This document shows positions 1 through 64,000 of a stretch of 64,000 nt of DNA, piece by piece. The notes under the pieces were generated by a model, which saw nothing but the letters and a program-made list of their open reading frames with translations, made no database searches and had not been told where the DNA came from. The position numbers and the translations under genes are program-made. Each line of letters starts with the position of its first letter. Position 1 is the stretch's first letter. Source of the stretch: Streptomyces sp. ADI95-17 (GTDB lineage Bacteria > Actinomycetota > Actinomycetes > Streptomycetales > Streptomycetaceae); the NCBI RefSeq assembly GCF_003846175.1, contig NZ_ML123044.1, positions 1,647,427-1,711,426 on the forward strand, given 5' to 3'.

Positions 1-151
1 GGGCGGGGGAAGCCGGGGGCGGGGAAGCCGGGGCGCTGCCGGGCGTATTGCCCGGCGTACGGGGCGTGGCCGGGGAGGCCGGGGCGCCGCCCGCGCAGCC
101 CGCGAGGACCGAGCCCGCGGCGAGTGCCACCACCGCGTGGCGCACCTTCAC
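1..151 (-). CDS. Lipoprotein N-terminus (runs off the window)
   Basis: A minus-strand reading frame starts at a GTG (149-151) that overlaps the stop codon of the ankyrin gene by four bases (GTGA). It encodes VKVRHAVVALAAGSVLAGC, a short charged start, a hydrophobic stretch and an LAGC lipobox. A Pro/Ala/Ser/Thr linker follows and continues past base 1. This is the normal start of an exported lipoprotein tethered outside the membrane. The catalytic part lies outside the window, so no function can be given. The overlap suggests translational coupling to the ankyrin gene. Confidence 0.6.
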   Translation of the reverse strand, partial: MKVRHAVVALAAGSVLAGCAGGAPASPATPRTPGNTPGSAPASPPPASPA

Positions 152-744
152 CGGGCGTCCCGCAGCCGTGCGGCGATGTCCGCGAAGCCGCGGCGCTCCG
201 CGTGCTCCAGCGCGGTCGTCCCGTCGCCGTCCGGCAGGTCCACATCGGCACCGGCCGCCAGCAGGAGCTCGATGACCTCCTGGTGCGCGCGGCCGCCGTC
301 GCCGAGGATCACGGCCTCCAGCAGGGCCGTCCAGCCCAGCCGGTTGACGTGGTCGACGTCGATGTCGGTGACCCGGAGCAGCTCCCGTACGTAGGCGGCG
401 TGGCCGCGCTCGCTCGCCGGGATCAGCACGATGCCGCCGAAGCGGTTGCGGAGCTTCAGATCGGGGCCGGCCGGCAGCAGCACGTGCAGCATCCGAACGC
501 TGCCGGTGACCCCGGTCGCCAGCCAGGGGCTCTCCTCGCGCCGGTCCTGGGCGTCGGGGTCCGCACCCGCCCCGACCAGCAGCCGGGCGGCCTCGACGTG
601 GTCGCCGTGGACGGCGAGGAGCAGCGGGGTGCGCAACTCCTCGTCGCGGCAGTCGACCCGGGCGCCGCCCTCGATCGCGGACCGCACCCGGTGGGTGTCA
701 CCGGTGCGTGCGGCGTCGAGCAGTTGTCGATCGAGGGCGTTCAT
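148..744 (-). CDS. Ankyrin repeat protein
   Basis: 198 residues with about five ankyrin units. Recognisable TPLLLAVHGDHVEAARLL and TALLEAVILGD helices are each followed by GAGADPD/GAGADVD turns. There is no signal peptide, so it should be a cytoplasmic protein-binding module. The ATG at 742-744 has an AGGAG ribosome site just upstream. It lies between the HbpS-like gene (46 bp upstream, same strand) and a lipoprotein gene whose start overlaps its stop, so the three may form one transcript. Ankyrin proteins next to haem or peroxide proteins often act as partners, but the partner here is unknown. Confidence 0.85.
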   Translation of the reverse strand: MNALDRQLLDAARTGDTHRVRSAIEGGARVDCRDEELRTPLLLAVHGDHVEAARLLVGAGADPDAQDRREESPWLATGVTGSVRMLHVLLPAGPDLKLRNRFGGIVLIPASERGHAAYVRELLRVTDIDVDHVNRLGWTALLEAVILGDGGRAHQEVIELLLAAGADVDLPDGDGTTALEHAERRGFADIAARLRDAR

Positions 745-789
745 CTCGTACTCCTGTTGCGGGGCGTGCTCGACGGGGTGGACTGCCCG

Positions 790-1347
790 CTACCGGGCGA
801 GGGAGGCGACGCCGGCCTGGGCGAACTTCTCGTCCAGGTCGCCCGACGGGGCGCCGGCCACACCGATGCCAGCGATCGGGGCGCCGCTGACCTGGACCGG
901 GGCGCCGCCGGCGAGGAACAGGGTGCCGGGGATGTCCTTCAGGGTGGGGGCGTTGGCCAGGCGCTTGGCGAGCTCGGAGGTGGGGGCGTTCCAGGAGACG
1001 GCGGTGAACGCCTTCTTCTGGGCCGCTTCGTAGGACTGCGGGCCGGCGCCGTCGCCGCGCAGGGTGACGACGGTGTTGCCGTTGCGGTCGACGACTGCGA
1101 CGGAGACCCGCTGGTTCTCCTTCTTCGCGGCGTCGAGGGTCGCCCGGGCGGCCTTGGTGGCGGCGGCCACGGTCAGGTGAGTGGTCTGCTGAAGGTTGTC
1201 GTTCGCGGCGTCGGCCTTGACGGCGGCGGCGGGGGCGGCGGCCGGGGTGGAGGCGTTGGCGGACATGGCGCCGAAGGTGCCCGCGCCGAGGGCGGCGACG
1301 GCGACGGCACCGGTCAGGACGCGGGTGCGCAGCGACAGCTTCTTCAT
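790..1347 (-). CDS. hbpS: Secreted haem-binding protein, HbpS/GlcG family
   Basis: 185 residues. A Sec signal (MKKLSLRTRVLTGAVAVAAL, cleaved near residue 32) precedes a DUF336/GlcG domain with the hallmark VAVVDRNGNTV strand and the SYEAAQKKAFTAVSW helix. In S. reticuli HbpS is an extracellular octamer that binds haem and iron and controls the SenS sensor kinase. The genes divergent from this one are a SenS-like kinase and a SenR-like regulator, the same arrangement, which supports the assignment. The 268-bp gap to senS carries a perfect palindrome and two 21-bp tandem repeats. Family and neighbourhood are well supported. The redox-sensing role is inferred from the S. reticuli system. Confidence 0.85.
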   Translation of the reverse strand: MKKLSLRTRVLTGAVAVAALGAGTFGAMSANASTPAAAPAAAVKADAANDNLQQTTHLTVAAATKAARATLDAAKKENQRVSVAVVDRNGNTVVTLRGDGAGPQSYEAAQKKAFTAVSWNAPTSELAKRLANAPTLKDIPGTLFLAGGAPVQVSGAPIAGIGVAGAPSGDLDEKFAQAGVASLAR

Positions 1348-1492
1348 GGTGGGCTCCTCAGCAGCGGTGGATCAGGGTGTGTGTGGGGCGGTGGACGAGC
1401 TTGTTCGGCCCCGGTTCCAATCCTCCGGCCGCGACCGGCACCGCACCGTCGACGGACCGGCTCGACGCCGCACGCGGGACGGTCGACGGCCC

Positions 1493-1512
1493 CATCAGCC
1501 GATCGGCTGATG
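1493..1512. promoter_or_regulatory. 20-bp perfect palindrome in the hbpS-senS promoter region
   Basis: CATCAGCCGATCGGCTGATG is a perfect inverted repeat. It lies about 145 bp upstream of the hbpS start and 104 bp upstream of the chosen senS start. Its length and position fit a dimeric regulator operator for the divergent genes. The binding protein is unknown; SenR is the obvious candidate. Confidence 0.6.
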
Positions 1513-1524
1513 CGGGGGTGGTCG

Positions 1525-1566
1525 TCCGGGGTGACCATGGGGACATCCGGGGTGACCATGAGGACA
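1525..1566 (+). repeat. Two tandem 21-bp repeats upstream of senS
   Basis: Two head-to-tail 21-bp units (1525-1545 and 1546-1566) begin TCCGGGGTGACCATG and differ at one base; a third copy starts and breaks off at 1567. Twenty-one bases is two helical turns, so both copies face the same side of DNA. This is typical of response-regulator binding arrays. Confidence 0.6.
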
Positions 1567-1615
1567 TCCGTGCAGCTCGGCGGCGCCGCTGACGGTGAGG
1601 AGCGAGAGGTACGAC

Positions 1616-2941
1616 GTGGAGCACCGAAGCCGACCGGCACCCGGCGCGGGCACGGACACGGGCCTGGCCCCGGAAGCGGGCAGAACGCCCGGGAACGCGG
1701 TCCGGGACCGGGCCGGCGACCCGGACGCCCGGTGGCTCACGGCTCTGATGCACGCCGCGTTCTTCCTGCTGCTCGGCGCCTCGCTCACCCGCTTCCTGCT
1801 GCGCCACCCCGGCGAGGCCCGCACCCCGTGGATCATCGCGCTCTCCGTCGCCATCGCCGTGCTGTACGTGATCGGGCCGGTGCTCGGCTCGCGCCCGACG
1901 CCACGCTCGCTGGTGTGGCTGGGGGTACTGGTCGCCGTGTGGATGGTGCTGGTCGTCCTCGCGCCGAGCTTCGCGTGGTGCGCGGTGCCGCTCTTCTTCA
2001 CCGGGCTGCGCATCCTCCCGCCGCGCGCCGCACTCGCGCTGGTCGCCCTGCTCACGCTGTTCGTCGTGGCCGCCCAACTCCGGCTGGCCGAGGGCTTCGA
2101 CCCGAATCTGGTGCTCGCCCCGCCCGCCGTCGCGGCGGTCGCCACGGCGGTCTTCGTCCATATGCAGCGCCAGGCCGTGCGCCAGCGCGAACTGTCCGAG
2201 CGGCAGCGCGAACTCATCGACGACCTGCTGCGCACCCGCCGCGAACTGGCCGCCACCGAACGCCGCGAGGGAACCCTCGCCGAACGCCAGCGGCTCTCCA
2301 TGGAGATCCACGACACCCTCGCGCAGGGCCTGTCCAGCCAGCAGATGCTGCTCCAGGCCGCCGACCGCACCTGGGACGCCGACCCGGCGACCGCCCGCCG
2401 CCATGTCCGTACGGCCACCGGCATCGCGGAACGCAACCTGGCCGAGGCCCGCCGCTTCGTCCACGACCTCGCGCCGGCCGATCTCGCGGAGGGCGGCGGC
2501 CTGGAGGCGGCCCTGCACGCGCTGGCCGCCCGCGAGACGGCGCAGGGGCAGGGGCGGCTCACCGTCCGCTGCCATGTGGAGGGCGAGCGGCACACCGCGC
2601 TGCCGGACCGGGTGCAGTCCGCGCTGCTGCGCATCGCACAGGGCGCGCTGGCCAATGTGAAGGAGCACGCGAACGCGACGGAGGCGGCGCTGACGCTGAC
2701 CCACCTCGACGACCGGGTCGTCCTGGACATCGCCGACAACGGGCAGGGCTTCGTACCCACCGGACGCACCGGGACCGCCGGCAGCGTGCGCGGTCACGGG
2801 CTGCCCGCCATCCGGGCCCGGCTGCACCAGCTCGGCGGCACACTGACGATCGAGTCGGTGCCGGGCGAGGGTACGGTGCTGTCCGCCGCCGTCCCCGTCA
2901 CCGCCACCAGCCCGCCGACCCCCCCGGAGGACCTCGTATGA
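1616..2941 (+). CDS. senS: Sensor histidine kinase, SenS type
   Basis: About 441 residues. Five hydrophobic segments fill the first half, then a HisKA_3 dimerisation motif (ERQRLSMEIHDTLAQGLSSQ, phospho-acceptor His in MEIHDT), then a HATPase domain with N and G boxes (DIADNGQGF, GHGLPAIRARL). The GTG at 1616 is preferred because GAGAGG lies six bases upstream; an in-frame GTG at 1595 has no such site. Five membrane spans and the adjoining hbpS and senR match the S. reticuli SenS-SenR system, which controls redox and catalase-peroxidase genes. The stop overlaps the senR start (ATGA). Confidence 0.85.
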   Translation: MEHRSRPAPGAGTDTGLAPEAGRTPGNAVRDRAGDPDARWLTALMHAAFFLLLGASLTRFLLRHPGEARTPWIIALSVAIAVLYVIGPVLGSRPTPRSLVWLGVLVAVWMVLVVLAPSFAWCAVPLFFTGLRILPPRAALALVALLTLFVVAAQLRLAEGFDPNLVLAPPAVAAVATAVFVHMQRQAVRQRELSERQRELIDDLLRTRRELAATERREGTLAERQRLSMEIHDTLAQGLSSQQMLLQAADRTWDADPATARRHVRTATGIAERNLAEARRFVHDLAPADLAEGGGLEAALHALAARETAQGQGRLTVRCHVEGERHTALPDRVQSALLRIAQGALANVKEHANATEAALTLTHLDDRVVLDIADNGQGFVPTGRTGTAGSVRGHGLPAIRARLHQLGGTLTIESVPGEGTVLSAAVPVTATSPPTPPEDLV

Positions 2942-3567
2942 CCGCGACGCCGCCCGTACGCATCCTGCTCTGCGACGACCACGTCGTCGTACGCGCCGGC
3001 CTCCTCGCCCTCCTCGGCAGCGAACCGGACATCGAGGTCGTCGGCGAGGCCGGCAGCGGTGAGGAGGCGGTCGCCCTGGCCGCCAAGCTCACCCCGGACG
3101 TCGTCCTGATGGACCTCCAGCTCGGCGAGGGCATCGACGGCGTGGAGGCCACCCGCCGCATCGCCGCCACCGGCGTCCACGTGCTGGTTCTCACCACGTA
3201 CGACACGGACGCCGACATCACCCGGGCCATCGAGGCGGGCGCCACCGGCTATCTGCTGAAGGCCGAGCGCCCCGAGGAGCTCTTCGCCGCGATCCGCTCG
3301 GCGGCCCAGGGCCGCACGACGCTGTCCCCGCCGGTGGCCAGCCGGGTCATGGCCCGGATGCGCAAGCCCCTGCCCACCCTCACCGAACGCGAGCTCGACA
3401 TCCTGGCCCAGCTCTCCCAGGGCCTGGGCAACCGCGACATCGCCCGCGCCCTGTTCATCAGCGAGGCCACGGTCAAGACCCACCTCGGCCGGATCTACGA
3501 CAAGCTCGGCGTCGACACCCGGGCGGGCGCCGTGGCCGTGGCGAAGGAACAGCGGCTGCTGCCGTAG
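2938..3567 (+). CDS. senR: NarL-family response regulator, SenR type
   Basis: 209 residues. The receiver domain has the acidic pair in LLCDDH, the phospho-acceptor Asp in VVLMDLQLG and the conserved Lys in YLLKAE. A LuxR/NarL helix-turn-helix follows (LTERELDILAQLSQG...ATVKTHLGRIYDKLGV). It starts at the ATG overlapping the senS stop, so the pair is translationally coupled. It should bind DNA after phosphorylation by SenS. The tandem repeats and palindrome upstream of senS are candidate autoregulatory sites. The stop codon lies inside the first unit of a tandem repeat. Confidence 0.85.
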   Translation: MTATPPVRILLCDDHVVVRAGLLALLGSEPDIEVVGEAGSGEEAVALAAKLTPDVVLMDLQLGEGIDGVEATRRIAATGVHVLVLTTYDTDADITRAIEAGATGYLLKAERPEELFAAIRSAAQGRTTLSPPVASRVMARMRKPLPTLTERELDILAQLSQGLGNRDIARALFISEATVKTHLGRIYDKLGVDTRAGAVAVAKEQRLLP

Positions 3568-3655
3568 GGCCCGCAGCCCTCCCGGCGCGGCTGCTGCCGT
3601 AGGGCCCGCAGCCTCCCGGCGAGGCTGCTGCCGTGGGGGCCGAAGCCTCCCGGCG
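3553..3655 (+). repeat. Three tandem ~35-bp repeats covering the senR 3' end
   Basis: Three head-to-tail copies (3553-3587, 3588-3621, 3622-3655) share CGGCTGCTGCCGTAGGGCCC followed by GCAGCCTCCCGGCG. The first copy encodes the last residues and stop of SenR; the others are non-coding. This looks like slippage duplication of a gene end. Each unit can form a small GC hairpin, so it may also act in termination. Confidence 0.8.
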
Positions 3656-3688
3656 CGGGCGCGCCTTCGGGCATGACACCATCGAAGC

Positions 3689-4186
3689 GTGCTCGACATC
3701 GGCTACTCCCTCTCCCGACGCTTCCCCGATCCTCCGCAGACCGACTACCGCCGCGCGGACGTCCACGCCCTGCGGCACGATCTGTTCTCCGGGGACGTCT
3801 ACCTCGCGGACACCAAGGAGGACCGCGAGGTGTCCACCGCCTGGGGATGGGTGCCGGTGCTCGACTTCGCGTGGGCGCTGTGCGACATCGTCGAGCAGAT
3901 CGACCAGGACCCGCGCGGCAACCGCTCGCACCGACAGCAGTTCGCCGAGCTGGACTTCACCGAGTCGTCCGACCGGATGCTCTTCGAGCGCCGCTTCGGC
4001 TGGGTCGACGTCGAGGCCGACTGGATGCCCGGCGAGGAGCCCCCGCTCACCTTCAGCCACTCGCTGCTGCGCCGCGAGGCCCGCGACTTCCTGCACGACC
4101 TGATCGCCGACCTCGCCGACATGCACGAGGGTCTCGCCGACAACCCCGTGATCTGGGACCTCCAGGCCCGCTTCCCCCGTATCTGA
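3689..4186 (+). CDS. Conserved hypothetical protein (165 aa)
   Basis: GTG start and 165 residues, acidic, with no signal peptide or membrane segment. It begins MLDIGYSLSRRFPDPP and has an aromatic-rich middle (STAWGWVPVLDFAWALCDIV). The family is not one I can name; similar proteins seem common in Streptomyces. It stands alone between the senR repeats and the convergent pentapeptide-repeat gene. The even charged/hydrophobic alternation and strong third-position GC support a real gene. No function is proposed. Confidence 0.65.
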   Translation: MLDIGYSLSRRFPDPPQTDYRRADVHALRHDLFSGDVYLADTKEDREVSTAWGWVPVLDFAWALCDIVEQIDQDPRGNRSHRQQFAELDFTESSDRMLFERRFGWVDVEADWMPGEEPPLTFSHSLLRREARDFLHDLIADLADMHEGLADNPVIWDLQARFPRI

Positions 4187-4226
4187 ACCCCGTATCCGGA
4201 CCCCGCGTCCGGGTCGGCCCGGCGGG

Positions 4227-4910
4227 CTATGCCTCCACCCGCACCCCGATCTGCGCCGCGAACGCCGGCGCCAGCTCCATCAGCTGCGCCGGGCTGATCA
4301 CCGCACCGGCCAGCCGCTCCACCCCACGCGCGATGTCCAGCTCGGCGACCGTGCGCAGGTCCACCGACTCCATCCGTACGGAGCTGAAGTCGGCCCGCTT
4401 CAGCACACAGTCGCGGAACTCCACCCGCACCAGCTGCGCGTCCCCGAAATCCGGCTCGGACAGCACACAGCCCTCGAAGACCACGTCCTTCAGCCGCGCC
4501 TTCCGCAGATTCAGGTAGTCGATCTTCCCGCCGCGCACCAGCACCCGCTCCAGCACCGCACCGTGCAGCTGCACCCCGCCCAGCCGTGCGTCCACCACCT
4601 CCACATCGCGCAGCGACGCCCCTGCGAGATCGGTGCCCACGCCCCGTACGCCAGTCAGCACCGAATCGATGAAACGGGCCCTGACCAGCTCCGTACGGTC
4701 AATCGCGCAGCCGTCCAGCGCGCAGTCCATGAACCGGGCCCCCGGACCCGACTCGTCCGCGAGATCGGCCCCGTCGAACCGCACACCGTCGTAGTCGCCG
4801 TCCGGCTCCAGCCCTCCCCCGTCGTACGGAACGAGCGGTGGGAGCCGCACCTGGGGCCGCCGGGCCGCCGCGATGGTGTCCGTCTTCCTGCTGCTGTTGC
4901 TGCGTGCCAT
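4227..4910 (-). CDS. Pentapeptide-repeat protein
   Basis: About 227 residues starting at MARSNSSRKTD. An upstream in-frame ATG at 4940 is possible but less likely. The body contains recurrent A(D/N)LXX-like units (VRFDGADLADES, ADFSSVRMESVDL, TDLAGASLRDVEVVDARL), which fold as a right-handed quadrilateral beta-helix. Such proteins are cytoplasmic and some mimic DNA to protect gyrase; most have no known ligand. A short helical tail (ISPAQLMELAPAFAAQIGV) may allow dimerisation. It lies downstream of an acetyltransferase on the same strand with a 93-bp gap. Confidence 0.85.
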   Translation of the reverse strand: MARSNSSRKTDTIAAARRPQVRLPPLVPYDGGGLEPDGDYDGVRFDGADLADESGPGARFMDCALDGCAIDRTELVRARFIDSVLTGVRGVGTDLAGASLRDVEVVDARLGGVQLHGAVLERVLVRGGKIDYLNLRKARLKDVVFEGCVLSEPDFGDAQLVRVEFRDCVLKRADFSSVRMESVDLRTVAELDIARGVERLAGAVISPAQLMELAPAFAAQIGVRVEA

Positions 4911-5003
4911 GCCCTCCATCGTGACCCATGCCACTGACAACGCCCCCGGGCCGCTCCGCAGGCGAAGCGCCCGGCAGCTTCACGGACAGGGAGCAGCCTG
5001 GTC

Positions 5004-5498
5004 TCAAGCAGACGTGCGGCCGCCGGACGCACCGCCCAGCTCCGCCAACGCCCCGTCCGTCAGCCGGTACACCGTCCACTCGTCCTGCGGCCGCGCGCCC
5101 AGCGACTCGTAGAACGCGATGGACGGGGCGTTCCAGTTCAGCACCGACCACTCCAGACGCCCGTAGCCCCGCTCCGCACAGATCCGTGCCAGCTCGGCCA
5201 GCAGCGCCTTCCCGTGCCCGCCGCCGCGCCGCTCCGGACGCACGTACAGGTCCTCCAGGTAGATCCCGTGCACCCCGCGCCAGGTCGAGAAGTTCAGGAA
5301 CCACAGCGCGAACCCGGCCACCTCGCCGTCGTCGGACTCCGCGATGTGCGCGTACGCGGCGGGCCGCTCGCCGAACAGCGCTTCATGCAGCTGCTCCTCG
5401 GTGGCCTCGGCCTCGTGCAGGGCCTTCTCGTATTCGGCCAGCTCACGAACCATGGCGTGGATGACGGGGACATCGGCGGGGGCAGCGGTACGAATCAT
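5004..5498 (-). CDS. GNAT family N-acetyltransferase
   Basis: 164 residues from the ATG at 5496-5498 (MIRTAAPADVPVIHAMVREL). The GNAT fold is clear: an N-terminal helix pair, the acetyl-CoA pyrophosphate loop VRPERRGGGHGKALL (R/Q-x-x-G-x-G/A) and the C-terminal WSVLNWNAPSIAFYESLGA. The GIYLEDLYVRPERRGGG and W-x-x-L-x-W-N pattern places it near diamine (SSAT-like) acetyltransferases. It would transfer acetyl from acetyl-CoA to an amine, probably a polyamine-like one. The substrate is inferred. Confidence 0.85.
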   Translation of the reverse strand: MIRTAAPADVPVIHAMVRELAEYEKALHEAEATEEQLHEALFGERPAAYAHIAESDDGEVAGFALWFLNFSTWRGVHGIYLEDLYVRPERRGGGHGKALLAELARICAERGYGRLEWSVLNWNAPSIAFYESLGARPQDEWTVYRLTDGALAELGGASGGRTSA

Positions 5499-5578
5499 GG
5501 GGGCAGCGTAAGCACCGGCCCGTACGCCGCCGACCCCGCCCCGTCCGGAATGTCGATCACGCCGACGACCACCGGGCC

Positions 5579-6274
5579 GTGCGTCAATCGGATATGACTC
5601 CGAGCAGCCCCGCACCGCCCACCCGGCAACGCACCACCGCCGGCTCGTGGCCCCGCAGCGTCGGATCATGGATCCGCAGCGCGCCCGGCACGTACATCTG
5701 GCTGGTCGCGCTCTTCGTCACCACGGTCATCGTCCACCAGATGTCACCGGACTTCGAAGAGGACTTCCTGCGCCAGCGCTCGACCAACATCCACGAGCTC
5801 ACCCAGGACCCGCTGCGCGTCCTGGCCACCAGCGCGTTCTGGATCGACGGCGGCCGCTGGATCCCGTACGCCGTGCTGTACACCGTCTTCCACGCCCCCG
5901 CCGAGCGCTGGCTCGGCACCCTGCGCTGGCTCGCCGTCGTCGTACTGGCGCACGTCCTCGCCTCCCTCGTCAGCGAAGGCGTACTGGCCTGGGCGATCCG
6001 GCACGGGCACGTGCCCTGGTCGGCGGCGAACACCCTCGATGTCGGCGTCAGTTACGCGCTCGCGGGGGTCATCGCCGTGCTCACGTACCGCATCCCGCAG
6101 CCCTGGCGGTACGTGTACCTCTTCGCCGTACTCGTCTTCTACGGCATCCCGCTCGTCACCGGCCGCTCCTTCACCGACCTCGGCCACTTCACCGCCGTGC
6201 TCATCGGCCTCGCCTGTTACCCGCTGACACCGGCCAGGCCCCGGCACAGGACGGAAGCACCGAAGGCGCAGTAA
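5579..6274 (+). CDS. Rhomboid-like membrane protein
   Basis: 231 residues with six predicted membrane spans, for example TYIWLVALFVTTVIVHQM, LAVVVLAHVLASLVSEGVL and YVYLFAVLVFYGIPLV. TM4 carries GVSYALAG, in the place of the rhomboid GxSxG with the Ser kept. The last span carries GHFTAVLIG, matching the histidine helix. The second glycine of GxSxG is replaced, so protease activity is uncertain. A start at 5594 (MTPSSP) is also possible. The stop codon lies in the first copy of a 38-bp tandem duplication. Confidence 0.7.
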   Translation: MRQSDMTPSSPAPPTRQRTTAGSWPRSVGSWIRSAPGTYIWLVALFVTTVIVHQMSPDFEEDFLRQRSTNIHELTQDPLRVLATSAFWIDGGRWIPYAVLYTVFHAPAERWLGTLRWLAVVVLAHVLASLVSEGVLAWAIRHGHVPWSAANTLDVGVSYALAGVIAVLTYRIPQPWRYVYLFAVLVFYGIPLVTGRSFTDLGHFTAVLIGLACYPLTPARPRHRTEAPKAQ

Positions 6275-6315
6275 CGTCCCGGCACAGGACGGAAGCACCG
6301 AAGGCGCAGTAACGT
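6240..6315 (+). repeat. 38-bp perfect tandem duplication at a gene end
   Basis: Bases 6240-6277 and 6278-6315 are identical 38-bp units containing GGACGGAAGCACCGAAGGCG. The first copy encodes the last residues and stop of the rhomboid-like protein; the second is non-coding. It appears recent because no substitutions separate the copies. Confidence 0.9.
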
Positions 6316-6351
6316 CCCGCCGCAGGACAACGCAGTGAAAGCCGGGGACAT

Positions 6352-6399
6352 CCCAGAGCCAGGGAAACCCCAGAGCCAGGAACACCCCAGAGCCAGGCC
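6352..6399 (+). repeat. Three short CCCAGAGCCAGG repeats
   Basis: CCCAGAGCCAGG occurs three times, starting at 6352, 6368/6369 and 6385/6386, spaced 16-17 bp apart, in the leader of the downstream oxidoreductase gene. They are direct repeats with no matching inverted arm. Their role is unknown; they could bind a regulator or be slippage products. Confidence 0.6.
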
Positions 6400-6439
6400 A
6401 CACACCACAGGGCTTCACACCGGACAAAGCAGGGGCAAC

Positions 6440-7840
6440 ATGAGCACCGTCAGCACAGTCAACGGCGGCATATCGTTCTGGTACGCGGACCAAGGCACCC
6501 CGCTCGCCCGGGAGCCGCTGCCCGGCGACGCCACCGCCGATATCTGCATCGTCGGGGGCGGATACACCGGCCTGTGGACCGCCTACTACCTCAAGAAGGC
6601 CGTCCCCTTCCTCAACATCACCGTGCTGGAAGCCAAGTTCTGCGGATACGGCGCCTCCGGGCGCAACGGCGGCTGGCTCTACAACGGCATCGCGGGCCGT
6701 GACCGTTACGCGAAACTCCACGGCCACGAGGCGGCCGTCCGGCTCCAGCAGGCGATGAACGAGACGGTCGACGAGGTCGTCCGAGTGGCCGCCGAGGAGG
6801 ACATCGACGCCGACATCCATCGGGGTGGCGTCCTCGAAGTCGCCTACACGCCCGCGCAGCTGGCCAGGCTCAAGGACTTCCACTCCGTCGAGATCGCCTT
6901 CGGCGAGACCGACCGCGTCCTGCGCGGCGCCCGCGAGACCTGCGAACGCGTCAACATCACGGGAGCCGTCGGCTCCAGCTGGACCCCGCACGGCGCCCGG
7001 CTGCACCCGGTCAAGCTCGTCAAGGGGCTCGCCGCGACCGTCGAGGCGCTCGGCGTCACCATCCACGAGTCGACACCCGTCACGGAGATCAAGCCCAAGC
7101 ACGCGCACACCCCGTACGGCACCGTCCGCGCCCCGTACATCCTGCGCTGCACCGAGGGCTTCACCGCGAACCTCAAGGGCCAGCGGCGCACCTGGCTCCC
7201 CATGAACTCCTCGATGATCGCCACCGAACCGCTCCCCCGGTCCGTCTGGGACACCATCGGCTGGGACGGCCGCGAGACCCTCGGCGACATGGCCCACGCC
7301 TACATGTACGCCCAGCGCACCGCCGACGACCGCATCGCGCTCGGCGGCCGGGGCGTCCCCTACCGCTTCGGCTCGGGCACCGACAACGACGGCCGCACCC
7401 AGCCCGCCACCATCGAGGCCCTCCGCGACATCCTCGTCCGCCTCTTCCCCACCACCGCGGGTGCCCGCATCGACCACGCCTGGTCCGGGGTCCTCGGCGT
7501 CCCCCGCGACTGGTGCGCCACCGTCACCCTCGACCGCTCCACCGGGCTCGGCTGGGCGGGCGGCTACGTCGGCTCCGGCGTCGCCACCACCAACCTCGCC
7601 GCCCGCACCCTGCGCGACCTGATCCAGCAGGACTCCGGCCAGTCGGGGCCCACCGAACTGACCGCCCTCCCCTGGGTCGGCCACAAGGTCCGCCGCTGGG
7701 AACCGGAACCCTTCCGCTGGCTCGGCGTCCACAGCATGTACGCGGCCTACCGCGCCGCCGACCGCCGCGAACTCACCTCCCCGCGCCCCGGCACGGACCC
7801 CGTCGCGAAGGCCGCGGACCGGCTGGCCGGCCGCCACTGA
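6440..7840 (+). CDS. FAD-dependent amino/amine oxidoreductase (DAO family)
   Basis: 466 residues from ATG 6440 (MSTVSTVNGGISFWYADQG). An N-terminal Rossmann dinucleotide fold IVGGGYTGLWTAYYL with the acidic end of strand 2 (TVLEAK) and the GRNGGW loop mark the DAO superfamily. The C-terminal GYVGSGVATTNLAARTLRDL closes the flavin site. The closest named group is gamma-glutamylputrescine oxidase (PuuB-like), which oxidises primary amines in polyamine breakdown. No covalent-flavin motif is obvious. It is a single gene ending at a strong hairpin (7853-7888). Substrate is uncertain. Confidence 0.8.
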   Translation: MSTVSTVNGGISFWYADQGTPLAREPLPGDATADICIVGGGYTGLWTAYYLKKAVPFLNITVLEAKFCGYGASGRNGGWLYNGIAGRDRYAKLHGHEAAVRLQQAMNETVDEVVRVAAEEDIDADIHRGGVLEVAYTPAQLARLKDFHSVEIAFGETDRVLRGARETCERVNITGAVGSSWTPHGARLHPVKLVKGLAATVEALGVTIHESTPVTEIKPKHAHTPYGTVRAPYILRCTEGFTANLKGQRRTWLPMNSSMIATEPLPRSVWDTIGWDGRETLGDMAHAYMYAQRTADDRIALGGRGVPYRFGSGTDNDGRTQPATIEALRDILVRLFPTTAGARIDHAWSGVLGVPRDWCATVTLDRSTGLGWAGGYVGSGVATTNLAARTLRDLIQQDSGQSGPTELTALPWVGHKVRRWEPEPFRWLGVHSMYAAYRAADRRELTSPRPGTDPVAKAADRLAGRH

Positions 7841-7852
7841 CCGGAAGCACGG

Positions 7853-7888
7853 ACGGGCACCCGCCACCGGTTGGTGACGGGTGCCCGT
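7853..7888. terminator. Hairpin terminator between convergent genes
   Basis: ACGGGCACCCG pairs with CGGGTGCCCGT, extended inward by CACC/GGTG with one mismatch. It lies between the oxidoreductase stop (7840) and the convergent DUF11 gene end (7920), so it probably serves both strands. Confidence 0.75.
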
Positions 7889-7919
7889 GGTTCGTTCGGT
7901 CAGCTCCGAGGGAGCCGTG

Positions 7920-8723
7920 TCACTTCATGTGGCAGATGCTCTTGCCGTGACACGGCTTGGGCTTCGGCTTCGGCTTGCACTTCTTGTCGTGCTTGTCGTG
8001 CTTGTCGTGGCACGGCTTGGGCTTCGGCTTCGGCTTGGGCTTCGGCTTCGGCTTGCACTTCTTGTCGTACTTGTCGTGCTTGTCGTGGCACGGCTTGGGC
8101 TTCGGCTTGCACTTCTTGTCGTGCTTGCTGTCGCACGGCTTCTTCGCGTCCTTCGCGACAGAGATGCAGGCCTGGTCCTGGTTCGACCGCACGGTCCCGT
8201 TCTCGGCGGTGGCCACCGCCCGGTTGACGACCTCACCGCGCCGGGCGTCGGCGGCCGTGACCCGGTAGGTGCCGGTACAGGTGGTGCTGTCACCGGACCG
8301 CCCGGCGGGGGCGAGAGTGGTCGCCTCGCAGGTCACACCGGTCACCCGGTCGTCGGTGACCGAGACCCCCGTCAGCTCCTGCGAACCGGTGTTGGTGACG
8401 GTGTACGCGTACGTCACCTCGTCGCCCACCTCGTACTTGTGCGAGTCGTCCACCGTCTTCGTCAGCAGCAGCCCCGGCTCGGTCTCGGCCTCGGTCCGCA
8501 GCCGGACGCTGTCCGGCTCCGACTCCACCTCCCGGGAGCCGGACCGCCCGTGCGCGGCGGCCATGTTGACGACCGTCCCCCGCGCGGCGTCCGCCCTCCC
8601 ACCGGCGTACGCATCCGAGTTACGGCCATCGGCCGGCCGTGGACCTCGGGGACTGCGGGGACTGCGGGGACTCCGGGGACGGGCGAACGGCGGAACGAGG
8701 GGCCGGGGGCCGGGGGCACGCAC
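7920..8723 (-). CDS. DUF11-repeat protein with Cys/His/Lys-Pro tail, probably N-terminally truncated
   Basis: 267 residues. The start region is Pro/Arg-rich with no signal peptide. ARGTVVNMAAAHGRSGS is the end of one DUF11 repeat; a full DUF11 repeat follows (LLLTKTVDDSHKYEVGDEVT...VTNTGSQELTGVSVTDD). The last ~90 residues are low complexity, with three CHDKHDK / CDSKHDK-type blocks ending KKC, alternating with KPKP runs of different lengths. DUF11 proteins are normally secreted, and here the first repeat is cut and the export signal is missing, so the 5' end appears lost. The tail could bind metal or wall polymers; this is speculation. A true start further upstream with a frameshift cannot be excluded. 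Confidence 0.55.
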   Translation of the reverse strand: MRAPGPRPLVPPFARPRSPRSPRSPRGPRPADGRNSDAYAGGRADAARGTVVNMAAAHGRSGSREVESEPDSVRLRTEAETEPGLLLTKTVDDSHKYEVGDEVTYAYTVTNTGSQELTGVSVTDDRVTGVTCEATTLAPAGRSGDSTTCTGTYRVTAADARRGEVVNRAVATAENGTVRSNQDQACISVAKDAKKPCDSKHDKKCKPKPKPCHDKHDKYDKKCKPKPKPKPKPKPKPCHDKHDKHDKKCKPKPKPKPCHGKSICHMK

Positions 8724-8817
8724 CGGACCGGTGATCCGCCAGTACCTCCCCGATCGCGTGCCGCGAGCGGGGCGGCGAGCCGGGGATCCGTGTGCCGGCA
8801 GCAGGGCAACTGGATCA

Positions 8818-8960
8818 ACGCGACGAGCAGGCCGCAGGTGGGGTCACCGCGTCGGTGTCGATCGCCCCCGCCGGCGCGGCGATCGCGTGCAGGGCGGTGA
8901 CGAACCCGGCCGGGTCGACGGCGACGCGGCGTGGACCGGCGATGCGCTCCACGTCTCGCC
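8818..8960 (-). pseudogene. Possible remnant of an APH-type phosphotransferase gene
   Basis: On the minus strand this gap reads DVERIAGPRRVAVDPAGFVT then ALHAIAAPAGAIDTD before a stop. The pattern GED-x-E-RIA...DPA-x-FV-x-ALHAI resembles the middle of aminoglycoside-phosphotransferase-like kinases. No ATP loop or HxDxxxxN motif is present nearby, so at most it is a fragment. It lies between the truncated DUF11 gene and the Nudix gene, consistent with deletion here. Confidence 0.35.
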
Positions 8961-8989
8961 CGCCCCAGCGGCCCGTTCCGGCGCCCGCC

Positions 8990-9454
8990 TCAGCGGCCCG
9001 TCCCCGTGCCCGGCCGCTGCCCGTCCCCCCGTGCGCCGATCATGCCGAGTGCGTCGATCGTGGCCGGGGAGAGCATCGAGTCGTCCAGTCCGGCCAACGG
9101 CACCCAGGCGACGGCGCTCGTCGAGTCATCGGTCCTGGTGACGGCCGGCGGGCCGGGCCTGAGCTCGACACGGTAGAAGAGCCCCACCAGATTCCAGTCG
9201 CTCCCGAGCCGGTGGGCCGTGTACGCCCGCGCGTCCACCAGCCGGGCGTCGAGGAGTTCGAGGCCGGTCTCCTCGTACAGCTCGCGCTCCAATGTCTCCC
9301 GCGGCTGCTCACCCGGGTCGATCCCGCCACCGGGCAGGTGCCAGAGGCCGGGCTCGAAGACCGGGGAGGCCGCGGAGAGCCGGGTCAGCAGCAACTGCTC
9401 CTGCACGGTGGCGATCGCGTACGCAGATACGCGCGGACGGACATGGCTTTCCAC
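8990..9454 (-). CDS. Nudix hydrolase
   Basis: 154 residues from ATG 9452-9454. The Nudix box is complete (GGIDPGEQPRETLERELYEE then TGLEL, pattern GX5EX7REUXEEXGU), with Glu residues placed for Mg2+ binding. The fold start (SAYAIATVQEQLLLTRLS) and the AVAWVPLAGLDDSMLSP strand also fit. It would hydrolyse a nucleoside diphosphate linked to another moiety; the substrate cannot be read from sequence. Upstream lies the terminator of an MFS gene remnant; downstream is degenerate sequence. Confidence 0.85.
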   Translation of the reverse strand: MESHVRPRVSAYAIATVQEQLLLTRLSAASPVFEPGLWHLPGGGIDPGEQPRETLERELYEETGLELLDARLVDARAYTAHRLGSDWNLVGLFYRVELRPGPPAVTRTDDSTSAVAWVPLAGLDDSMLSPATIDALGMIGARGDGQRPGTGTGR

Positions 9455-9563
9455 GGTTCCTCCGGTCTCCGAGCCCTCGAACTGTCCCGGTCGGACTGCA
9501 CGTTAAGCGAATCCGCCCGCCCTGGTGCGGCCGCGCGTCGCCTTCTTCCCAGACACAACGCGT

Positions 9564-9616
9564 GACGGCCGGTGTGCGGACGCCCTCAAGGGTGGGGCAC
9601 CCGCACACCGGCCGTC
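9564..9616 (-). terminator. 16-bp stem terminator of the lost MFS gene
   Basis: GACGGCCGGTGTGCGG (9564-9579) pairs perfectly with 9601-9616 across a 21-nt loop. It lies just past the stop of the truncated MFS frame (9626), so it is probably the original terminator left behind. Confidence 0.7.
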
Positions 9617-9625
9617 CCGCCGGAA

Positions 9626-9811
9626 TCAGGCGACGAGCCCGGGCTCCTCCTCCGCCGGAGCCGCGGCGGTCCCGGACTCGGCGCCGGGCTCGGGCCGGGT
9701 GTCGCGCATGACCAGGGCGGCCAGGACCGCGGCCGCGAGAACCTTGATCGCGCTGATGGTGAAGGGGGTCGACATCGAGGAGGTGAAGACGTCCCGGGCG
9801 GCCCGGATCAG
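9626..9811 (-). pseudogene. 3' remnant of an MFS drug-efflux gene
   Basis: The minus-strand frame ending at 9626 encodes LIRAARDVFTSSMSTPFTIS then AIKVLAAAVLAALVMRDTRP and an acidic tail. This is the last membrane helix and C-terminus of DHA-type MFS efflux proteins. Nothing upstream continues that fold: beyond about 9811 the sequence becomes the end of a TetR gene on the other strand. Only about 60 of an expected 480 or so residues remain. The gene is non-functional. Confidence 0.6.
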
Positions 9812-9991
9812 GCCGGCTTCATCGCCCGCCTCCTGCCCGCCGCCCAGCAGGCCGCGGCCGAACACGACCACCTCGCCGACTCCTTCGCCACCCCTTCGGA
9901 CACCGACCCCGAGGAGATCCGCGACGCGAAGTTCACCTACGGCCTGGAGGTCGTCCTGGACGGACTGGCGATGCGACTCCCGCCCCGGTAG
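9812..9991 (+). pseudogene. 3' remnant of a TetR-family repressor gene
   Basis: The plus-strand frame ending at 9991 reads AGFIARLLPAAQQAAAEHDH then LADSFATPSDTDPEEIRDAK and FTYGLEVVLDGLAMRL. The F-x-Y/F-GL-x-x-x-LDGL ending is typical of the C-terminal ligand domain of TetR regulators paired with MFS pumps. The DNA-binding domain is absent. The fragment abuts the MFS remnant head to head, as expected if one deletion removed both 5' ends of a divergent pump/repressor pair and their promoter. Confidence 0.6.
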
Positions 9992-10051
9992 CAACCCCGG
10001 CAACCGACCCGACCGCCACCCCGACGACCACCCCGGCAACGACCTCCGACA

Positions 10052-10069
10052 ACTGAACAAAGGTTCAGT
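10052..10069. promoter_or_regulatory. 18-bp palindromic operator (distal)
   Basis: ACTGAACAAAGGTTCAGT has perfect 7-bp arms (ACTGAAC / GTTCAGT) around a 4-bp centre. It shares the ACTGA/TCAGT half-site with the palindrome at 10107-10126, so the two probably bind one TetR-like repressor. It is 72 bp upstream of the decarboxylase start. Confidence 0.65.
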
Positions 10070-10080
10070 ACCCGCGTGCA

Positions 10081-10110
10081 TTGACACAGGCGGCCCCCAC
10101 TCCAAATACT
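10081..10110 (+). promoter_or_regulatory. Promoter of the decarboxylase-dehydrogenase operon
   Basis: A consensus -35 TTGACA (10081-10086) and a -10-like AATACT (10105-10110) are separated by 18 bp. The second operator begins inside the -10 region, so bound repressor would block RNA polymerase. Predicted by eye only. Confidence 0.5.
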
Positions 10111-10126
10111 GACTACTCATTCAGTA
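10107..10126. promoter_or_regulatory. 20-bp palindromic operator (proximal)
   Basis: TACTGA (10107-10112) and TCAGTA (10121-10126) are perfect inverted arms with an 8-bp spacer. The site overlaps the -10 region and abuts the AAGGAG ribosome site at 10126-10131, so it should repress the operon starting at 10140. Confidence 0.65.
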
Positions 10127-10139
10127 AGGAGCCTGTGCA

Positions 10140-11813
10140 GTGCCTGGAGCCACCATGTCGGATTCCCTCGCCGACCCCACCGCCCCCACTCTGACCACCG
10201 GCGGGGAAGCCCTGGTCCGGGCGCTCGCCGCACACGGCGTGACCAGGGCGTTCGGCATCCCCGGCACCCACAACCTGGAGATCTACCGGCACCTGGCCGC
10301 GCACCGGATCGAGCACCTCAACCCCCGCCACGAGCAGGGCGCGGGCTACGCCGCCGACGCCTACGCCCGGGTCAGCGGCCGGCCCGGCGTGGCGATCACC
10401 ACCACCGGACCGGCCCTGCTGAACATCGCGGCCGCCGTGGGCCAGGCGTACTCCGACAGCGTCCCGCTGCTCGTCGTCTCACCGGGCATGCCGCTGCGCC
10501 ACCCCCGGCAGTCGACCGGCCTGCTGCACGAGATGCGCAGCCAGACCGAGGCGCTGCGGGGCATCGCGGCCGTCAGCCACCGGGTGTCCTCGGTCGAGGA
10601 GATCGGCGTGGCGGTCGCCCGCGCCTTCACCCTCTTCCGTTCGGGGCGCCCCCGCCCCGTGCACATCGAGGTCCCGCTGGACCTGCTCACCGCCGCGGAA
10701 CCGGCCGGCCCGGTACGCACCGCCCCGCCGGCCTCCCCCGCGACGGCGGACCCGGACGCCCTCGCGGCGGCCGCCGAGGCACTGCGCTCGGCCGCCCGGC
10801 CCGTGATCATGCTCGGCGGCGGTGCGCGCGGCGCCGCCGACGAGTGCCTGCGGCTGGCCGAGAAACTGGGCGCCCCCGTGGTGACCTCCGCCAACGGCAA
10901 GGGGATCGTCGCGGAGACCCACCCGCTGTCGCTCGGCGTCTCGCTGCACAGCGGGGCCGTCCGGCGCCGGCTGGCCGAGTGCGACGTGCTGCTCGCCGTC
11001 GGCACGGAACTCGCCGAGTCCGACCTGTGGGAGCCCCTGCCCGCGCTCCCCGGCACGCTCGTCCGGGCCGACATCGATCCGGCCCAGATGTACGCGGGAC
11101 CACCTGCGGACATCCCCCTGCTCGGCGACGCCCGCCACACCGTGCGCGCCCTCCTCGACGCCCTGCCGAGCGTCCCGGCGCCCGCCACCGACACCGTTCA
11201 CCGGGCCGTCGCCGCACTGCGCGAGGAACGGAACGCCGAGACCCGCAGCGAGGACGCGCCCCTGCTGCCGTACCTGGCGGCCATCAGGGCGGTGCTCCCG
11301 GCGGACGCGGTGCTCACCTCCGACAGCGCCCAGTGCTGCTACTACGGCGCGATCCCGCACCTGCCCGTCGCCCCGGAGGGCCGCTATCTGCACCCGACGG
11401 GCTTCGGCACGCTCGGCTACGCGCTGCCCGCCGCCATCGGCGCGAAGACCGCGGACCCCGCCCGTCCGGTCGTCGCCCTGAGCGGCGACGGCGGCCTCCA
11501 GTTCTCCGTACAGGAACTGGCCACCGCCGTACAGCTGCGACTCCCCCTTCCGGTCGTGGTCTTCGACAACGGCGGCTACGGCGAGATCCGCGACGAGATG
11601 GTGTCCCGCGGCGACCACCCCACCGCGGTCGACCTGCCGCCGGTCGACCTGCCCGCCCTGGCCCGCGCCTACGGCGGCCACGGCGTACGGGCCGACTCGC
11701 CCGAGGCGCTCGCCGGGGCACTGCGCCACGCCCTGAACACCCCCGGCCCCACCCTCATCACCGTCCCCCTCACCCCCGCCCCCGTCCCCGCCTCCGAGGA
11801 GCTCCCCCGATGA
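10140..11813 (+). CDS. ThDP-dependent 2-oxo acid decarboxylase (5-guanidino-2-oxopentanoate decarboxylase-like)
   Basis: 557 residues from GTG 10140, eight bases after AAGGAG. It has the three-domain acetolactate synthase fold: N-terminal Pyr domain with the catalytic Glu in NPRHEQGAGYAADAYAR, a central Rossmann domain (VIMLGGGARGAADECLRLAE) and a C-terminal PP domain with the ThDP motif GDGGLQFSVQELATAVQLRL. The GIPGTHNLEIYRHL start resembles enzymes annotated as AruI-type decarboxylases of the arginine transaminase pathway. The adjacent amino-acid dehydrogenase could supply the 2-oxo acid. Substrate is uncertain (0.4); family is firm. Confidence 0.8.
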   Translation: MPGATMSDSLADPTAPTLTTGGEALVRALAAHGVTRAFGIPGTHNLEIYRHLAAHRIEHLNPRHEQGAGYAADAYARVSGRPGVAITTTGPALLNIAAAVGQAYSDSVPLLVVSPGMPLRHPRQSTGLLHEMRSQTEALRGIAAVSHRVSSVEEIGVAVARAFTLFRSGRPRPVHIEVPLDLLTAAEPAGPVRTAPPASPATADPDALAAAAEALRSAARPVIMLGGGARGAADECLRLAEKLGAPVVTSANGKGIVAETHPLSLGVSLHSGAVRRRLAECDVLLAVGTELAESDLWEPLPALPGTLVRADIDPAQMYAGPPADIPLLGDARHTVRALLDALPSVPAPATDTVHRAVAALREERNAETRSEDAPLLPYLAAIRAVLPADAVLTSDSAQCCYYGAIPHLPVAPEGRYLHPTGFGTLGYALPAAIGAKTADPARPVVALSGDGGLQFSVQELATAVQLRLPLPVVVFDNGGYGEIRDEMVSRGDHPTAVDLPPVDLPALARAYGGHGVRADSPEALAGALRHALNTPGPTLITVPLTPAPVPASEELPR

Positions 11814-13036
11814 CCGCCTCCGCCAACGCCTCCACCACCACCCCTCCCCTGATCTCCCTCACCTGGACCGACCAGGAGACCGGACGCCAGGGGCACCTGG
11901 TCATCGACCGCCTGGTGCGCGGCGTCTCCAGCGGCGGACTGCGGATGCGCTCCGGCTGCACGCTGGAGGAGGTCACCGGCCTGGCCCGCGGCATGACGAT
12001 GAAGGAGGCACTGCACTACGACCCGCAGGGCCGCTACATCCCGCTGGGCGGCGCCAAGGGCGGCATCGACTGCGACCCCCGCGACCCCGCCGCCTACGGC
12101 GTCCTCGTCCGCTACCTGCGCGCCGTACGCCCCTACATCGAGCACTTCTGGACCACCGGCGAGGACCTCGGCCTCACCCAGGACCTGGTCGACCGGGCGG
12201 CCGCCGAGGCGGGCCTGGTCTCGTCCATCCAGGCGGTCTACCCGCTCCTGGACGACGAGGAGGCCGCCCGGCGGCGCCTCGCCGACGCGTTCGCCATCGA
12301 CGTGGACGGCATCGGCCTGGACGAGCTGGTCGGCGGCTGCGGCGTCGCCGAATCGGTGCTCACCGCCCTGGACCGGGCCGGCGTCGCCCACCGGGACACC
12401 CGCGTCGCGGTGCAGGGCCTCGGCACCATGGGCGGCGCCACCGCCCGCTTCCTGGCCCGCGCCGGGCTGCGCGTCGTCGCCGTCGCCGACATCAAGGGCA
12501 CCATCGCCAACCCCGCGGGCCTGGACGTCGAGGCACTGCTCGCCGCCCGCGACGGCCACGGCACCGTGGACCGCGCCGCCCTGCGCGCCGAGGACCGCGA
12601 ACTCCCGGCCGACGCCTGGCTGACCGCCGACGCCGAGGTCCTGGTGCCGGCCGCCGTCTCGTACGCCGTGGACGCCGCCAACCAGGCGGGCATCACCGCC
12701 CGTTGGATCGTCGAGGCCGCCAACATGCCGGTGGTTCCGGAGGCGGAGACGCTGCTGGCCGCCCGCGGCATCACCGTACTGCCGGACGTCGTCGTCAACT
12801 CCGGTACGAACGCCTGGTGGTGGTGGACCCTGTTCGGTGACATCGGCGCCGACGCCGACGAGGCGTTCGCCTACACCCGCCGGTCGATGCGCGCCCTGGT
12901 CGACCAGATGCTGGCCCGCGCCGAGGCCGGGAACAGCACCCCCCGGGCCGCCGCACACGCCCTGGCCGCCGACCGGCTCCCGGTCGTCACCGAACGCTTC
13001 GGACAGTTCCGCGAACAGTCCGCATACGCCAACTGA
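11810..13036 (+). CDS. Glu/Leu/Phe/Val-type amino acid dehydrogenase
   Basis: 408 residues; ATG overlaps the decarboxylase stop (ATGA), so the genes are co-translated. The catalytic Lys region is GGAKGGIDCDPRD, and a first substrate-side Lys lies in MTMKEALHYDP. The NAD(P) Rossmann fold is VAVQGLGTMGGATARFLARA, and the Asn/Pro-rich end EAANMPVVPEAE...VVNSG is intact. Such enzymes interconvert L-amino acids and 2-oxo acids with release of ammonia. With the decarboxylase it could run amino acid to 2-oxo acid to aldehyde; this pathway is inferred from position alone. Confidence 0.85.
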   Translation: MTASANASTTTPPLISLTWTDQETGRQGHLVIDRLVRGVSSGGLRMRSGCTLEEVTGLARGMTMKEALHYDPQGRYIPLGGAKGGIDCDPRDPAAYGVLVRYLRAVRPYIEHFWTTGEDLGLTQDLVDRAAAEAGLVSSIQAVYPLLDDEEAARRRLADAFAIDVDGIGLDELVGGCGVAESVLTALDRAGVAHRDTRVAVQGLGTMGGATARFLARAGLRVVAVADIKGTIANPAGLDVEALLAARDGHGTVDRAALRAEDRELPADAWLTADAEVLVPAAVSYAVDAANQAGITARWIVEAANMPVVPEAETLLAARGITVLPDVVVNSGTNAWWWWTLFGDIGADADEAFAYTRRSMRALVDQMLARAEAGNSTPRAAAHALAADRLPVVTERFGQFREQSAYAN

Positions 13037-13038
13037 GG

Positions 13039-13824
13039 TCAGCGGGGGCGCGGTCCGGGGATACGGACGCCTGCGGCGCGGAGCCTGGCCTCGACGAGCG
13101 TGGCCAGCCGGGCCGCCGCAGGCGCCTCTTCCTCACCGTGACGGGCGATCATCTCGTACCGGGTCGCGGACTCGGTACGGGCCTGCAGGCCGGTCACGAT
13201 CTTGAGCTGTGCGGGGCTGGCGAGATAGTGGTCGGCCATGGCGGTGGCGAGTTCGGCGATGCGGGGGTCATCGGGCTCCCAGGCCGCGCATTCGGCGGCG
13301 CGCTTGCTCAGGGCGACGAACCGGGGGTCCCGCAGGGCGTGTTCGACATGGGCGAGGTGGTCGTCGAAGCCCTCGGGAACCAGGGCCCTGGCGAGCACCA
13401 GGCCCTCCCGGGCGGCCGCCACCTCCTCCGCGGTGAAGCCGAGGCCGGGCATCCGCTCCAGCAGTGCCACGGCACGGTCGGGCAGCAGCGCCCGGTTGCC
13501 GTCGCCGAACCGGTGCAGCGTGTCGCGCCTAGCAGCCAACTCCTCTATCCGTTCGGTGAGTTGCCGTTCGACATCGACGAGCGCGGCGGCGAACCGCGCG
13601 GCGTCGGCATCGAGCAGCTCCCCGATCTCGGCCAGCGGGACCCCGGCGGCGGCCAGCGTGCGGGCCTGCACCAGTCGCAGCAAGTCGGCCGAGCCGTAGC
13701 GTCGATAGCCGGAGCTGTCGCGCTCCGGCTCCTCGACCAGGCCGAGCTTGTGGTAGTGCCGCACCGTCTTCACCGTGACGCCGACGAAGGCCGCCGCCTG
13801 CCCGATCGTGACTCCATTGCTCAT
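13039..13824 (-). CDS. MerR-family transcriptional regulator
   Basis: 261 residues from ATG 13822-13824 (MSNGVTIGQAAAFVGVTVKT). The winged HTH (TVRHYHKLGLVEEPERDSSGYRRY) and dimerising helix are typical. The C-terminal ~150 residues form a helical domain without the metal-binding cysteines, so it probably senses a small molecule or acts without a metal. It lies 105 bp downstream of the serine hydrolase gene on the same strand. A GAGGTCAACCTC palindrome upstream of that gene may be its target. Confidence 0.85.
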   Translation of the reverse strand: MSNGVTIGQAAAFVGVTVKTVRHYHKLGLVEEPERDSSGYRRYGSADLLRLVQARTLAAAGVPLAEIGELLDADAARFAAALVDVERQLTERIEELAARRDTLHRFGDGNRALLPDRAVALLERMPGLGFTAEEVAAAREGLVLARALVPEGFDDHLAHVEHALRDPRFVALSKRAAECAAWEPDDPRIAELATAMADHYLASPAQLKIVTGLQARTESATRYEMIARHGEEEAPAAARLATLVEARLRAAGVRIPGPRPR

Positions 13825-13929
13825 CCGCCAAGCCTGCCTCGCGCCCGGACCCGGCGTGGCACGGATTCGCCTGCCGCCCGACGCGAGTCCGCGAGGAAAC
13901 ACCTCTCCAGGCTTACGGGGCACAGGTGT

Positions 13930-15117
13930 TCAGCCCGCCGGCCGAGCCGGATCGGCCGGCCCGTCGCAGAACACCTCGTCCACGAGCCGCTGCGTCGCCT
14001 GCTGGAATGCCACGGCGTGCGACAGCGCGGCATCGTCCACGTAGTTCAGCGTGCCGGTCAGGGTCCTGCTGCCGTCGGGCGTGCTGTACATCAGCGCCGC
14101 ATGGCCGGCGGCGCCGCCGTTGTGGGTGATGACGGTGCCACCACGGCCCGTGTCCTGCACGAACACCCCCAGGCCGTACCCCATGCCCGGAATGGGCGTC
14201 GGGTGCGGCGTGCACATCTCGGCCAGCAGCTCGGCCGGCAGGAGCTTGCCGCTCACCAGCGCGGAGATGAACGTGTGCAGGTCCCGGGAGGTCGAGATCA
14301 TGTCGCCACCGCTGGAGATCCAGGAGGGATTCAGGCTGGTGACGTCGACCGTCCGCTCCTCACCGGCGTCCTCGTACCGGTAGTAGGCGTGGGCGTGCGG
14401 CTCTGCGATCTCCGTTCCGGTGGTGGGCACCGCGGTGCCCGACAGCCCGAGCGGTCCCAGGATCAGCCGCCGCATCTCCTCGGTGACCGAGCGGCCGGTG
14501 GCCTGCTCGATCAGCAGCCTGGCCAGCACGTAGTTGGTGTTGGAGTAGCTCCAGTCCGCCCCCGGCTCGAACCGCGCCGGCCTGGACAGCGCCAGCCGCA
14601 CCAGCTCCGCCGGCCGATAGGTCCTGAAGCGGTTGTCCACCCACTCCTTGCCCGCGGTGGTGGCCGGGATCCCCGCCACCACCGTCCCGTCCTCGTAGTA
14701 CTCGCCGGTGAAGTTGAAGATCCCGCTGGTGTGCTGGAGCAGCATCCGCACCGTGATCCGCCCGTCCACCCCGAACCCGGGCAGACAACCGGCCACCGGG
14801 GCGTCCAGCTCGACCCTGCCCTCGGCCACCAGCCGCAGCACCAGGGCCGCGATGAAGGTCTTGGTGCTGCTGCCGATCCGGACGTACCCGTCCACCGGCG
14901 GCTTCGCGGGCCCGCCCAGCTCGCTCACTCCGGCGCTGCCGACCCACTCACCCCGCTCGTCGTGCACGCGCAGCGTGATCCCGGTGATACCTGAGTCGAC
15001 GATCTCCTCCAGGACCTTCCGAAGCCCCGGCCGCTCCTGCCCGGCATCGGCATCGGCATCGGCATCGGCATCGGCATCGAGCGTGCTTCTGTTCTGGCCG
15101 GAAAGGTTGGTGGACAT
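13930..15117 (-). CDS. Serine hydrolase, beta-lactamase/D-Ala-D-Ala carboxypeptidase fold
   Basis: 395 residues from ATG 15115-15117. The SxxK motif is SSTK (residues ~83-86), the second motif is YSNTNY and the third HNGG, all intact. No signal peptide is seen, so it may act in the cytoplasm on esters or peptides. Near the start a hexanucleotide repeat (15043-15078) encodes six Asp-Ala pairs. Members of this family range from peptidases to esterases; the substrate is unknown. The MerR gene follows on the same strand and may control it. Confidence 0.8.
   Translation of the reverse strand: MSTNLSGQNRSTLDADADADADADAGQERPGLRKVLEEIVDSGITGITLRVHDERGEWVGSAGVSELGGPAKPPVDGYVRIGSSTKTFIAALVLRLVAEGRVELDAPVAGCLPGFGVDGRITVRMLLQHTSGIFNFTGEYYEDGTVVAGIPATTAGKEWVDNRFRTYRPAELVRLALSRPARFEPGADWSYSNTNYVLARLLIEQATGRSVTEEMRRLILGPLGLSGTAVPTTGTEIAEPHAHAYYRYEDAGEERTVDVTSLNPSWISSGGDMISTSRDLHTFISALVSGKLLPAELLAEMCTPHPTPIPGMGYGLGVFVQDTGRGGTVITHNGGAAGHAALMYSTPDGSRTLTGTLNYVDDAALSHAVAFQQATQRLVDEVFCDGPADPARPAG
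15043..15078 (-). repeat. (GATGCC)6 microsatellite inside a coding region
   Basis: Six perfect GGCATC units on the plus strand encode (Asp-Ala)6 in the serine hydrolase. Six-base units keep the frame, so length change would vary the N-terminal linker only. Confidence 0.95.
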
Positions 15118-15198
15118 GGTGGTTGCTCCCTTGGATCCGCCGTACCCGGATCGGCGCCCGTAGCGGCCTGCCGATGCGCCGAGCGTCCACCCTGACCC

Positions 15199-15210
15199 GA
15201 GGTCAACCTC
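15199..15210. promoter_or_regulatory. Possible MerR operator
   Basis: GAGGTCAACCTC is a 12-bp palindrome about 85 bp upstream of the serine hydrolase start, within a longer TTGAGGTTGACCTCGGGTCA context on the minus strand. The downstream MerR regulator is a plausible ligand. No -10 was placed with confidence. Confidence 0.35.
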
Positions 15211-15254
15211 AACCGTGATCCGGCTCACACCCATGGGGTTCGGCCGAGGGACAC

Positions 15255-15292
15255 AAAAAGGCCCAGGTCAGATGTGCTCTGTCCTGGGCCTT
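15255..15292 (-). terminator. Terminator of tRNA-Thr
   Basis: AAGGCCCAGG (15258-15267) pairs with CCTGGGCCTT (15283-15292). On the minus strand the stem is followed by a T run, the normal form of an intrinsic terminator just after the tRNA. Confidence 0.85.
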
Positions 15293-15294
15293 CA

Positions 15295-15371
15295 TGGAGC
15301 CCCCTGTCGGATTCGAACCGACGACCTACGCATTACAAGTGCGTTGCTCTGGCCAACTGAGCTAAGGAGGC
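15295..15371 (-). tRNA. tRNA-Thr (anticodon TGT)
   Basis: The minus strand folds as a full cloverleaf. The acceptor stem is GCCTCCT / AGGGGGC, with D-arm GCTC...GAGC. The anticodon stem ACGCA/TGCGT encloses the loop CTTGTAA with anticodon TGT. The T-arm is GTCGG-TTCGAAT-CCGAC and CCA is encoded. It reads ACA (and ACG by wobble). No integrated element adjoins its 3' end. Confidence 0.95.
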
Positions 15372-15481
15372 GTGCCGGAGCAGTGTAACCAACACCGCAC
15401 CCGAGCGGTCCCGAAATTTCGCGGGCGTCGAACTACTGACAGATTCGAAATGGCCAGGTAGCGTCGCTGAAGGTTCGTTCA

Positions 15482-15497
15482 AGTGGACCAGACCACT
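15482..15497. promoter_or_regulatory. DasR-like (dre) operator upstream of msiK
   Basis: AGTGGACCAGACCACT has perfect outer arms AGTGG/CCACT and matches the DasR consensus with two central changes. DasR is the Streptomyces GntR-type regulator of GlcNAc and chitin use. The site lies 53 bp upstream of the msiK start, a typical position. Confidence 0.65.
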
Positions 15498-15549
15498 CCC
15501 GCACTCGGATCGTCCGGCACGTTCCTGCCGGTGGAGGAGAAGATTCAGC

Positions 15550-16686
<1,137 letters not shown>

Positions 16687-16709
16687 CGCCCCGCGCACCC
16701 GCACCACGG

Positions 16710-16738
16710 CGGCCCCGCACGTTCTTCGTGCGGGGCCG
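16710..16738 (+). terminator. msiK terminator
   Basis: CGGCCCCGCACG pairs perfectly with CGTGCGGGGCCG around a TTCTT loop and is followed by TT, 24 bp after the msiK stop. Confidence 0.9.
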
Positions 16739-16910
16739 TTCGCGCGCCACGGGACGCCCGGGGGTTTGGACCCGTACGGCGCCGGATTCCCCGGCACACC
16801 GGTCATTTCGGCTCGGTTCGTCAACGCCGAATTCGAAAAGCACCCTCGAACCATCCCTCTCAAGAGTGACGAATTGTCGCCATATCATCACTGCCCGCTA
16901 CGCTCGCTGC

Positions 16911-17324
16911 GTGACCCACACTGCGCGCCGCATCGGCCGATCCCTCGCCTTCGTCCTGCCCGTCGTGATGGTCCTCTCCGGGACCCTCGCCGTCACCAGC
17001 GTGCCGTGGGCAGCGCACGGCTCCGAGCCGCAGGTGCTGACCGCTTCGGCCCACGACATCTCCAAGCGTGCCAAGACGCGCACCCCGCAGGACGCCCTCC
17101 GCGACCGGCTGCTCCTGGAGCTCCGGGAGAAGGACCCGACGGTCGCGCTCACCGACCTCCAGCGCTCCGTCGAGGGCCGCCCCTCGCTCGCCCGGCACTG
17201 CATGTCGATCGCCAAAGCACTGGGCCGCGCCGCCGTCGAGAAGTACGGCCCCACCCACGCCCACCGCTTCTCGCGCCCCGTCTGCGACACGTCCTTCGCC
17301 TCGGGCGTCGCCCAGTTCAGCTGA
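16911..17324 (+). CDS. Small exported protein of unknown function
   Basis: 137 residues from GTG 16911 (VTHTARRIGRSLAFVLPVVM). A Sec-type signal or anchor (residues ~10-35) is followed by a mostly helical soluble part with two cysteines (ARHCMSIAKALGRAAVEKYG and SRPVCDTSF), which could form a disulfide outside the cell. No domain is recognised. It lies between msiK and the nucleotidyltransferase gene, 34 bp before the latter, and may share its transcript. Confidence 0.65.
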   Translation: MTHTARRIGRSLAFVLPVVMVLSGTLAVTSVPWAAHGSEPQVLTASAHDISKRAKTRTPQDALRDRLLLELREKDPTVALTDLQRSVEGRPSLARHCMSIAKALGRAAVEKYGPTHAHRFSRPVCDTSFASGVAQFS

Positions 17325-17358
17325 CCGACCGCTCCGGGCACCGCATATCGTGCCTGGC

Positions 17359-18066
17359 ATGCATACGTATCCGACGCAGGCCGTGGTCCTGGCAGGTGGC
17401 CAGGGGTCGCGGCTGCGCCCGTACACCGATGACCGCCCCAAGCCGATGGTCGAGATCCCGGGCACCGGGACGCCGATCATCGGCCATCAGCTTTCCTGGC
17501 TGGCCGCCGAAGGCGTGACCGACGCCGTGGTGTCGTGCGGTCATCTCGCCGAGGTGCTGCAGGAGTGGCTGGACTCGGCGGTGCTGCCGCTGCGCGTGAC
17601 GACCGTCGTGGAGTCCGAGCCGCTGGGCCGCGGCGGCGGGCTGAAGTACGCCGCCGCCCGGCTCCCCGACCCCGAACAGCCCTGGTACGCCACCAACGGC
17701 GACATCTGGACGCGCTTCTCCCTGCGCGAGATGGCCGCGTTCCACACCGAACGCGATGCGACCGCCACCCTGGCCCTGGCCCGTCCCCGCATCCCCTGGG
17801 GTGCCGTGGAGACCGACGCGTTCGGGCACATCACCGACTTCATCGAGTCGCCGCCGTCGCCGTATCTGATCAACGCCGGCGTGTACGTCTTCTCCCCGGA
17901 ATTCACGACGCTGCTGCCGGACCTGGGCGACCACGAGCGGACGACGTTCCCCCGGCTGGCCCGCGAGCGCAGGCTGGCCGGGTACCCGCTCCCGCACGGC
18001 GCCTACTGGCGGGCCATCGACACGGCGAAGGACCTCACCGAGGCCGCCAAGGAACTCGGGCAGTAG
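17359..18066 (+). CDS. Sugar-phosphate nucleotidyltransferase
   Basis: 235 residues from ATG 17359. The nucleotide-binding loop VVLAGGQGSRLRPYTDDRPK (G-x-G-x-R-x(n)-K) is complete. TNGDIW holds the metal-binding Asp, and LINAGVYVFSP closes the sugar site. It should form an NDP-sugar (GDP-mannose or dTDP-glucose type) plus pyrophosphate from an NTP and a sugar 1-phosphate. It lacks the C-terminal beta-helix of longer enzymes. The nucleotide and sugar are not readable from sequence. Confidence 0.85.
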   Translation: MHTYPTQAVVLAGGQGSRLRPYTDDRPKPMVEIPGTGTPIIGHQLSWLAAEGVTDAVVSCGHLAEVLQEWLDSAVLPLRVTTVVESEPLGRGGGLKYAAARLPDPEQPWYATNGDIWTRFSLREMAAFHTERDATATLALARPRIPWGAVETDAFGHITDFIESPPSPYLINAGVYVFSPEFTTLLPDLGDHERTTFPRLARERRLAGYPLPHGAYWRAIDTAKDLTEAAKELGQ

Positions 18067-18090
18067 CACCACGGCACCACGCTTCGCAGC

Positions 18091-18136
18091 GGAAGGGGCG
18101 GTCACCGGTACGGGGATACCGGTGACCGCCCCTTCC
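18091..18136. terminator. Strong bidirectional terminator
   Basis: A perfect 20-bp stem (18091-18110 with 18117-18136), starting GGAAGGGGCGGTCACCGGTA, closes a 6-nt loop between the convergent nucleotidyltransferase and DoxX genes. Confidence 0.92.
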
Positions 18137-18155
18137 GTCCCGTACGGCCGGCGGC

Positions 18156-19769
18156 TCAGCCGAGCAGGCCGCCGATGGGGTTCTGCCCGCCGCCCGACGT
18201 GCCGCCGGACGTACCGTCGCCGTCCGAGCCGCCGGTGGAGCCGCCGCCCGTGCCGGTGGAACCGGACGACGACGGGCCGGAGCTGCTGGACGGGGGCGGC
18301 TGCGGGGCCGTCTGCTGCGGGACCTGCCGCCCGGTGCCCTGGGTCTGGCTGGGCTGGCCGGCGCCGGCCGCCTGACCGGACTCGCGGACGGTGCCCGCGG
18401 CGGGCGTGGACGGCGCGGTGGACGGCGTCGTGGCGGCGCTGCTCCGGGACGGCACGGGGCGCTGCCCCTCCGGGGAGTGCGAGGCCCGGCCGCCGCGGGA
18501 CTCCTGCGGGAGCGGGGAGCCGGGGAGCTGGTTGGTCGGGTCGGTGTTCGGGCCGGGCACGGTGACCACCCCGGAGGACCGGACCGCGCCACCGAGCACC
18601 GCGCCCACCAGCAGGGTGAGACCGACGACGACGGAGGCGACCACGGCGCCCCGGCGCAGCACCCGGCGGCGCAGGTCCCAGATCGCCGAGCGCGGGCCGA
18701 GCCTGCGCCAGGCCTCGCCGGCGAGCCGTCCGTCGACGGAGTAGACGGGCGCGCCCGCGATGATCAGCGGGCTCCAGGCGGCGAGGTAGATGATGTCGGG
18801 CGCGTCGTAGGCGGCGACGGTGCGCCAGCTCACGGTGACCAGCAGGGCGGCGGACAGCAGCGCGCCGAACGAGGCGGCGACCCGCTGCCAGAGGCCGAGG
18901 ACGGTGAGGACGCCGACGACGACCTGGAGGAAGGCGACGGTGAGTCCGGCGCCGACGGGGTGGGAGAGCGCGAAGTCGCGCAGCGGCTCGGCCAGCGCCC
19001 AGGGGTGCAGCGAGTTCAGCCACTTGACCATGGAGCCGCGGTCGCCGCCGTCGAAGTAGACCGGGTCGCACAGCTTGCCCATGCCGGCGTAGATGGAGAT
19101 GAAGCCGAGGAAGACGCGCAGCGGGAGCAGCACGACGCCGAGGTTCATCCGGCGGCCGGGGTAGTACGCGTGCCGGACCGAGTCGGTGCTCTGGCGCCCG
19201 CTCCGGGCCTCGCTCTCCTCGTCGAACCCGTCCTCGTCGTCGTACGCCTCCGGTGCGTACGGCGCGCCGTAGTCGTCGAAGGCGCCGACCGCCCGGCGCA
19301 TGGGCGGCAGCAGCGGTCCGTTGCCGTAGTGGCCCGGCTGGTGGGGGGCGGTGACGACGGGGTTGGGCTGGGTCTCTTCGAGGAGGTCCATGAGCTGGGT
19401 GCCGCCCGTGCCGGGGCCGCCGTCGCGCTCCGGGGCCGCGTAGGGGTCGTACCCGGCCGGGGCCGGGCGGCCCGCGGTGGAGTTCCGCATGGCCTGGAGG
19501 AGCCCGGTGGCGCCGGGGTCGCCGGGGGCGGACCTGCCGCTCCACACGACGGGCGAGCGCCTGCCGCGGGCCGCTCCTGCTCCGCTCATGGCGGGGATCC
19601 TGGGCGCGCCGGCGGGGGCCGGACCGCGCAGCCGCGGGCGCTGGCCCGGTGCGAGCTGCACCCGGAAGCTGGCGTGGTTGACGATGACCTGCGCAGGGTC
19701 GCAGTCCACCTTGGTCATGCTCAGGGGGGGTTGTTCGTCGAACCGAGGCGTTCTGGTGTCCACACTCAT
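18156..19769 (-). CDS. DoxX-family membrane protein with disordered ends
   Basis: 537 residues. A cytoplasmic acidic N-terminal half (to about 205) precedes a DoxX domain with four membrane helices. The domain contains LRVFLGFISIYAGMGKLCDP, FLQVVVGVLTVLGLW and IIYLAAWSPLIIAG. One further membrane span (VVASVVVGLTLLVGAVLGGA) leads to a Pro/Ser/Thr/Gly-rich C-terminal tail ending in a GGxxG-rich stretch. DoxX proteins are linked to thiol and redox complexes in actinobacteria. Streptomyces proteins of this length are common at this locus. The rlmB gene lies upstream on the same strand, separated by a terminator. Confidence 0.8.
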   Translation of the reverse strand: MSVDTRTPRFDEQPPLSMTKVDCDPAQVIVNHASFRVQLAPGQRPRLRGPAPAGAPRIPAMSGAGAARGRRSPVVWSGRSAPGDPGATGLLQAMRNSTAGRPAPAGYDPYAAPERDGGPGTGGTQLMDLLEETQPNPVVTAPHQPGHYGNGPLLPPMRRAVGAFDDYGAPYAPEAYDDEDGFDEESEARSGRQSTDSVRHAYYPGRRMNLGVVLLPLRVFLGFISIYAGMGKLCDPVYFDGGDRGSMVKWLNSLHPWALAEPLRDFALSHPVGAGLTVAFLQVVVGVLTVLGLWQRVAASFGALLSAALLVTVSWRTVAAYDAPDIIYLAAWSPLIIAGAPVYSVDGRLAGEAWRRLGPRSAIWDLRRRVLRRGAVVASVVVGLTLLVGAVLGGAVRSSGVVTVPGPNTDPTNQLPGSPLPQESRGGRASHSPEGQRPVPSRSSAATTPSTAPSTPAAGTVRESGQAAGAGQPSQTQGTGRQVPQQTAPQPPPSSSSGPSSSGSTGTGGGSTGGSDGDGTSGGTSGGGQNPIGGLLG

Positions 19770-19801
19770 CTAACCGAGTGATCTGTGTTTAGGACACTGC
19801 C

Positions 19802-19833
19802 TTGACGGGCCCGATGTGTCCGAGGCCCGTCAA
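19802..19833 (-). terminator. Terminator after rlmB
   Basis: TTGACGGGCC (19802-19811) pairs with GGCCCGTCAA (19824-19833). It lies between the rlmB stop (19887) and the DoxX start (19769), so it should end the cysS-rlmB transcript. Confidence 0.75.
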
Positions 19834-19886
19834 TGGGGTCCGGCGGGGGGAGGCTCCACTCGGCCGCCCCCCGGCCGGGTGGACTT

Positions 19887-20843
19887 TCAGGCCCGGCGCC
19901 GCGCGACCTCGTACAGCACGATCCCGGCCGCGACACCCGCGTTCAGCGACTCCGCGCCGCCCGGCATCGAGATGCGGACCCGGTAGTCGCAGGTCTCGCC
20001 GACCAGGCGGCCGAGGCCCTTGCCCTCGCTGCCGATGACGATGACGACGGGCCCGGCGAGCTCCGCCAGGTCCTCGACGGTGTGCTCGCCGTCGGCGGCC
20101 AGGCCGACGACCGTGAGACCGGCCTTCTGGTAGCCCTCCAGCGCCCGGGTCAGGTTGGTCACCCGGGAGACCGGCGTACGGGCCGCCGTACCGGCCGAGG
20201 ACTTCCAGGCGCCCGCCGTCATCCCGGCCGCACGCCGCTCGGGCACGACCACGCCGTGGCCGCCGAACGCGGAGACGGACCGGACGATCGCACCCAGGTT
20301 GCGCGGGTCGGTGACGCCGTCGAGGGCCACGATCAGCGGGTCCTCGCCGTTGTCGTACGCGGCGGCGGTGAGGTCCTCGGGGTGCGCGTACTCGTACGGC
20401 GGGACCTGGAGGACGAGGCCCTGGTGGTTCAGGCCGTTCGTCATCCGGTCCAGCTCGGGGCGCGGGGCCTCCATCAGGTTGATGTTGCCGCGCGCGCCGG
20501 CGAGCTGGAGCGCCTCGCGGACCCGCTCGTCGTTGTCGATGTACTGCTGGACGTACAGGGTCGTCGCCGGGACGCCGTCGCGCAGGGCCTCGTAGACCGG
20601 GTTGCGGCCGACGACCATCTCGGACGTGCCCTTGACGCCGCCGCGCCGGGGGGCGGGGCGGCGGTTGGCGGCCTGCTTGGCCTTGGCGGTCGCGATGCGG
20701 TTCTTCTTGTGCTTCTTGCGGGCCTCGGCGGGCGGCGTCGGTCCCTTGCCTTCGAGGCCACGGCGTCGCTGCCCGCCGCTGCCGACCTGCATGCCCTTCT
20801 TGTTGGACGTGCGGCGGTTCCTGCGCTGGCTGTTCCCGGCCAT
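19887..20843 (-). CDS. rlmB: 23S rRNA (guanosine-2'-O-) methyltransferase RlmB
   Basis: 318 residues. A basic Lys/Arg-rich N-terminal extension (~1-75), typical of actinobacterial members, is followed by the SpoU substrate-binding domain ([15 protein letters not shown]). The trefoil-knot methylase has its three motifs: [22 protein letters not shown] and [20 protein letters not shown]. It uses S-adenosylmethionine to methylate the ribose of a guanosine in 23S rRNA. It follows cysS by 83 bp, the usual Streptomyces order, and ends before a hairpin. Confidence 0.9.
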
Positions 20844-20926
20844 GACCTACCTGTTTCGTTGCTTCTCAGACATGCGTACGTAAGTGAAGTGTGCCGCCCG
20901 GAACGCCGGGCGGCACACGGTGGGGA

Positions 20927-22330
20927 CTACTGGCGGGGGCCGAGTGTCCACCGCGGTCCGGTGGGGCTGTCCTCGATGACGAGTCCGGACTGGTTGAGCT
21001 GGTCGCGGATGGCGTCGGCGGCGGGCCAGTCCTTGCGCTCGCGGGCCGACTGGCGCTGGTCGAGGACGAGGCGTACGAGCGTGTCGACGACCCCGTGCAG
21101 ATCGTCGCCGCGGTCGCTCTCGCCCGCCCAGTGCTCGTCGAGCGGGTCGAGGCCGAGGACGCCGAGCATCGCGCGGACCTCGGCGAGCCGGGCGACGGCG
21201 GCTTCCTTGTCGTCGGCGGCCAGTGCGGAATTGCCCTGGCGGACCGTGGTGTGGACGATCGCGAGCGCCTGCGGGACGCCCAGGTCGTCGTCCATCGCCT
21301 CGGCGAAGGCCGGCGGCACCTCGGTGGCGGGCTCGACCGTCTCGCCCGCCTTCTCGGTGACGCGCTGGACGAAGCCCTCGATCCGCGCGAACGCCGACTC
21401 GGCCTCGCGCAGGGCCTCCTCGCTGTACTCGATCATCGACCGGTAGTGCGGGGTGCCGAGGTAGTAGCGCAGCACGATCGGACGCCACGCCTTGACCATC
21501 TCGCTGACCAGCACCGAGTTGCCCAGCGACTTCGACATCTTCTCGCCGGACATGGTGACCCAGCCGTTGTGCACCCAGTACTTCGCGAACTCGTCGCCGT
21601 ACGCCTTGGCCTGGGCGATCTCGTTCTCGTGGTGCGGGAAGATCAGGTCGATGCCGCCGCCGTGGATGTCGAAGGCGGTGCCGAGGTACTTGTGCGCCAT
21701 GGCGGAGCACTCCAGGTGCCAGCCGGGGCGGCCGCGGCCCCACGGGGTCTCCCAGCTGGGCTCGCCCGGCTTGGTCGCCTTCCACATCGCGAAGTCGCGC
21801 TGGTCGCGCTTGCCGGTCTCGCCGTCGCCGGACGGCTGGCGCAGATCGTCCAGGTCCTGGTTGGAGAGCTCCAGGTAGCCGGGGAACGAGCGCACGTCGA
21901 AGTAGACGTTGCCGTCGGCCGCGTAGGCGTGACCGCGTTCGATCAGGCCCCGCATCATCTCGATCATCTCGGGGACGTGGCCGGTGGCGCGGGGCTCGTA
22001 GGTGACCGGGAGGCAGCCGAGCGCGTCGTAGCCGGCGTTGAACGCCCGCTCGTTCTCGTAGCCGATGGCCCACCACGGGCGGCCCTGCTCCGCCGACTTC
22101 GCGATGATCTTGTCGTCGATGTCGGTGACGTTCCGGACGAAGGTGACGTCGTAGCCGCGGTACGCGAACCAGCGGCGCATGATGTCGAAGTTCAGCCCGG
22201 ACCGGATGTGCCCGATGTGCGGGGCGGCCTGGACGGTCGCGCCACAGAGGTAGATCGAGACACAGCCCGCTGTGAGCGGTACGAAGTCACGGATCTGCCG
22301 GGCGCTGGTGTCGTACAGGCGAATAGTCAC
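20927..22330 (-). CDS. cysS: Cysteinyl-tRNA synthetase
   Basis: 467 residues. The HIGH motif is PHIGHIRSGLNFD, next to the zinc ligand Cys in LCGATVQ. Further zinc ligands lie in WHLECSAMA and FPHHENE, and the KMSKS motif is GEKMSKSLGNS. The C-terminal DALR domain is present. It charges tRNA-Cys with cysteine using ATP and is essential. Start is GTG/ATG-proximal at MTIRLYDTSARQIRDF. It is the first gene of the cysS-rlmB pair. Confidence 0.95.
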   Translation of the reverse strand: MTIRLYDTSARQIRDFVPLTAGCVSIYLCGATVQAAPHIGHIRSGLNFDIMRRWFAYRGYDVTFVRNVTDIDDKIIAKSAEQGRPWWAIGYENERAFNAGYDALGCLPVTYEPRATGHVPEMIEMMRGLIERGHAYAADGNVYFDVRSFPGYLELSNQDLDDLRQPSGDGETGKRDQRDFAMWKATKPGEPSWETPWGRGRPGWHLECSAMAHKYLGTAFDIHGGGIDLIFPHHENEIAQAKAYGDEFAKYWVHNGWVTMSGEKMSKSLGNSVLVSEMVKAWRPIVLRYYLGTPHYRSMIEYSEEALREAESAFARIEGFVQRVTEKAGETVEPATEVPPAFAEAMDDDLGVPQALAIVHTTVRQGNSALAADDKEAAVARLAEVRAMLGVLGLDPLDEHWAGESDRGDDLHGVVDTLVRLVLDQRQSARERKDWPAADAIRDQLNQSGLVIEDSPTGPRWTLGPRQ

Positions 22331-22359
22331 GCCTCAAGGGTAGTGGGCGCGCACCAGTG

Positions 22360-22386
22360 CCCCGCGACCCCTTGGGGATCGCGGGG
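22360..22386 (-). terminator. Terminator of the ABC/MFS/PPOX operon
   Basis: CCCCGCGACCCC pairs with GGGG(A)TCGCGGGG across TT, with one bulged base. It lies 61 bp past the PPOX stop on the minus strand, upstream of cysS. Confidence 0.8.
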
Positions 22387-22447
22387 ACAACTTTGTTACA
22401 GCGGGTCGCTTCCGCCTGCGTCGAGGGGTCCTCCGAGGGGGTGTTTT

Positions 22448-22849
22448 TCAGACGCGTCCGACGACCTTGCGCGGGGTGATCCGGACGACCACCCGCTCGG
22501 CGTCGTCGAGGGAGGGGTTGAACTCCGCGAACTTCTTGCCGGTGTACTTCACGGACAGCTCGTCCATGAGCTCGTCGCCGCCCTCGGTGGTCAGGGTGGC
22601 GGTGCCGCGGATCTCGGCGTACGTGTACGGGGCGTCGAAGGGCTGCACGACCACGGAGACCCGCGGGTCACGGCGCAGGTTCTGCTCCTTGCGGCGGCCG
22701 ACCGACGTCGAGACGAGCAGGTCGTCGCCGTCGCGCTTCACCCAGACCGGGGAGACCTGGGGGCTGCCGTCGGGCTGGACGGTGGCGACGGTGACGAAGA
22801 CGGGGCTGTCGAGAAGCGCCTTGAGTTCTGCGGGGAGTGCGGCGGGCAT
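22448..22849 (-). CDS. PPOX-class F420/FMN-binding protein
   Basis: 133 residues with the split-barrel flavin fold: VFVTVATVQPDGSPQVSPVW (strands 1-2), a basic phosphate site SVGRRKEQNLRRDPRVSV and EIRGTATLTTEGGDEL. It belongs to the actinobacterial F420-dependent PPOX group (TIGR03618-like). Members reduce or bind flavin-type cofactors, with substrates mostly unknown. It is 33 bp downstream of the MFS gene on the same strand and is probably the last gene of the importer operon; whether it works with the transporter is unclear. Confidence 0.85.
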   Translation of the reverse strand: MPAALPAELKALLDSPVFVTVATVQPDGSPQVSPVWVKRDGDDLLVSTSVGRRKEQNLRRDPRVSVVVQPFDAPYTYAEIRGTATLTTEGGDELMDELSVKYTGKKFAEFNPSLDDAERVVVRITPRKVVGRV

Positions 22850-22882
22850 GGCGTACGTCCTCCAGTGGGTTCGGTGGTGCCT

Positions 22883-24136
22883 CTACGTATCCCCAACCCC
22901 GGCCCGGCGCTCCCGCTTCCCGTTCCCGCCCACCGGAAGGGTGAGGGCGAGCGCGGCACCCGCCAGCGGCACGGCGGCGAGCACCGCCCACCGGACCGGT
23001 CCGGGTGCCTGGAGCAGCGCCCCGGTGGCGGCGCTGCCGCCGAGCACGGCCAGCCCGGAGACGGAGGAGAGCGCCCCGGTGGCGAGCCCGAGCCGCCGGT
23101 CGTCGACGAGATCCGGTACGAGCCCGCGCGCGGCCGGGACCAGCAGCATCTGCCCGAGGGTCAGCAGAACTACGAGGGTGGCGCCGGGCAGCAGTCCGGC
23201 GGGGCCGCCGGGGGTGAGCGGTACGGCGGCGAACCCGGCGGCGACGATCCCGAGGCCGGTGACGAGCGCGGTGCGCGGGGCGACGCGGCGGGCGGCCCAG
23301 CGGGTCAGGGGCAGTTGGGCGCAGACCACGAGGAGCGAGGAGAGCGCGAACAGCCAGCCGAGCGCGGCCTGCCCGCCGGTGGCCTCCGCCACCTCGGCCG
23401 GCAACGAGAGGTAGAGCTGGTTGTACGCGATCAGGTAGCTGCTGTACGCGAGGCAGAGCAGGAGGAAGGGCCGGTTCCCGAACACCTCGCGAACGGAGCC
23501 GCGGGACTCGGCCGTCCGAGTGACGGGAGCCCGGCGCGGCATCAGCCGGGCGTGTCCGGCGAGGACCCCGACGAAGACCAGCGCACCGGCGAGGCAGGCC
23601 GCCCGGAATCCGGCACCGAGCAGCAGGAGCAGCGAGCCGAGCAGCGGCCCGATGAAGGCGCCGGCCTGCCCGGCGGCGGAGAACACGGCCAGCACCTGGG
23701 CACGCGGGGTCCCGGTGTCCTGCTCGTACCGGACGGACTCGCGGGCGGTCTCGGACTCCACGGCCGGCGAGAACAGCGCGGCGGCGAACCCGATGAGGAC
23801 CACCGCACCGATGACGCTCACGGTGGACCCGGCGAAGGCCAGCCACCCGAAGCCGGCGATCCGCAGGGCGCAGCCGACGAGGACGACGGGCCGGGGCCCG
23901 TACCGGTCGGTGAGGGCGCCGCCGACGACGAAGAGCCCCTGCTGGCTGAACGTACGCAGACCGAGCACGAGCCCGACGAGCCATCCGGCCATGCCGAGGC
24001 CGGTGCCGAGATGGGTCGCGAGGTAGGGCAGCACGGCGTAGAAGCCGATGTTGAAGGCGAACTGGGTGGCGGTGAGGAGCCGCAGGTAGGGCGTGGTCCT
24101 CGTCGCGGCCACGAGGGTGGGTGCGGCGGGGGTCAC
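22883..24136 (-). CDS. MFS transporter, probable exporter
   Basis: 417 residues with 12 predicted membrane helices. It has the MFS loop signature in GGALTDRYGPRPVVLVGCAL and a second-half repeat. The GTG at 24134-24136 is chosen because it overlaps the stop of the upstream small ORF (GTGA). It is a DHA1-like efflux carrier. Its position behind a peptide/opine-type ABC importer with a Zur-like site recalls the staphylopine exporter CntE, paired with the CntABCDF importer. The exported substrate is inferred, not shown. Confidence 0.8.
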   Translation of the reverse strand: MTPAAPTLVAATRTTPYLRLLTATQFAFNIGFYAVLPYLATHLGTGLGMAGWLVGLVLGLRTFSQQGLFVVGGALTDRYGPRPVVLVGCALRIAGFGWLAFAGSTVSVIGAVVLIGFAAALFSPAVESETARESVRYEQDTGTPRAQVLAVFSAAGQAGAFIGPLLGSLLLLLGAGFRAACLAGALVFVGVLAGHARLMPRRAPVTRTAESRGSVREVFGNRPFLLLCLAYSSYLIAYNQLYLSLPAEVAEATGGQAALGWLFALSSLLVVCAQLPLTRWAARRVAPRTALVTGLGIVAAGFAAVPLTPGGPAGLLPGATLVVLLTLGQMLLVPAARGLVPDLVDDRRLGLATGALSSVSGLAVLGGSAATGALLQAPGPVRWAVLAAVPLAGAALALTLPVGGNGKRERRAGVGDT

Positions 24137-24510
24137 GGGGTCACCCCGCCGACGGGTTTCGGCGGGGTGGTCCGGGGCCCCTCCGGGGCGTCTCCTCGAA
24201 CGACGAACGTTCCGCGGGTACGCGGGAGAACCCGGGTATCCGTTCGTCGTCCTGCGGGGACTCCCCTGCACGGCCCCGGACCGGGCCGTCGTGCGTCCTC
24301 GGGCGTGCGGGAGTGGCGGTGGGGCCGTGCCCGGAGGGGGCCCGTCCCGGTACGCGATTCCGTCTCGGTGCGCCCGTTCGTGCCCGTGCCGGGACGCGGT
24401 CCGGTCTCGGTACGCCCGTTCGTGCCCGTGCCGGGACGCGGTCCGGTCTCGGTACGCCCGTTCGAGGCCGTCCTGGTACGCCTGTCCGCCGTACTGGTAC
24501 GCCCGTTCAT
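24133..24510 (-). CDS. Repeat-rich ORF wedged between permease and MFS genes
   Basis: This 125-residue frame starts at an ATG overlapping the permease stop (ATGA, 24507-24510). It ends at a TGA overlapping the MFS start (GTGA, 24133-24136). The first half is three NGRTET(G/E)-type repeats with PRPGTGT, coded by 42-bp DNA repeats. The rest is Arg/Pro-rich, with no fold recognised. Double 4-nt overlaps are the normal junctions of this operon, so the frame occupies a real gene slot. An ATPase gene is expected here for the importer; this could be its decayed or replaced remnant. Confidence 0.4.
   Translation of the reverse strand: MNGRTSTADRRTRTASNGRTETGPRPGTGTNGRTETGPRPGTGTNGRTETESRTGTGPLRARPHRHSRTPEDARRPGPGPCRGVPAGRRTDTRVLPRTRGTFVVRGDAPEGPRTTPPKPVGGVTP
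24366..24465 (-). repeat. 42-bp tandem repeats (about 2.4 copies)
   Basis: The unit beginning CGGTACGCCCGTTCGTGCCC repeats with period exactly 42 from 24366, 24408 and 24450. Because 42 is divisible by three it encodes a 14-residue repeat with TNGRTET and GPRPGTG. Confidence 0.85.
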
Positions 24511-26234
24511 GCCGTGCCTGCCCTGGTGCGGGCACGCCCCCGCACCGCTGCCGCCGTGAGGACGGCCAGTGCGCCCAGGGCGGCGAGCGCGGCGGCGGGA
24601 GCCAGTACGGACCAGGGGGCCCGTTCCGCGTACGGCATGTTCTCCGAGAGCATCCGGCCCCACTCCGGCGCCGGTGCCTGTGTGCCCAGGCCGAGGAAGC
24701 CGAGCGAGGCGAGGGCCAGCGCGACGGCCGGGATCCGCAGGACCGCGTGGCGCAGGACCGGGGGCACGACGGCGGGCAGCAGGTGGCGCCGGGCCAGGTG
24801 CCACCGCCCGGCGCCCATCGAACGGGCCGCCGCGATGTGCGGTGCGGCGCGCTCCTGCGCGTACAGGGCCGAGGTGTGCGCGGCGAGCGGCGCCCAGGCG
24901 ACGGCCGCCACGGCGGCCGCGGCACCCAGGGGGCCGGGGCCCGCGATGCCCGCGACGACCAGGCCGCAGAGGATCGCCGGCAGAGCGTTCGCGGTCTCGG
25001 TGAGCGCCCCGGCCCGTACCGCTCCGAGGACCAGGCCGAGCAGCAGCGTCACGGCGGAGACGGCGATCGCGGTCAGCACCGTACGGGCCGCTCCGTGGCC
25101 GAGGCGGGCCAGCACGTCACGGCCGAGGGAGTCCGTGCCGAAGGGATGCGCGGCGGAAGGACCGGCGAGGCGGGCCGCGGCGTCGACGTGCAGCGGGTCG
25201 CGCAGCAGCCCGGCGACGGTCACGGCCACGAAGAGCACGGCGAGCACCACCGCACCGGCGGTGAGCAGCCGGCGGGCGGGCAGGGCCGGGGGCACCAGGG
25301 CCGGGAGGGCCCCGTCGGCCAGGGCGGGCCCGAGCAGGGCGCGGCCGGCCAGGCGGGCCGCGATGCCCGCGGCCACGCCCAGGAGCAGCAGGAACAGCAC
25401 GCACGCCTGGAGCACCGGGAGGTCCTGCGCGAGGGCCGCGGCCAGCGCCGTACCGCCGAGCCCGGGGACGGCGTACAGCGTCTCGACGGCGACGGCGCCG
25501 CCGGTGAGGCCGACCACGACCAGGCCGAGCTGCGGCAGCAGTCCGGGCAGGGTGCGGCGCAGCGCGTGCGGCACGATGCGACGTCCCGGCAGTCCGCCCG
25601 CGACGGCGGCCTTCGCCCACGGTTCGGCGAACGCGGCGGGCAGCGCGTCGTCCAGCAGCCGGCCGAGCAGGGCGCCCGCGGGGATGCCCATGGCGAGCGC
25701 GGGCAGCACCATCTGTTCGGGCCCGCCCCAGCCGAGCGCCGGGAGCCAGCCCAGCTGCACGGCGACGACGGCGGCCAGGACGGCGGCGAGCAGGAACTCC
25801 GGCAGTGCGGCGAGGACGGCGGCGCTCACCCCGGCCCGTGCGGTGACGATCCGGCGCCGCGCCCCGCGCCGCAGCGTGCCCGCGCAGAGCACGGCGGCCA
25901 GCAGCACGGCGACCGCGAGCGAGGCGCCCATCAGGGTCAGGGAGACGCCGAGCGCGGCCGTCACATCGGGGGCGACGGGCTGTCCGGAGACCCAGGAGGT
26001 GCCGAGGTCGCCGTGGAGGAGCCCGCCCAGCCAGTCGCCCAGGACGTGCGCGGCCCCGCCGTCGAGCCCGGTCTCGGCGCGGATCGCGTCGAGGGTCTCG
26101 GGGGTGGGCGGCCGGTCGGCGTACCGGGCGTGCAGGATCGTGAGCGCCGGGTCGGTCCGGGTCAGGGTGGGCAGCAGCCCGATGACGGCGAGGACCGCGA
26201 GGAGCGTGCCGAGCCGCCCCGCCAGGTGCTTCAC
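24507..26234 (-). CDS. Fused DppB-DppC-type ABC permease
   Basis: 575 residues carrying both halves normally split into two permeases. Residues ~1-280 are DppB-like (short periplasmic loop with LDGGAAHVLGDWLGGLLHG-DLGTSW, EAA loop near EPWAKAAVAGGLPG). Residues ~300-575 are DppC-like (HPFGTDSLGRDVLARL and an EAA loop AARSMGAGRWHLARRHLLP). It imports peptides, nickel or metal-opine complexes with a binding protein and two ATPases. The start lies four bases after the binding-protein stop. No ATPase gene follows, which is odd. Confidence 0.85.
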   Translation of the reverse strand: MKHLAGRLGTLLAVLAVIGLLPTLTRTDPALTILHARYADRPPTPETLDAIRAETGLDGGAAHVLGDWLGGLLHGDLGTSWVSGQPVAPDVTAALGVSLTLMGASLAVAVLLAAVLCAGTLRRGARRRIVTARAGVSAAVLAALPEFLLAAVLAAVVAVQLGWLPALGWGGPEQMVLPALAMGIPAGALLGRLLDDALPAAFAEPWAKAAVAGGLPGRRIVPHALRRTLPGLLPQLGLVVVGLTGGAVAVETLYAVPGLGGTALAAALAQDLPVLQACVLFLLLLGVAAGIAARLAGRALLGPALADGALPALVPPALPARRLLTAGAVVLAVLFVAVTVAGLLRDPLHVDAAARLAGPSAAHPFGTDSLGRDVLARLGHGAARTVLTAIAVSAVTLLLGLVLGAVRAGALTETANALPAILCGLVVAGIAGPGPLGAAAAVAAVAWAPLAAHTSALYAQERAAPHIAAARSMGAGRWHLARRHLLPAVVPPVLRHAVLRIPAVALALASLGFLGLGTQAPAPEWGRMLSENMPYAERAPWSVLAPAAALAALGALAVLTAAAVRGRARTRAGTA

Positions 26235-26238
26235 CCGG

Positions 26239-27759
26239 TCACCCGACGCGGGTGTCGGCGGTGATCAGGGTGCGTTCCATCGGGTCGAGCGAGACGCCGT
26301 GGACGCGGCTGTCGTCGTAGCCCTGGACGAAGCGTTCGTGGAGCAGCGGTACGAGGGCGTCGGTGCCGAGGATGCCGGCCTCGGCGGCCGTCTCGGCGCG
26401 GTGGCGGGCGGTGGTGTCGGCGAGGCCGGCGGCCTTGTCCACGGCGGCGTCGACCCGCTCGTCGCAGAGCTGGGAGATGTTGAAGCTGCCGTCGCAGGTG
26501 AAGTCGGACGCGAGGTAGGAGACCGGGTCCGCGGTGTCCAGGAGGGTGTTGCGGGCCTGGATGAACGCGTCGTACTTGCCGGCCAGTGCGTCGGCCTCCA
26601 GCTGGGCGTAGTCGCGTACGACCTGCTTGACGGTGAAGCCGCGCGCGGTGAGCTGCTGCTGGACGACGGTGGCGACCTCGGGCAGCTCGGGCCGGTTGGT
26701 GTACGTGGCGAGGACGATCTGCTTCGTCTTCGCGACCTGCGCCTTTGCGGCGGCCTTCGCCCGGTTCGTGGGGGCGGTGCGCTCGGCGGCGGCCCAGGGC
26801 ACGCCGGGGCCGAGGAGGCCCTTCGCGGTGTCGGCGCGGCCCTCGTAGACGCCCTTGACCAGGGCGGCCGAGTCGATGGCCTCGCGGGCGGCGGCACGCA
26901 TCGCCGGGTCGGCGAAGACCCCGTGCCGGGTGTTGAGGGAGAGGCCGTTGGTGCGGGCGGAGGGGAATTCGTGGACGAGCCCGTCACCGAGGAGGGACGC
27001 CTGGGAGATGGGTACGTACTCGGCGACGTCGACGGTCTTCGTGCGCAGCGCGTTGGCGCGCGCGGTGCCGTCGGCGACGAACTTCACGTCGACGCCGGGG
27101 GCCTTCGCCTTGTCACCCCAGTAGCTGTCGTTGCGCTGGAGCGTGGCGCTGAGCGCGCCGTTCACCTTCGTCAGGGTGAAGGGTCCGGTGGCGTGCCCGG
27201 CGGGGTTCACCCTGCCGCCCTTGTACGCGCCCTCGGACAGGATCGTGAGCGAGGGGTTGGCCAGGCGCTGGGGCAGCAGCGGGTCGGGGGTCCGGGTGGA
27301 TATCCGTACGGTCCTGGCGTCCGGCGTGGTGACGTCGAGACGGGTGTCGCTGAGGACCCGGGGCTTGGGGGACGCCTCCTCGGCGGCGCGCAGCGAGCGC
27401 GCGACATCGGCGGACCCGACCTTCTTGCCGTCCTGGAAGGCGGCGTCGCGCAGCGTGAAGGTCCAGGTGCGGTCGTTGTCGCGCTTCCAGGAGGTGGCGA
27501 GCGCGGGCTTGGCGTCGCCGTTCCTGTCGAGGGTGGTGAGGCCCTCGATAACGGCGAGGCGGCTGAGGGTGACGGCGTCGTCGCCGTACGGGGACATGGC
27601 CTGGGCGGGCGGGAAGGCCATGACGACCCGGAGCCGCTGCCCGTCCGCGGAGCCGCCCGAGCCGTCCGATGAGGAACAGGCGGTGGCGAGCGGTACGAGG
27701 AGGGCGGCCGCGGAGAGCGTCAGGGGCAGCGCGGGGCGACGGCGACGGGGCGAGGACAT
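26239..27759 (-). CDS. Substrate-binding lipoprotein of a peptide/metallophore ABC importer
   Basis: 506 residues. A signal with lipobox LATAC (Cys ~28) is followed by an SBP_bac_5 fold: MSPYGDDAVTLSRLAVIEGL, SWKRDNDRTWTFTLRDAAFQ, RNDSYWGDKAKAPGVD and the C-terminal lobe with TADPVSYLASDFTCDG. The lipid-anchored protein delivers ligand to the fused permease. The Zur-like palindrome 15 bp upstream of its start points to zinc control, so a metal-opine complex is more likely than a dietary peptide. Ligand assignment is inference; the family is firm. Confidence 0.88.
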   Translation of the reverse strand: MSSPRRRRPALPLTLSAAALLVPLATACSSSDGSGGSADGQRLRVVMAFPPAQAMSPYGDDAVTLSRLAVIEGLTTLDRNGDAKPALATSWKRDNDRTWTFTLRDAAFQDGKKVGSADVARSLRAAEEASPKPRVLSDTRLDVTTPDARTVRISTRTPDPLLPQRLANPSLTILSEGAYKGGRVNPAGHATGPFTLTKVNGALSATLQRNDSYWGDKAKAPGVDVKFVADGTARANALRTKTVDVAEYVPISQASLLGDGLVHEFPSARTNGLSLNTRHGVFADPAMRAAAREAIDSAALVKGVYEGRADTAKGLLGPGVPWAAAERTAPTNRAKAAAKAQVAKTKQIVLATYTNRPELPEVATVVQQQLTARGFTVKQVVRDYAQLEADALAGKYDAFIQARNTLLDTADPVSYLASDFTCDGSFNISQLCDERVDAAVDKAAGLADTTARHRAETAAEAGILGTDALVPLLHERFVQGYDDSRVHGVSLDPMERTLITADTRVG

Positions 27760-27773
27760 GACTGCGACCTTAT

Positions 27774-27790
27774 ATGAAAACGATTGTCAT
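27774..27790. promoter_or_regulatory. Zur-like operator
   Basis: ATGAAAACGATTGTCAT fits the Streptomyces Zur box (TGAAAATGATTTTCA) at 13 of 15 core positions and is palindromic apart from one mismatched pair. It fills the 31-bp gap between the acetyltransferase stop and the binding-protein start, so it controls the importer operon rather than a distant gene. A Fur-family ligand such as Zur is expected; iron-type boxes in Streptomyces look different. Confidence 0.7.
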
Positions 27791-28375
27791 CTAGCGGGCG
27801 GGGGTGGTGGGCACCGGCATCGGCAGTTCGAAGTGGACGATGCCCTGACCGCCGCCCGGCAACGCGCGCTCGTCGCACACCTCGTCCGCCAGCGACCGCC
27901 AGAACGGCTCGGCGCCGGACACGGCCGGGTCGGTGTGCAGGTAGACCGCCTCGTACCCGCCGGCCGCCGCGACGAAGTCGCACAGCTCCCGCACCAGCCG
28001 CCGGGCCAGCCCGCGCCTGCGGTGGCCGGGCGCGACATAGATCCGGCAGAGCTGGGCGGTGGTCCCGGACGGGAAGCGGTCCGCGACCCACTGCGGATTG
28101 GGCGGCGCCTGGGGCCCGCGGTCGCGCACCGCGCCGGTGGCGACGATCTCGCCGTCGCACTCGACGACCAGCAGGGTGCAGCGGTCCGGGCGCAGATAGG
28201 CGGTCTCGGGATCGATGATGTCGGCGTGCCAGCGCGGTACGTAACCGGACCGCAGGTCGCGGTAGACGGTGTCGAGCATCACGGCCCGCGCCCCGCCGAG
28301 ATCGGCGGGGGTGGCGGTGCGCAGTACGTATCCGTCGGTTCCGGCCCGTACCGGCGCCACCGTCGTCGTGCTCAT
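27791..28375 (-). CDS. GNAT family N-acetyltransferase
   Basis: 194 residues from ATG 28373-28375. The acetyl-CoA loop is CRIYVAPGHRRRGLARRLVR, preceded by VVECDGEIVATGAVRDRG and followed by the VYLHTDPAV strand. The target amine is unknown. Its stop directly abuts the Zur-like operator of the importer operon on the same strand, so readthrough could link them. A TGCAAGCGTTGTGCA motif near 28426-28440, upstream of its start, might be an operator. Confidence 0.8.
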   Translation of the reverse strand: MSTTTVAPVRAGTDGYVLRTATPADLGGARAVMLDTVYRDLRSGYVPRWHADIIDPETAYLRPDRCTLLVVECDGEIVATGAVRDRGPQAPPNPQWVADRFPSGTTAQLCRIYVAPGHRRRGLARRLVRELCDFVAAAGGYEAVYLHTDPAVSGAEPFWRSLADEVCDERALPGGGQGIVHFELPMPVPTTPAR

Positions 28376-28489
28376 CCGTGAGCCCACCGTCCTCGTACGA
28401 CACATCGCTTGCCGTACCAGCGTACGTGCAAGCGTTGTGCAACAAGGTCGTGGCCCCGGAGGTCCCAGCAGGTCAGGGCCGGGTGCGGG

Positions 28490-29011
28490 TCAGCCGGTGC
28501 GGTAGACCAGCGCGGTCGCGATCCCGGCGATGCCCTCGCCCCGGCCGGTGAAGCCGAGACCGTCGGAGGTGGCCGCGGAGAGCGAGACGGGCGCCCCCAC
28601 GGCGGCCGACAGCACCTTCTGCGCCTCGTCCCGCCGCTTGCCGATCTTCGGCCGCACGCCGACGACCTGGACGGCGACATTGCCGATCTCGAAGCCCTCG
28701 GCCCGCACGATCCGGGCCGCCTCGGTCAGCAGGGTCACCCCGGCGGCGCCGGACCACTCGGGCCGCCCGGTGCCGAAGTGCTGCCCGAGGTCGCCGAGCC
28801 CGGCAGCCGAGAAGAGCGCGTTGCACGCGGCGTGCGCGACGACATCGGCGTCCGAGTGGCCGGCGAGCCCGGGCCCCTCGCCCTCCCAGAGCAGCCCCGC
28901 GCACCACAGCTCACGGCCCTCCTCGAAGGCGTGGATGTCGGTGCCGATCCCGACCTGCGGGATCACCGGCCCGGTCCGTTCCACGGGAGCCGTCGTTTCC
29001 TCAGAAGCCAT
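28490..29011 (-). CDS. ispF: 2-C-methyl-D-erythritol 2,4-cyclodiphosphate synthase
   Basis: 173 residues, slightly extended at the N-terminus. Zinc ligands are [13 protein letters not shown] (D-x-H) and [12 protein letters not shown] (second His), and the C-terminal [14 protein letters not shown] is conserved. It cyclises CDP-ME 2-phosphate in the MEP isoprenoid pathway. The start overlaps the end of ispD by 11 bases, so the pair is translated together. Confidence 0.95.
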
Positions 29012-29747
29012 CGTTCGCCCTCCTGCGTGCGAGTACCGCCTCGGCCAGCACCAGATCCAGCGGCCGGGTCACCTTGAACGCCTCTTCATGCCCGGGCACG
29101 ACCACCACGGGCACCCCGAGCTGCTCCACCATGCCCGCGTCGTCCGTGGCACCCTCGCCGCTGACGGCGACGGCCCCGTGCGCCCGTACGAGCGTGTCGC
29201 GGTCGAAGCCCTGCGGGGTCTGCACGGCGCGCAGCCTGGCCCGCACGGGCGTGCCGAGCACCGGCTCCGGCTCCCCCGGCGCACCGGGCTCGACCTCCTT
29301 GACGGTGTCGGCCAGCGGCAGCGCGGGGACGACGGCGGGCGCCCCGTCCCGTACCGCCTCGATCACCGCGTCCACCGTGTCGACGGGCACCAGCGGGCGC
29401 GCCGCGTCGTGGACGAGGACGACGGAGACGTCCTCGGGCAGCGCGTCGATGCCGAGCCGCACCGACTCCTGGCGGGTGTCGCCGCCGGGCACGACGAGGT
29501 AGTCGGTGCGCTCGGGCAGGGCGTGCTCGTCGAGCAGGTTCTTGACCTCGTGGGCGCCGTCCGGCGGCGCGACGACCACGACCAGGGAGACGGCACGGGA
29601 CGCCGCCATGGCCCGTACCGCGTGGATGAGCATGGGCGTGCCACCCAGCGCGCGGAGCGCCTTGGGGGCACCCGGCCCGAGCCGTACGCCGCGGCCGGCT
29701 GCGGGAATCACGGCGGCCGTGCGGTACGGACGCGATTGATCAGACAT
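29001..29747 (-). CDS. ispD: 2-C-methyl-D-erythritol 4-phosphate cytidylyltransferase
   Basis: 248 residues from ATG 29745-29747. The CTP loop is [20 protein letters not shown], the conserved [10 protein letters not shown] segment and the late basic [14 protein letters not shown] follow. It joins CTP and MEP in the non-mevalonate pathway, feeding IspF encoded by the overlapping next gene. CarD lies about 350 bp upstream on the same strand, the usual Streptomyces order. Confidence 0.95.
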
Positions 29748-29992
29748 CGATTGCACTCCGGGGCTTCGGCATGTTTGTTTCCACAGCCGACGTGGGTATG
29801 GCCACAAGCGAGCCGGGCGCCGTGCCCTGACTCGACGGGACCCTTTCCGTGACACCCCGTCGAAGTCGGACAAGCCGCACCGGTGCTCGGGATCGGCTGC
29901 GCAAGATCGCGAGCAACGTATCGGGGGTATCACCGGTGAAGCCAACGCATCGGTGAGTCGGGACGCAATCCGGACAGGCTGTGCATTGATTC

Positions 29993-30009
29993 CAGCCACG
30001 CCGTGGCTG
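29993..30009. promoter_or_regulatory. 17-bp palindrome between carD and ispD
   Basis: CAGCCACG and CGTGGCTG are perfect 8-bp arms around one base. With no T run it is more likely an operator or attenuator for ispD than a terminator. Confidence 0.45.
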
Positions 30010-30085
30010 AATACAGACATGCCGCGGCGCCCGACGACATACCGTGAATACGATTGTCAGCGGGCACCGCGGCACATTGATTACG

Positions 30086-30101
30086 ACCGGCGCGAGCCGG
30101 T
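30086..30101 (-). terminator. Short hairpin abutting the carD stop
   Basis: ACCGGC and GCCGGT pair around a 4-nt loop directly after the carD stop codon on the minus strand. It is a weak terminator at best. Confidence 0.4.
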
Positions 30102-30584
30102 TCAGGACGCGAGAACCTCGTCGAGCAGAGCCTCGGCCTTGTCTTCGTTCGTGTTCTCCGCGAGAGCGAGCTCGCTCACCAGAATCTGGCGAGCCTTGGC
30201 GAGCATGCGCTTCTCACCTGCGGAGAGTCCACGCTCGCGCTCACGACGCCACAGGTCGCGAACCACTTCGGCGACCTTGATGACATCGCCGGAGGCGAGC
30301 TTCTCGAGATTTGCCTTGTAGCGCCGGGACCAGTTCGTCGGCTCTTCGGCATACGGTGCGCGAAGCACCTCGAAGACCCGGTCCAGCCCCTCCTGCCCGA
30401 CCACGTCGCGCACACCCACGAACTCCGCATTGTCCGCCGGCACACGAACCGTCAAGTCGCCCTGGGCGACCTTGAGCACCAAGTAGGTCTTGTCCACGCC
30501 TTTGATCTGGCGAGTTTCGATAGCCTCGATCAGCGCGGCCCCGTGATGGGGATAGACCACGGTGTCGCCAACCTTGAACGTCAT
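30102..30584 (-). CDS. carD: CarD-family RNA polymerase-binding regulator
   Basis: 160 residues. The N-terminal Tudor-like RNAP-interaction domain ([20 protein letters not shown]...[16 protein letters not shown]) is followed by a helical DNA-contact domain with the conserved [13 protein letters not shown] tryptophan. CarD stabilises open complexes at rRNA and other promoters and is essential in mycobacteria. Start follows a GGAAGGGG-type ribosome site. Confidence 0.93.
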
Positions 30585-31225
30585 GTGACAGGTACCCCTT
30601 CCGTGGCTATCAAGAGTAACACGAGAACTGCTTCTCCTGAATGACGTTTTCGCAGGTCAGGGCATATCTCGGGGCTTGACAACAGCAACACGCACGTGCT
30701 GCGGAAGGCTCACGGGGGACGGAATTCGCAGGTCGGAGCCGTTGTGCGGGCAGGGCGAAACACACACGTCTCACACATCCGGACCACTCTCCGCAGGGGT
30801 CGAACGTCCCGTTTTGCCTGATTCCGGATGCTGAAGTTTCCGTACTCCGTTCGGAGATCGATCACCCGTACGGAGGTAAGTGCCGTTGATCAACGGAATT
30901 GATCAACGGCCCGGCGTGATCGCTTATGCGCACGGAATGCGCCACGCTCCATGAATTGATCACCGGCGATATGTGAACGGCATGTGTCGGGCCGTTTCGG
31001 CAGCCGGCAAGGGCCGCAAACCATTGTCGGGCGGGAGCCTGCGAAGGCCATGGCCGCGGGAAGTTCCGGGAGAGGCCGGGAGGACCGAGATCACTCTCAG
31101 GGGCGGGTCGGGTGCGGGGCCGGGCGGGCGGCTCGGTAGCCTGAAGCCGCTGACACACCCTTAGGGCGGCTTTACGTCGCTCCCCATCCGTCCGCAGTCC
31201 GAACGTTCAAGGAGTTGCCGCCGCC
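30585..31225. other. Long intergenic region with TTGATCA repeats
   Basis: These 641 bases hold the carD promoter on the minus strand and the leader of the lipoprotein gene on the plus strand. No ORF of coding character is seen. The main structure is a cluster of TTGATCA-type repeats at 30883-30966. Confidence 0.7.
30883..30966. promoter_or_regulatory. Iterated TTGATCA(A/C)CGG operator-like repeats
   Basis: CCGTTGATCAACGG (30883-30896) is a perfect palindrome. TTGATCAACGG recurs 13 bp later (30899-30909) and TTGATCACCGG at 30956-30966. Such spaced copies suggest several bound dimers. The regulator is unknown; the pattern is not the PHO box. Confidence 0.55.
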
Positions 31226-31882
31226 GTGAGCCGCAGCCTTCGACACGGCGCCCTCGCCGCCACAGCCATCGTGTTCTCGATCGCCTCGCTCGCCGCGTGC
31301 GGCGCGGGCAATGACGCCGCGACGCTCAAGGTCAGGCCGGACAATGCTGCCACCACCATCGGTGACATCAGAATCCAGAACGCGAACATCGTCACCCAGC
31401 CCGAGCGCACCGCGACGGGCCCGGCGGTCGTCGTCGCGACGCTGTTCAACAACGGCACGAAGCCGCAGACCCTGGAAGCCGTCACGCTGCCGGGTTCGAG
31501 CTCCTCGGTGCAGCTGCACGCCGCCAAGGGCGCCGGACCGGTCGTCGTCCCGGCCGGCGGCGCGGTGCTGCTGGGCGGGCCCGGCAACGCCTCCGCCGTG
31601 ATCGAGAGCGGCAGCGAGGCCGCCCGGGCGGGCAACGTGCAGGCGATCGTCTTCAAGTTCAGCAAGGCCGGCGAGGTCCCGCTCAGCGCGTTCGTCGTAC
31701 CGGCGACGAGCTACTTCACGGGCTTCGGTCCGAGCACGCTGCCCGAGACGCCGGAGACGAAGCCGACCGGTTCCGCCACCGCCACCACCACCTCCGGGTC
31801 GGAGGGCGGTACCCCCTCGGAGTCGGAGAGCGACGAGGTCACCCCGACCGACTCCGCGTCCGCCTCCACACAGGCCCGCTGA
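31226..31882 (+). CDS. Exported lipoprotein upstream of the pho genes
   Basis: 218 residues from GTG 31226. The lipobox is LAACG (Cys ~25). A beta-rich domain follows (GDIRIQNANIVTQPER, VVVATLFNNGTKPQTLEAVT), then a Ser/Thr/Glu-rich disordered tail. The strand pattern resembles PCuAC-like or other Ig-like periplasmic domains, but the copper motif (H/M-x-n-M) is not seen. It is a regular neighbour of phoP in Streptomyces. A 22-bp perfect stem ends it opposite phoP. Function is unknown. Confidence 0.7.
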   Translation: MSRSLRHGALAATAIVFSIASLAACGAGNDAATLKVRPDNAATTIGDIRIQNANIVTQPERTATGPAVVVATLFNNGTKPQTLEAVTLPGSSSSVQLHAAKGAGPVVVPAGGAVLLGGPGNASAVIESGSEAARAGNVQAIVFKFSKAGEVPLSAFVVPATSYFTGFGPSTLPETPETKPTGSATATTTSGSEGGTPSESESDEVTPTDSASASTQAR

Positions 31883-31913
31883 CCGCACCCGGACAGCGCC
31901 ACGCGGACCCACT

Positions 31914-31961
31914 GCGAACGGCGGAGGGCGCCCCCTTTCGGGGGCGCCCTCCGCCGTTCGC
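31914..31961. terminator. 22-bp perfect-stem bidirectional terminator
   Basis: GCGAACGGCGGAGGGCGCCC... (31914-31935) pairs perfectly with 31940-31961 around TTTC, between the lipoprotein gene and the convergent phoP gene. Confidence 0.95.
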
Positions 31962-31973
31962 ACACCTGACGGT

Positions 31974-32654
31974 TTACGGCTCGAACTTGTAGCCCAGGCC
32001 CCGCACCGTCACCAGGAAGCGCGGCGCGCCCGGGTCGGGCTCGATCTTGGCGCGCAGGCGCTTGACGTGGACGTCGAGGGTCTTGGTGTCACCCACGTAG
32101 TCCGCGCCCCACACCCGGTCGATCAGCTGCATGCGGGTCAGGACCCGGCCCGCGTTGCGCAGCAGCATCTCCAGCAGGTCGAACTCCTTGAGCGGGAGGT
32201 CCACCTTGCCGCCGGCGACGGTGACGACGTGGCGGTCCACGTCCATCCGCACCGGGCCCGCCTCCAGGGCGGCCGGGGTGACCTCCTCGGGCTCGCCGCG
32301 GCGGCGCAGCACGGCGCGGATCCGGGCGACCAGTTCCCGCGAGGAGAACGGCTTGGTCACGTAGTCGTCGGCTCCTATTTCCAGGCCGACGACCTTGTCG
32401 ATCTCGCTGTCCTTCGCCGTGACCATGATCACGGGGACATTGGACCGGCTGCGCAGCTGACGGCAGACCTCCGTGCCGGGCAGGCCGGGCAGCATCAGGT
32501 CGAGCAGTACGAGGTCGGCGCCGTTGCGCTCGAACTCGTCAAGCCCGTCCGGGCCCGTGGCCGCGATGGCGACCTCGAAGCCTTCCTTGCGGAGCATGTA
32601 GGACAGGGCGTCGCTGAAGGATTCCTCATCCTCGACGACGAGCACTCGGGTCAC
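31974..32654 (-). CDS. phoP: Phosphate response regulator PhoP
   Basis: 226 residues. The receiver has acidic EDEES, phospho-acceptor Asp in LVLLDLMLPG and Lys in YVTKPFSSREL. The OmpR winged helix ends VDVHVKRLRAKIEPDPGAP-type (LDVHVKRLRAKIEPDPGAPR). It activates phosphate-scavenging genes under starvation and represses secondary metabolism through 11-nt direct repeats. Its ATG overlaps the phoR stop. The PHO box at 33999-34031, divergent from phoU, fits known phoRP-phoU autoregulation. Confidence 0.92.
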   Translation of the reverse strand: MTRVLVVEDEESFSDALSYMLRKEGFEVAIAATGPDGLDEFERNGADLVLLDLMLPGLPGTEVCRQLRSRSNVPVIMVTAKDSEIDKVVGLEIGADDYVTKPFSSRELVARIRAVLRRRGEPEEVTPAALEAGPVRMDVDRHVVTVAGGKVDLPLKEFDLLEMLLRNAGRVLTRMQLIDRVWGADYVGDTKTLDVHVKRLRAKIEPDPGAPRFLVTVRGLGYKFEP

Positions 32655-33925
32655 GGAAGGACCTCCGGGGCAGGGAATGGTTCAAGGGTGTCGGGGTGAG
32701 CGGGTCCATGGGAGCCGCCCTCGTCGCCGTTGACGACGGGCGGTCCGTCCGAGCTGCGGTCCCGTTCCCGTACGGACGCTTCGGGCAGCCGCAGGGTGAA
32801 GGTGGAGCCCTGGCCCTCCGAGCTCCAGACCGTGACCTCCCCGCCGTGCGAGGCGGCCACGTGTTTCACGATGGCGAGGCCGAGGCCGGTGCCACCGGTG
32901 GCCCGTGAGCGGGCCGGGTCGACGCGGTAGAAGCGTTCGAAGACCCGCTCGCGGTCCTTCTCCGAGATACCGATGCCCTGGTCGGTCACGGCTATCTCGA
33001 TCTGGTCCCCGCCCGGCACGGACAGTCGCCTGGCGGCGATGCCCACTCGGGTGCGGGCGGGACTGTAGTTGACGGCGTTCTCGACGAGATTGCCGAGCGC
33101 CGCGGCGAGCTGGCCGCGGTTGCCCCAGATACGGAGCTCCGCGGTGCCGCCCGCCGCCATGGTGATCTGCTTCGAGCCGGCCTGCTGGCGGCAGCGGTCG
33201 ATGGCCTCGGCCACCAGCTCGTCCACCCGGACCGGCTCGGCGTCCTCCAGCGGGTCGTCGTTCTGCACCCGCGAGAGGTCGATGATCTCCTGTACGAGGT
33301 TGGTCAGCCGGGTCGCCTCGATCTGCATCCGGCCCGCGAAGCGTTCCACCGCCTCCGGGTCGTCCGAGGCGTCCATCACCGCCTCGGAGAGCAGCGAGAG
33401 CGCACCGACCGGGGTCTTGAGCTCATGGCTGACGTTGGCGACGAAGTCGCGCCGTACCGCCTCTATCCGGCGGGCCTCGGTGAGGTCCTCGACCAGCAGG
33501 AGCACCAGCCGGGAGCCGAGCGGGGCGACCCGGGCGGAGACCGCGAGGGCCTCTCCGCGGCCCGTACCGCGCCGCGGAAGGTCCAGTTCCACCTGTCGTA
33601 TCTCACCGTCGCGGCGGGTGTCCCTGGCCATGTTCAGCATCGCCTCGACGGCGAGCCGGCCGCCCCTGACCAGTCCCAGCGCATAGGCGGCGGAGCTGGC
33701 CTTGACGACGCTGTCGCTCTCGTCGAGCACCACCGCCGAGGAGCTGAGCACGGACAGGACCGTGTCCACCCCGGGCGGCAGGGGTGCGTTGCTGTCGGGC
33801 CGCATGGAGGTTCGCGTCGGCTTCTTCTGGTCGCGCTCGCTCCAGCGGAACGCAAGCATGGCGATCACGCCGGTACACGCACCGCCGATCGCCGCAGCTG
33901 CGGCGACTGCCGCGTTCACGTCCAT
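32651..33925 (-). CDS. phoR: Phosphate sensor kinase PhoR
   Basis: 424 residues. One N-terminal membrane helix (AAVAAAAAIGGACTGVIAML) precedes a PAS-like linker, HisKA with FVANVSHELKTPVGALSLLS and a HATPase (GNLVENAVNY, VTDQGIGISEKDRE, GLGLAIVKHV). It phosphorylates PhoP when phosphate is scarce and probably works with PhoU and Pst. The start (MDVNAAVAAAAAIGG) leaves 198 bp to phoU, which holds the PHO box. Confidence 0.92.
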   Translation of the reverse strand: MDVNAAVAAAAAIGGACTGVIAMLAFRWSERDQKKPTRTSMRPDSNAPLPPGVDTVLSVLSSSAVVLDESDSVVKASSAAYALGLVRGGRLAVEAMLNMARDTRRDGEIRQVELDLPRRGTGRGEALAVSARVAPLGSRLVLLLVEDLTEARRIEAVRRDFVANVSHELKTPVGALSLLSEAVMDASDDPEAVERFAGRMQIEATRLTNLVQEIIDLSRVQNDDPLEDAEPVRVDELVAEAIDRCRQQAGSKQITMAAGGTAELRIWGNRGQLAAALGNLVENAVNYSPARTRVGIAARRLSVPGGDQIEIAVTDQGIGISEKDRERVFERFYRVDPARSRATGGTGLGLAIVKHVAASHGGEVTVWSSEGQGSTFTLRLPEASVRERDRSSDGPPVVNGDEGGSHGPAHPDTLEPFPAPEVLP

Positions 33926-33998
33926 ACGTCAAGGTTATGCGGGTACCGGACGACTCTCCCAGCCATCCGGGTGCGTATCCGAACACTCGTCGCCCAGA

Positions 33999-34031
33999 GT
34001 TCACCGAGGAGCAAGGGTTGGTTCACTTGGG
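33999..34031 (+). promoter_or_regulatory. PHO box of three 11-nt direct repeats
   Basis: Units GTTCACCGAGG (33999-34009), a degenerate 11-mer (34010-34020) and GTTCACTTGGG (34021-34031) lie in strict 11-nt phase. This is the classic PhoP-binding form in Streptomyces, placed 93 bp before phoU and 74 bp before phoR, so it can control both. Confidence 0.85.
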
Positions 34032-34123
34032 CGGCCGGAACCCGACGCGTACGCCACTCAGGGTGGCAGCGTGGGGTTCGAACCTGGCCCCGGCCTTACA
34101 CAGAGGACTGGAGAGGGACTTCC

Positions 34124-34801
34124 ATGCGTGACGCGTACCACGAGGAACTCGACTCGATCGGAGAAGGGCTGGTCGAGATGGCCCGGCTCGTCGGGTCGGC
34201 GATCGGCCGGGCGACGACGTCCATGCTCGATGCCGATCTCAAGCTCGCGGAGAGCGTGATCGCCGCGGACCAGAAGGTCGACGACCTTCAGCACGACCTG
34301 GAGGCGCGGGCCATCGCCCTGCTCGCGCGTCAGCAGCCCGTGGCGACGGACCTGCGCATCGTGGTCACCTCCCTGCGGATGAGCGCCGACCTGGAGCGCT
34401 CGGGCGACCTCGCCCAGCACGTCGCCAAGCTGGCCCGGCTGCGGTTCCCGCAGTCGGCGGTCCCGCACGACCTGCACGCCACCATCCTGGAGATGGGGCA
34501 GCTGGCGCAGCGCCTGATGGCCAAGGCCGCCGAGGTGATCATCACCAAGGACGTCGATCTGGCGCTCCAGCTGGAGCAGGACGACGACGAGATGGACCTG
34601 CTGCACCGCACGCTGTTCCAGCACCTGATGGACGACCGCTGGAAGCACGGCATCGAGACGGCCGTCGACGTGACGCTGCTCGGCCGCTACTACGAGCGCT
34701 TCGCGGACCACGCGGTGTCGGTCGCCAAGCGGGTCGTGTACCTGGTGACGGGCGAGCACGCCGACGAGATCCAGCAGCAGGCGTCGGTGGAGGGCGCGTA
34801 A
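34124..34801 (+). CDS. phoU: Phosphate signalling protein PhoU
   Basis: 225 residues from ATG 34124. Two three-helix PhoU repeats (ARLVGSAIGRATTSMLDADL..., LAKAAEVIITKDVDLALQLE...) carry the acidic D/E-x-x-x-D metal clusters. It links Pst transport state to PhoR and is predicted cytoplasmic. It is divergent from phoRP over the PHO box. The 3' end is followed by tandem repeats rather than a clear terminator. Confidence 0.93.
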   Translation: MRDAYHEELDSIGEGLVEMARLVGSAIGRATTSMLDADLKLAESVIAADQKVDDLQHDLEARAIALLARQQPVATDLRIVVTSLRMSADLERSGDLAQHVAKLARLRFPQSAVPHDLHATILEMGQLAQRLMAKAAEVIITKDVDLALQLEQDDDEMDLLHRTLFQHLMDDRWKHGIETAVDVTLLGRYYERFADHAVSVAKRVVYLVTGEHADEIQQQASVEGA

Positions 34802-34909
34802 GCGGAGACGCGTGACCAGGGCTCGTGTCTCGTAAACGGAGGCGCGTGACCAGGGCTCGTATCTCGTATACGGAGGCGCGTGACCAGGGCGCGTAACGGA
34901 GGCGCGTAC
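34802..34909 (+). repeat. Tandem ~35-bp repeats after phoU
   Basis: CGGAGGCGCGTGACCAGGGC recurs, with one change in the first copy, from 34803, 34837 and 34871; a short fourth start follows at 34897. The period is 34-35 bp with small sequence drift. They lie between the phoU stop and the Cys-rich micropeptide gene. No coding frame spans them. Confidence 0.8.
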
Positions 34910-35079
34910 GGGCGTGCGTGGGCGCATCGGGTCGCACAAGTGTTTCTGCGCATGTGCGCCGTTGATGCGCCCGCCGGGTTGGGCATGCAATGGGGTGGGG
35001 CGGCACGCCTTGTCCGTACCCCCCGGTCGTACGCGCGCTCTCGTGGCGTGCGGCCTGTCGTACGCCTTGAGGAGGAACC

Positions 35080-35229
35080 ATGGCCGATTCCCCCACGACC
35101 GACCCACAGCAGGAGGCACCCGCCGAGGTGGTGCACCTGACCCTGCTCGGCGCCTGCGGCTGCGGCTCGGGCTGCGGCTGCGGCTGCCAGTCCGGGGCCC
35201 CGTGCCAGTGCGGTGGCTGCTCCGGCTGA
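35080..35229 (+). CDS. Cys/Gly-rich micropeptide (49 aa), possible metal binder
   Basis: ATG 35080 follows GAGGAGGAACC, a strong ribosome site. The product begins MADSPTTDPQQEAPAEVVHL, then TLLGACGCGSGCGCGCQSG and APCQCGGCSG. It has eight cysteines in 23 residues at the C-terminus, mostly in C-G-C pairs, and an acidic N-terminus. The pattern resembles metallothioneins and other Zn/Cu-binding peptides, though it matches none I can name. It lies downstream of phoU and ends 23 bp before a strong terminator. Function is inferred from composition only. Confidence 0.7.
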   Translation: MADSPTTDPQQEAPAEVVHLTLLGACGCGSGCGCGCQSGAPCQCGGCSG

Positions 35230-35252
35230 CCGGCTGCCACGGAATGCCGAAT

Positions 35253-35290
35253 GCGCCCCGCGCGGAGCCGGACGGCTCCGCGCGGGGCGC
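35253..35290. terminator. 18-bp perfect-stem bidirectional terminator
   Basis: GCGCCCCGCGCGGAGCCG (35253-35270) pairs with 35273-35290 across GA. It separates the micropeptide gene from the convergent MFS gene. Confidence 0.92.
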
Positions 35291-35312
35291 CCCCGTGTGC
35301 GGGGCGCGGCGC

Positions 35313-36638
35313 TCAGCCCGTCCGCTCGACGGCGGGCCCGGTGCCGGCGGCCTCATCGGCCCCGGAAGCGACCGCGGCACCGCCCTCCGCCACCCGGCTG
35401 CCACCCTCGGGCGCCGCCACGTCCTCCCCCGGCAGGTTCCGCATCAGCAGCCAGTAGCCCAGCGCGGCCCCGGTCCCCAGGACGGCGCACGCGCTCCACA
35501 GCCACTGGGCCCCGAACCGGTCGATCACCAGGCCCGACATCAGCGGCGCGATCAGCGCGGCCGCGGACCACGACATCGTGTACATGCCCTGGTAGCGGCC
35601 CCGGCCCCGGGCGGGCGACAGCCGGACCACCAAGCTGCTCTGGATCGGCGCGTTGACGATCTCGGCGACCGTCCAGACGCAGATGGTCAGCGCGTAGACG
35701 GCGACCGACCCGGCGAACGCGGTCAGCCCGAACCCGTACCCCGCCAGCAGCGACGACACGATGAGCAGCCGGCGCGGATCGCGGTGCTGGATGAAGCGGG
35801 TGACGGGGATCTGGAGCACCACGATCAGCACCCCGTTGACGGCGACTGCGGTACCGAAGTCGGAGCTGGAGAACCCGTCCGCCCCCATGGCCACCGGGAG
35901 CCCCACGTACCCCTGCTGGAAGATCAGGGCGATGACGAAGGACAGGCCGACGACGCTCATGAACCGGCCGTCGCGCAGCACGGTGGAGAGCCGGACCTCG
36001 TCCGTGCCGTCGTCGACCACGCGTCCGGACACCACCGGCTTGTCGGGCCGCGACTCGGGCACCTTCATGAAGACCACGACGGCGCAGACCAGCGTCATCG
36101 CGGCCTCGCCGAGGAACCCGGCGAGATAGCTGTACTCGGCGACGAACCCGGCACCGGCCGAGGAGACGGCGAAGCCGAGGTTGATGGCCCAGTAGTTGAG
36201 CGAGAAGGCCCGCACCCGGTCCTCGGGCCGGACGATGTCGGCCATCATCGCCTGCACGGCGGGCCGCGACGCGTTGCTGGCCATGCCCACGAAGAAGGCG
36301 ACCGTGGCGATCGCCACCGGGTGGACCATGAACCCGAGCACCGCCACCGACACGGCCGTCGACGTCTGCGCGATGAGCATGGTGGGCCGGCGGCCGAGCC
36401 GGTCGGTCATCACCCCCGCCCCGAGCGAGGAGACGACCCCGCCGAGCCCGTGCAGCGCGACGACCAGACCGGCGTACGAGGCCGAGTAGCCCCGGTCCAG
36501 GGTCAGGTAGAGCGCCATGAAGGTGGCGACGAACGCTCCGAGGCGGTTGACCAGCGTGCTGGTCCACAGCCACCAGAACTGCCTGGGGAGCCCGGACACT
36601 GATTCGCGTGCGGCCCGTCTGAGCCCGGCGACAGACAT
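35313..36638 (-). CDS. MFS transporter (drug efflux type)
   Basis: 441 residues with 12 predicted spans. The motif GVMTDRLGRRPTMLIAQT lies between TM2 and TM3, and GMYTMSWSAAALIAPLMSGL lies in the second half. The cytoplasmic ends are charged. It is a proton-coupled exporter of unknown substrate. It stands alone; the convergent Cys-rich peptide gene and divergent gpmA flank it. Confidence 0.85.
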   Translation of the reverse strand: MSVAGLRRAARESVSGLPRQFWWLWTSTLVNRLGAFVATFMALYLTLDRGYSASYAGLVVALHGLGGVVSSLGAGVMTDRLGRRPTMLIAQTSTAVSVAVLGFMVHPVAIATVAFFVGMASNASRPAVQAMMADIVRPEDRVRAFSLNYWAINLGFAVSSAGAGFVAEYSYLAGFLGEAAMTLVCAVVVFMKVPESRPDKPVVSGRVVDDGTDEVRLSTVLRDGRFMSVVGLSFVIALIFQQGYVGLPVAMGADGFSSSDFGTAVAVNGVLIVVLQIPVTRFIQHRDPRRLLIVSSLLAGYGFGLTAFAGSVAVYALTICVWTVAEIVNAPIQSSLVVRLSPARGRGRYQGMYTMSWSAAALIAPLMSGLVIDRFGAQWLWSACAVLGTGAALGYWLLMRNLPGEDVAAPEGGSRVAEGGAAVASGADEAAGTGPAVERTG

Positions 36639-36866
36639 ACGGAATCCCCCCAGGGAAGTACGGAACGGACAGCGCCGGTAAGTGGCCCGGCTGCTGTCCG
36701 AACGTTACGAATCCCGGATTCCGGTACGCCACTCAATTGACGCCTGCCGTCAATCGTCGCCGCTCCAGGCCGCCGGAGGGCCCGCTCTGTCGCCTCCGGG
36801 CCCGCCCGCTGTCCGCCCTGTGACCGGCCGCGCGGCGCCCGTACGGGTTCGATTACGCTCGGGCCC

Positions 36867-37625
36867 ATGGCCGACGCACCGTACAAGCTGATCCTCCTCC
36901 GCCACGGCGAGAGCGAATGGAACGCGAAGAACCTGTTCACCGGCTGGGTGGACGTCAATCTCACGGAGAAGGGCGAGAAGGAGGCAGTCCGCGGCGGTGA
37001 GCTGCTCAAGGACGCCGGTCTGCTCCCCGATGTCCTGCACACCTCCCTCCAGAAGCGCGCCATCCGCACCGCGCAGCTCGCGCTGGAGTCCGCGGACCGC
37101 CACTGGATCCCGGTCCACCGCTCCTGGCGGCTGAACGAGCGCCACTACGGCGCCCTGCAGGGCAAGGACAAGGCGCAGACGCTCGCCGAGTTCGGCGAGG
37201 AGCAGTTCATGCTCTGGCGCCGCTCCTACGACACCCCGCCGCCCGCCCTTGAGGACGGCACCGAGTTCTCGCAGAGCGACGACCCGCGCTACGCGTCGAT
37301 CCCGCCGGAGCTGCGCCCGCGCACCGAGTGCCTCAAGGACGTCGTCGACCGCATGCTGCCGTACTGGTACGACGACATCGTGCCGGACCTGCTCGACGGC
37401 CGGACCGTCCTGGTCGCCGCCCACGGCAACAGCCTCCGGGCCCTGGTCAAGCACCTCGACGGCATCTCCGACGCCGACATCGCGGGCCTGAACATCCCGA
37501 CCGGCATCCCGCTCGTCTACGAACTGGACGCCGACTTCCGCCCGCTGAAGCCGGGCGGCACGTACCTCGACCCGGACGCGGCGAAGGCCGCCATCGAGGC
37601 CGTGAAGAACCAGGGCAAGAAGTAA
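36867..37625 (+). CDS. gpmA: 2,3-bisphosphoglycerate-dependent phosphoglycerate mutase
   Basis: 252 residues. The catalytic [20 protein letters not shown] (phospho-His in RHG), the basic substrate loop [12 protein letters not shown], the acidic general-acid segment [20 protein letters not shown] and the second His [14 protein letters not shown] are all present. It interconverts 3- and 2-phosphoglycerate in glycolysis. Its own promoter lies in the 228-bp gap to the MFS gene. It ends at a hairpin beside the mobile element. Confidence 0.95.
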
Positions 37626-37639
37626 CGGGAAAAGCGATC

Positions 37640-37678
37640 ATGCCTCCCACCTGCATTTTCCGTGCCGGTGGGAGGCAT
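37640..37678 (+). terminator. gpmA terminator
   Basis: ATGCCTCCCACC (37640-37651) pairs perfectly with GGTGGGAGGCAT (37667-37678), followed by TTTTC. It marks the last core base pairs before the integrase gene. Confidence 0.9.
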
Positions 37679-37706
37679 TTTCACGCCCCGGGTCCACTGT
37701 GGGCCC

Positions 37707-38945
37707 TCAGTGCGGCGGATCCTGCGACGGCCGAAGCGCTTGGCCAAGTGCCTTCCGGGCACGGTCCCGGCTGCTGGGCATGAGGTGCGCGTACACCTTC
37801 AGCGTCAACCCGGTGTCGGAGTGCCCGAGGTATTCACTAACGGCCTTGATGCTCTCGCCCGCGTCCAGGAGCACGGACGCGTAGAAGTGCCGGAGGGCGT
37901 GCATGCCGTGCTCCCGTGCGGCAGCGTGCTCCCGACTCTTGGCTTTCGGGATAACGCCCACGGACGCCAGGGCGGGCTTCCAGTGGTCCTCATTCAGCGA
38001 CGTACGCCAGACGTGGCCACCGTTGGGCCCACTGAAGATCAGGCGCTTGGTCACGGGCTGGCCGTTCGACCGCATCCACGGCAACGTGATCTCTGCGGGC
38101 GGGAACCGCTCGATGTGCCCCTTGAGCGCTTCCGCCACCGGATCGGGCAGAGGTACGTCGCGAAGCTTGCCGCCCTTCGGAGGCGCGAACACGGGCTTGC
38201 TCAGGCTGAGTTTGAGCTGCTGCACCACATGCAGGGTGCCGCTGTCGAAGTCCACCTCATCGACACACAACCCGAGGATCTCGCCTTGCCGTAGCCCGCA
38301 GCCGGCGCCCACGTCGACCATGGGCCGGAAGCGTTCGGTCATGGCGGCCCGCACGGCGAAGACGCGTTCCGGCTGCCAGGGAACGACGCGGCGCGTGCCC
38401 ATCTCGGGGAGCGTCACCGTGCACGAGTTGCACGGGTTCCGGCGAAGGTATCCGTCCTCCACGGCTGCGGAGAGCACGGCGCGGACGTTGGAGAAGATCA
38501 CGCGGGCATACGCGCCGGACATGCCGGACGCTTCGAGCTGGGTCACGAACTCGCGGATGTGGCTGGGCTGGAAGGACCCGAGGGGGCGCGACCCGATACG
38601 CGGGAGGGCGTGCCGCGTGAGTTGGGACTGCATGGATGCGCGGGTGTTCGGATCCCCGCTCTGGCTCGCGAGCCATCCTTCCGCGAACTCCTGGAACGAC
38701 GTACGAGAGGCGTTCGGGTCGATGTAGTCGCCGCGGGCCACGTCCGCCGTAACTTTGCTCAGCCACTGCTCAGCTAGCCGCTTCTGTCCGTCGGGGAACG
38801 ACTTGCCCTTGCGCTTGCCGTCGGGCGCGAAGTAGCGGGCCCGGTAGCGCAGGCCGGTCCCATGGCGCTCGGTCTTGACGCGGACTGACTTGCCGTCCGC
38901 GTTGCTCTCGGTCCTGAACCAGCGGTCTTGGATGCTGCCTGCCAT
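37707..38945 (-). CDS. int: Tyrosine site-specific integrase
   Basis: 412 residues from ATG 38943-38945. Arm-binding AP2-like N-terminus (RYRARYFAPDGKRKGKSFPD), SAM-like core-binding domain (TSFQEFAEGWLASQSG) and catalytic domain with Arg in GAGCGLRQGEILGL, His/Arg in MHALRHFYASVLLDAG and the nucleophilic Tyr in LKVYAHLM. All four catalytic residues are present, so it looks active. It lies only 28 bp from the gpmA terminator, so one att end should be here, but no tRNA is seen at that side. Confidence 0.9.
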   Translation of the reverse strand: MAGSIQDRWFRTESNADGKSVRVKTERHGTGLRYRARYFAPDGKRKGKSFPDGQKRLAEQWLSKVTADVARGDYIDPNASRTSFQEFAEGWLASQSGDPNTRASMQSQLTRHALPRIGSRPLGSFQPSHIREFVTQLEASGMSGAYARVIFSNVRAVLSAAVEDGYLRRNPCNSCTVTLPEMGTRRVVPWQPERVFAVRAAMTERFRPMVDVGAGCGLRQGEILGLCVDEVDFDSGTLHVVQQLKLSLSKPVFAPPKGGKLRDVPLPDPVAEALKGHIERFPPAEITLPWMRSNGQPVTKRLIFSGPNGGHVWRTSLNEDHWKPALASVGVIPKAKSREHAAAREHGMHALRHFYASVLLDAGESIKAVSEYLGHSDTGLTLKVYAHLMPSSRDRARKALGQALRPSQDPPH

Positions 38946-39097
38946 GTGGGCTGCGGCCTCTCGGTTGGTGGTGCCTGCCCTTGTCAGGGAGAGAGGCAGA
39001 GGGGGTGTCGTGGAAGTGGCTGTAGAGGGGGTTTCGGGGTGGCTGAGAAAGGTACCTCCCTGCCTCCCTGGATGGGGGTTTGCGCTGGTCACCGGCA

Positions 39098-39133
39098 GGG
39101 AGGCGGTCAGGGCGTTCTCCCTGACCGCCTCCC
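39098..39133. repeat. 15+15 bp perfect inverted repeat (GGGAGGC family)
   Basis: GGGAGGCGGTCAGGG (39098-39112) and CCCTGACCGCCTCCC (39119-39133) flank a 6-base loop CGTTCT. The loop and arms are echoed by the hairpin at 39305-39342, so the two are diverged copies. Confidence 0.9.
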
Positions 39134-39304
39134 TCGGTCGGAGGGGCTGCCTCCCTGGCCTGCTGTCGTGTTCTTCACGGTCCGATGGGGAGGCAGGGCA
39201 GGGGGTGTGTTGGGCGGCTTTCCGCCGGGGTTCCGGGGGCTTTTGGTGGCGCCTCCCCGCCTCCCCGAATTGCTGTTTCCGCTGGTCGGTGTGGGGGAGG
39301 CAGC

Positions 39305-39342
39305 GCGGGGAGGCGGTTGGGGTGTTCTCCCCGCCTCCCCGC
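39305..39342. repeat. 12+12 bp inverted repeat, second copy
   Basis: GCGGGGAGGCGG (39305-39316) and CCGCCTCCCCGC (39331-39342) are perfect arms; the loop again has GTTCTCC. It is homologous to the 39098-39133 structure about 200 bp away. Confidence 0.85.
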
Positions 39343-39541
39343 ATGGCGAGGGTGTCCCTCCCCGTGCGTCCGGCCCCTCTGGACGGGGGCTTGACGCAGA
39401 GGCGCGGTACCCGCCTTTACCGCCCTTACCGCGCAGGTCAGAGGCCATTACCTACCCCTCTGCCGGGGTAAAGGGCCCCCTCTACCGGCCAGCGCCGGGT
39501 AGAGCCGTCGGCGACGGCCAGTTCGCGCGGTGGATCGGGGC

Positions 39542-39571
39542 CCGGGGTAGAGGGGGAGGCCTTTACCCCGG
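39542..39571. repeat. Palindrome of the GGGTAAAGG family next to xis
   Basis: CCGGGGTAGAGG (39542-39553) and CCTTTACCCCGG (39560-39571) match at 11 of 12 positions, six bases from the xis stop. Related words occur from 39410 to 39500. Possible arm-type or Xis sites. Confidence 0.7.
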
Positions 39572-39577
39572 GGTGGA

Positions 39578-39814
39578 TCAGCCGGCGTCGCATGCGGTCT
39601 GCTGGTCGACCCAGGCGCGGACGGCCGCAGGGTCGAAGCGCAGGTGCTTGCCGACCCGGAACCCCGGCGGCCCGATGTGCTTGCGGCGCCACTGGTAGAC
39701 GGTCTCGACGCTCGGAAGGCTGAACATGATGACCAGGTCTTCGGGGGTGAGGTAGCGGTCCGGGAGTCCGGCACGGAGGGTCGCGCGGGGGTCGGTCGTC
39801 TTGGGCGGGATCAT
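39578..39814 (-). CDS. xis: Excisionase-like HTH protein
   Basis: 78 residues from ATG 39812-39814. MerR-like HTH_17 fold: RYLTPEDLVIMFSLPSVETV then YQWRRKHIGPPGFRVGKHLR and FDPAAVRAWVDQQ. The same fold is used by AlpA and Xis proteins that direct integrase toward excision in actinobacterial elements. It lies beside the integrase, separated by the palindrome-rich region, which could be its binding target. Excisionase activity is inferred from family and location. Confidence 0.8.
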   Translation of the reverse strand: MIPPKTTDPRATLRAGLPDRYLTPEDLVIMFSLPSVETVYQWRRKHIGPPGFRVGKHLRFDPAAVRAWVDQQTACDAG

Positions 39815-39990
39815 GCCGCCGGTCCTCCCGGCGGCATGCGGGTGCGGGGTGGCCGCGCAGGTGGCCGTGTGGCCACGGCGTATGAGCAGGTCACACCCCG
39901 GCCGTTCAGGCGATCGGGTGGCCGCGCGGGTGACTGCCAGGGGTGTACGAATGGGCGTGACGCGGGGTGTGACGCGGGTCGTCACGCTGG

Positions 39991-40167
39991 TCAAAGCTGG
40001 AAGCCCAAGCGGTGGGCCCGGATCGTCGCCTGGGCGTGGACCGGGCACAGCATGGCGGGCTGGTCGTTGCCCTCTTCGTAGACGGCGCGGATGCGGCGGG
40101 TACCCCTGCACGGGCAGTCGCCGTCGACTGCGGCGGTAGCGTTGCGGAGCCTCGTCTCCTCGCTCAT
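39991..40167 (-). CDS. Small protein with CPC...CPVH motif
   Basis: 58 residues from ATG 40165-40167. It has DGDCPCRGTRRIRAVYEE followed by MLCPVHAQATIRAHRLGF, a spaced C-x-C and C-x-x-H that could bind one Zn as a small ribbon. Similar tiny proteins occur in actinobacterial integrative elements and phages. It opposes the small ORF at 40275; the ~107-bp gap would hold divergent promoters. A longer in-frame N-terminus is possible. Function unknown. Confidence 0.45.
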   Translation of the reverse strand: MSEETRLRNATAAVDGDCPCRGTRRIRAVYEEGNDQPAMLCPVHAQATIRAHRLGFQL

Positions 40168-40274
40168 GCCGTCACGGAAGACACTGTTCGACGCCTGCTG
40201 ATCGGCCACAGCCAGCCGCCCCGTCTTCGGGAACCGCTGCTCGTGGCGCTGCAGGATCTGAACTCTGGACGCGG

Positions 40275-40460
40275 GTGAGCAAACGAAACGCTCAGCACGA
40301 AGCGGATCCGAACTCGATCTTCTTCTCGGAGAGCGACCTGGCCCGCTACCGGACACGGTTCGTCCCGCCTCAGGATGATGAGCCTCACATCACCTATGGC
40401 GGTGACCCTAATTCGGTGCTGAAGGCTCTCGAAGAGGCCGGACTGAAAACTGAGTGCTAG
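40275..40460 (+). CDS. Small acidic protein in the mobile element (61 aa)
   Basis: GTG start at 40275, encoding MSKRNAQHEADPNSIFFSES then DLARYRTRFVPPQDDEPHIT. It ends just before a long hairpin. A frame from 40012 ends by GTGA overlap with this start, but it runs antisense to the CPC gene and has weak coding character, so it is left out. The composition is protein-like, but no family is recognised. Confidence 0.45.
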   Translation: MSKRNAQHEADPNSIFFSESDLARYRTRFVPPQDDEPHITYGGDPNSVLKALEEAGLKTEC

Positions 40461-40499
40461 ACGCTAGGCCCCTGATCAGAGGGCCATTTGGCTGCTAGT

Positions 40500-40545
40500 G
40501 CCCCTGCTAGACCTAGCACCCGCCCCTGCTAGGTCTAGCAGGGGC
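40500..40545 (+). terminator. 19-bp perfect hairpin after the small ORF
   Basis: GCCCCTGCTAGACCTAGCA (40500-40518) pairs with 40527-40545 over an 8-nt loop. It lies 40 bp after the 40460 stop, so it is probably a terminator, though no T run follows. CTAG words inside make it unusual for Streptomyces, where CTAG is rare. Confidence 0.75.
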
Positions 40546-40635
40546 GTTCAGCGGGTGTCCCGCCGGAAGGGTAAGACGCGTGTACTCCGAAGCGGGCCTA
40601 CTTGGAGGTTCGCACCTGTCCAAGGACTGGATTTC

Positions 40636-40854
40636 TGCGTCACCGCGTCATCTGCGTCGCGCATGGCCGCTGAGCTGCGGTTTTGTGGTGACGCAGGGGT
40701 GTGGGGGTGCGTCATCGGTGACGCAGGCGTGTGTCACCGATGACGCACGTGGTGACGCAGGTGACGCAGGATGACGCAGCCGAATCCGCTCTGCGTCACG
40801 CCTATCGCAGCAGCTCAGGGGCCGTTTCGGGTCTGCTGGTGACGCTGTGACGCA
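40636..40854. repeat. Iteron array: ten TGACGCA words
   Basis: TGACGCA or its complement TGCGTCA occurs at 40636, 40689, 40708, 40719, 40741, 40753, 40762, 40772, 40792 and 40848; near copies also occur. Copies are in both orientations with 9-10 bp spacing in the densest part (40753-40778). Iterons of this kind bind replication initiators or element regulators. No Rep gene is seen in the element. Confidence 0.8.
40708..40747. repeat. 15+15 bp perfect inverted repeat inside the iteron array
   Basis: TGCGTCATCGGTGAC (40708-40722) and GTCACCGATGACGCA (40733-40747) flank a 10-nt loop. The arms contain three TGACGCA words. It can extrude as a cruciform, as at many plasmid and phage origins. Confidence 0.9.
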
Positions 40855-40965
40855 GACTTTCATTACTTAAGAAAAAAGAGAGGGTGTCTGTTGTAGTTCG
40901 GTGCGCCTCACAGCGTGAGGAAGGAGCCGCTGCGCGGCGCGACTACCGCCCGGCGTCCGCCGAAC

Positions 40966-41007
40966 AGCAAGAGGAGCACGCCCGCCCGACGGGGTGCTCC
41001 TCTTGCT
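40966..41007. terminator. 14-bp stem terminator near att-like repeat A
   Basis: AGCAAGAGGAGCAC (40966-40979) pairs perfectly with GTGCTCCTCTTGCT (40994-41007). The same AAGAGG...CCTCTT type of hairpin follows the tRNA-Arg fragment at 43953-43984, so the two lie in similar contexts. Confidence 0.8.
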
Positions 41008-41090
41008 TGTGCGGGCCAACAGCCGCAGTCGCCATCCGGCGGAGCCCCCGGCGGCTGAGGCGCCGAAGGTCGTCCGCCGAAGGCGGTCCG

Positions 41091-41223
41091 CTCTGGGCCC
41101 TCTGTGGGACCTCCGGGAACGACCAACAACGACAGGCAACGGCCATCAACAACCGCTCGACCGCAGCTCAGCCGGGGTGCCCGCCGCTCCGACCAGGGGC
41201 GGAAAACGGGCCTGCCAGACCCA
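41091..41223 (+). repeat. att-arm-like repeat, copy A
   Basis: Starts CTCTGGGCCCTCTGTGGGAC, then runs through GACCAACAACGACAGGCAAC and ends in AAAACGGGCCTGCCAGACCC. By eye it aligns with 44091-44212 at roughly 75% identity in the same orientation. Both copies follow hairpin terminators, as do arm regions beside tRNA integration sites. Confidence 0.6.
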
Positions 41224-41840
41224 CGTACCGATGAGGGCCCGTCATCGTGGACCGACCGCGTTGAATAGCTGGTCGAGGAAGCGGGCTTCCGAGGTAAAAA
41301 CGCCTACAAATCCGGTGATGCCGCGACCGTGGCCTTCTGCCAGTGGTGGCCAGGAAAAACAGGCGGGCGGCCTGACATCAGCGGCCGACACCAACCGGCG
41401 TACACGTGCGCACAGCGGCTCACCGTTCGCACGATGAGTCCCGCGAGTGACCAGCTGGGTTCTCCAGACGGAGAGTGGTGATTACGGGGGCACGCCCACA
41501 AATTCTTATCAGAAAGGCGGTTCGTCGGGCCATTGCGAGATGCTGACCTGACTAGCAAGATCGGCGAGCCCATCATCTTTGAGAGCACCCGCGTATTCTG
41601 ACCGCTTGGACCAAGGGATAGCTTCGAGCAGGACGCGGTGCATCCCAAACCGGTTATGACGGGATCCCGCTGAGTTACTCCTTCAGGCTGTCGTCATCGT
41701 CCTCAATTGGCGTGTCGGGAAACACCGCATGGTCGCCCCGTTACCGTGCGGGGGTCGACCACAAAGGACTGCCCGGCGGCTGGCGGGTAAGGGCTCCGCC
41801 AGCCGCGTAGCGGCGTAGCCCGATCGAGAGGATCTGGACC

Positions 41841-43367
41841 TTGAGCGATTTTTCCCGCCGCTACCTGCTCAGGGCGTCAGCGGCCGCCGGCGCCGGGGCG
41901 ATCGTCATCCCGGGCCTTACGGCCGCGGGCGCGCCGGACATTGCGGCCGCGAGCACCTCGGGCCTTCTGGCCGCGAGCGACCCGACTAAAGGGTCGTCGG
42001 GATGTCCGCCGGCGAAGCTGACCGGTCGCGTCGTCCGCCCCGGTGACGCCTCGTACACGGATGATCGCATCGACTACGACCAGCTGTTCTCTCACTACCC
42101 GCTGGTCATCGTCTTCGCCCAGGAGACCCAGGACGTGGTGAACGCCCTCACCTGGGCGCGGCAGCACAACGTCGCACTGCGGGTACGCAGCGGCCGCCAC
42201 GCCCTGGAGGGCTGGTCGAACATCGACAACGGCATCGTGATCGACGTCAGCCAGCTCAAGTCGGTCCACATCGACACCGACGCTCGTATCGCGACGGTCG
42301 GCGCCGGCCTGACCCAGTTGGAAGCGGTGACGGCGCTCGCCAAGCAGGACCTCGCGGTCACGACCGGAAGCGAGGGCAGCGTCGGCTTGGTCGGTGCGAC
42401 GGTCGGCGGCGGCCTTGGCCCCCTCAACCGCTGGCTCGGCATGGCCTGTGACAGCCTGATCGGGACCGAGGTCGTCGTCCCGTCGGGTCGCGACTGCGCC
42501 GAGGTGATCCATGCCGACCTGAAGGACCACTCAGACCTGCTCTGGGCGCTCCGTGGGGCGGGAAACGGCAACTTCGGAATCGTCACGCAACTCACCTACA
42601 AGGTGCACCCGCTCAAGCGCATCGCCTATGTGCAGGCGACCTGGGACGGCCTTACGGACCTGCATGGGATCTTCGATGCATGGCAGCGTACGGTACCGTT
42701 CGCCGACAACCGCCTCGGATCCGAAGTCGAGATCCACAAGTCCCAGATCCTGCTGTTCGCGTGGCTCGCGGAGGGCACGGCGGCAGAGGCCAGAAAGATG
42801 CTGGCCCCGATCCTGTCGATCGGCACGCCCGATGTGAAGATGCAGGTCGGTAACTGGGGCCCCATCTTTGCCGGAGCCCAGGTCCCGCGCTCGCAGGAGC
42901 CCGCCAACGTGAAGTTCTTCTCACAGTTCGCCAAGAAGCTGTTCCCGAAGAAGGCGATCGACGTCATCGGCTACTACATGCGAAACGCTCCCACGGAGGA
43001 CAGCAACTACTTCGTCGATGCCTTCGGCGGGGCAATCAAGAAGGAGCCCCGCGGCGGCACCGCTTTCGTGCACCGCAACGCGATTTTCTACGGCGAGATC
43101 GGCGCAGCCTGGGGGACTCCTTCAACGACACCAGGCGTCTGCGACCCGCTCACCTCGACGTGCCAGGCCTGGACCGCCGAATTCAGCCAGGCGATGCGCA
43201 GCTTCGTGGACGGCGCCTACGTCAATGTGCCGAACGTCGGCATGCAGGAGTGGGAGACCGCCTACTGGGGGAGACGCCACTTCGAGCGGCTGCGCGAGAT
43301 CAAGGCGAAGTACGACCCCTGCAACGTCTTCCAGTACGAGCAGAGCATCCCGCCCGCGTCACGCTGA
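41841..43367 (+). CDS. Tat-exported FAD-linked oxidase, BBE type
   Basis: 508 residues from TTG 41841, preceded by GAGAGGA. A twin-arginine signal (SRRYLLRASAAAGAGAIVIP) precedes a FAD_binding_4 domain. The covalent-type His is in RVRSGRHALEGWS, and GSEGSVGLVGATVGGGLGPL and GNGNFGIVTQ mark the flavin loops. A C-terminal BBE segment (YDPCNVFQYEQSI) is present. The usual Cys of bicovalent flavin is not clear. Such secreted oxidases act on sugars, alkaloids or antibiotic intermediates. It lies between two att-like repeats, so it may be cargo. Confidence 0.8.
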   Translation: MSDFSRRYLLRASAAAGAGAIVIPGLTAAGAPDIAAASTSGLLAASDPTKGSSGCPPAKLTGRVVRPGDASYTDDRIDYDQLFSHYPLVIVFAQETQDVVNALTWARQHNVALRVRSGRHALEGWSNIDNGIVIDVSQLKSVHIDTDARIATVGAGLTQLEAVTALAKQDLAVTTGSEGSVGLVGATVGGGLGPLNRWLGMACDSLIGTEVVVPSGRDCAEVIHADLKDHSDLLWALRGAGNGNFGIVTQLTYKVHPLKRIAYVQATWDGLTDLHGIFDAWQRTVPFADNRLGSEVEIHKSQILLFAWLAEGTAAEARKMLAPILSIGTPDVKMQVGNWGPIFAGAQVPRSQEPANVKFFSQFAKKLFPKKAIDVIGYYMRNAPTEDSNYFVDAFGGAIKKEPRGGTAFVHRNAIFYGEIGAAWGTPSTTPGVCDPLTSTCQAWTAEFSQAMRSFVDGAYVNVPNVGMQEWETAYWGRRHFERLREIKAKYDPCNVFQYEQSIPPASR

Positions 43368-43902
43368 TCGACAGTTCGCCGTCGGGGCCCGGCCCCGGTC
43401 AGGCTCGGCCTTTCACGCAGAAGGGACCGACGCAGTCGAAGGGGTGTCGTTAGCCTCGATCTTGCATGAGGGATCGTCAGCTTGCTGACGATCCCTTTGC
43501 TCGTTCAGAGTGAAGATTTCTGCTTGCGGGCAGGGCTGATGGTCCGGCTGTCGTGCCGGGTGGGCGCCGGGTTCCACGGCTCCGGTTGTGATGGTGCTGG
43601 TAGCAGGTATGGGATGCTGCTGGTCAGCCAGGGTTGGGCAGAGCTTCGAGCCGGTCGAGGGCGATCTGGATGATCTCCAGCCAGATCTGGCTCTGGGGCG
43701 TGTCGTGCAGGGCAGGTTGCGCAGGCCGGTGGAACGGGCGGCGCGGATGCGGTCCTCGGCGCGGACGCGCGGTGCTGACATCAGCAGCTGACATCGACAA
43801 GCACGGACAGCGGTGCATAGTCACGGACGGTTACCTGAAGCAAGGTGCGACGTTGATGCATTGGATGGCTTCTGCGACTTGATCGACTGCGACCTGCACG
43901 CG
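43368..43902. other. Region with transposase debris
   Basis: No intact gene. It contains an inverted repeat near 43476-43493 (AGGGATCGTC...GACGATCCCT type) that may terminate the flavin oxidase, and an IS1380 transposase fragment further on. Confidence 0.6.
43624..43781 (-). pseudogene. IS1380-family transposase remnant
   Basis: On the minus strand RVRAEDRIRAARSTGLRNLP runs to a one-base deletion near 43710 and resumes in another frame as LHDTPQSQIWLEIIQIALDR then LEALPNPG and a stop. The RAEDRIR...GLRNLPLHD...NQIWLEI pattern is the conserved C-terminal part of IS1380 transposases. Only ~55 residues remain and the end is changed, so it is dead. Confidence 0.75.
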
Positions 43903-43946
43903 CCTACGGATCAGAAGGTTGCAGGTTCGAATCCCTGCCGAGTGCA
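43903..43946 (+). pseudogene. 3' fragment of tRNA-Arg(ACG), displaced att site
   Basis: Anticodon loop CTACGGA with 3' stem TCAGA, then the variable loop, T-arm GCAGG-TTCGAATC-CCTGC (one extra C) and acceptor half CGAGTGCA. No 5' half precedes it; the sequence before 43903 is unrelated. This is the usual mark of an element that integrated into a tRNA 3' end and pushed the old end outward. An AAGAGG hairpin follows at 43953. The intact tRNA is not in the window. Confidence 0.7.
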
Positions 43947-43952
43947 AACAGA

Positions 43953-43984
43953 CAAGAGGCCCCGGAGAGATCCGGAGCCTCTTG
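43953..43984 (+). terminator. Hairpin after the tRNA-Arg fragment
   Basis: CAAGAGGCCCCGGA (43953-43966) pairs with TCCGGAGCCTCTTG (43971-43984) with one mismatch around GAGA. It is the old tRNA-Arg terminator carried with the fragment. Confidence 0.8.
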
Positions 43985-44090
43985 CGTTTCCCGGCGGGCG
44001 GAGGGGGCCGTGCTCGCAAGCCCGGTGGGAGGCTGCTCCTCTTCGTGAGTGAGGGTCCGGGGCGACACCGCCGGGCCCTCACTGGGCCCT

Positions 44091-44212
44091 CTCTGGGCCC
44101 TCCGAGGAGGACCAACGACGACAGACAACGGCCACCAACGACCGCCCAAACGAAGGTCAGTTGGGGCGCACACCTCTCTGACCAGCGGCGAAATACGGGC
44201 CCGCCAGGCCCA
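44091..44212 (+). repeat. att-arm-like repeat, copy B
   Basis: Starts CTCTGGGCCCTCCGAGGAGG, runs through GACCAACGACGACAGACAAC and ends AAATACGGGCCCGCCAGGCC. By eye it is about 75% identical to 41091-41223. It lies 145 bp after the tRNA-Arg fragment. Confidence 0.6.
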
Positions 44213-44360
44213 GGGCAAGAAGTAGCCCCGAACGGTCGAGCCCCCTGCCTGCGGATTTGCCCGCGAGCAGGGGGCTTGTCGCTGTCCCGGGACCGCCGTA
44301 TCGAGGACGGCGGCAGGTCTGTCGGGGGACTCTTCCAAGAGACCCTGTCGGGAAACTCCG

Positions 44361-45038
44361 TCAGGAGACGAGGATGGAGATGCCGTCTCCGAGCAGCTTC
44401 AGCCCGAGAACGAAGAACAGGACGGCCATCACCGCGACATTGTGCTGAGCTGCCCAGTCCTTCCAGTTGCCGAGCGTGGTCTTGGCCCGTTCTCCGCCGA
44501 GCAGGAAGACCCCCAGCGGGGCCAGCAGGCCGAGGGTCGCGATCAGGACGAAGATCGCCAGCGATGCGATCTGCTGCCCGACCGGCAGTCCCGCCGAGCC
44601 GATCGCGGCGCCCGCGGCGATGGTCAGTGGGGCGTTCTTGGCGTTGAGCGCGGCCAGGGCCAGCCCGAGGGCGAAGACCTTGACCGGCGTGAGGCGGTCG
44701 ATCGCGCTCATCCATTTCGGCAGCTGGGCCTGCGAGGGGTCCTTGGGGCGCCGATGCCATTGCCGGGCACCGAAGAGGACGAGGAACAGGCCCAGAGCGA
44801 GCTTGAGGGCTCCCACCCAGGTGGCCGGCTGGTTGTGGGCGGAGGCGCCTGCGGGGGAAGCGATCGCCAGCATCACCGCACCCAGCGCCGAGAGTCCCAG
44901 GATCCAGCCGATGGTGAACAGGACTCCGTTGAGACGTCCGCGGGGCGTGGCGAGGATGAGGATGACGGCGATGATCGGGAGCGGGCTGACCGCCACGGCG
45001 GCCGAGAAGCCCAGTACGTCACCGAGAACTTCGCCCAT
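44361..45038 (-). CDS. GAP-family (LysE-like) membrane protein
   Basis: 225 residues from ATG 45036-45038. Six membrane helices: FSAAVAVSPLPIIAVILILA, GVLFTIGWILGLSALGAVML, LKLALGLFLVLFGARQW, FALGLALAALNAKNAPLTIA, LAIFVLIATLGLLAPLGVFL and AVMAVLFFVLGLKLLGDGI. The S-P-L-P and N-x-K-N loops are typical of the GAP/Sap family related to LysE exporters. It lies divergent from the peroxidase block. Substrate is unknown; in mycobacteria related Gap proteins help export glycopeptidolipids. Confidence 0.8.
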   Translation of the reverse strand: MGEVLGDVLGFSAAVAVSPLPIIAVILILATPRGRLNGVLFTIGWILGLSALGAVMLAIASPAGASAHNQPATWVGALKLALGLFLVLFGARQWHRRPKDPSQAQLPKWMSAIDRLTPVKVFALGLALAALNAKNAPLTIAAGAAIGSAGLPVGQQIASLAIFVLIATLGLLAPLGVFLLGGERAKTTLGNWKDWAAQHNVAVMAVLFFVLGLKLLGDGISILVS

Positions 45039-45303
45039 GGTTGCCTCCGTACGGGAGTCAGGGTGGCGAAAGGGGCTGCTAGGAGTGGTGACGCATACGC
45101 ACCCGGCATGTCCCGGTTCCATCTTCCTGCGCCCGGCCCGATCTGTCCTCGGGAGCCCGATCGCGTTCCGTGCCGCGTCCGCCCCAGGAGCCCGACGTGC
45201 GAGGCAGCGCATCCGTGGTGAGGATTGATGTGTGAGGGCGATGGCGCCCCGTGACCGGGCGCTTGGCGACCCTCGCATCGATCCGTGGCAGGAGAATCTC
45301 ACG

Positions 45304-45894
45304 ATGACTGCGGCGACAGGTGCAGCCCGGACGGCTCACCCCGAACGGCCCGGCAGGTCGGACGGGGTCAGCAGCGAGTTCACCGTCTTCACCAGGATCA
45401 AGCCGGGCGAGGCCGATGCGCTGCGTGAGGATCTCGCCGCCCTCTCCGACGCGGCGGACGACGAGAGGGTCCACGCAGCGGTGCGCCAGATCGGCACCCT
45501 GCACGACGCACGGCATGTGATCTTCGACGACGACACCCGGTTCATGTTCGCCAGTGTGTTCGACGGCTCCTGGGACACCTACATCGACGACTTCGCCCAG
45601 ACGGTGGTCGGGTCCCGCTTCGACAAGGTCTTCTCGCACAGCGAAGGGTTCCCCGGCGTCGCGGATCCGGGAGCCAAGGACTGGTTCGTGGCCCATCAGG
45701 CGCCCGCGGGAGTCTTCGTCAGCGCCTACCCCGATCTGACCGTTCAGCAGATCTACAAGGACCAGCGCGTGGACGAGGCGTTCCAGGACGTGCTGGACAC
45801 CGACGAGTTCCGGGCAGCGCTGGACAACCCGGCGAACGCCGAGCTGGTGGCCACCCCGGCCTTCCAGAAGCTGCTGGCGGAAGCCTCGGCCTAG
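45304..45894 (+). CDS. Peroxidase-linked alpha-beta barrel protein
   Basis: 196 residues from ATG 45304. It reads SEFTVFTRIKPGEADALRED then LAALSDAADDERVHAAVRQI, and later VIFDDDTRFMFASVFDGSWDT. The pattern resembles the dimeric ferredoxin-like domains often found next to, or fused with, DyP peroxidases and catalase-fold proteins. It may bind or present substrate or haem. A DyP gene follows 118 bp later. The family is recognised by pattern only and no catalytic motif is seen. Confidence 0.6.
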   Translation: MTAATGAARTAHPERPGRSDGVSSEFTVFTRIKPGEADALREDLAALSDAADDERVHAAVRQIGTLHDARHVIFDDDTRFMFASVFDGSWDTYIDDFAQTVVGSRFDKVFSHSEGFPGVADPGAKDWFVAHQAPAGVFVSAYPDLTVQQIYKDQRVDEAFQDVLDTDEFRAALDNPANAELVATPAFQKLLAEASA

Positions 45895-46012
45895 AACCAG
45901 GACACAACCAACTCTCAGAGCCGACCCCACATCCGTGGACCGCGTCGGCGGGCGCGGACCGGTCGCTGCCGGGGTTTTCCGGGCGGAGACCGATGTGGAG
46001 GCACAAGAAATC

Positions 46013-47365
46013 ATGAATGCGACAGGAAGCAGCGGCCCGGCCGACGTGCGTGTCGAGATCGACGACGTCCAGAGCGGGGCACTGCGCCCACGGCCCGTGC
46101 CCTACGAGGGAGAGTTCATCTTCCTGCGGGTCGACGACCGTCACGCCGGACGCGCCCTGCTGAGGCGGCTGCTCCCGGTGACCTCGGGCGGTCTGCCCGG
46201 CGCGGACCGGAGCCAGGACGCCTGGGTGGCCGTGGCATTCACCTACCAGGGGCTGAAGGCCCTGGGAGTGCCCCAGGATTCGCTGGACAGTTTTCCGCGG
46301 GCGTTCCGTGAGGGCATGGCCGCCCGGGCGGAGATGATCGGCGACGTGGGCGAGAGCGCACCGGCCCATTGGGAGGCACCGTTCGGAACGGGCGAGGTCC
46401 ACATCGCGTTGAGCGCCCTCTCCTCGGACACGGCCCAGCTGGCCAGGGAACTGGAGCGGGCCCGGGTCGCCTACGAGGACACCCCCGGCGTCCGGGTGGT
46501 CTGGCAGCAGGAAGTACATCAGCTCCCGACCGGGCGTACCACCTTCGGCTTCCGTGACGGCATCAGCCATCCGAACATCGAGGGCGTCGGACTGCCCGGC
46601 TCCAACCCGCAGGAGACGCCCATCAAGGCCGGCGAGTTCATCCTCGGCTACCCCGACGAGACCGGCAGCCTGCCGCCCATGCCCAGCCCCGACGTGCTGG
46701 GGCGCAACGGGACCTACGTGGCCGTTCGCAAGGTCCGCACCGATGTGGCGGCCTGGCGCCGGTACCTGCGCGCCAACAGCTCCGGCGCCGAGGAGGAGGC
46801 GCTCCTGGCGGCGAAGATGGTCGGGCGCTGGCCCAGCGGTGCGCCCCTGACACTGGCGCCGGAGCACGATGATCCGGAGCTGGCGGCAGATCCGCACCGC
46901 GTCAACAACTTCCTGTACCGGGAGAACGACGATCGCGGCTACCGGTGCCCCGCCGGTGCGCACATCCGGCGCACCAACCCCCGCGACTCCACCATCATCG
47001 GCGACGCGCGGATGCACCGTCTCATCCGTCGCGGCACCACCTACGGGCCGCCGCTGCCCGAGGGCGTGCTGGAGGACGACGGTGCCGACCGCGGCCTGGT
47101 CGGAGCCTTCATCGGGGCCCACCTGGAACGGCAGTTCGAGTTCATCAAGGCCGAGTGGGTCAACGACGGCAACTTCATCGGCTACCCCGGCGAGAAGGAC
47201 CCGGTGGCCGGGCATCACGGCGGAACCGGCAGCGTCACCATCCCCGAGAAGCCGGTCCGGCGCCGCCTGCAGAACCTGCCCAGTTTCGTGGTCACCCGTG
47301 GCGGCGAGTACTGCTTCCTGCCGGGTCTGCGTGCCTTGCGCTGGCTCGCCGAACTGGAGGACTGA
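46013..47365 (+). CDS. Dye-decolorising (DyP-type) haem peroxidase
   Basis: 450 residues from ATG 46013; a GTG at 45935 would add 26. The GXXDG motif is TTFGFRDGISHP (~177-188) with the catalytic Asp. The proximal haem His is in GAHIRRTNPRD (~317) and the distal Arg in MHRLIRRGTTYG. It lacks a Tat signal and an encapsulin-targeting tail, so it is probably a cytoplasmic DyP of the larger class. It oxidises dyes and phenolics with H2O2. It lies between the barrel protein and the catalase-fold gene. Confidence 0.9.
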   Translation: MNATGSSGPADVRVEIDDVQSGALRPRPVPYEGEFIFLRVDDRHAGRALLRRLLPVTSGGLPGADRSQDAWVAVAFTYQGLKALGVPQDSLDSFPRAFREGMAARAEMIGDVGESAPAHWEAPFGTGEVHIALSALSSDTAQLARELERARVAYEDTPGVRVVWQQEVHQLPTGRTTFGFRDGISHPNIEGVGLPGSNPQETPIKAGEFILGYPDETGSLPPMPSPDVLGRNGTYVAVRKVRTDVAAWRRYLRANSSGAEEEALLAAKMVGRWPSGAPLTLAPEHDDPELAADPHRVNNFLYRENDDRGYRCPAGAHIRRTNPRDSTIIGDARMHRLIRRGTTYGPPLPEGVLEDDGADRGLVGAFIGAHLERQFEFIKAEWVNDGNFIGYPGEKDPVAGHHGGTGSVTIPEKPVRRRLQNLPSFVVTRGGEYCFLPGLRALRWLAELED

Positions 47366-47420
47366 CGGCGATTCCCACCCCCTGAGATCCGTTCACGCTC
47401 TCCGAGGAGAGGCCGAGGTC

Positions 47421-48551
47421 ATGCCAGCACAGTTCGTCCGCTACACGCCCGATGTCGAAGACGACGATCCACACTTCGACCAGAACCTGCGGACGGTGAT
47501 CGAGAAGACCGAGAGCTACATCGCCGAGTCGGTCGAGGCCGGCGGTACCGGACGGGCACTGCGCGACGCCCACGCCAAGGGCTACGGGCTGGTCCGGGGG
47601 GAAGTGGAGATCCTGGACGGGCTGCCACCCGAGTACGCCCAGGGGATCTACGCGACTCCGGGAACCCACGACGCGCTGATCCGCTTCTCCAACGGCTCGC
47701 CGCACGCCGGAGCCGACGCGCGGCTGGGCGCCGCCACCGGACTGGCGCTGAAGATCTTCGGCATTCCCGGCCCGACCCTGCTGGAAGACGAACCGGACAC
47801 AGGCACATTCGACTACGCCAACATCAACGGCCCGGTCTTCTTCTGCAACACGGTCGAGCACTACCTGTTCATCCAGGAGCTGTTCCTGAACGCGCCGTCC
47901 TACTTCGCCCAGGGCCGACCCGGCGCACGTCGCTTCTTCACCGATTTCGTGACCGGAAAGGGAACCCTCGACCAGAACGACTGGGCGTGGGACGAGTTCC
48001 TGGCCTTCCTGCGTCTGTCGAAAACTCCTCCGGCGAACCTGCTGCTGTCGAGCTACTGGACGATGGGCGCGGTCCGGCACGGGAAGTACATCGCCAAGGT
48101 CCGTATCACCCCCGACCCGTCCGCCGCCGCCGCGGTGGTCCGGCGGAACATCGACCCGGCCTCCGCGCAGGAGGTCTTCCGGCCGGCCCTGCAGGCCGAA
48201 CTGCTGGAGCGGCCCTACACCTTCGACATCCAGGTCCAGCTCTGCACCGATCTGGAGCGCATGCCGGTGGAGGACACCACCGTGGAGTGGCCCGAGCAGC
48301 TCTCACCGTCCACCACCGTGGCGAAACTGCGGCTGCCGCGGCAGGACATCTCCGGCCCGGAGAACCTGGAGAAGATGGACGCGTTGTCCTTCACGCCCTG
48401 GCGGGTCACCGCCGAACACGCGCCCCTCGGCAACATCATGCGGGCCCGCAAGGAGGTCTACCGGCGATCCTCCATCGAGCGCCACAAGCTCAACCAGCAG
48501 CCGCGCACGGAACCCCGCAGCGCCGACGAGGTACTCGGCCCACCCCGATGA
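47421..48551 (+). CDS. Catalase-fold haem protein (short, atypical)
   Basis: 376 residues from ATG 47421. The DAHAKGYGLVRGEVEIL segment with its His, the active-site Asn region FDYANINGPVFF, and late MPVEDTTVEWPEQLSPSTTV plus LPRQDISGPEN match the short catalase family. Typical catalases exceed 480 residues. The usual proximal Tyr motif is not obvious. Relatives act as catalases, peroxidases or fatty-acid hydroperoxide lyases, so reactivity is open. It is 55 bp after DyP and is likely co-transcribed. Confidence 0.8.
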   Translation: MPAQFVRYTPDVEDDDPHFDQNLRTVIEKTESYIAESVEAGGTGRALRDAHAKGYGLVRGEVEILDGLPPEYAQGIYATPGTHDALIRFSNGSPHAGADARLGAATGLALKIFGIPGPTLLEDEPDTGTFDYANINGPVFFCNTVEHYLFIQELFLNAPSYFAQGRPGARRFFTDFVTGKGTLDQNDWAWDEFLAFLRLSKTPPANLLLSSYWTMGAVRHGKYIAKVRITPDPSAAAAVVRRNIDPASAQEVFRPALQAELLERPYTFDIQVQLCTDLERMPVEDTTVEWPEQLSPSTTVAKLRLPRQDISGPENLEKMDALSFTPWRVTAEHAPLGNIMRARKEVYRRSSIERHKLNQQPRTEPRSADEVLGPPR

Positions 48552-48578
48552 GGCCGGACGGCGGCCGGACGGCCCCCC

Positions 48579-48983
48579 TCACCCGTCCTGTTCGCCCGGG
48601 GTGTCGCAGAGGCCGCCCGGTTCGGCGGCGAGTGCCTCGTCCCGCATGCCCGGCAGGGCGTAGCCCTCGGTCTCGTCCCATGGGACGTCGAGGTCGTCCA
48701 TGTGGACGTGCCACTGTGCTCCCCCGACGGCGCGGCGCAGCTCGGTGACGGAGTCGAGCACATGGGCCGTCACCGGCAGCCACCGACCGGGGTCGCCGCC
48801 CGGCAGCTTCGTGGAACCGGCGATGATCCCGTCGTCGTCGCCCGGGCCGTACAGATACAGGCCCTCCTCGTCGTCGTACGGGAACGACTCCGCTCGCGCG
48901 GCGACCACGCGCTCGACGGCGGCCGACTCGGCGCCGGTCAGCGGCTGTGCCCGGCGGGCTGTGTAGTAGAGGGAAACACTCAT
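48579..48983 (-). CDS. Conserved hypothetical protein (134 aa)
   Basis: 134 acidic residues starting MSVSLYYTARRAQPLTGAES. It has LYLYGPGDDDGIIAGSTKLP and AQWHVHMDDLDVPWDETEGY. There is no signal or membrane segment and no family I can name. Its ATG overlaps the stop of the upstream kinase gene (ATGA), so the two are translated as a unit and probably work together. Confidence 0.7.
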   Translation of the reverse strand: MSVSLYYTARRAQPLTGAESAAVERVVAARAESFPYDDEEGLYLYGPGDDDGIIAGSTKLPGGDPGRWLPVTAHVLDSVTELRRAVGGAQWHVHMDDLDVPWDETEGYALPGMRDEALAAEPGGLCDTPGEQDG

Positions 48984-49630
48984 GGTCCGAGCCTACGGCC
49001 GGGGTCCGACATCGTCGGCCCGTCCTGCCCCAACGCCCGTTCCACGCGCCCCGCGAGGCCGTCCCAGGGGCGGCACTCGACCACCGGCAGTCCGTGCCGG
49101 GCCGCCTGGTCGGCGAGCCAGTGCGAGTACGCGGCGCTGACCTCCGCACGGTGCCGCTGTTCGCCGCTGGCGGGTTCCCGGGCGGCGTAGTTGGCGGTGA
49201 TCCGGTCCGGGTCGCCCTCGTGCAGGAACACCGCCCGCACCCGGCGACCGGCCGCCCGTCCCTCCCGGATCGCTGCCGCCGCGGCGGCCGGGGTGAGGTA
49301 GTCGCCCTCGATCACGGCGGGTACGTCGACGGTCAGGCGGTTGCGGACCACGCCCAGCACCGCGGGTTCGAGGGCCCTGGCGGTGGCGATCTGGAGGTCC
49401 AGCACCCGGTCGACGCCGAGCCGCGCCGTGTCGGTGATGCCGTCGAAGTGGTGGAGTGCGGGGTGGTGTTCGGGCGTCGTCATGGCCTCGACGGCGCTGA
49501 CGACGTCGTCGAACTCGACCACGAACCCCTTCGATTCACCTGGTTCTCCGGCCAGTTGGGCGGCCGCCCGGCTCTTGCCGACGCCCGAAGCCCCACCGAT
49601 CAGCAATATGTCCCATGATGTCGCTGTCAC
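48980..49630 (-). CDS. P-loop kinase-like protein
   Basis: 216 residues. Walker A is LLIGGASGVGKSRAAAQL. The acidic strand is FVVEFDDVVSAVEAM, a later AVIEGDYLTP holds a second acidic site, and YAAREPASGEQRHRAEVSA provides the lid. The pattern is like 2-phosphoglycerate-kinase or other small-molecule kinases (AAA_33). The substrate is unknown. The small hypothetical gene overlaps its stop. Confidence 0.75.
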   Translation of the reverse strand: MTATSWDILLIGGASGVGKSRAAAQLAGEPGESKGFVVEFDDVVSAVEAMTTPEHHPALHHFDGITDTARLGVDRVLDLQIATARALEPAVLGVVRNRLTVDVPAVIEGDYLTPAAAAAAIREGRAAGRRVRAVFLHEGDPDRITANYAAREPASGEQRHRAEVSAAYSHWLADQAARHGLPVVECRPWDGLAGRVERALGQDGPTMSDPGRRLGP

Positions 49631-49766
49631 GGGGCGAACGTATCGCGTGGGGTTGCGTGTTCGTCGTCGGCACTGGCGCTACGGTGTCCCGAGCACCGGC
49701 CCGCGCGACGGCGGAACCGACCGTACGGGCCGTGCGGAGGAAGCAAGGAGAGCGGGGAGAGCAATC

Positions 49767-50015
49767 ATGGGCGAGCCCCTGAAGACCTTCGTCGGCGGCG
49801 CCGAGGTCGACGTGCCCAACAGCATTCCGGCCATCCGTGCCGCACTGCCCGAGGAGAGACGCGAGGAGTTCGACCGCGCCATCAACGACGCGGGTGTGGG
49901 CGAGATCCAGGCGGTCATGCGGCACTGGATGCTGGAGGCCGTACCCGATCCGGAGGCCGAGAAGATCCTGGACCGACTGGCGCAGGACGAGGCCGAGAGG
50001 CGGAGCGTCGCTTGA
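49767..50015 (+). CDS. Putative antitoxin (DUF6247-like)
   Basis: 82 residues from ATG 49767, behind GGGGAGAGC. It reads MGEPLKTFVGGAEVDVPNSI then PAIRAALPEERREEFDRAIN and is mostly helical and acidic. It is followed with a 4-nt overlap by a RelE/ParE-sized gene. Size, order and overlap fit a type II toxin-antitoxin pair. The antitoxin family is recognised by pattern only. Confidence 0.6.
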   Translation: MGEPLKTFVGGAEVDVPNSIPAIRAALPEERREEFDRAINDAGVGEIQAVMRHWMLEAVPDPEAEKILDRLAQDEAERRSVA

Positions 50016-50254
50016 GCTTCCGCATCTCCTACGCACCGCCCGCCGACGACTCCCTGGCCAAGATGCGCGACGGCGAGACCTTCCGCACCGAGATGGCGCG
50101 CACCCTGGGCCTCGACCCGTACGGACACGGCTCGTCGGCCGTCAAGAGCGAGCGCGACCGCCGCGAGGCGACCGTGGCCGGGGCGATCGTGCTCTACTAC
50201 GTGTCCGGGTCCGTCCTGATCGTCACCGTGGTGAGGCTCGTCCCACTGCCCTGA
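50012..50254 (+). CDS. Putative RelE/ParE-type toxin
   Basis: 80 residues from TTG 50012 overlapping the antitoxin stop (TTGA). It reads MSFRISYAPPADDSLAKMRD, an F-R-I-x-Y-x-x-x-A-x-x-x-L start typical of the RelE fold. The last strands AIVLYYVSGSVLIVTVVRLV match the C-terminal sheet. RelE toxins cut mRNA on ribosomes; ParE relatives inhibit gyrase. Which applies cannot be told. Confidence 0.6.
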   Translation: MSFRISYAPPADDSLAKMRDGETFRTEMARTLGLDPYGHGSSAVKSERDRREATVAGAIVLYYVSGSVLIVTVVRLVPLP

Positions 50255-50273
50255 ACCGCCGGCGGCCCGACTC

Positions 50274-50615
50274 CTAGGAACCGGCCGGGACTTCGATGAT
50301 CCGGCCGTCCTTGTCCACGCTGTGGGTCCGCCAGTACACGTCCCACTTGTCGTCCACGTGCTCGGGGACCTTGCCCTTCGGGTACCGGACGTACCCCTTC
50401 GGCGGGTCCTCGTCGTCGGACACGCAGGCCGATCCGGTGGCCCCGATCGTCATGACCGGGTACTCGCCGCCGCCGCAGATCGCGTCCTGCATCGAGCAGC
50501 CCGTGGCCAGTACCGCCGTGGTCACGGCGGCCAGGGCGAGCCCCGCCGCGGAACGGCTCGCGCGACGCCCGCGCCTCGCGGACGCCGCCCGGCTGATTCG
50601 GCTGATCCCGTACAT
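50274..50615 (-). CDS. Small exported lipoprotein
   Basis: 113 residues from ATG 50613-50615. The basic start RASRSAAGLALAAVTTAVLA leads to lipobox LATGC. The mature part has two further cysteines (DAICGGGEYPVMTIGATGSA, CVSDDEDPPKGYVRYP), probably disulfide-linked, and ends YWRTHSVDKDGRIIEVP. Function unknown; similar proteins are common in Streptomyces. Confidence 0.75.
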   Translation of the reverse strand: MYGISRISRAASARRGRRASRSAAGLALAAVTTAVLATGCSMQDAICGGGEYPVMTIGATGSACVSDDEDPPKGYVRYPKGKVPEHVDDKWDVYWRTHSVDKDGRIIEVPAGS

Positions 50616-50732
50616 GGTTGCTCCTCGCTGCTGACTGGTACTACCAGCCTGCCCGGAGCGCGAAACACCGATCATGAGTACGAATACTCACGTGCGGGGC
50701 GCCCGATACTCGCGCGCGCCCCGCACCCGGCC

Positions 50733-51530
50733 CTACGCCAGCTTCGCGGCCTGCGCCTCGACCACCGCGGTCGGCAGCTCGAAGTCCCCGCCACCGCCCA
50801 TCGCGGCCAGGTTCATCGAGGAGAACGAGGCGAACGAGGCGCCCTGGCGCATGGCCACGAGCTTGAACTCGACCTTCTCCCCGCCCTGCTCCATCTGAAC
50901 GGTCCAGGCGGCCGCCTCCTCGCCGCCCTTGACCTGCTCCTCGGTGATCTTGGCGACCTTCTGCTTCTCACCGGCCGCGGTGAACTCGAAGCCGCCGGCG
51001 CACTCGGTGGCCGCGGTGCGCAGCGAGGCGACCGACTCCTGGGCGCCCTTGCCGTCGTACGAACCGAGGGCCAGCTGCGTCGTCGTGATGTCGAACGCGG
51101 CCTTGAACGCCTCCTCGGCGTCCCCGCTGTCCTGCTTCGCCAGGTCGCCCTTCTTCGGCTCACTGACGACCGTGCGCTTGGTGAACGCGCCCGGCTCGCC
51201 GACCTGCGCGCCCATCAGCGCATGGGCGAACGGGGCGCAGACCGTCTTCCCGGTCTTGATGTCGTCGACGGCGATCGTGTCCTTGGCCGCGGCCTTGGAG
51301 ATCTTGTGGCCCTTGACGTCGCCCTGGGCCAGCGCGGCCTTCTCCAGCTCGGCGGCGCTCAGCGCCTTGGCCGCGGGAGCGGCGGCCGCGGACTCCTTGC
51401 CCTTGGCACCCGCCGCCTTGTCCCCCTTGTCGGAGGAACCGGAGTCCGAACCGCCGCATGCGGTGGCGAACAGGGCCAGGGACACCGCGGTGGCGGCAAC
51501 AGCGGTACGGCGTATGGCGGTGGAACGCAT
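50733..51530 (-). CDS. Exported lipoprotein, Lys/Ala-rich
   Basis: 265 residues. Lipobox FATAC (Cys ~25), then a Gly/Ser/Lys/Ala linker to ~60, then a mixed domain (KALSAAELEKAALAQGDVKG, ASLRTAATECAGGFEFTAAG). It resembles Streptomyces proteins of the LpqN/LppX-like or sensor-domain type, but no firm family match can be made. Upstream at 51567-51583 is an inverted repeat, TGCTCA-5-TGAGCA, that may control it. Confidence 0.7.
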   Translation of the reverse strand: MRSTAIRRTAVAATAVSLALFATACGGSDSGSSDKGDKAAGAKGKESAAAAPAAKALSAAELEKAALAQGDVKGHKISKAAAKDTIAVDDIKTGKTVCAPFAHALMGAQVGEPGAFTKRTVVSEPKKGDLAKQDSGDAEEAFKAAFDITTTQLALGSYDGKGAQESVASLRTAATECAGGFEFTAAGEKQKVAKITEEQVKGGEEAAAWTVQMEQGGEKVEFKLVAMRQGASFASFSSMNLAAMGGGGDFELPTAVVEAQAAKLA

Positions 51531-51566
51531 TGGTCCGGTCCGTCTCTATGAGCAGGTGTTCGGTTT

Positions 51567-51583
51567 TGCTCACTCTATGAGCA
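51567..51583. promoter_or_regulatory. TGCTCA-N5-TGAGCA inverted repeat
   Basis: Perfect 6-bp arms around CTCTA, 37 bp upstream of the lipoprotein start. TCTATGAGCAG also occurs at 51545-51555, a 29-bp-spaced direct copy of one half. Confidence 0.45.
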
Positions 51584-51715
51584 GAAATTGGTTTGATGAT
51601 CAATCAAGTCGGTCACGGGATGTGATCGTGACGGCGCTGTGATCATCCTGTGAAGGCGTCGTCCGTGGCCGCCGGGCTCCACACCGGAACCCGGCGCGGG
51701 GACACAATCGCTTCC

Positions 51716-52726
51716 ATGCAGACAGACGGAACAACCTCGGCCGTTCTCCGCTCCGTTGGCCTGACGGAGGACCGGATCGCCCGATGCGCGCCGCTCACCG
51801 GAGGCACGTTCAACACGGTCTCCCGGGTGACTCTCACCGACGGCGCCGACTGGGTGGTGAAGATACCGCCGCCCACGACCCCCGGAACCCTGATGGGCTA
51901 CGAACGCGATCTGCTGGTCAACGAGGCCACGTTCTACACCTGCGCGGCCGGCTCGGCACCGGTCCCCCGCGTCCTGCACAGCGAGCTCGACCCGGCCGCG
52001 CCGACCGGCCCGTACGTGATCATGTCGGCCTGTCCGGGGCGGCCGTGGAGCGAGTTCACCGCCGACTCGCTGCCGGCCGCGGAAGGGCGCCGGCTCCGCG
52101 AGGACCTGGGGCGGATCGTCGCCCGGCTGCACACCGTCACCAACCCGGCCGGCTTCGGCTATCCCTCCCTGGCGGTGGGCCCGTTGGCCCCGTCCTGGCG
52201 TCAGGCGTTCACCGCGATGACCGACGCCGTCCTGGACGACGCGGACACCTACCGGGCCCGGCTGCCGCGCCCGGCTGCCGGAATCCGCGCCCTGCTCGCC
52301 GCCGCGTCGCCGGTGCTCGACGACGTCGTACGACCCGCCCTGGTCCACTTCGACCTGTGGCAGGGCAACCTCCTCGTCGACGGCGGGCCCGGTGCGCGGA
52401 CCATCGGCGGGATCGTCGACGGCGAGCGGATGTTCTGGGGCGACCCGGTCGCCGACTTCGTATCGCTCGCCCTGTTCGGGAACATGGCGGAGGACGAGGA
52501 CTTCCTCGCCGGGTACGCGGACGGCGGCGGGCGGCCGGTGGAGTTCGACGCGTCGGTGCGGCTGCGGCTCGCGCTCTACCGCTGCTACCTCTACCTGATC
52601 ATGCTGGTGGAGACCGTCCCGCGCCGCGCTCCCCAGGAGGATCTGGACTGGGCGTGGACGCAGGTAGCCCCGCAGCTCGAATCGGCCCTGGCGGACGTGG
52701 AGTCGGCGCTGCGGGCGGGGGGCTGA
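51716..52726 (+). CDS. Aminoglycoside phosphotransferase-fold kinase
   Basis: 336 residues from ATG 51716. N-lobe with GGTFNTVSRVTLTDG and Lys in DWVVKIPPP. The catalytic loop HFDLWQGNLLVD (H-x-D-x4-N) and metal motif GGIVDGERMFWGDPVADF are present. Such kinases phosphorylate aminoglycosides, sugars or homoserine. The spacing is near fructosamine- or choline-kinase relatives. It stands alone, so the substrate is unknown. Confidence 0.8.
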   Translation: MQTDGTTSAVLRSVGLTEDRIARCAPLTGGTFNTVSRVTLTDGADWVVKIPPPTTPGTLMGYERDLLVNEATFYTCAAGSAPVPRVLHSELDPAAPTGPYVIMSACPGRPWSEFTADSLPAAEGRRLREDLGRIVARLHTVTNPAGFGYPSLAVGPLAPSWRQAFTAMTDAVLDDADTYRARLPRPAAGIRALLAAASPVLDDVVRPALVHFDLWQGNLLVDGGPGARTIGGIVDGERMFWGDPVADFVSLALFGNMAEDEDFLAGYADGGGRPVEFDASVRLRLALYRCYLYLIMLVETVPRRAPQEDLDWAWTQVAPQLESALADVESALRAGG

Positions 52727-52788
52727 GCCGCGGACCGGGTCTGAGCCGCGGGCCGGGGACTGAGTCCCCCGCCCGCCGCCCGTCGTCC

Positions 52789-54513
52789 TCAGCCGGCCAG
52801 GGCCCGCTGGGCCTCGTACAGATTGGGCGGCCACACCGCCTCCGGGGTGCCGTACGCCTCCAGCCTGGTGTGCAGATCGCCGGTGAAGTCGGGGACGTCG
52901 ATCTGGTCGAACTCCGTGACCTCGCTGATGCCGACCGTCGCGCTGTACGGGGCGAGTCCGTCGATCCGCATCAGGCCCGCCCGGCCGTTGGTGACCCGGA
53001 TGTTCCAGTGCGTGAAGCGGGCGCCGAAGAGCGGCCCCGCGCTCGCGTCGCCGCCGTGCCGCCCGTTGTTCTCGACGGTGATGTCGGTGCGGACGTCGGC
53101 GAACGGCATGCCCCGGTGCGAGTCGAACGTCCCCATCTCCATCAGCCCGCGCGACCAGACGTTGTGGCTGGACAGGCCCTCGACGTTGATGCCGTGCAGC
53201 TGCGTCCCGGCGGGCGCCGGTACGGTGCGCCGCTCGACGGTGAAGTCCTCGATCAGGTTGTCGTGCGAACCCTCGCGGCAGTAGTACGGATGGTGCGAGC
53301 CGCGGCCCGCGACCCGGGTGCGGCGCAGGGTGCAGGCGGAGGCGGCGATCAGGCCGAAGCCGTTGTCGACGTGGCGGACGGTGATGTCGTCGGCCCAGCA
53401 GTCGTACGCGCACTGGAACGCGACCCCGTTGTACCCCTTGTCGAGCAGATGCGGCGACTGCGGCGTCTCGACCGCTTCGAGCGTGAGGCCCTCGACGCCG
53501 GAGCCGGTGAGCGGGGTGACGAGGGTGGTCAGCCGCGGATCCCACTCGGGGCGGACGTCGAGCGGGAGCGGGCGCTCCAGCGTGACCCGGTGGCCGCGTA
53601 CGGAGATGACGCGGACCGGCCACTCGTAGGGGACGTACGAGGTCAGCTTGGTCTTGTCGTCCCAGTGGTACGCCTCGGGGCCGGGGCCGCCGCCCGCCAT
53701 GTGCTCCAGGAGCGTGTGGCCGTCGTCGTCGGCGAGGCGGAGCAGTACGAGTGCGCCGCGCCGCAGCCCCGTCGTGTCGTCGACGGTGATCGAGCGGTCG
53801 CCCCGGCGGGCGGGGGCGACGGTGGTCAGGGTGCGCCACTCGTCGCGCCGGTTGCCGGTCCAGCCCTCGAAGGGCCAGGCCTTCGCCCGGATCGCGTCGG
53901 TGAGCGAGGCCCAACGATCCTGCGGGCAGAGCCAGATGAGGCCGCCGGCCCAGGACCAGCTGGACTTGTCGCCGCCGTACCGGCTGCCGTACGTCCCGAT
54001 CAGCTCGGTGAGGTTCCTGGTCGCGTACAGCTTGGTGCGCCCGCTGCCCGCGCCGCGCACCACCACGTCGCTGTGGCCGATCCGGATGATGTCGTCGATC
54101 CGGTACGTGCCCTCGGGGATGAGCACCGTGCCGCCGCCGCGCTCTCCCACTGCGGCGATGGCGCGGTTGATCGCGGGGGCGGCGTCGGCGGAGCCGTCGG
54201 GCTTCGCGCCGTGGCGCCGGACGTCGACGACGAAGCCGCGGCCGGTGCGGCGGGGCAGGCGGGAGCCGCCGCGGTGGCCGGCCCGGCCGATGAACGGGAT
54301 CTGCGGGTGGGTGAACGGGGCGGCGGCGAACTCCCGCCAGAGCGGGGTGGCCGCTCGCGGGGCACCGGCCGCGGTCGCCCGGGCGGTGGCGGACGCCGGG
54401 CCGCTGCCGGCGGCGGTGGTGCCGATCGCCGTCGCGGCGACCGCCACGGCACCGGCCAGCAGCCCGCGCCTGCTGATGCTCCCCTTGTTGTTCTCGATGA
54501 ATCCGATCGCCAT
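52789..54513 (-). CDS. Tat-secreted right-handed beta-helix enzyme
   Basis: 574 residues from ATG 54511-54513, placed after AAAGGCGG; an ATG at 54537 would add eight residues. Twin-arginine signal (SRRGLLAGAVAVAATAIGTT). The mature part has the pectate-lyase-3-like start (GAKPDGSADAAPAINRAIA) and repeated beta-helix turns through residue ~550. It should act on a polysaccharide in the medium or wall; the substrate is not readable. It is a single gene with a TGAAC-GAC-GTTCA palindrome just upstream. Confidence 0.8.
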   Translation of the reverse strand: MAIGFIENNKGSISRRGLLAGAVAVAATAIGTTAAGSGPASATARATAAGAPRAATPLWREFAAAPFTHPQIPFIGRAGHRGGSRLPRRTGRGFVVDVRRHGAKPDGSADAAPAINRAIAAVGERGGGTVLIPEGTYRIDDIIRIGHSDVVVRGAGSGRTKLYATRNLTELIGTYGSRYGGDKSSWSWAGGLIWLCPQDRWASLTDAIRAKAWPFEGWTGNRRDEWRTLTTVAPARRGDRSITVDDTTGLRRGALVLLRLADDDGHTLLEHMAGGGPGPEAYHWDDKTKLTSYVPYEWPVRVISVRGHRVTLERPLPLDVRPEWDPRLTTLVTPLTGSGVEGLTLEAVETPQSPHLLDKGYNGVAFQCAYDCWADDITVRHVDNGFGLIAASACTLRRTRVAGRGSHHPYYCREGSHDNLIEDFTVERRTVPAPAGTQLHGINVEGLSSHNVWSRGLMEMGTFDSHRGMPFADVRTDITVENNGRHGGDASAGPLFGARFTHWNIRVTNGRAGLMRIDGLAPYSATVGISEVTEFDQIDVPDFTGDLHTRLEAYGTPEAVWPPNLYEAQRALAG

Positions 54514-54538
54514 GAATCCGAGCCGCCTTTCATCCATG

Positions 54539-54551
54539 TGAACGACGTTCA
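54539..54551. promoter_or_regulatory. TGAAC-GAC-GTTCA palindrome upstream of the beta-helix gene
   Basis: 13-bp perfect palindrome that overlaps or borders the translation start zone of the beta-helix gene. The regulator is unknown. Confidence 0.4.
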
Positions 54552-54682
54552 TATCTGCGTCGGCGGCGAGCATGCCACGGCCCCCGGGCATGCCGAAAGA
54601 GGCGTGCACCGGGGAATCTTCGGGCGTTAATCCTCGGTCGGCGGTGCGGTGACGGGCGGTCGGTAATGGGCAGGCGGGCCGG

Positions 54683-55237
54683 TCAGCCGGTCCGGTCGGC
54701 CGGACGCTGGGTCAGATGCGTGAACGCGTCCAGGTTCCGCGTGGACTCGCCGCGCGACACCCGCCACTCGTACTCCTTGCGGATCGCGCTCGCGAAGCCC
54801 AGCTCCAGCAGGGTGTTGAAGGAACCGTCGGCCGCTTCGAGGACCGTGCCGAGCAGTCGGTCCAGCTCCTGCGGGGTGACCACGGAGAGCGGCAGCTTGC
54901 CGACGAGATAGATGTCGCCGAGCGGGTCGATCGCGTAACTCACGCCGAAGAGACGGAGGTTGCGCTCCAGCAGCCAGCGGTGGACCGCGGCGTCGTTCTC
55001 GTCCGGATGCCGGACGACGAAGGCGTTGAGGGAGAGCGAGTGCCTGCCGACCCGCAGCGAGCAGGTGGTGGACAGCTTGCGCGTGCCGGGCAGCTTGACG
55101 ACGTAATCGCCCGGCTCGGGGCTCTCCCATTCGAGCCCGGCGTCCTTCAGGGTCGCCTCGATGACCTGCGCGGCCCGCACCGTCGCCGCTTCGGACGGTG
55201 CCGCTCCATCGGGTACGCCATCGGGTACGTCAGCCAT
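54683..55237 (-). CDS. YbjN-domain protein
   Basis: 184 residues from ATG 55235-55237. A disordered start is followed by the YbjN/T3SC-like alpha-beta domain ([60 protein letters not shown]). Its start overlaps the mshA end by 8 bp. Many Streptomyces carry this gene next to mshA. It may act as a chaperone-like partner; its role is unknown. Confidence 0.85.
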
Positions 55238-56582
55238 GGTTCGAGCGTACGCGACGGCGGTGTTCGTGCATCGCGGCCGTGTACACGTCGGCCGTCGCCG
55301 ACGCCGCGGTGTCCCAGCCGAAGCCCTGGGCGTGCGCGGCGGCCGCCGCACCCATCCGGGCGACCAGCTCCGGCGCGTCGACGAACCGGGCCAGCGCCTG
55401 TGCGTACGCCTGCGGGTCGTGCCCGGGTATCAGGAAGCCGCTGACCCCGTCCCGCACCGCCACCGGCAGTCCGCCCACGGCCGCCGCGACGACGGGGGTG
55501 CCCGCCGCCTGCGCCTCAATGGCGACCAGGCCGAAGGACTCGCTGTGCGAGGGCATGACCAGCACCGAAGCGGCCCGGAACCAGTCGGCGAGCTGCTCCT
55601 GCCCGACCGGCGGCTGGAACCGTACGACGTCGGCGATGCCCAGCCGTGCCGCCAGCTTCTGCAGCCCCTCCGGCTTGGCGAGCCCGCTGCCGCTGGGGCC
55701 GCCGACGACCGGTACGACCATCCGGGAGCGCAGCGTGGGGTCGCGGTCCAGCAGGACGGCGACCGCCCGCAGCAGCACGTCCGGGGCCTTCAGCGGCTGG
55801 ATGCGGCCCGCGAAGAGCGGGATCAGGGCGTCCTTCGGCAGCCCGAGGCGCGCCCGCGCGGCGGCCCGCCCGTCGGCGGGGCTGAAGCGGTCCAGGTTGA
55901 CCCCGGGGTGGACGACGGCGACGGACCCGGGATCGGCCTCGTAGAAGCGGATCAGCTCGTCCGCCTCCCCGGTGGTGTTGGCGATCAGCCGGTCCGCCGC
56001 GCTGACGATCTGGGTCTCGCCGATGACGCGGGCCGCCGGCTCGGGGGTGTCGCCCTCCGCGAGCGCCGCGTTCTTGACCTTCGCCATGGTGTGCATGGCG
56101 TGGACGAGCGGGACGCCCCAGCGCTGGGCGGCGAGCCAGCCGACGTGGCCGGAGAGCCAGTAGTGGGAGTGGACGAGGTCGTAGTAGCCGGGGCGCTGGC
56201 CGGCCCACGCCTGCATCACGCCGTGCGTGAAGGCGCAGAGCTGGGCGGGCAGCTCCTCCTTGGCCAGACCCTCGTACGGCCCCGCGTCGACGTGCCGGAC
56301 CAGGACGCCGGGGGCCAGCTCGACCGCCGGGGGCAGCCCGCCGGTGGTGGACCGGGTGAAGATCTCGACCTCGATGTTGATCGCGGCGAGCCGCCTGGCC
56401 AGCTCCACGATGTAGACGTTCATGCCGCCCGCGTCCCCGGTGCCCGGCTGGTGCAGCGGTGAGGTGTGCACGGAGAGCATCGCGATGCGTCGGGGTTTGC
56501 GGTGGCCGCCGGGGAACGCGGCGGGGAATCTGAGGCGCGGTGCGACCCGGCTGCTGCCGAGCCGGGAGACGTACTGACTCAC
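55230..56582 (-). CDS. mshA: D-inositol-3-phosphate glycosyltransferase MshA
   Basis: 450 residues, GT4 fold. N-terminal [20 protein letters not shown] (UDP-GlcNAc loop), [20 protein letters not shown] and [10 protein letters not shown]-terminal E-x7-E in [20 protein letters not shown]. It makes GlcNAc-inositol phosphate, the first step of mycothiol synthesis, the main thiol of actinobacteria. It also connects this window to redox control (hbpS-senSR and the peroxidases), though these lie far apart. Confidence 0.95.
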
Positions 56583-56786
56583 GTCGTCCGGTCCTCCTCA
56601 CTCAGGGCATGACGGCTGAGGGACCTGAGCCCCTGCGAACGGCTGCAACAGCGGAATCTCTCCTTTCATTTCCGCTTTACCAAATCATTACGGTGCGGGT
56701 GCCGCACTCCGGCGCCCGCAGGTACCGCACTCCGGCACCCGCGGGCGCGCGCCACCCGCCGCCACGAGATCGTTACGCTCACTGTC

Positions 56787-57563
56787 ATGCGCCCCATCGG
56801 CACCGCGACCCGCGGGACCACCAACCCGAACCGGCTCCGCCGCATGGACCGCTGGATCGCCGCCACCCACGGTCCGGCCCTGCGCCGCGCCGACCGTCCC
56901 GTGGCCGTCGACCTCGGATACGGCGCCGCGCCCTGGACCGCCGTCGAGCTGCTGCACCGGCTGCGCACCGCCGAGCCGCGCACGGCCGTGGTCGGCATCG
57001 AGATCGACCCGGAGCGGGTCGCGGCGGCGAAGCCGTACGAGCGCGAGGGCCTGACCTTCCGGCACGGCGGGTTCGAGATCCCGCTCCCCGAGCGCCCCGA
57101 CCTCATCCGGGCGGCGAACGTGCTGCGCCAGTACGACGAGGGCGAGGTCGCGGCGGTCTGGCGGCGGCTGTGTGCCCGTCTCGCGCCGGGCGGGCTCCTG
57201 GTGGAGGGCACCTGCGACGAGATCGGGCGCCGGCACGTCTGGGTGGCGCTCGGGCCGGAGGGTCCGCGCACGGTCACCTTCGCGACCCGGCTCGCCTCCC
57301 TGGACCGCCCCTCCGACCTCGCGGAACGCCTGCCCAAGGCGCTGATCCACCGCAATGTTCCGGGCGAACCGGTCCACGCCTTCCTGCGGGACTTCGACCG
57401 GGCATGGGCCGCCGCGGCCCCGTACGCCTCACTGGGCGCCCGGCAGCGCTGGATCACGGCGGTGCGGGCGCTGTCGGGCGACTGGCCGCTGGCCGACGGG
57501 GTACGGCGGTGGCGCCAGGGCGAAGTCACGGTGAAATGGGCGGCCCTCCAGCCCAACCCATAG
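56787..57563 (+). CDS. SAM-dependent class I methyltransferase
   Basis: 258 residues. Motif I is VAVDLGYGAAPWTAVELLHR with the acidic VGIEIDPERVAAAKPY. A later RLAPGGLLVEGTCDEIGRRH gives motif III. The substrate is unknown. A basic C-terminus may contact nucleic acid. It is divergent from mshA with a ~200-bp shared promoter region. The ATG at 56787 is clear. Confidence 0.8.
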   Translation: MRPIGTATRGTTNPNRLRRMDRWIAATHGPALRRADRPVAVDLGYGAAPWTAVELLHRLRTAEPRTAVVGIEIDPERVAAAKPYEREGLTFRHGGFEIPLPERPDLIRAANVLRQYDEGEVAAVWRRLCARLAPGGLLVEGTCDEIGRRHVWVALGPEGPRTVTFATRLASLDRPSDLAERLPKALIHRNVPGEPVHAFLRDFDRAWAAAAPYASLGARQRWITAVRALSGDWPLADGVRRWRQGEVTVKWAALQPNP

Positions 57564-57800
57564 CCCAACTCGCGCTGAACAGACGCGGGGAGACCGGGCA
57601 CGGGGAGGCGGACGGGAACGCGGACGGGGCATCGTTCGTCCAGAGAGAGGGAAGCCGGGGAGGCGAGGAGCGCCGATCCGCGTGTGCGACCGTCAGGACG
57701 GAGGCCGTGCGCCCCTGTTGCTTTTCGGTACGGCATGGCACGATCTCGACATCGGCGAAAAGTTACTGACGGTAAATCAGATTCATTCGGGGGGAATCTC

Positions 57801-58874
57801 GTGAACCGACGTCACTGTGCCTCGGCCGCGATCACTCTGGTCTGCGCGCTGACCGTGCTCATCACTCCGGTCCAGGCCTTCGCCGAGCCCGCGCCGCCAT
57901 CCCCCTCCGACGCGAAGTCCGCCGCCTCCAAGGCGCCGAAGAAGAGCCTCGAAGAGGTGCGCAAGGAGATCGACGACCTCTACCGCAAGGCGGGGGCGGC
58001 CACCGACGCGTACAACCTCGCCGAGGAGAAGGCCGAGAAGCAGTCCGGCGAGATCGTGAAGCTGGCCCGCGCGATAGTCGTGGGCCAGTCGAAGATCGCC
58101 GAGCTCAAGAGCCAGGCGGGCGCCCAGGCCCGCGAGCAGTACCGCACGGGCGGGCTGCCGCCCGGCGCCCAGTTGATGCTCAGCGACGACCCACAGTTGT
58201 TCCTGGACGGGGTGAACCGGGTCCGGGAGGGCCAGCAGGCCGCGCAGGGCGTGCTCGGCGAACTGACCAGGACCCAGCAGGACCTGGAGACGTACACCAA
58301 GGACGCGAGCACCAACTGGAAGAAGCTCGAAGCCAACCGGGTCAAGCAGGCCAAGGCCAAGAAGAAGATCAACGCGCAGATCGCCGCGGCGAAGAAGCTG
58401 GAGTCCCGGCTGAAGAAGGAGGAGCGGGCCCGCCTCCTCAAGCTGGAGCAGGAGGCGGAGTACCAGCAGCAGACCGCCTGGCTCAGCTCCGGCGCCCTGA
58501 AGGACATCAACCGCGAGGCGAGCGCCCGCGGCAAGAAGGCGGTGGCCTTCGCGACCGCGCAGATCGGCAAGCCGTACGGCTGGGGGGACGAGGGCCCCAA
58601 GTCGTACGACTGCTCGGGGCTCACGTCACAGGCCTGGCTGGCGGCGGGGCGGCCGATCCCCCGCACCTCGCAGGAGCAGTGGCGGCTGCTGCCGCACATC
58701 GCGATCAAGGACATGCGCCCCGGCGACCTGATCATCTACCACAGTGACGCCAGTCACGTGGGCATGTACATCGGCGACGGCGCGATCGTGCACGCCCCGC
58801 GCCCCGGCCGCAACGTCACGCTGGCGGGCGCGGGTTCGATGCAGATACTCGGGGTCGTCCGCCCAGACAAGTAG
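57801..58874 (+). CDS. NlpC/P60 peptidoglycan hydrolase (C40)
   Basis: 357 residues from GTG 57801 after a GGGGGGAATC ribosome site. A signal (ASAAITLVCALTVLITPVQA) precedes a long coiled coil (~45-220), then the NlpC/P60 domain with Cys in KSYDCSGLTSQAWLA and His in SDASHVGMYIGDG. It cleaves peptide cross-links in the wall and is probably restrained by the coiled coil as in RipA. It has its own promoter in the 237-bp gap. Confidence 0.92.
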   Translation: MNRRHCASAAITLVCALTVLITPVQAFAEPAPPSPSDAKSAASKAPKKSLEEVRKEIDDLYRKAGAATDAYNLAEEKAEKQSGEIVKLARAIVVGQSKIAELKSQAGAQAREQYRTGGLPPGAQLMLSDDPQLFLDGVNRVREGQQAAQGVLGELTRTQQDLETYTKDASTNWKKLEANRVKQAKAKKKINAQIAAAKKLESRLKKEERARLLKLEQEAEYQQQTAWLSSGALKDINREASARGKKAVAFATAQIGKPYGWGDEGPKSYDCSGLTSQAWLAAGRPIPRTSQEQWRLLPHIAIKDMRPGDLIIYHSDASHVGMYIGDGAIVHAPRPGRNVTLAGAGSMQILGVVRPDK

Positions 58875-59260
58875 GCACCGGGGGCGCGGGGTGCGCGGGG
58901 TGCGGGCGATGACCGGCGCAGGCTTCACGGGGCATCCGGGAGGTGCCCGCGGAGGCACTCCGCGCCCCGCCACGCGAGCGGCTCCGAACACCGCTCCGGA
59001 CACCCCGCACCCGCACGGGCGTGACCCGCGCCACCCGCCGTCCACCGCCCGCGTGACCTTTGTCATGTCCGATACCCACCCGGGCCCGGCACATCTCGCC
59101 GGATCCGTGACCTGACGCGGCTTATGACTGTACATATGCCGGAGGCCCATCCCCGAGCGCCATTCCGTTCCACCGCCACGGCCCGCTATCGTCCCCGTCT
59201 GGCGGATCGTCGATCGTCGGTCCGCCGCGCCCTCGGGGGGAGGGAAGGAAACCCGAACCG
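58875..59260. other. Intergenic region before the PP2C gene
   Basis: 386 bases of GC-rich sequence with short G-rich runs and no supported gene. It carries the end of the P60 transcript and the promoter of the next gene; no clear operator was found. Confidence 0.6.
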
Positions 59261-60610
59261 ATGCCCGTACCCGTACCGCAGCAACGCGCCGAAGCCGCTG
59301 CGGAGGCCTCCCACGGCGCCGACCTCACCCTCCTGGTGATCGAGGACGACCCGGCGGGCACCTTCACCGTCCCCGAGCTGCCGGCCGCGGCCGGCACGAA
59401 GGTGCGCATACGCACCGCCCGCAATCTCACCGAGGCGGGCCGGCTCCTCACGGACGACGTCGACTGCATACTGCTGGACCTGGCCCTGCCCACCGGCAGC
59501 GAGACCCGCGCCTCCGGGGCCGGGGACGCGGCCGGACCCGACGGGCTCGCCACCCTGCAACACGTCCTGCGGATCGCCCCGGGCCACGCCGTCCTCGCCC
59601 TCACGGCACAGGACGACACCGCACTGGCCGCCGAGGCGGTACGGGTCGGAGCCCAGGACTACCTCTTCCGCGACGAGCTCGACGGCCGGCTCCTCAGCCG
59701 CGCCATCCGGTACGCCGTCGAGCGCAAGCGCGCCGACGCGGCCCAGCTCCGGCTCACCGAGTCCGCCCTGCGCGCCCAGGAGAACGCCCGCCTCGAACGC
59801 GGCCTGCTCCCGACGCCGCTGCTCGAAGGCTCCGATCTGCGCTTCGCGGCCCGCTACCGCCCCGGCCGCAGCCGCGCGCTGCTCGGCGGGGACTTCTACG
59901 ACACGGTCCGTACGCCCGACGGCACCGTCCACGCGATGATCGGCGACGTCTGCGGGCACGGCCCCGACGAGGCGGCGCTCGGCGTGGAACTGCGCATCGC
60001 GTGGCGGGCGCTGACCCTGGCCGGGCTCTGCGGCGACGAACTGCTCTCCACCCTCCAGCAGGTCCTGGAGCACGAGCGGGAGAGCGAGGAGATCTTCGCG
60101 ACGCTCTGCACCGTCGACATCGCCCCTGACGGCCGGCGCGCCGGCCTCTGCCTGGCGGGCCACCCCGCCCCGCTGATCGCCCGGCAGGGACGGGCCGCGC
60201 ACCTGCTCCCGTACGAGGACGGCGGCCCGGCCCTCGGCCTGCTGCCGCGCGCCCGGTGGCCGCGCCGGCAGGTGGATCTCGGCGGCACCTGGAGCCTGAT
60301 GATGTACACGGACGGGCTGATCGAAGGGCGCGTCGGCCCGGTCGGCACCCAGCGGCTGGGCCAGGACGGCATGGTCGCGATGATCAACCGGCAGCTGGCG
60401 GAGGGGCTGGCCGGCGAGGATCTCCTGGAGGCCGCGGTCGCCCAGGTGCGGGAGCTGAACGGCGGCGAACTGACCGACGACGTGGCGGTCCTCCTGCTCG
60501 ACCGCGACCAGAACGCCGTCCGCCGCCGGACCCCGGACGGCGAACGGGGCCGGAACGTCCTCCGGCCCCGCGCCGCGAACCCCGCGAGGGCTCAGCGCCC
60601 GCCGTTGTAG
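59261..60610 (+). CDS. Response regulator fused to a PP2C (SpoIIE/RsbU) phosphatase
   Basis: 449 residues. Receiver: LLVIEDDPAGTFTVPEL, phospho-acceptor Asp in CILLDLALP, Lys replaced by Arg-containing AQDYLFRDE. A short helix leads to a PP2C domain with metal motifs GGDFYDTV, MIGDVCGHGPDEAALG and the late ELTDDVAVLLLD. It should dephosphorylate an anti-sigma-antagonist in stress or developmental signalling. The partner kinase is not adjacent. Confidence 0.9.
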   Translation: MPVPVPQQRAEAAAEASHGADLTLLVIEDDPAGTFTVPELPAAAGTKVRIRTARNLTEAGRLLTDDVDCILLDLALPTGSETRASGAGDAAGPDGLATLQHVLRIAPGHAVLALTAQDDTALAAEAVRVGAQDYLFRDELDGRLLSRAIRYAVERKRADAAQLRLTESALRAQENARLERGLLPTPLLEGSDLRFAARYRPGRSRALLGGDFYDTVRTPDGTVHAMIGDVCGHGPDEAALGVELRIAWRALTLAGLCGDELLSTLQQVLEHERESEEIFATLCTVDIAPDGRRAGLCLAGHPAPLIARQGRAAHLLPYEDGGPALGLLPRARWPRRQVDLGGTWSLMMYTDGLIEGRVGPVGTQRLGQDGMVAMINRQLAEGLAGEDLLEAAVAQVRELNGGELTDDVAVLLLDRDQNAVRRRTPDGERGRNVLRPRAANPARAQRPPL

Positions 60611-60939
60611 GGCCCGTACGGCCCGTCGCTGCTGGAGCCGCCGCGCCGGCCGCTGCCGCCGCCCGAGACCGCCCGCAGCGCGGGCCGTACGTCCACCAGG
60701 AAGACGATGGACGCGACCACGCCCGCGATCTGCAGGAACAGCACCGACATGTAGAGGCCCAATACGTTCACGCCGACGGCGAGGCCGAGGATGAGCAGCC
60801 AGAAGGACTTCTTCTGCTTGTCCGCGGCCCGGTAGGCGTCCTCACGGGCCACCGCGGCCATGACCAGCGCGACCACCGCCAGCACCATCATGCCCACGTA
60901 GAGCAGCAGGACGAATTTGTTGAATCCTGTGAGCAACAT
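60592..60939 (-). CDS. DUF2516 membrane protein
   Basis: 115 residues from ATG 60937-60939 (a GTG at 60948 is also possible). Three hydrophobic segments (FNKFVLLLYVGMMVLAVVAL, FWLLILGLAVGVNVLGLYMS, LFLQIAGVVASIVFLVDV) and a Gly/Ser-rich tail with repeated GG. The 3' end overlaps that of the convergent PP2C gene by 19 bp. The family is widespread and uncharacterised. Confidence 0.85.
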   Translation of the reverse strand: MLLTGFNKFVLLLYVGMMVLAVVALVMAAVAREDAYRAADKQKKSFWLLILGLAVGVNVLGLYMSVLFLQIAGVVASIVFLVDVRPALRAVSGGGSGRRGGSSSDGPYGPYNGGR

Positions 60940-61119
60940 GGTGTGCACCGCCTAATAAATGGATGAGCGCCTCGCGGCCAAGGTACCGGGAGAACGAGCC
61001 GGGTACCCGTACGGTGCCCGGCCCCCGCCCTGCCACACGCCTGTCGGCGCCACAGCTCCGCCGTGGGGTGCCGTGACGCCGACAGTCTCCTGCTTCTGCT
61101 TCTACTGCCCCTGCTGCTT

Positions 61120-61764
61120 CTACTTCGCGCTCGGCGGAGTGGTCTTCTTCGCGACGGGCTTGCGCGCGGGCGCCTTCTTGGCGGGCGCGGCCGGGGCCTT
61201 GTTCTCCGGCTTGGCGGCCCTGGGCGCGGGCTTCGGCGCCGGTGCGGCCTTCGCCGGACCGGGCTTGGCGGCCGGCTGGGTCCTCGCGGTGCCGGTCGGC
61301 TTCGACTCCTTGCGCGGCTCCACGACGACGGCGATCTCGACGATCTCCTCGGCCGTCTCGCCCCGCCAGTTCTTCACGGTCTGCTCGCCGCGCTCGGCGA
61401 CCTTCTCGTACGTCTCCCGGGCCCGCACCGCGTACTCCGCGGCCACGCCCAGGCTCCGCAGCGCCAGGTCCTGCGCGTTCTCGCCCAGCTTCCGCAGGTC
61501 GCTGTCGAACGACCCGATCACCTCGGTGACCTTGGCCTGCATGGTGGCCTGCGCCTCCTTGGCCTGCGAGGTCACCTTCTCCTGCACGGCCTTGGGGTCG
61601 GTGTTGCGCACGGCCTCGATACGCTCCGGCGCCTCGGCACGCAGCTGCTCGATCAGCGCCGGGACCTTGCGCGCCTGCTCGACGGCGAGGTCGGCCGTAC
61701 CGGCGGCGAAGTAGAGGGGGGTCGGGTCGGTGAGGGTCTTGCGCAGGTCATCGGTGATGGCCAT
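61120..61764 (-). CDS. HbhA-like (heparin-binding haemagglutinin) protein
   Basis: 214 residues. An amphipathic helical part (DDLRKTLTDPTPLYFAAGTA, AQATMQAKVTEVIGSFDSDL) is followed by a Lys/Ala/Pro tail (ARKPVAKKTTPPSAK) like mycobacterial HbhA. HbhA-type tails bind polyanions such as heparin or DNA; here it may be a surface or nucleoid protein. No signal peptide is present. It lies 27 bp after the XRE gene on the same strand. Confidence 0.8.
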   Translation of the reverse strand: MAITDDLRKTLTDPTPLYFAAGTADLAVEQARKVPALIEQLRAEAPERIEAVRNTDPKAVQEKVTSQAKEAQATMQAKVTEVIGSFDSDLRKLGENAQDLALRSLGVAAEYAVRARETYEKVAERGEQTVKNWRGETAEEIVEIAVVVEPRKESKPTGTARTQPAAKPGPAKAAPAPKPAPRAAKPENKAPAAPAKKAPARKPVAKKTTPPSAK

Positions 61765-61791
61765 GACTGTGGTCCTCCCGGATCATCAGAC

Positions 61792-62331
61792 TCAGTTTGA
61801 GGGTTTCTCAGGCTTTGAAGGCGCGGAGGGTGTTGAGGGCGCGGAGGGTATGGAAGACGTCGAACGCTCCGAAGGCGTCGAGGACTCCTCAGCCGCGCCG
61901 GCACCGCCGCCGTCCGCACCGGCGTCGGGCCCTGACTCGTCGCCGGTCTCCGATCCGGCGGCGATGCCGGATTCCGGTCCGGGCTCGAACCCGTTCTCCT
62001 TGCGGAAGGAGTCGTAGATCTGCAGCAGCACGCTCTTCTGCCGCTCGTTGATGGACGGATCGGCCAGAATCACCGCCCGCGTCTCCAGATCCTCCCGCTC
62101 CCGCTCGTCCAGAATCCCGGCCCTTACGTAAAGGGTCTCGGCGGAGATCCGCAGCGCCTTGGCGACCTGCTGCAGCACCTCGGCGCTCGGCTTGCGCAGC
62201 CCGCGCTCGATCTGGCTGAGGTAGGGATTGGACACCCCGGCGGCATCGGCGAGCTGCCGCAGCGACAGCTGCGCGTTGCGCCGCTGCTCGCGCAGGTACT
62301 CACCGAGATTGCCGACGTTGAGGGATGCCAT
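61792..62331 (-). CDS. XRE-family transcriptional regulator
   Basis: 179 residues from ATG 62329-62331. HTH: YLREQRRNAQLSLRQLADAA then GVSNPYLSQIERGLRKPSAE. The tail is Ser/Pro/Glu-rich and disordered. The ATG is 27 bp from a perfect 28-bp palindrome, probably its own operator. It precedes the HbhA-like gene, so both may be co-regulated. Homologues are widely found paired this way. Confidence 0.85.
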   Translation of the reverse strand: MASLNVGNLGEYLREQRRNAQLSLRQLADAAGVSNPYLSQIERGLRKPSAEVLQQVAKALRISAETLYVRAGILDEREREDLETRAVILADPSINERQKSVLLQIYDSFRKENGFEPGPESGIAAGSETGDESGPDAGADGGGAGAAEESSTPSERSTSSIPSAPSTPSAPSKPEKPSN

Positions 62332-62357
62332 ACCCCGATGGTGCGCCACCCTTGCTA

Positions 62358-62385
62358 ACTTTTGCAAGCAGACGCTTGCAAAAGT
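62358..62385. promoter_or_regulatory. 28-bp perfect palindrome upstream of the XRE gene
   Basis: ACTTTTGCAAGC (62358-62369) and GCTTGCAAAAGT (62374-62385) flank AGAC. GTGCGCCAC occurs at 62341-62349 and again at 62384-62392 on either side. TGCAAGC-type arms fit an XRE dimer site. The position implies autorepression. Confidence 0.8.
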
Positions 62386-62608
62386 GCGCCACGCCACTCG
62401 CACGGCCCTGCGCGGAACGGGTGTCCGCTGTCCGTTCCCAGTGCTTGTGAGGGTTTCCCGCTGGATCTGCTCGGCGAAGTGATCGAGTCCCGATCAATCT
62501 GCGCGGCGAATGTCCTGTCTCGCTGAAGCCGAAGCAGTCTCGGTCGATGTGAGGCATCGGGCTGTACGTCTCGCTCAATCTCGGGCAACTGCCCCTGTGT
62601 CTCGCGTG

Positions 62609-63571
62609 TCAGCCCGGCGTGTCCATCAGGGCGGTGACATAGGCATCCAGCCGCTCCTCCACAGCTCGCGTCGTCAGCTCTGTTCTCCCGGCCTCCCGCC
62701 ACGGCTGCGACACCGACTGCACTTCCTCCGAGGCGGCCAGCGCGTCCCGCACCCGCCAGTACAGCCGCTCGCTCACGCTCGCAGCCAGCACACCGCCGGC
62801 CTCCTCGTACGCCTCGGCGAACCGCAGCCCCCAAGCCGGGCCGTGCAGCAGCGCGAGATTGACGGAGCAGTGCGCCACATCGAGATCGGCCGGGCCCCAG
62901 GAGGCTCCTGCCCAGTCGATGACGCCGGTGATCCGAGCGCCTTCCGGGTTCGAAGGCGACACGTCGAACAGCACGTTGCCGGGTTGGAAGTCCCGGTGCA
63001 GGAAGCGCCCTTCATAGGGTGGCGCGGGTCTGCGGATCACTTCGATAGCCGCGGCCCATACGGCCGCGTCGGCGCCTTTGGGAACCACGACGGTGTCGGC
63101 GGTCGTCAACGTCGTATATTCCCCGGGCCGCTCAGCGGGGTACACCGCGTGGATCGCGACAAGTTGACGGGCCAGCAGGCGCACACGCGCCTCCACTCCC
63201 ATGTCGTCAAGGACCGTCCGGCCCGCCAGATGGGTCATCAGGAGCGACGGATACTCGCACTGCGCGGCGGTCGGATCAACCGCGACCAGTGAAGGAGCCG
63301 GCACGGCGGTCCCCGCGAGCAAGGTCAGAGCGCCGGCCTCCCCAATCAGCCCGTCCTCGGCGTTCTCCATGTAAAACGGGTCGACGTAGCTCCGCAGCAC
63401 CAGGTCACGGGTGCCTCCGTCCCGTGTGCCGATGATCAGCCTCCGCATCTCGGCGGTGATGCCGCCGTGCAGCGCCTCGGCTTTGACGATCCGTTCGCCG
63501 GCTTCCAGGTGCCGACTCACCCAAACCAGCGTCAACGGTCGAACGGTCGCGGTCTCATCGTGGTTCATCAC
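62609..63571 (-). CDS. APH-fold phosphotransferase
   Basis: 320 residues. The catalytic loop is FLHRDFQPGNVLFD (H-x-D-x4-N) and the metal motif GVIDWAGASWGPADLDVAH. The N-lobe has GGITAEMRRLIIGTRDGGTR and the Lys position is replaced by RDLVLRSY, so ATP binding may be altered. Substrate unknown. Two initial Met codons leave the exact start open by one residue. Confidence 0.8.
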   Translation of the reverse strand: MMNHDETATVRPLTLVWVSRHLEAGERIVKAEALHGGITAEMRRLIIGTRDGGTRDLVLRSYVDPFYMENAEDGLIGEAGALTLLAGTAVPAPSLVAVDPTAAQCEYPSLLMTHLAGRTVLDDMGVEARVRLLARQLVAIHAVYPAERPGEYTTLTTADTVVVPKGADAAVWAAAIEVIRRPAPPYEGRFLHRDFQPGNVLFDVSPSNPEGARITGVIDWAGASWGPADLDVAHCSVNLALLHGPAWGLRFAEAYEEAGGVLAASVSERLYWRVRDALAASEEVQSVSQPWREAGRTELTTRAVEERLDAYVTALMDTPG

Positions 63572-63817
63572 CGTGCCACCTCATCATCCGGGCGGCGGCA
63601 CGGGCGAAGGCTTTTGCAGGTACCGACGGCCGTGCGGCTCAGTCCTTCCAGCAAGCCTGGATCCGGACGCAGATGCTCTAAGAGGCGCAAGTCAGACGTC
63701 AGTTGGGCGAGGCAGACGGACACTCGGCATCTCACTCAACCTGAGACACACCAGGTCAGACGGCCGCCGTGCCTCAGCTCCAGCGAGGCGGGACAGCGAA
63801 GTCTCCCGTGGGCTGAG

Positions 63818-63886
63818 CTACGGACGTCGCGCGACGAAGACGAACTCCTTGCCTGGCCGGTCAGGAGCGTCGCGTACGTCCTCCAC
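63818..63886 (-). pseudogene. 3' remnant of a methyltransferase gene
   Basis: The frame ending at TAG 63818-63820 reads VEDVRDAPDRPGKEFVFVAR then RP. EDVRDAPGKEFVFVAR is a common end of SAM methyltransferases. About 23 residues remain; beyond 63886 the other strand becomes TetR-like. Parallel to the scar at 9626-9991. Confidence 0.45.
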
Positions 63887-63888
63887 CG

Positions 63889-64000
63889 GTGTCCTTGCGC
63901 AAGGTCGCCGCCCGCCTGGACGCCGGCCCGATGCGGCTGTACAGATACATCTCCACCAAGGAGGAGCTGTTCGACCTCATGGTGGACGAGATCCAGGCCG
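63889..64000 (+). pseudogene. TetR-family regulator lacking its 5' end (runs off the window)
   Basis: From 63889 the plus strand reads VSLRKVAARLDAGPMRLYRY then ISTKEELFDLMVDEIQA, continuing past 64000. This is the recognition half of the TetR HTH; the first helix and normal start (~30 residues) are missing. A GTG at 63889 could still start a short product without proper DNA binding. The junction with a methyltransferase tail suggests deletion. Confidence 0.55.

Follow-up and report, generated by a model that had tools for sequence, protein, structure and literature searches.

What a dense array of short repeats does in Streptomyces DNA where no initiator gene adjoins it is the question raised by positions 40636-40854 of the window, i.e., the whole 64,000-nucleotide stretch analysed here. 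A preliminary description, based on the letters of the window, had seen in these 219 bp a candidate origin of replication arranged around a cruciform and belonging to a helper-dependent element.

Copies, clustering and layout of the array

Ten exact copies of TGACGCA, distributed over both strands, are present at 40636-40854 just as initially described, and the shorter word TGACGC occurs there 12 times. Over the entire 64-kb window, TGACGCA is found 13 times versus 9.7 expected, a count reached by 12 out of 100 shuffles; the unusual feature is the clustering of the word and not its rarity. In 200 dinucleotide shuffles of the window, the maximum per 219 bp was two copies, and 2000 shuffles of the 219-bp region itself yielded three at most. 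The inverted repeat within the array is also real, with 19-nt arms at 40707-40725 and 40730-40748 that are 95% complementary, its longest perfect part being 16+16 with a 10-nt loop, but the emphasis placed on it did not survive comparison with relatives. In 12 other arrays, perfect inverted repeats reach 8 to 18 bp at most, depending on the array, and, in the alignment, the window array is ~11 bp longer than the arrays of loci L036 and L037 at this very position. The cruciform was thus rejected as the key feature, for it is not conserved among relatives, and is incidental.

The search for TGACGCA arrays in other Streptomyces elements, as suggested in the preliminary description, revealed that the same layout of ~280 bp recurs beside the gene of a VirE-like ATPase paired with a Prim-Pol gene, hereafter VirE-A, the integrative elements (AICEs) carrying it being referred to as class A. 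In an alignment of 24 arrays, this layout opens with reversed iterons and a CTGACCTGC arm; past a variable centre come direct iterons, one reversed iteron and a GCAGGTCAG arm, then further direct iterons, a CTTAGGAAAA box and a GTGTCTGTTGTAGT box, and in the AICE rows a terminator-like hairpin closes it. In the window, the corresponding putative origin (ori-A; 40617-40900, forward strand) consists of the ten iterons at 40636-40854, dyad arms at 40670-40678 and 40810-40818, an A-rich box at 40866-40880, and GGTGTCTGTTGTAGT at 40883-40897. The terminator-like hairpin follows at 40966-41007 (unstranded), which in class A sits between the origin and the VirE-A stop codon; the class-A homology of the window stops just past it, at ~41017, before the VirE-A coding region would start. 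With its ten iterons, the window array has as many as any of the 23 others, and its A/T-richest stretch (19/24 A/T at ~40854-40877) compares with only 12-17/24 at best in relatives, the richest 24 bp of L041, L042, and L043 being located elsewhere than the conserved CTTAGGAAAA box. Of note, both window arms depart from the family consensus in the same way, i.e., CTGAGCTGC/GCAGCTCAG instead of CTGACCTGC/GCAGGTCAG, and they consequently remain complementary. The array as a whole shows partial overall dyad symmetry.

VirE-A as the constant neighbour of the array

With 40560-40900 as a blastn query, 52 of 150 congeneric genomes gave array matches, in a few cases by short or weak hits only; as the screen scored four candidates or fewer per genome, and genome G069 has six VirE-A genes in all, the array places represent a lower bound. 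Among 67 distinct array sites with flanks, a set leaving out L188 and L189 (short matches with no array by profile) and four unfetched sites, VirE-A lies within 400 bp in 62 cases, with a median gap of 150 bp. At four further sites, the match coordinates place VirE-A 126-148 bp away. The five sites with no adjoining VirE-A are L013, L029, L064, L176, and L185, where L029, L064, and L176 correspond to three tra-less elements with a second VirE-like protein (VirE-B, see below), L185 is a partial array match near a contig end, and L013/L043 has an integrase ~2.5 kb from the array. This last place (L043 9403-9676, genome G131) represents another orphan TGACGCA origin, with a Prim-Pol gene ~5 kb away, and a search for VirE-A gave no match in the G131 genome. 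At none of the 67 sites was the array seen in core sequence devoid of an element, a situation that the preliminary description had regarded as incompatible with its proposal.

The linkage was also followed from the protein side. A protein-only scan with VirE-A found 329 relatives, for which the best 80 loci were kept, all but two named Streptomyces, the others being a Wenjunlia and an Actinomadura. In 79 of these 80 best loci, six or more TGACGC are clustered within 260 bp, the cluster starting 134-203 bp past the VirE-A stop codon, and at the single miss the contig ends at the VirE-A stop codon. Within the loci sampled, the array behaves as a constant companion of VirE-A. Such a near-absolute two-way linkage to a Prim-Pol/VirE-like replication gene pair lends support to the candidate origin first proposed. 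Considering what is expected of an iteron origin, the array exhibits multiple short repeats with conserved spacing, and in relatives it stands beside a presumed initiator gene; in the window itself it does not, as was correctly noted at first, and this is precisely what makes the window copy unusual.

Plasmids share this association. A search with 39560-41500 matched eight plasmid records; in three, all Streptomyces plasmids, the match extends over the array, which is located there between a ParA gene and a gene pair annotated as “bifunctional DNA primase/polymerase” and “ATP-binding” or “virulence-associated E family.” In AICEs, the array is located between xis and the VirE-A gene. Both VirE-A (66-70% amino acid identity) and the array are thus common to plasmids and AICEs. 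Relative to VirE-A, the array points one way in plasmids and the other way in AICEs, which is not contradictory considering its partial dyad symmetry. These neighbourhoods also bear on whether the array could be the centromere of a ParA system, as ParA follows it in the three plasmids, or the operator of the xis-int operon, which follows it on the same strand in class-A AICEs. However, AICEs have the array with no adjoining ParA (a match to ParA was found in only two of 20 chromosomal regions, L036-L055, ~8.5 kb away), the plasmid arrays adjoin VirE and ParA rather than int or xis, and the neighbour that stays constant is VirE-A; a centromere or operator role is scarcely credible.

As for VirE-A itself, Pfam recognised neither this protein nor the Prim-Pol ORF of L036, although it did recognise the plasmid Prim-Pol, and matches in NCBIfam and PHROGs were only weak or far below the cut-off. 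A full-length structural model reached a pLDDT of 55 overall, with a poor ATPase core, and gave no PDB match at E ≤ 0.001. The AlphaFold model of the C-terminal domain is better (pLDDT 71, above 80 in its best part), with helices preceding two strands, an order reminiscent of a winged helix; DNA-binding winged helices were matched only weakly, the best Foldseek match being CtsR on DNA at E 0.046, with none at E ≤ 0.001, and the resemblance to a winged helix is only suggestive. It is on account of the partner genes and of the layout that the array is read as an origin, where the TGACGC iterons would be contacted by VirE-A, probably via its C-terminal winged-helix-like domain, and the adjacent A-rich box would be opened by it. 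Two further observations were made about the VirE family. In G069, the chromosomal places L041 and L065 match int, VirE-A, and Prim-Pol alike, and their origins are identical. A third VirE group (L218-L226, nine relatives) is 61-63% identical to VirE-B and has no TGACGCA origin apart from one 17-bit match.

Transfer-site-like arrays and the 6.6-kb element

Clustered repeats can also serve DNA transfer in Streptomyces, and the repeats accompanying the tra genes of class-A AICEs were examined accordingly. Beyond Prim-Pol, these AICEs carry an FtsK-like gene of ~700 aa; Pfam FtsK_SpoIIIE was matched by five of eight Tra proteins at E ≤ 1e-3, with only two above the Pfam cut-off. The 260 bp past the Tra stop codon contain five or more copies of a single 7-mer in 29 of 40 class-A loci, compared with 0/40 upstream regions and 1/800 shuffles of dinucleotide blocks, the two identical G069 copies (L041 and L065) both being counted in the 40. 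The other 11 of the 40 Tra loci are below five copies, and the t41 Tra, i.e., the type found in the complete AICE at the same att site as the window element, has no downstream array (five loci, 2-3 copies). The motif follows the Tra type, namely CAGGGAGGC for most t39, GCCTCCCC for L174, CTGACACC for most t37, GCGACAAG for t52 and one t169, and CCCACTAC for t51, among others; the word catalogue is strict and misses the Tra-linked arrays of class-A L039, L166, and L170. These Tra-linked arrays look like clt/TRS sites, the 8-bp repeats to which TraB binds in Streptomyces plasmids (PMC4170104, in the portion available).

When searched for separately, the GCGACAAG array known from class-B elements (defined below) was matched in 40 of 150 genomes, most matches being short or weak; several of them lie ~3-5 kb from class-A TGACGCA arrays, in line with a Tra site. 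A CGGTTAC array was matched in 11 of 150 genomes, strongly in G074 only, and has no Tra assigned to it. Motif scans can also mislead, as illustrated by the seven copies of ACGACAAG at 7983-8122 of the window, which were rejected as an array since they form a coding repeat, Lys-Pro/His-Asp-Lys (KPKPKP/HDKHDK).

The TGACGCA array could in principle be such a site, i.e., the place where an FtsK-like Tra starts DNA transfer, and the known Tra sites are indeed clustered 8-bp repeats (PMC4170104, in the portion available). Yet, most class-A Tra genes examined have a downstream array of their own, which is different and varies with the Tra type, so TGACGCA is not the usual Tra site. TGACGCA, on the contrary, stays beside VirE-A, and plasmids share VirE-A and the array with AICEs whereas just four of 20 AICE regions gave a match to the plasmid transfer protein, at 24-27%. 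A role as transfer start site is accordingly very improbable.

In the window, the array belongs to an element of 6615 bp (37610-44224) delimited by two copies of a 15-bp sequence from the gpmA 3′ end (ORF 36867-37625). The attL core CCAGGGCAAGAAGTA (37610-37624, forward strand) at this 3′ end is directly repeated as the attR core CCAGGGCAAGAAGTA (44210-44224, forward strand), and a complete AICE of G069, also at gpmA, is delimited by this core too (L041 7763 and 18812). The tyrosine integrase gene int (37707-38945, reverse strand) encodes 412 aa from the ATG at 38945 (Pfam Phage_integrase, 3e-14), with 92% amino acid identity to the integrase of L041 and 86% to that of L213; this start was chosen by the conserved N-terminus, as a 545-aa ORF extends to 39344 through the two following arrays. 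The first clt-like array (39062-39156, unstranded) is of the CAGGGAGGC type with four copies of AGGGAGGC, as found downstream of t39-type and one t173-type FtsK-like Tra. The second (39187-39340, unstranded) is of the GGGGAGGC type with six copies, a motif also present downstream of Tra in L174. The slot between int and xis thus holds arrays of the t39 and L174 types. Next comes xis (39578-39814, reverse strand), encoding a helix-turn-helix excisionase-like protein of 78 aa from the ATG at 39814 (Pfam HTH_17, 3.7e-7), whose homologues adjoin int in class-A and class-B elements.

Between xis and the origin, a 37-bp site of the GTGACGCGG type (39956-39993, unstranded) is common to class-A and class-B elements; this GTGACGCGG...GTCACGC site gave 20 blastn-short rows at 88-97%, i.e., ~13 distinct places after merging overlapping loci, and is perhaps an operator common to both classes. 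A small ORF of 61 aa (40275-40460, forward strand) is also found in class-B elements, with relatives left of the arrays at 73-80% amino acid identity in L064, L176, L210, L212, and L217 and 64% in L216; none was found in the class-A regions L036-L055, nor among the matches listed in a further locus comparison. A CTAGC-rich inverted repeat (40456-40545, unstranded) with three GCTAGAC is a weak candidate for a third clt-like array, similar words being present downstream of Tra in L180 and L186, also in few copies.

Right of the origin, an extra AICE right end lacking an att core (41095-41223, forward strand) is 78% identical to L041 18685-18813 and 79% to the right end of the window element itself, which points to accretion or deletion. 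It is followed by a cargo gene for a FAD-binding/BBE oxidoreductase (41841-43367, forward strand; Pfam FAD_binding_4, 1.6e-24, and BBE, 1.5e-18) and by a 3′ fragment of tRNA-Arg(ACG) (43904-43946, forward strand), whose core is common with the complete tRNAs, called tRNA-Arg(acg) by ARAGORN, in the VirE-A loci L094, L102, and L149. This fragment is probably the old attR of another AICE. Taken with the extra right end, it suggests a past tandem integration with an AICE using the tRNA-Arg site. The AICE right end of the element itself is at 44017-44209 (forward strand; 78% to L041 18631-18898).

Compared with an AICE, the element possesses a site-specific integrase and att sites; as regards a replication initiator, it has no VirE-A or Prim-Pol homologue, and no ORF of RepSA/RepAM size was seen among the remaining ORFs picked, and as regards an FtsK/SpoIIIE-type Tra, no match was obtained in the element with seven Tra queries. 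Like integrative mobilizable elements, it exhibits an integrase and no transfer machinery of its own, and its arrays match Tra-linked arrays, which may provide a cis site for the transfer system of a helper. The helper dependence initially proposed is thus favoured by the anatomy, with int, xis, putative origin, and clt-like arrays present, rep and tra absent, and relatives that are tra-less as well. It is the simplest reading, since the element retains the cis requirements for integration, replication and transfer and has lost the genes that act in trans for replication and transfer. We consider it likely that the array is the iteron origin of the Prim-Pol/VirE-type AICEs and plasmids and that its window copy resides in a helper-dependent, tra-less element. 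The element at the 3′ end of gpmA would replicate only if an incoming AICE brings VirE-A and Prim-Pol, and its transfer would need a matching FtsK-like Tra from this incoming AICE.

No such helper was found at home. A search for the cognate VirE-A gave no match in the host genome; in five other genomes, the same search found VirE-A in three, only a distant VirE-B in G023 and nothing in G131. Likewise, no match to the t39-type Tra was found in the host genome, when each of five other genomes gave one, that of G081 at only 29% identity. The host genome has six Prim-Pol genes, and none of the catalogue arrays was found around them. It can then be asked whether the element is a dead remnant, the array being the origin of a formerly resident AICE and the rest deletion or accretion debris with no present function. 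The second right end and the tRNA-Arg fragment point that way, as do the failure to match VirE-A or t39-type Tra in the genome and the fact that neither VirE-B nor an AGCGTCC array (both typical of class B, see below) was found in the window element. Against it, the int and xis ORFs and the att repeat are intact, ten iterons are present, and the arrays that have been kept are those needed in cis. With its right half scarred and no helper found in the strain, the remnant reading is for this copy a serious though less likely alternative; the element may still be mobile.

Tra-less relatives, probable origin capture and known systems

VirE-B, which shares 31-33% identity with VirE-A, was found at 20 places in 19 of 295 genomes, 11 of these places having more than 70% identity and defining class B. 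These elements have xis and an HNH gene in all 11 cases and int in 10, L215 stopping at a contig end; six of the 11 carry an L064-type GntR gene, and six have an ORF related to the 61-aa one of the window. Against PADLOC, the class-B HNH protein gave weak matches only (best 1.3e-6) and five other proteins none. Each of the 11 has two AGCGTCC arrays. The first comes right after the VirE-B stop codon, with four copies in L210 and at least five elsewhere, and the second is located at the far end; AGCGTCC is presumably the iteron proper to VirE-B. Seven Tra queries found no match in the 11 regions, and no Tra-size ORF stood beside VirE-B among the ORFs picked in six att-bounded class-B elements. 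Clear att repeats delimit L210, L211, L213, L216, and L217, to which L212 adds a 13-bp repeat at the gpmA core, also used by L213 and L217 with repeats of 20 and 18 bp, respectively.

Despite being tra-less, class-B elements are rich in Tra-type arrays, with at least two in six of the 11 versus none of 42 class-A loci, and no array cluster was found in nine control stretches (188 kb). The counts are three in L212 and L046, two in L210, L211, L214, and L064, one in L216, L217, and L176, and none in L213 and L215, where overlapping motif calls were counted once and CTACTGCC and CGGTTACC, derived from L212 itself, were not considered Tra-type; in L214, L064, L046, and L176, the att repeats are doubtful and some of the arrays may lie outside the element. 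As in the window, the xis-int slot holds a Tra-type array in seven of the 11, which is not what random debris would produce; the recurrence of such arrays in this slot and at the far end makes the class-B pattern harder to explain as debris. The window element looks like a derivative of this class, i.e., tra-less elements having their own VirE-B and AGCGTCC arrays and often several clt-like arrays.

A complete TGACGCA origin is also present in four of the 11, namely L064, L046, L176, and L215, and in G023 such a class-B element with ori-A stands in a genome where the search for VirE-A gave no match. A tree of 53 origins (L187 being left out) places the window with class-A L036/L037 at support 93/83 and L064 with class-A L040/L047/L169 at 99/97, the remaining L046, L176, and L215 making up a single clade (100/100). 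A change count assigning one change to class B takes only the plasmid rows as reference and was set aside in favour of AU tests. The AU test rejected a single clade of the five class-B-type origins (p 0.005); among pair and subset tests chosen after seeing the tree, it also rejected window plus L064 (p 0.001) but did not reject window plus the other three (p 0.24) or L064 plus the other three (p 0.17). By these comparisons, at least two separate origin acquisitions are indicated. The class-A terminator hairpin also follows the origin in the window and in L046, and its retention suggests a class-A AICE as the source of the cassette.

The foreign iterons could alternatively act as a decoy or incompatibility site, titrating the initiator or Tra of competitors and thereby blocking them. 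Foreign arrays would bind foreign proteins either way, and class-B elements do have their own VirE-B and AGCGTCC arrays; still, the whole origin layout has been kept, including arms, A-rich box and VirE-A terminator, which is beyond the needs of a decoy, and Tra sites would benefit a tra-less element. We regard this role as unlikely. Preferring a functional origin used through a helper, one can picture satellites of Streptomyces conjugative elements, which would be small, integrated and tra-less, collect the Tra sites of several different FtsK-like systems and, repeatedly and independently, ori-A, and be copied and exported by an incoming AICE, the window element being the extreme case with no initiator; on this wider generalisation our judgement is evenly balanced.

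Among known systems, phage satellites (SaPI/PICI, P4) are small integrated helper-dependent elements with primase/helicase initiators and iterons. Here, the helper would instead be a conjugative element, and the window element is devoid of an initiator of its own. The relatives resemble SLP1-type AICEs (Prim-Pol plus the SCO4618-like “RepPP”), with Prim-Pol followed by a second replication gene and int, xis, and tra modules. SLP1 uses tRNA-Tyr, and the Streptomyces violaceoruber member with the array (L109) likewise has tRNA-Tyr beside it. The window element differs in having no Prim-Pol, second gene or tra. Regarding SLP1, the portion available of PMC3218068 describes Prim-Pol genes and places the SCO4617/SCO4618 pair in a region important for replication, with no origin sequence given there; SCO4618 would correspond to VirE-A. 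The searched papers thus give the genes and no origin, and the present array points to the origin of the Prim-Pol/VirE AICE replicons. A search of the open-access literature retrieved neither an account of this origin nor one of tra-less elements bearing several Tra-type arrays.

The clt/TRS of Streptomyces TraB (pSVH1, pIJ101, pJV1) are clustered, type-specific 8-bp repeats with FtsK-like recognition (PMC4170104 and PMC9513070, as far as available), the latter noting that a clt had not been described for pSAM2. In contrast, at least two array types stand together here in elements where no tra gene was found, and the comparison provides motif-to-Tra assignments for about ten transfer-site types. 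DAICEs and AICE remnants are, like the window element, AICE-like with modules missing and are suggested to be mobilisable by helpers (accessible parts of PMC9513070 and PMC3218068), the latter mentioning elements devoid of tra or rep as possible mobilizable elements; DAICEs, however, are defined by traB, whereas here no traB was found and foreign transfer-site-like arrays and a putative origin are present. IMEs also have their own integrase and pirate the transfer machinery of a conjugative element, but in the consulted portion of PMC5704250 this is relaxase-based, single-stranded transfer, when the present case would involve a double-stranded Tra, clt-like sites and a helper origin. Whether AICEs can hijack the TraB of another element is asked in the discussion of PMC9513070 (2022), and tra-less elements with several Tra-type arrays make such hijacking directly testable, as the helper would be predicted from the array.
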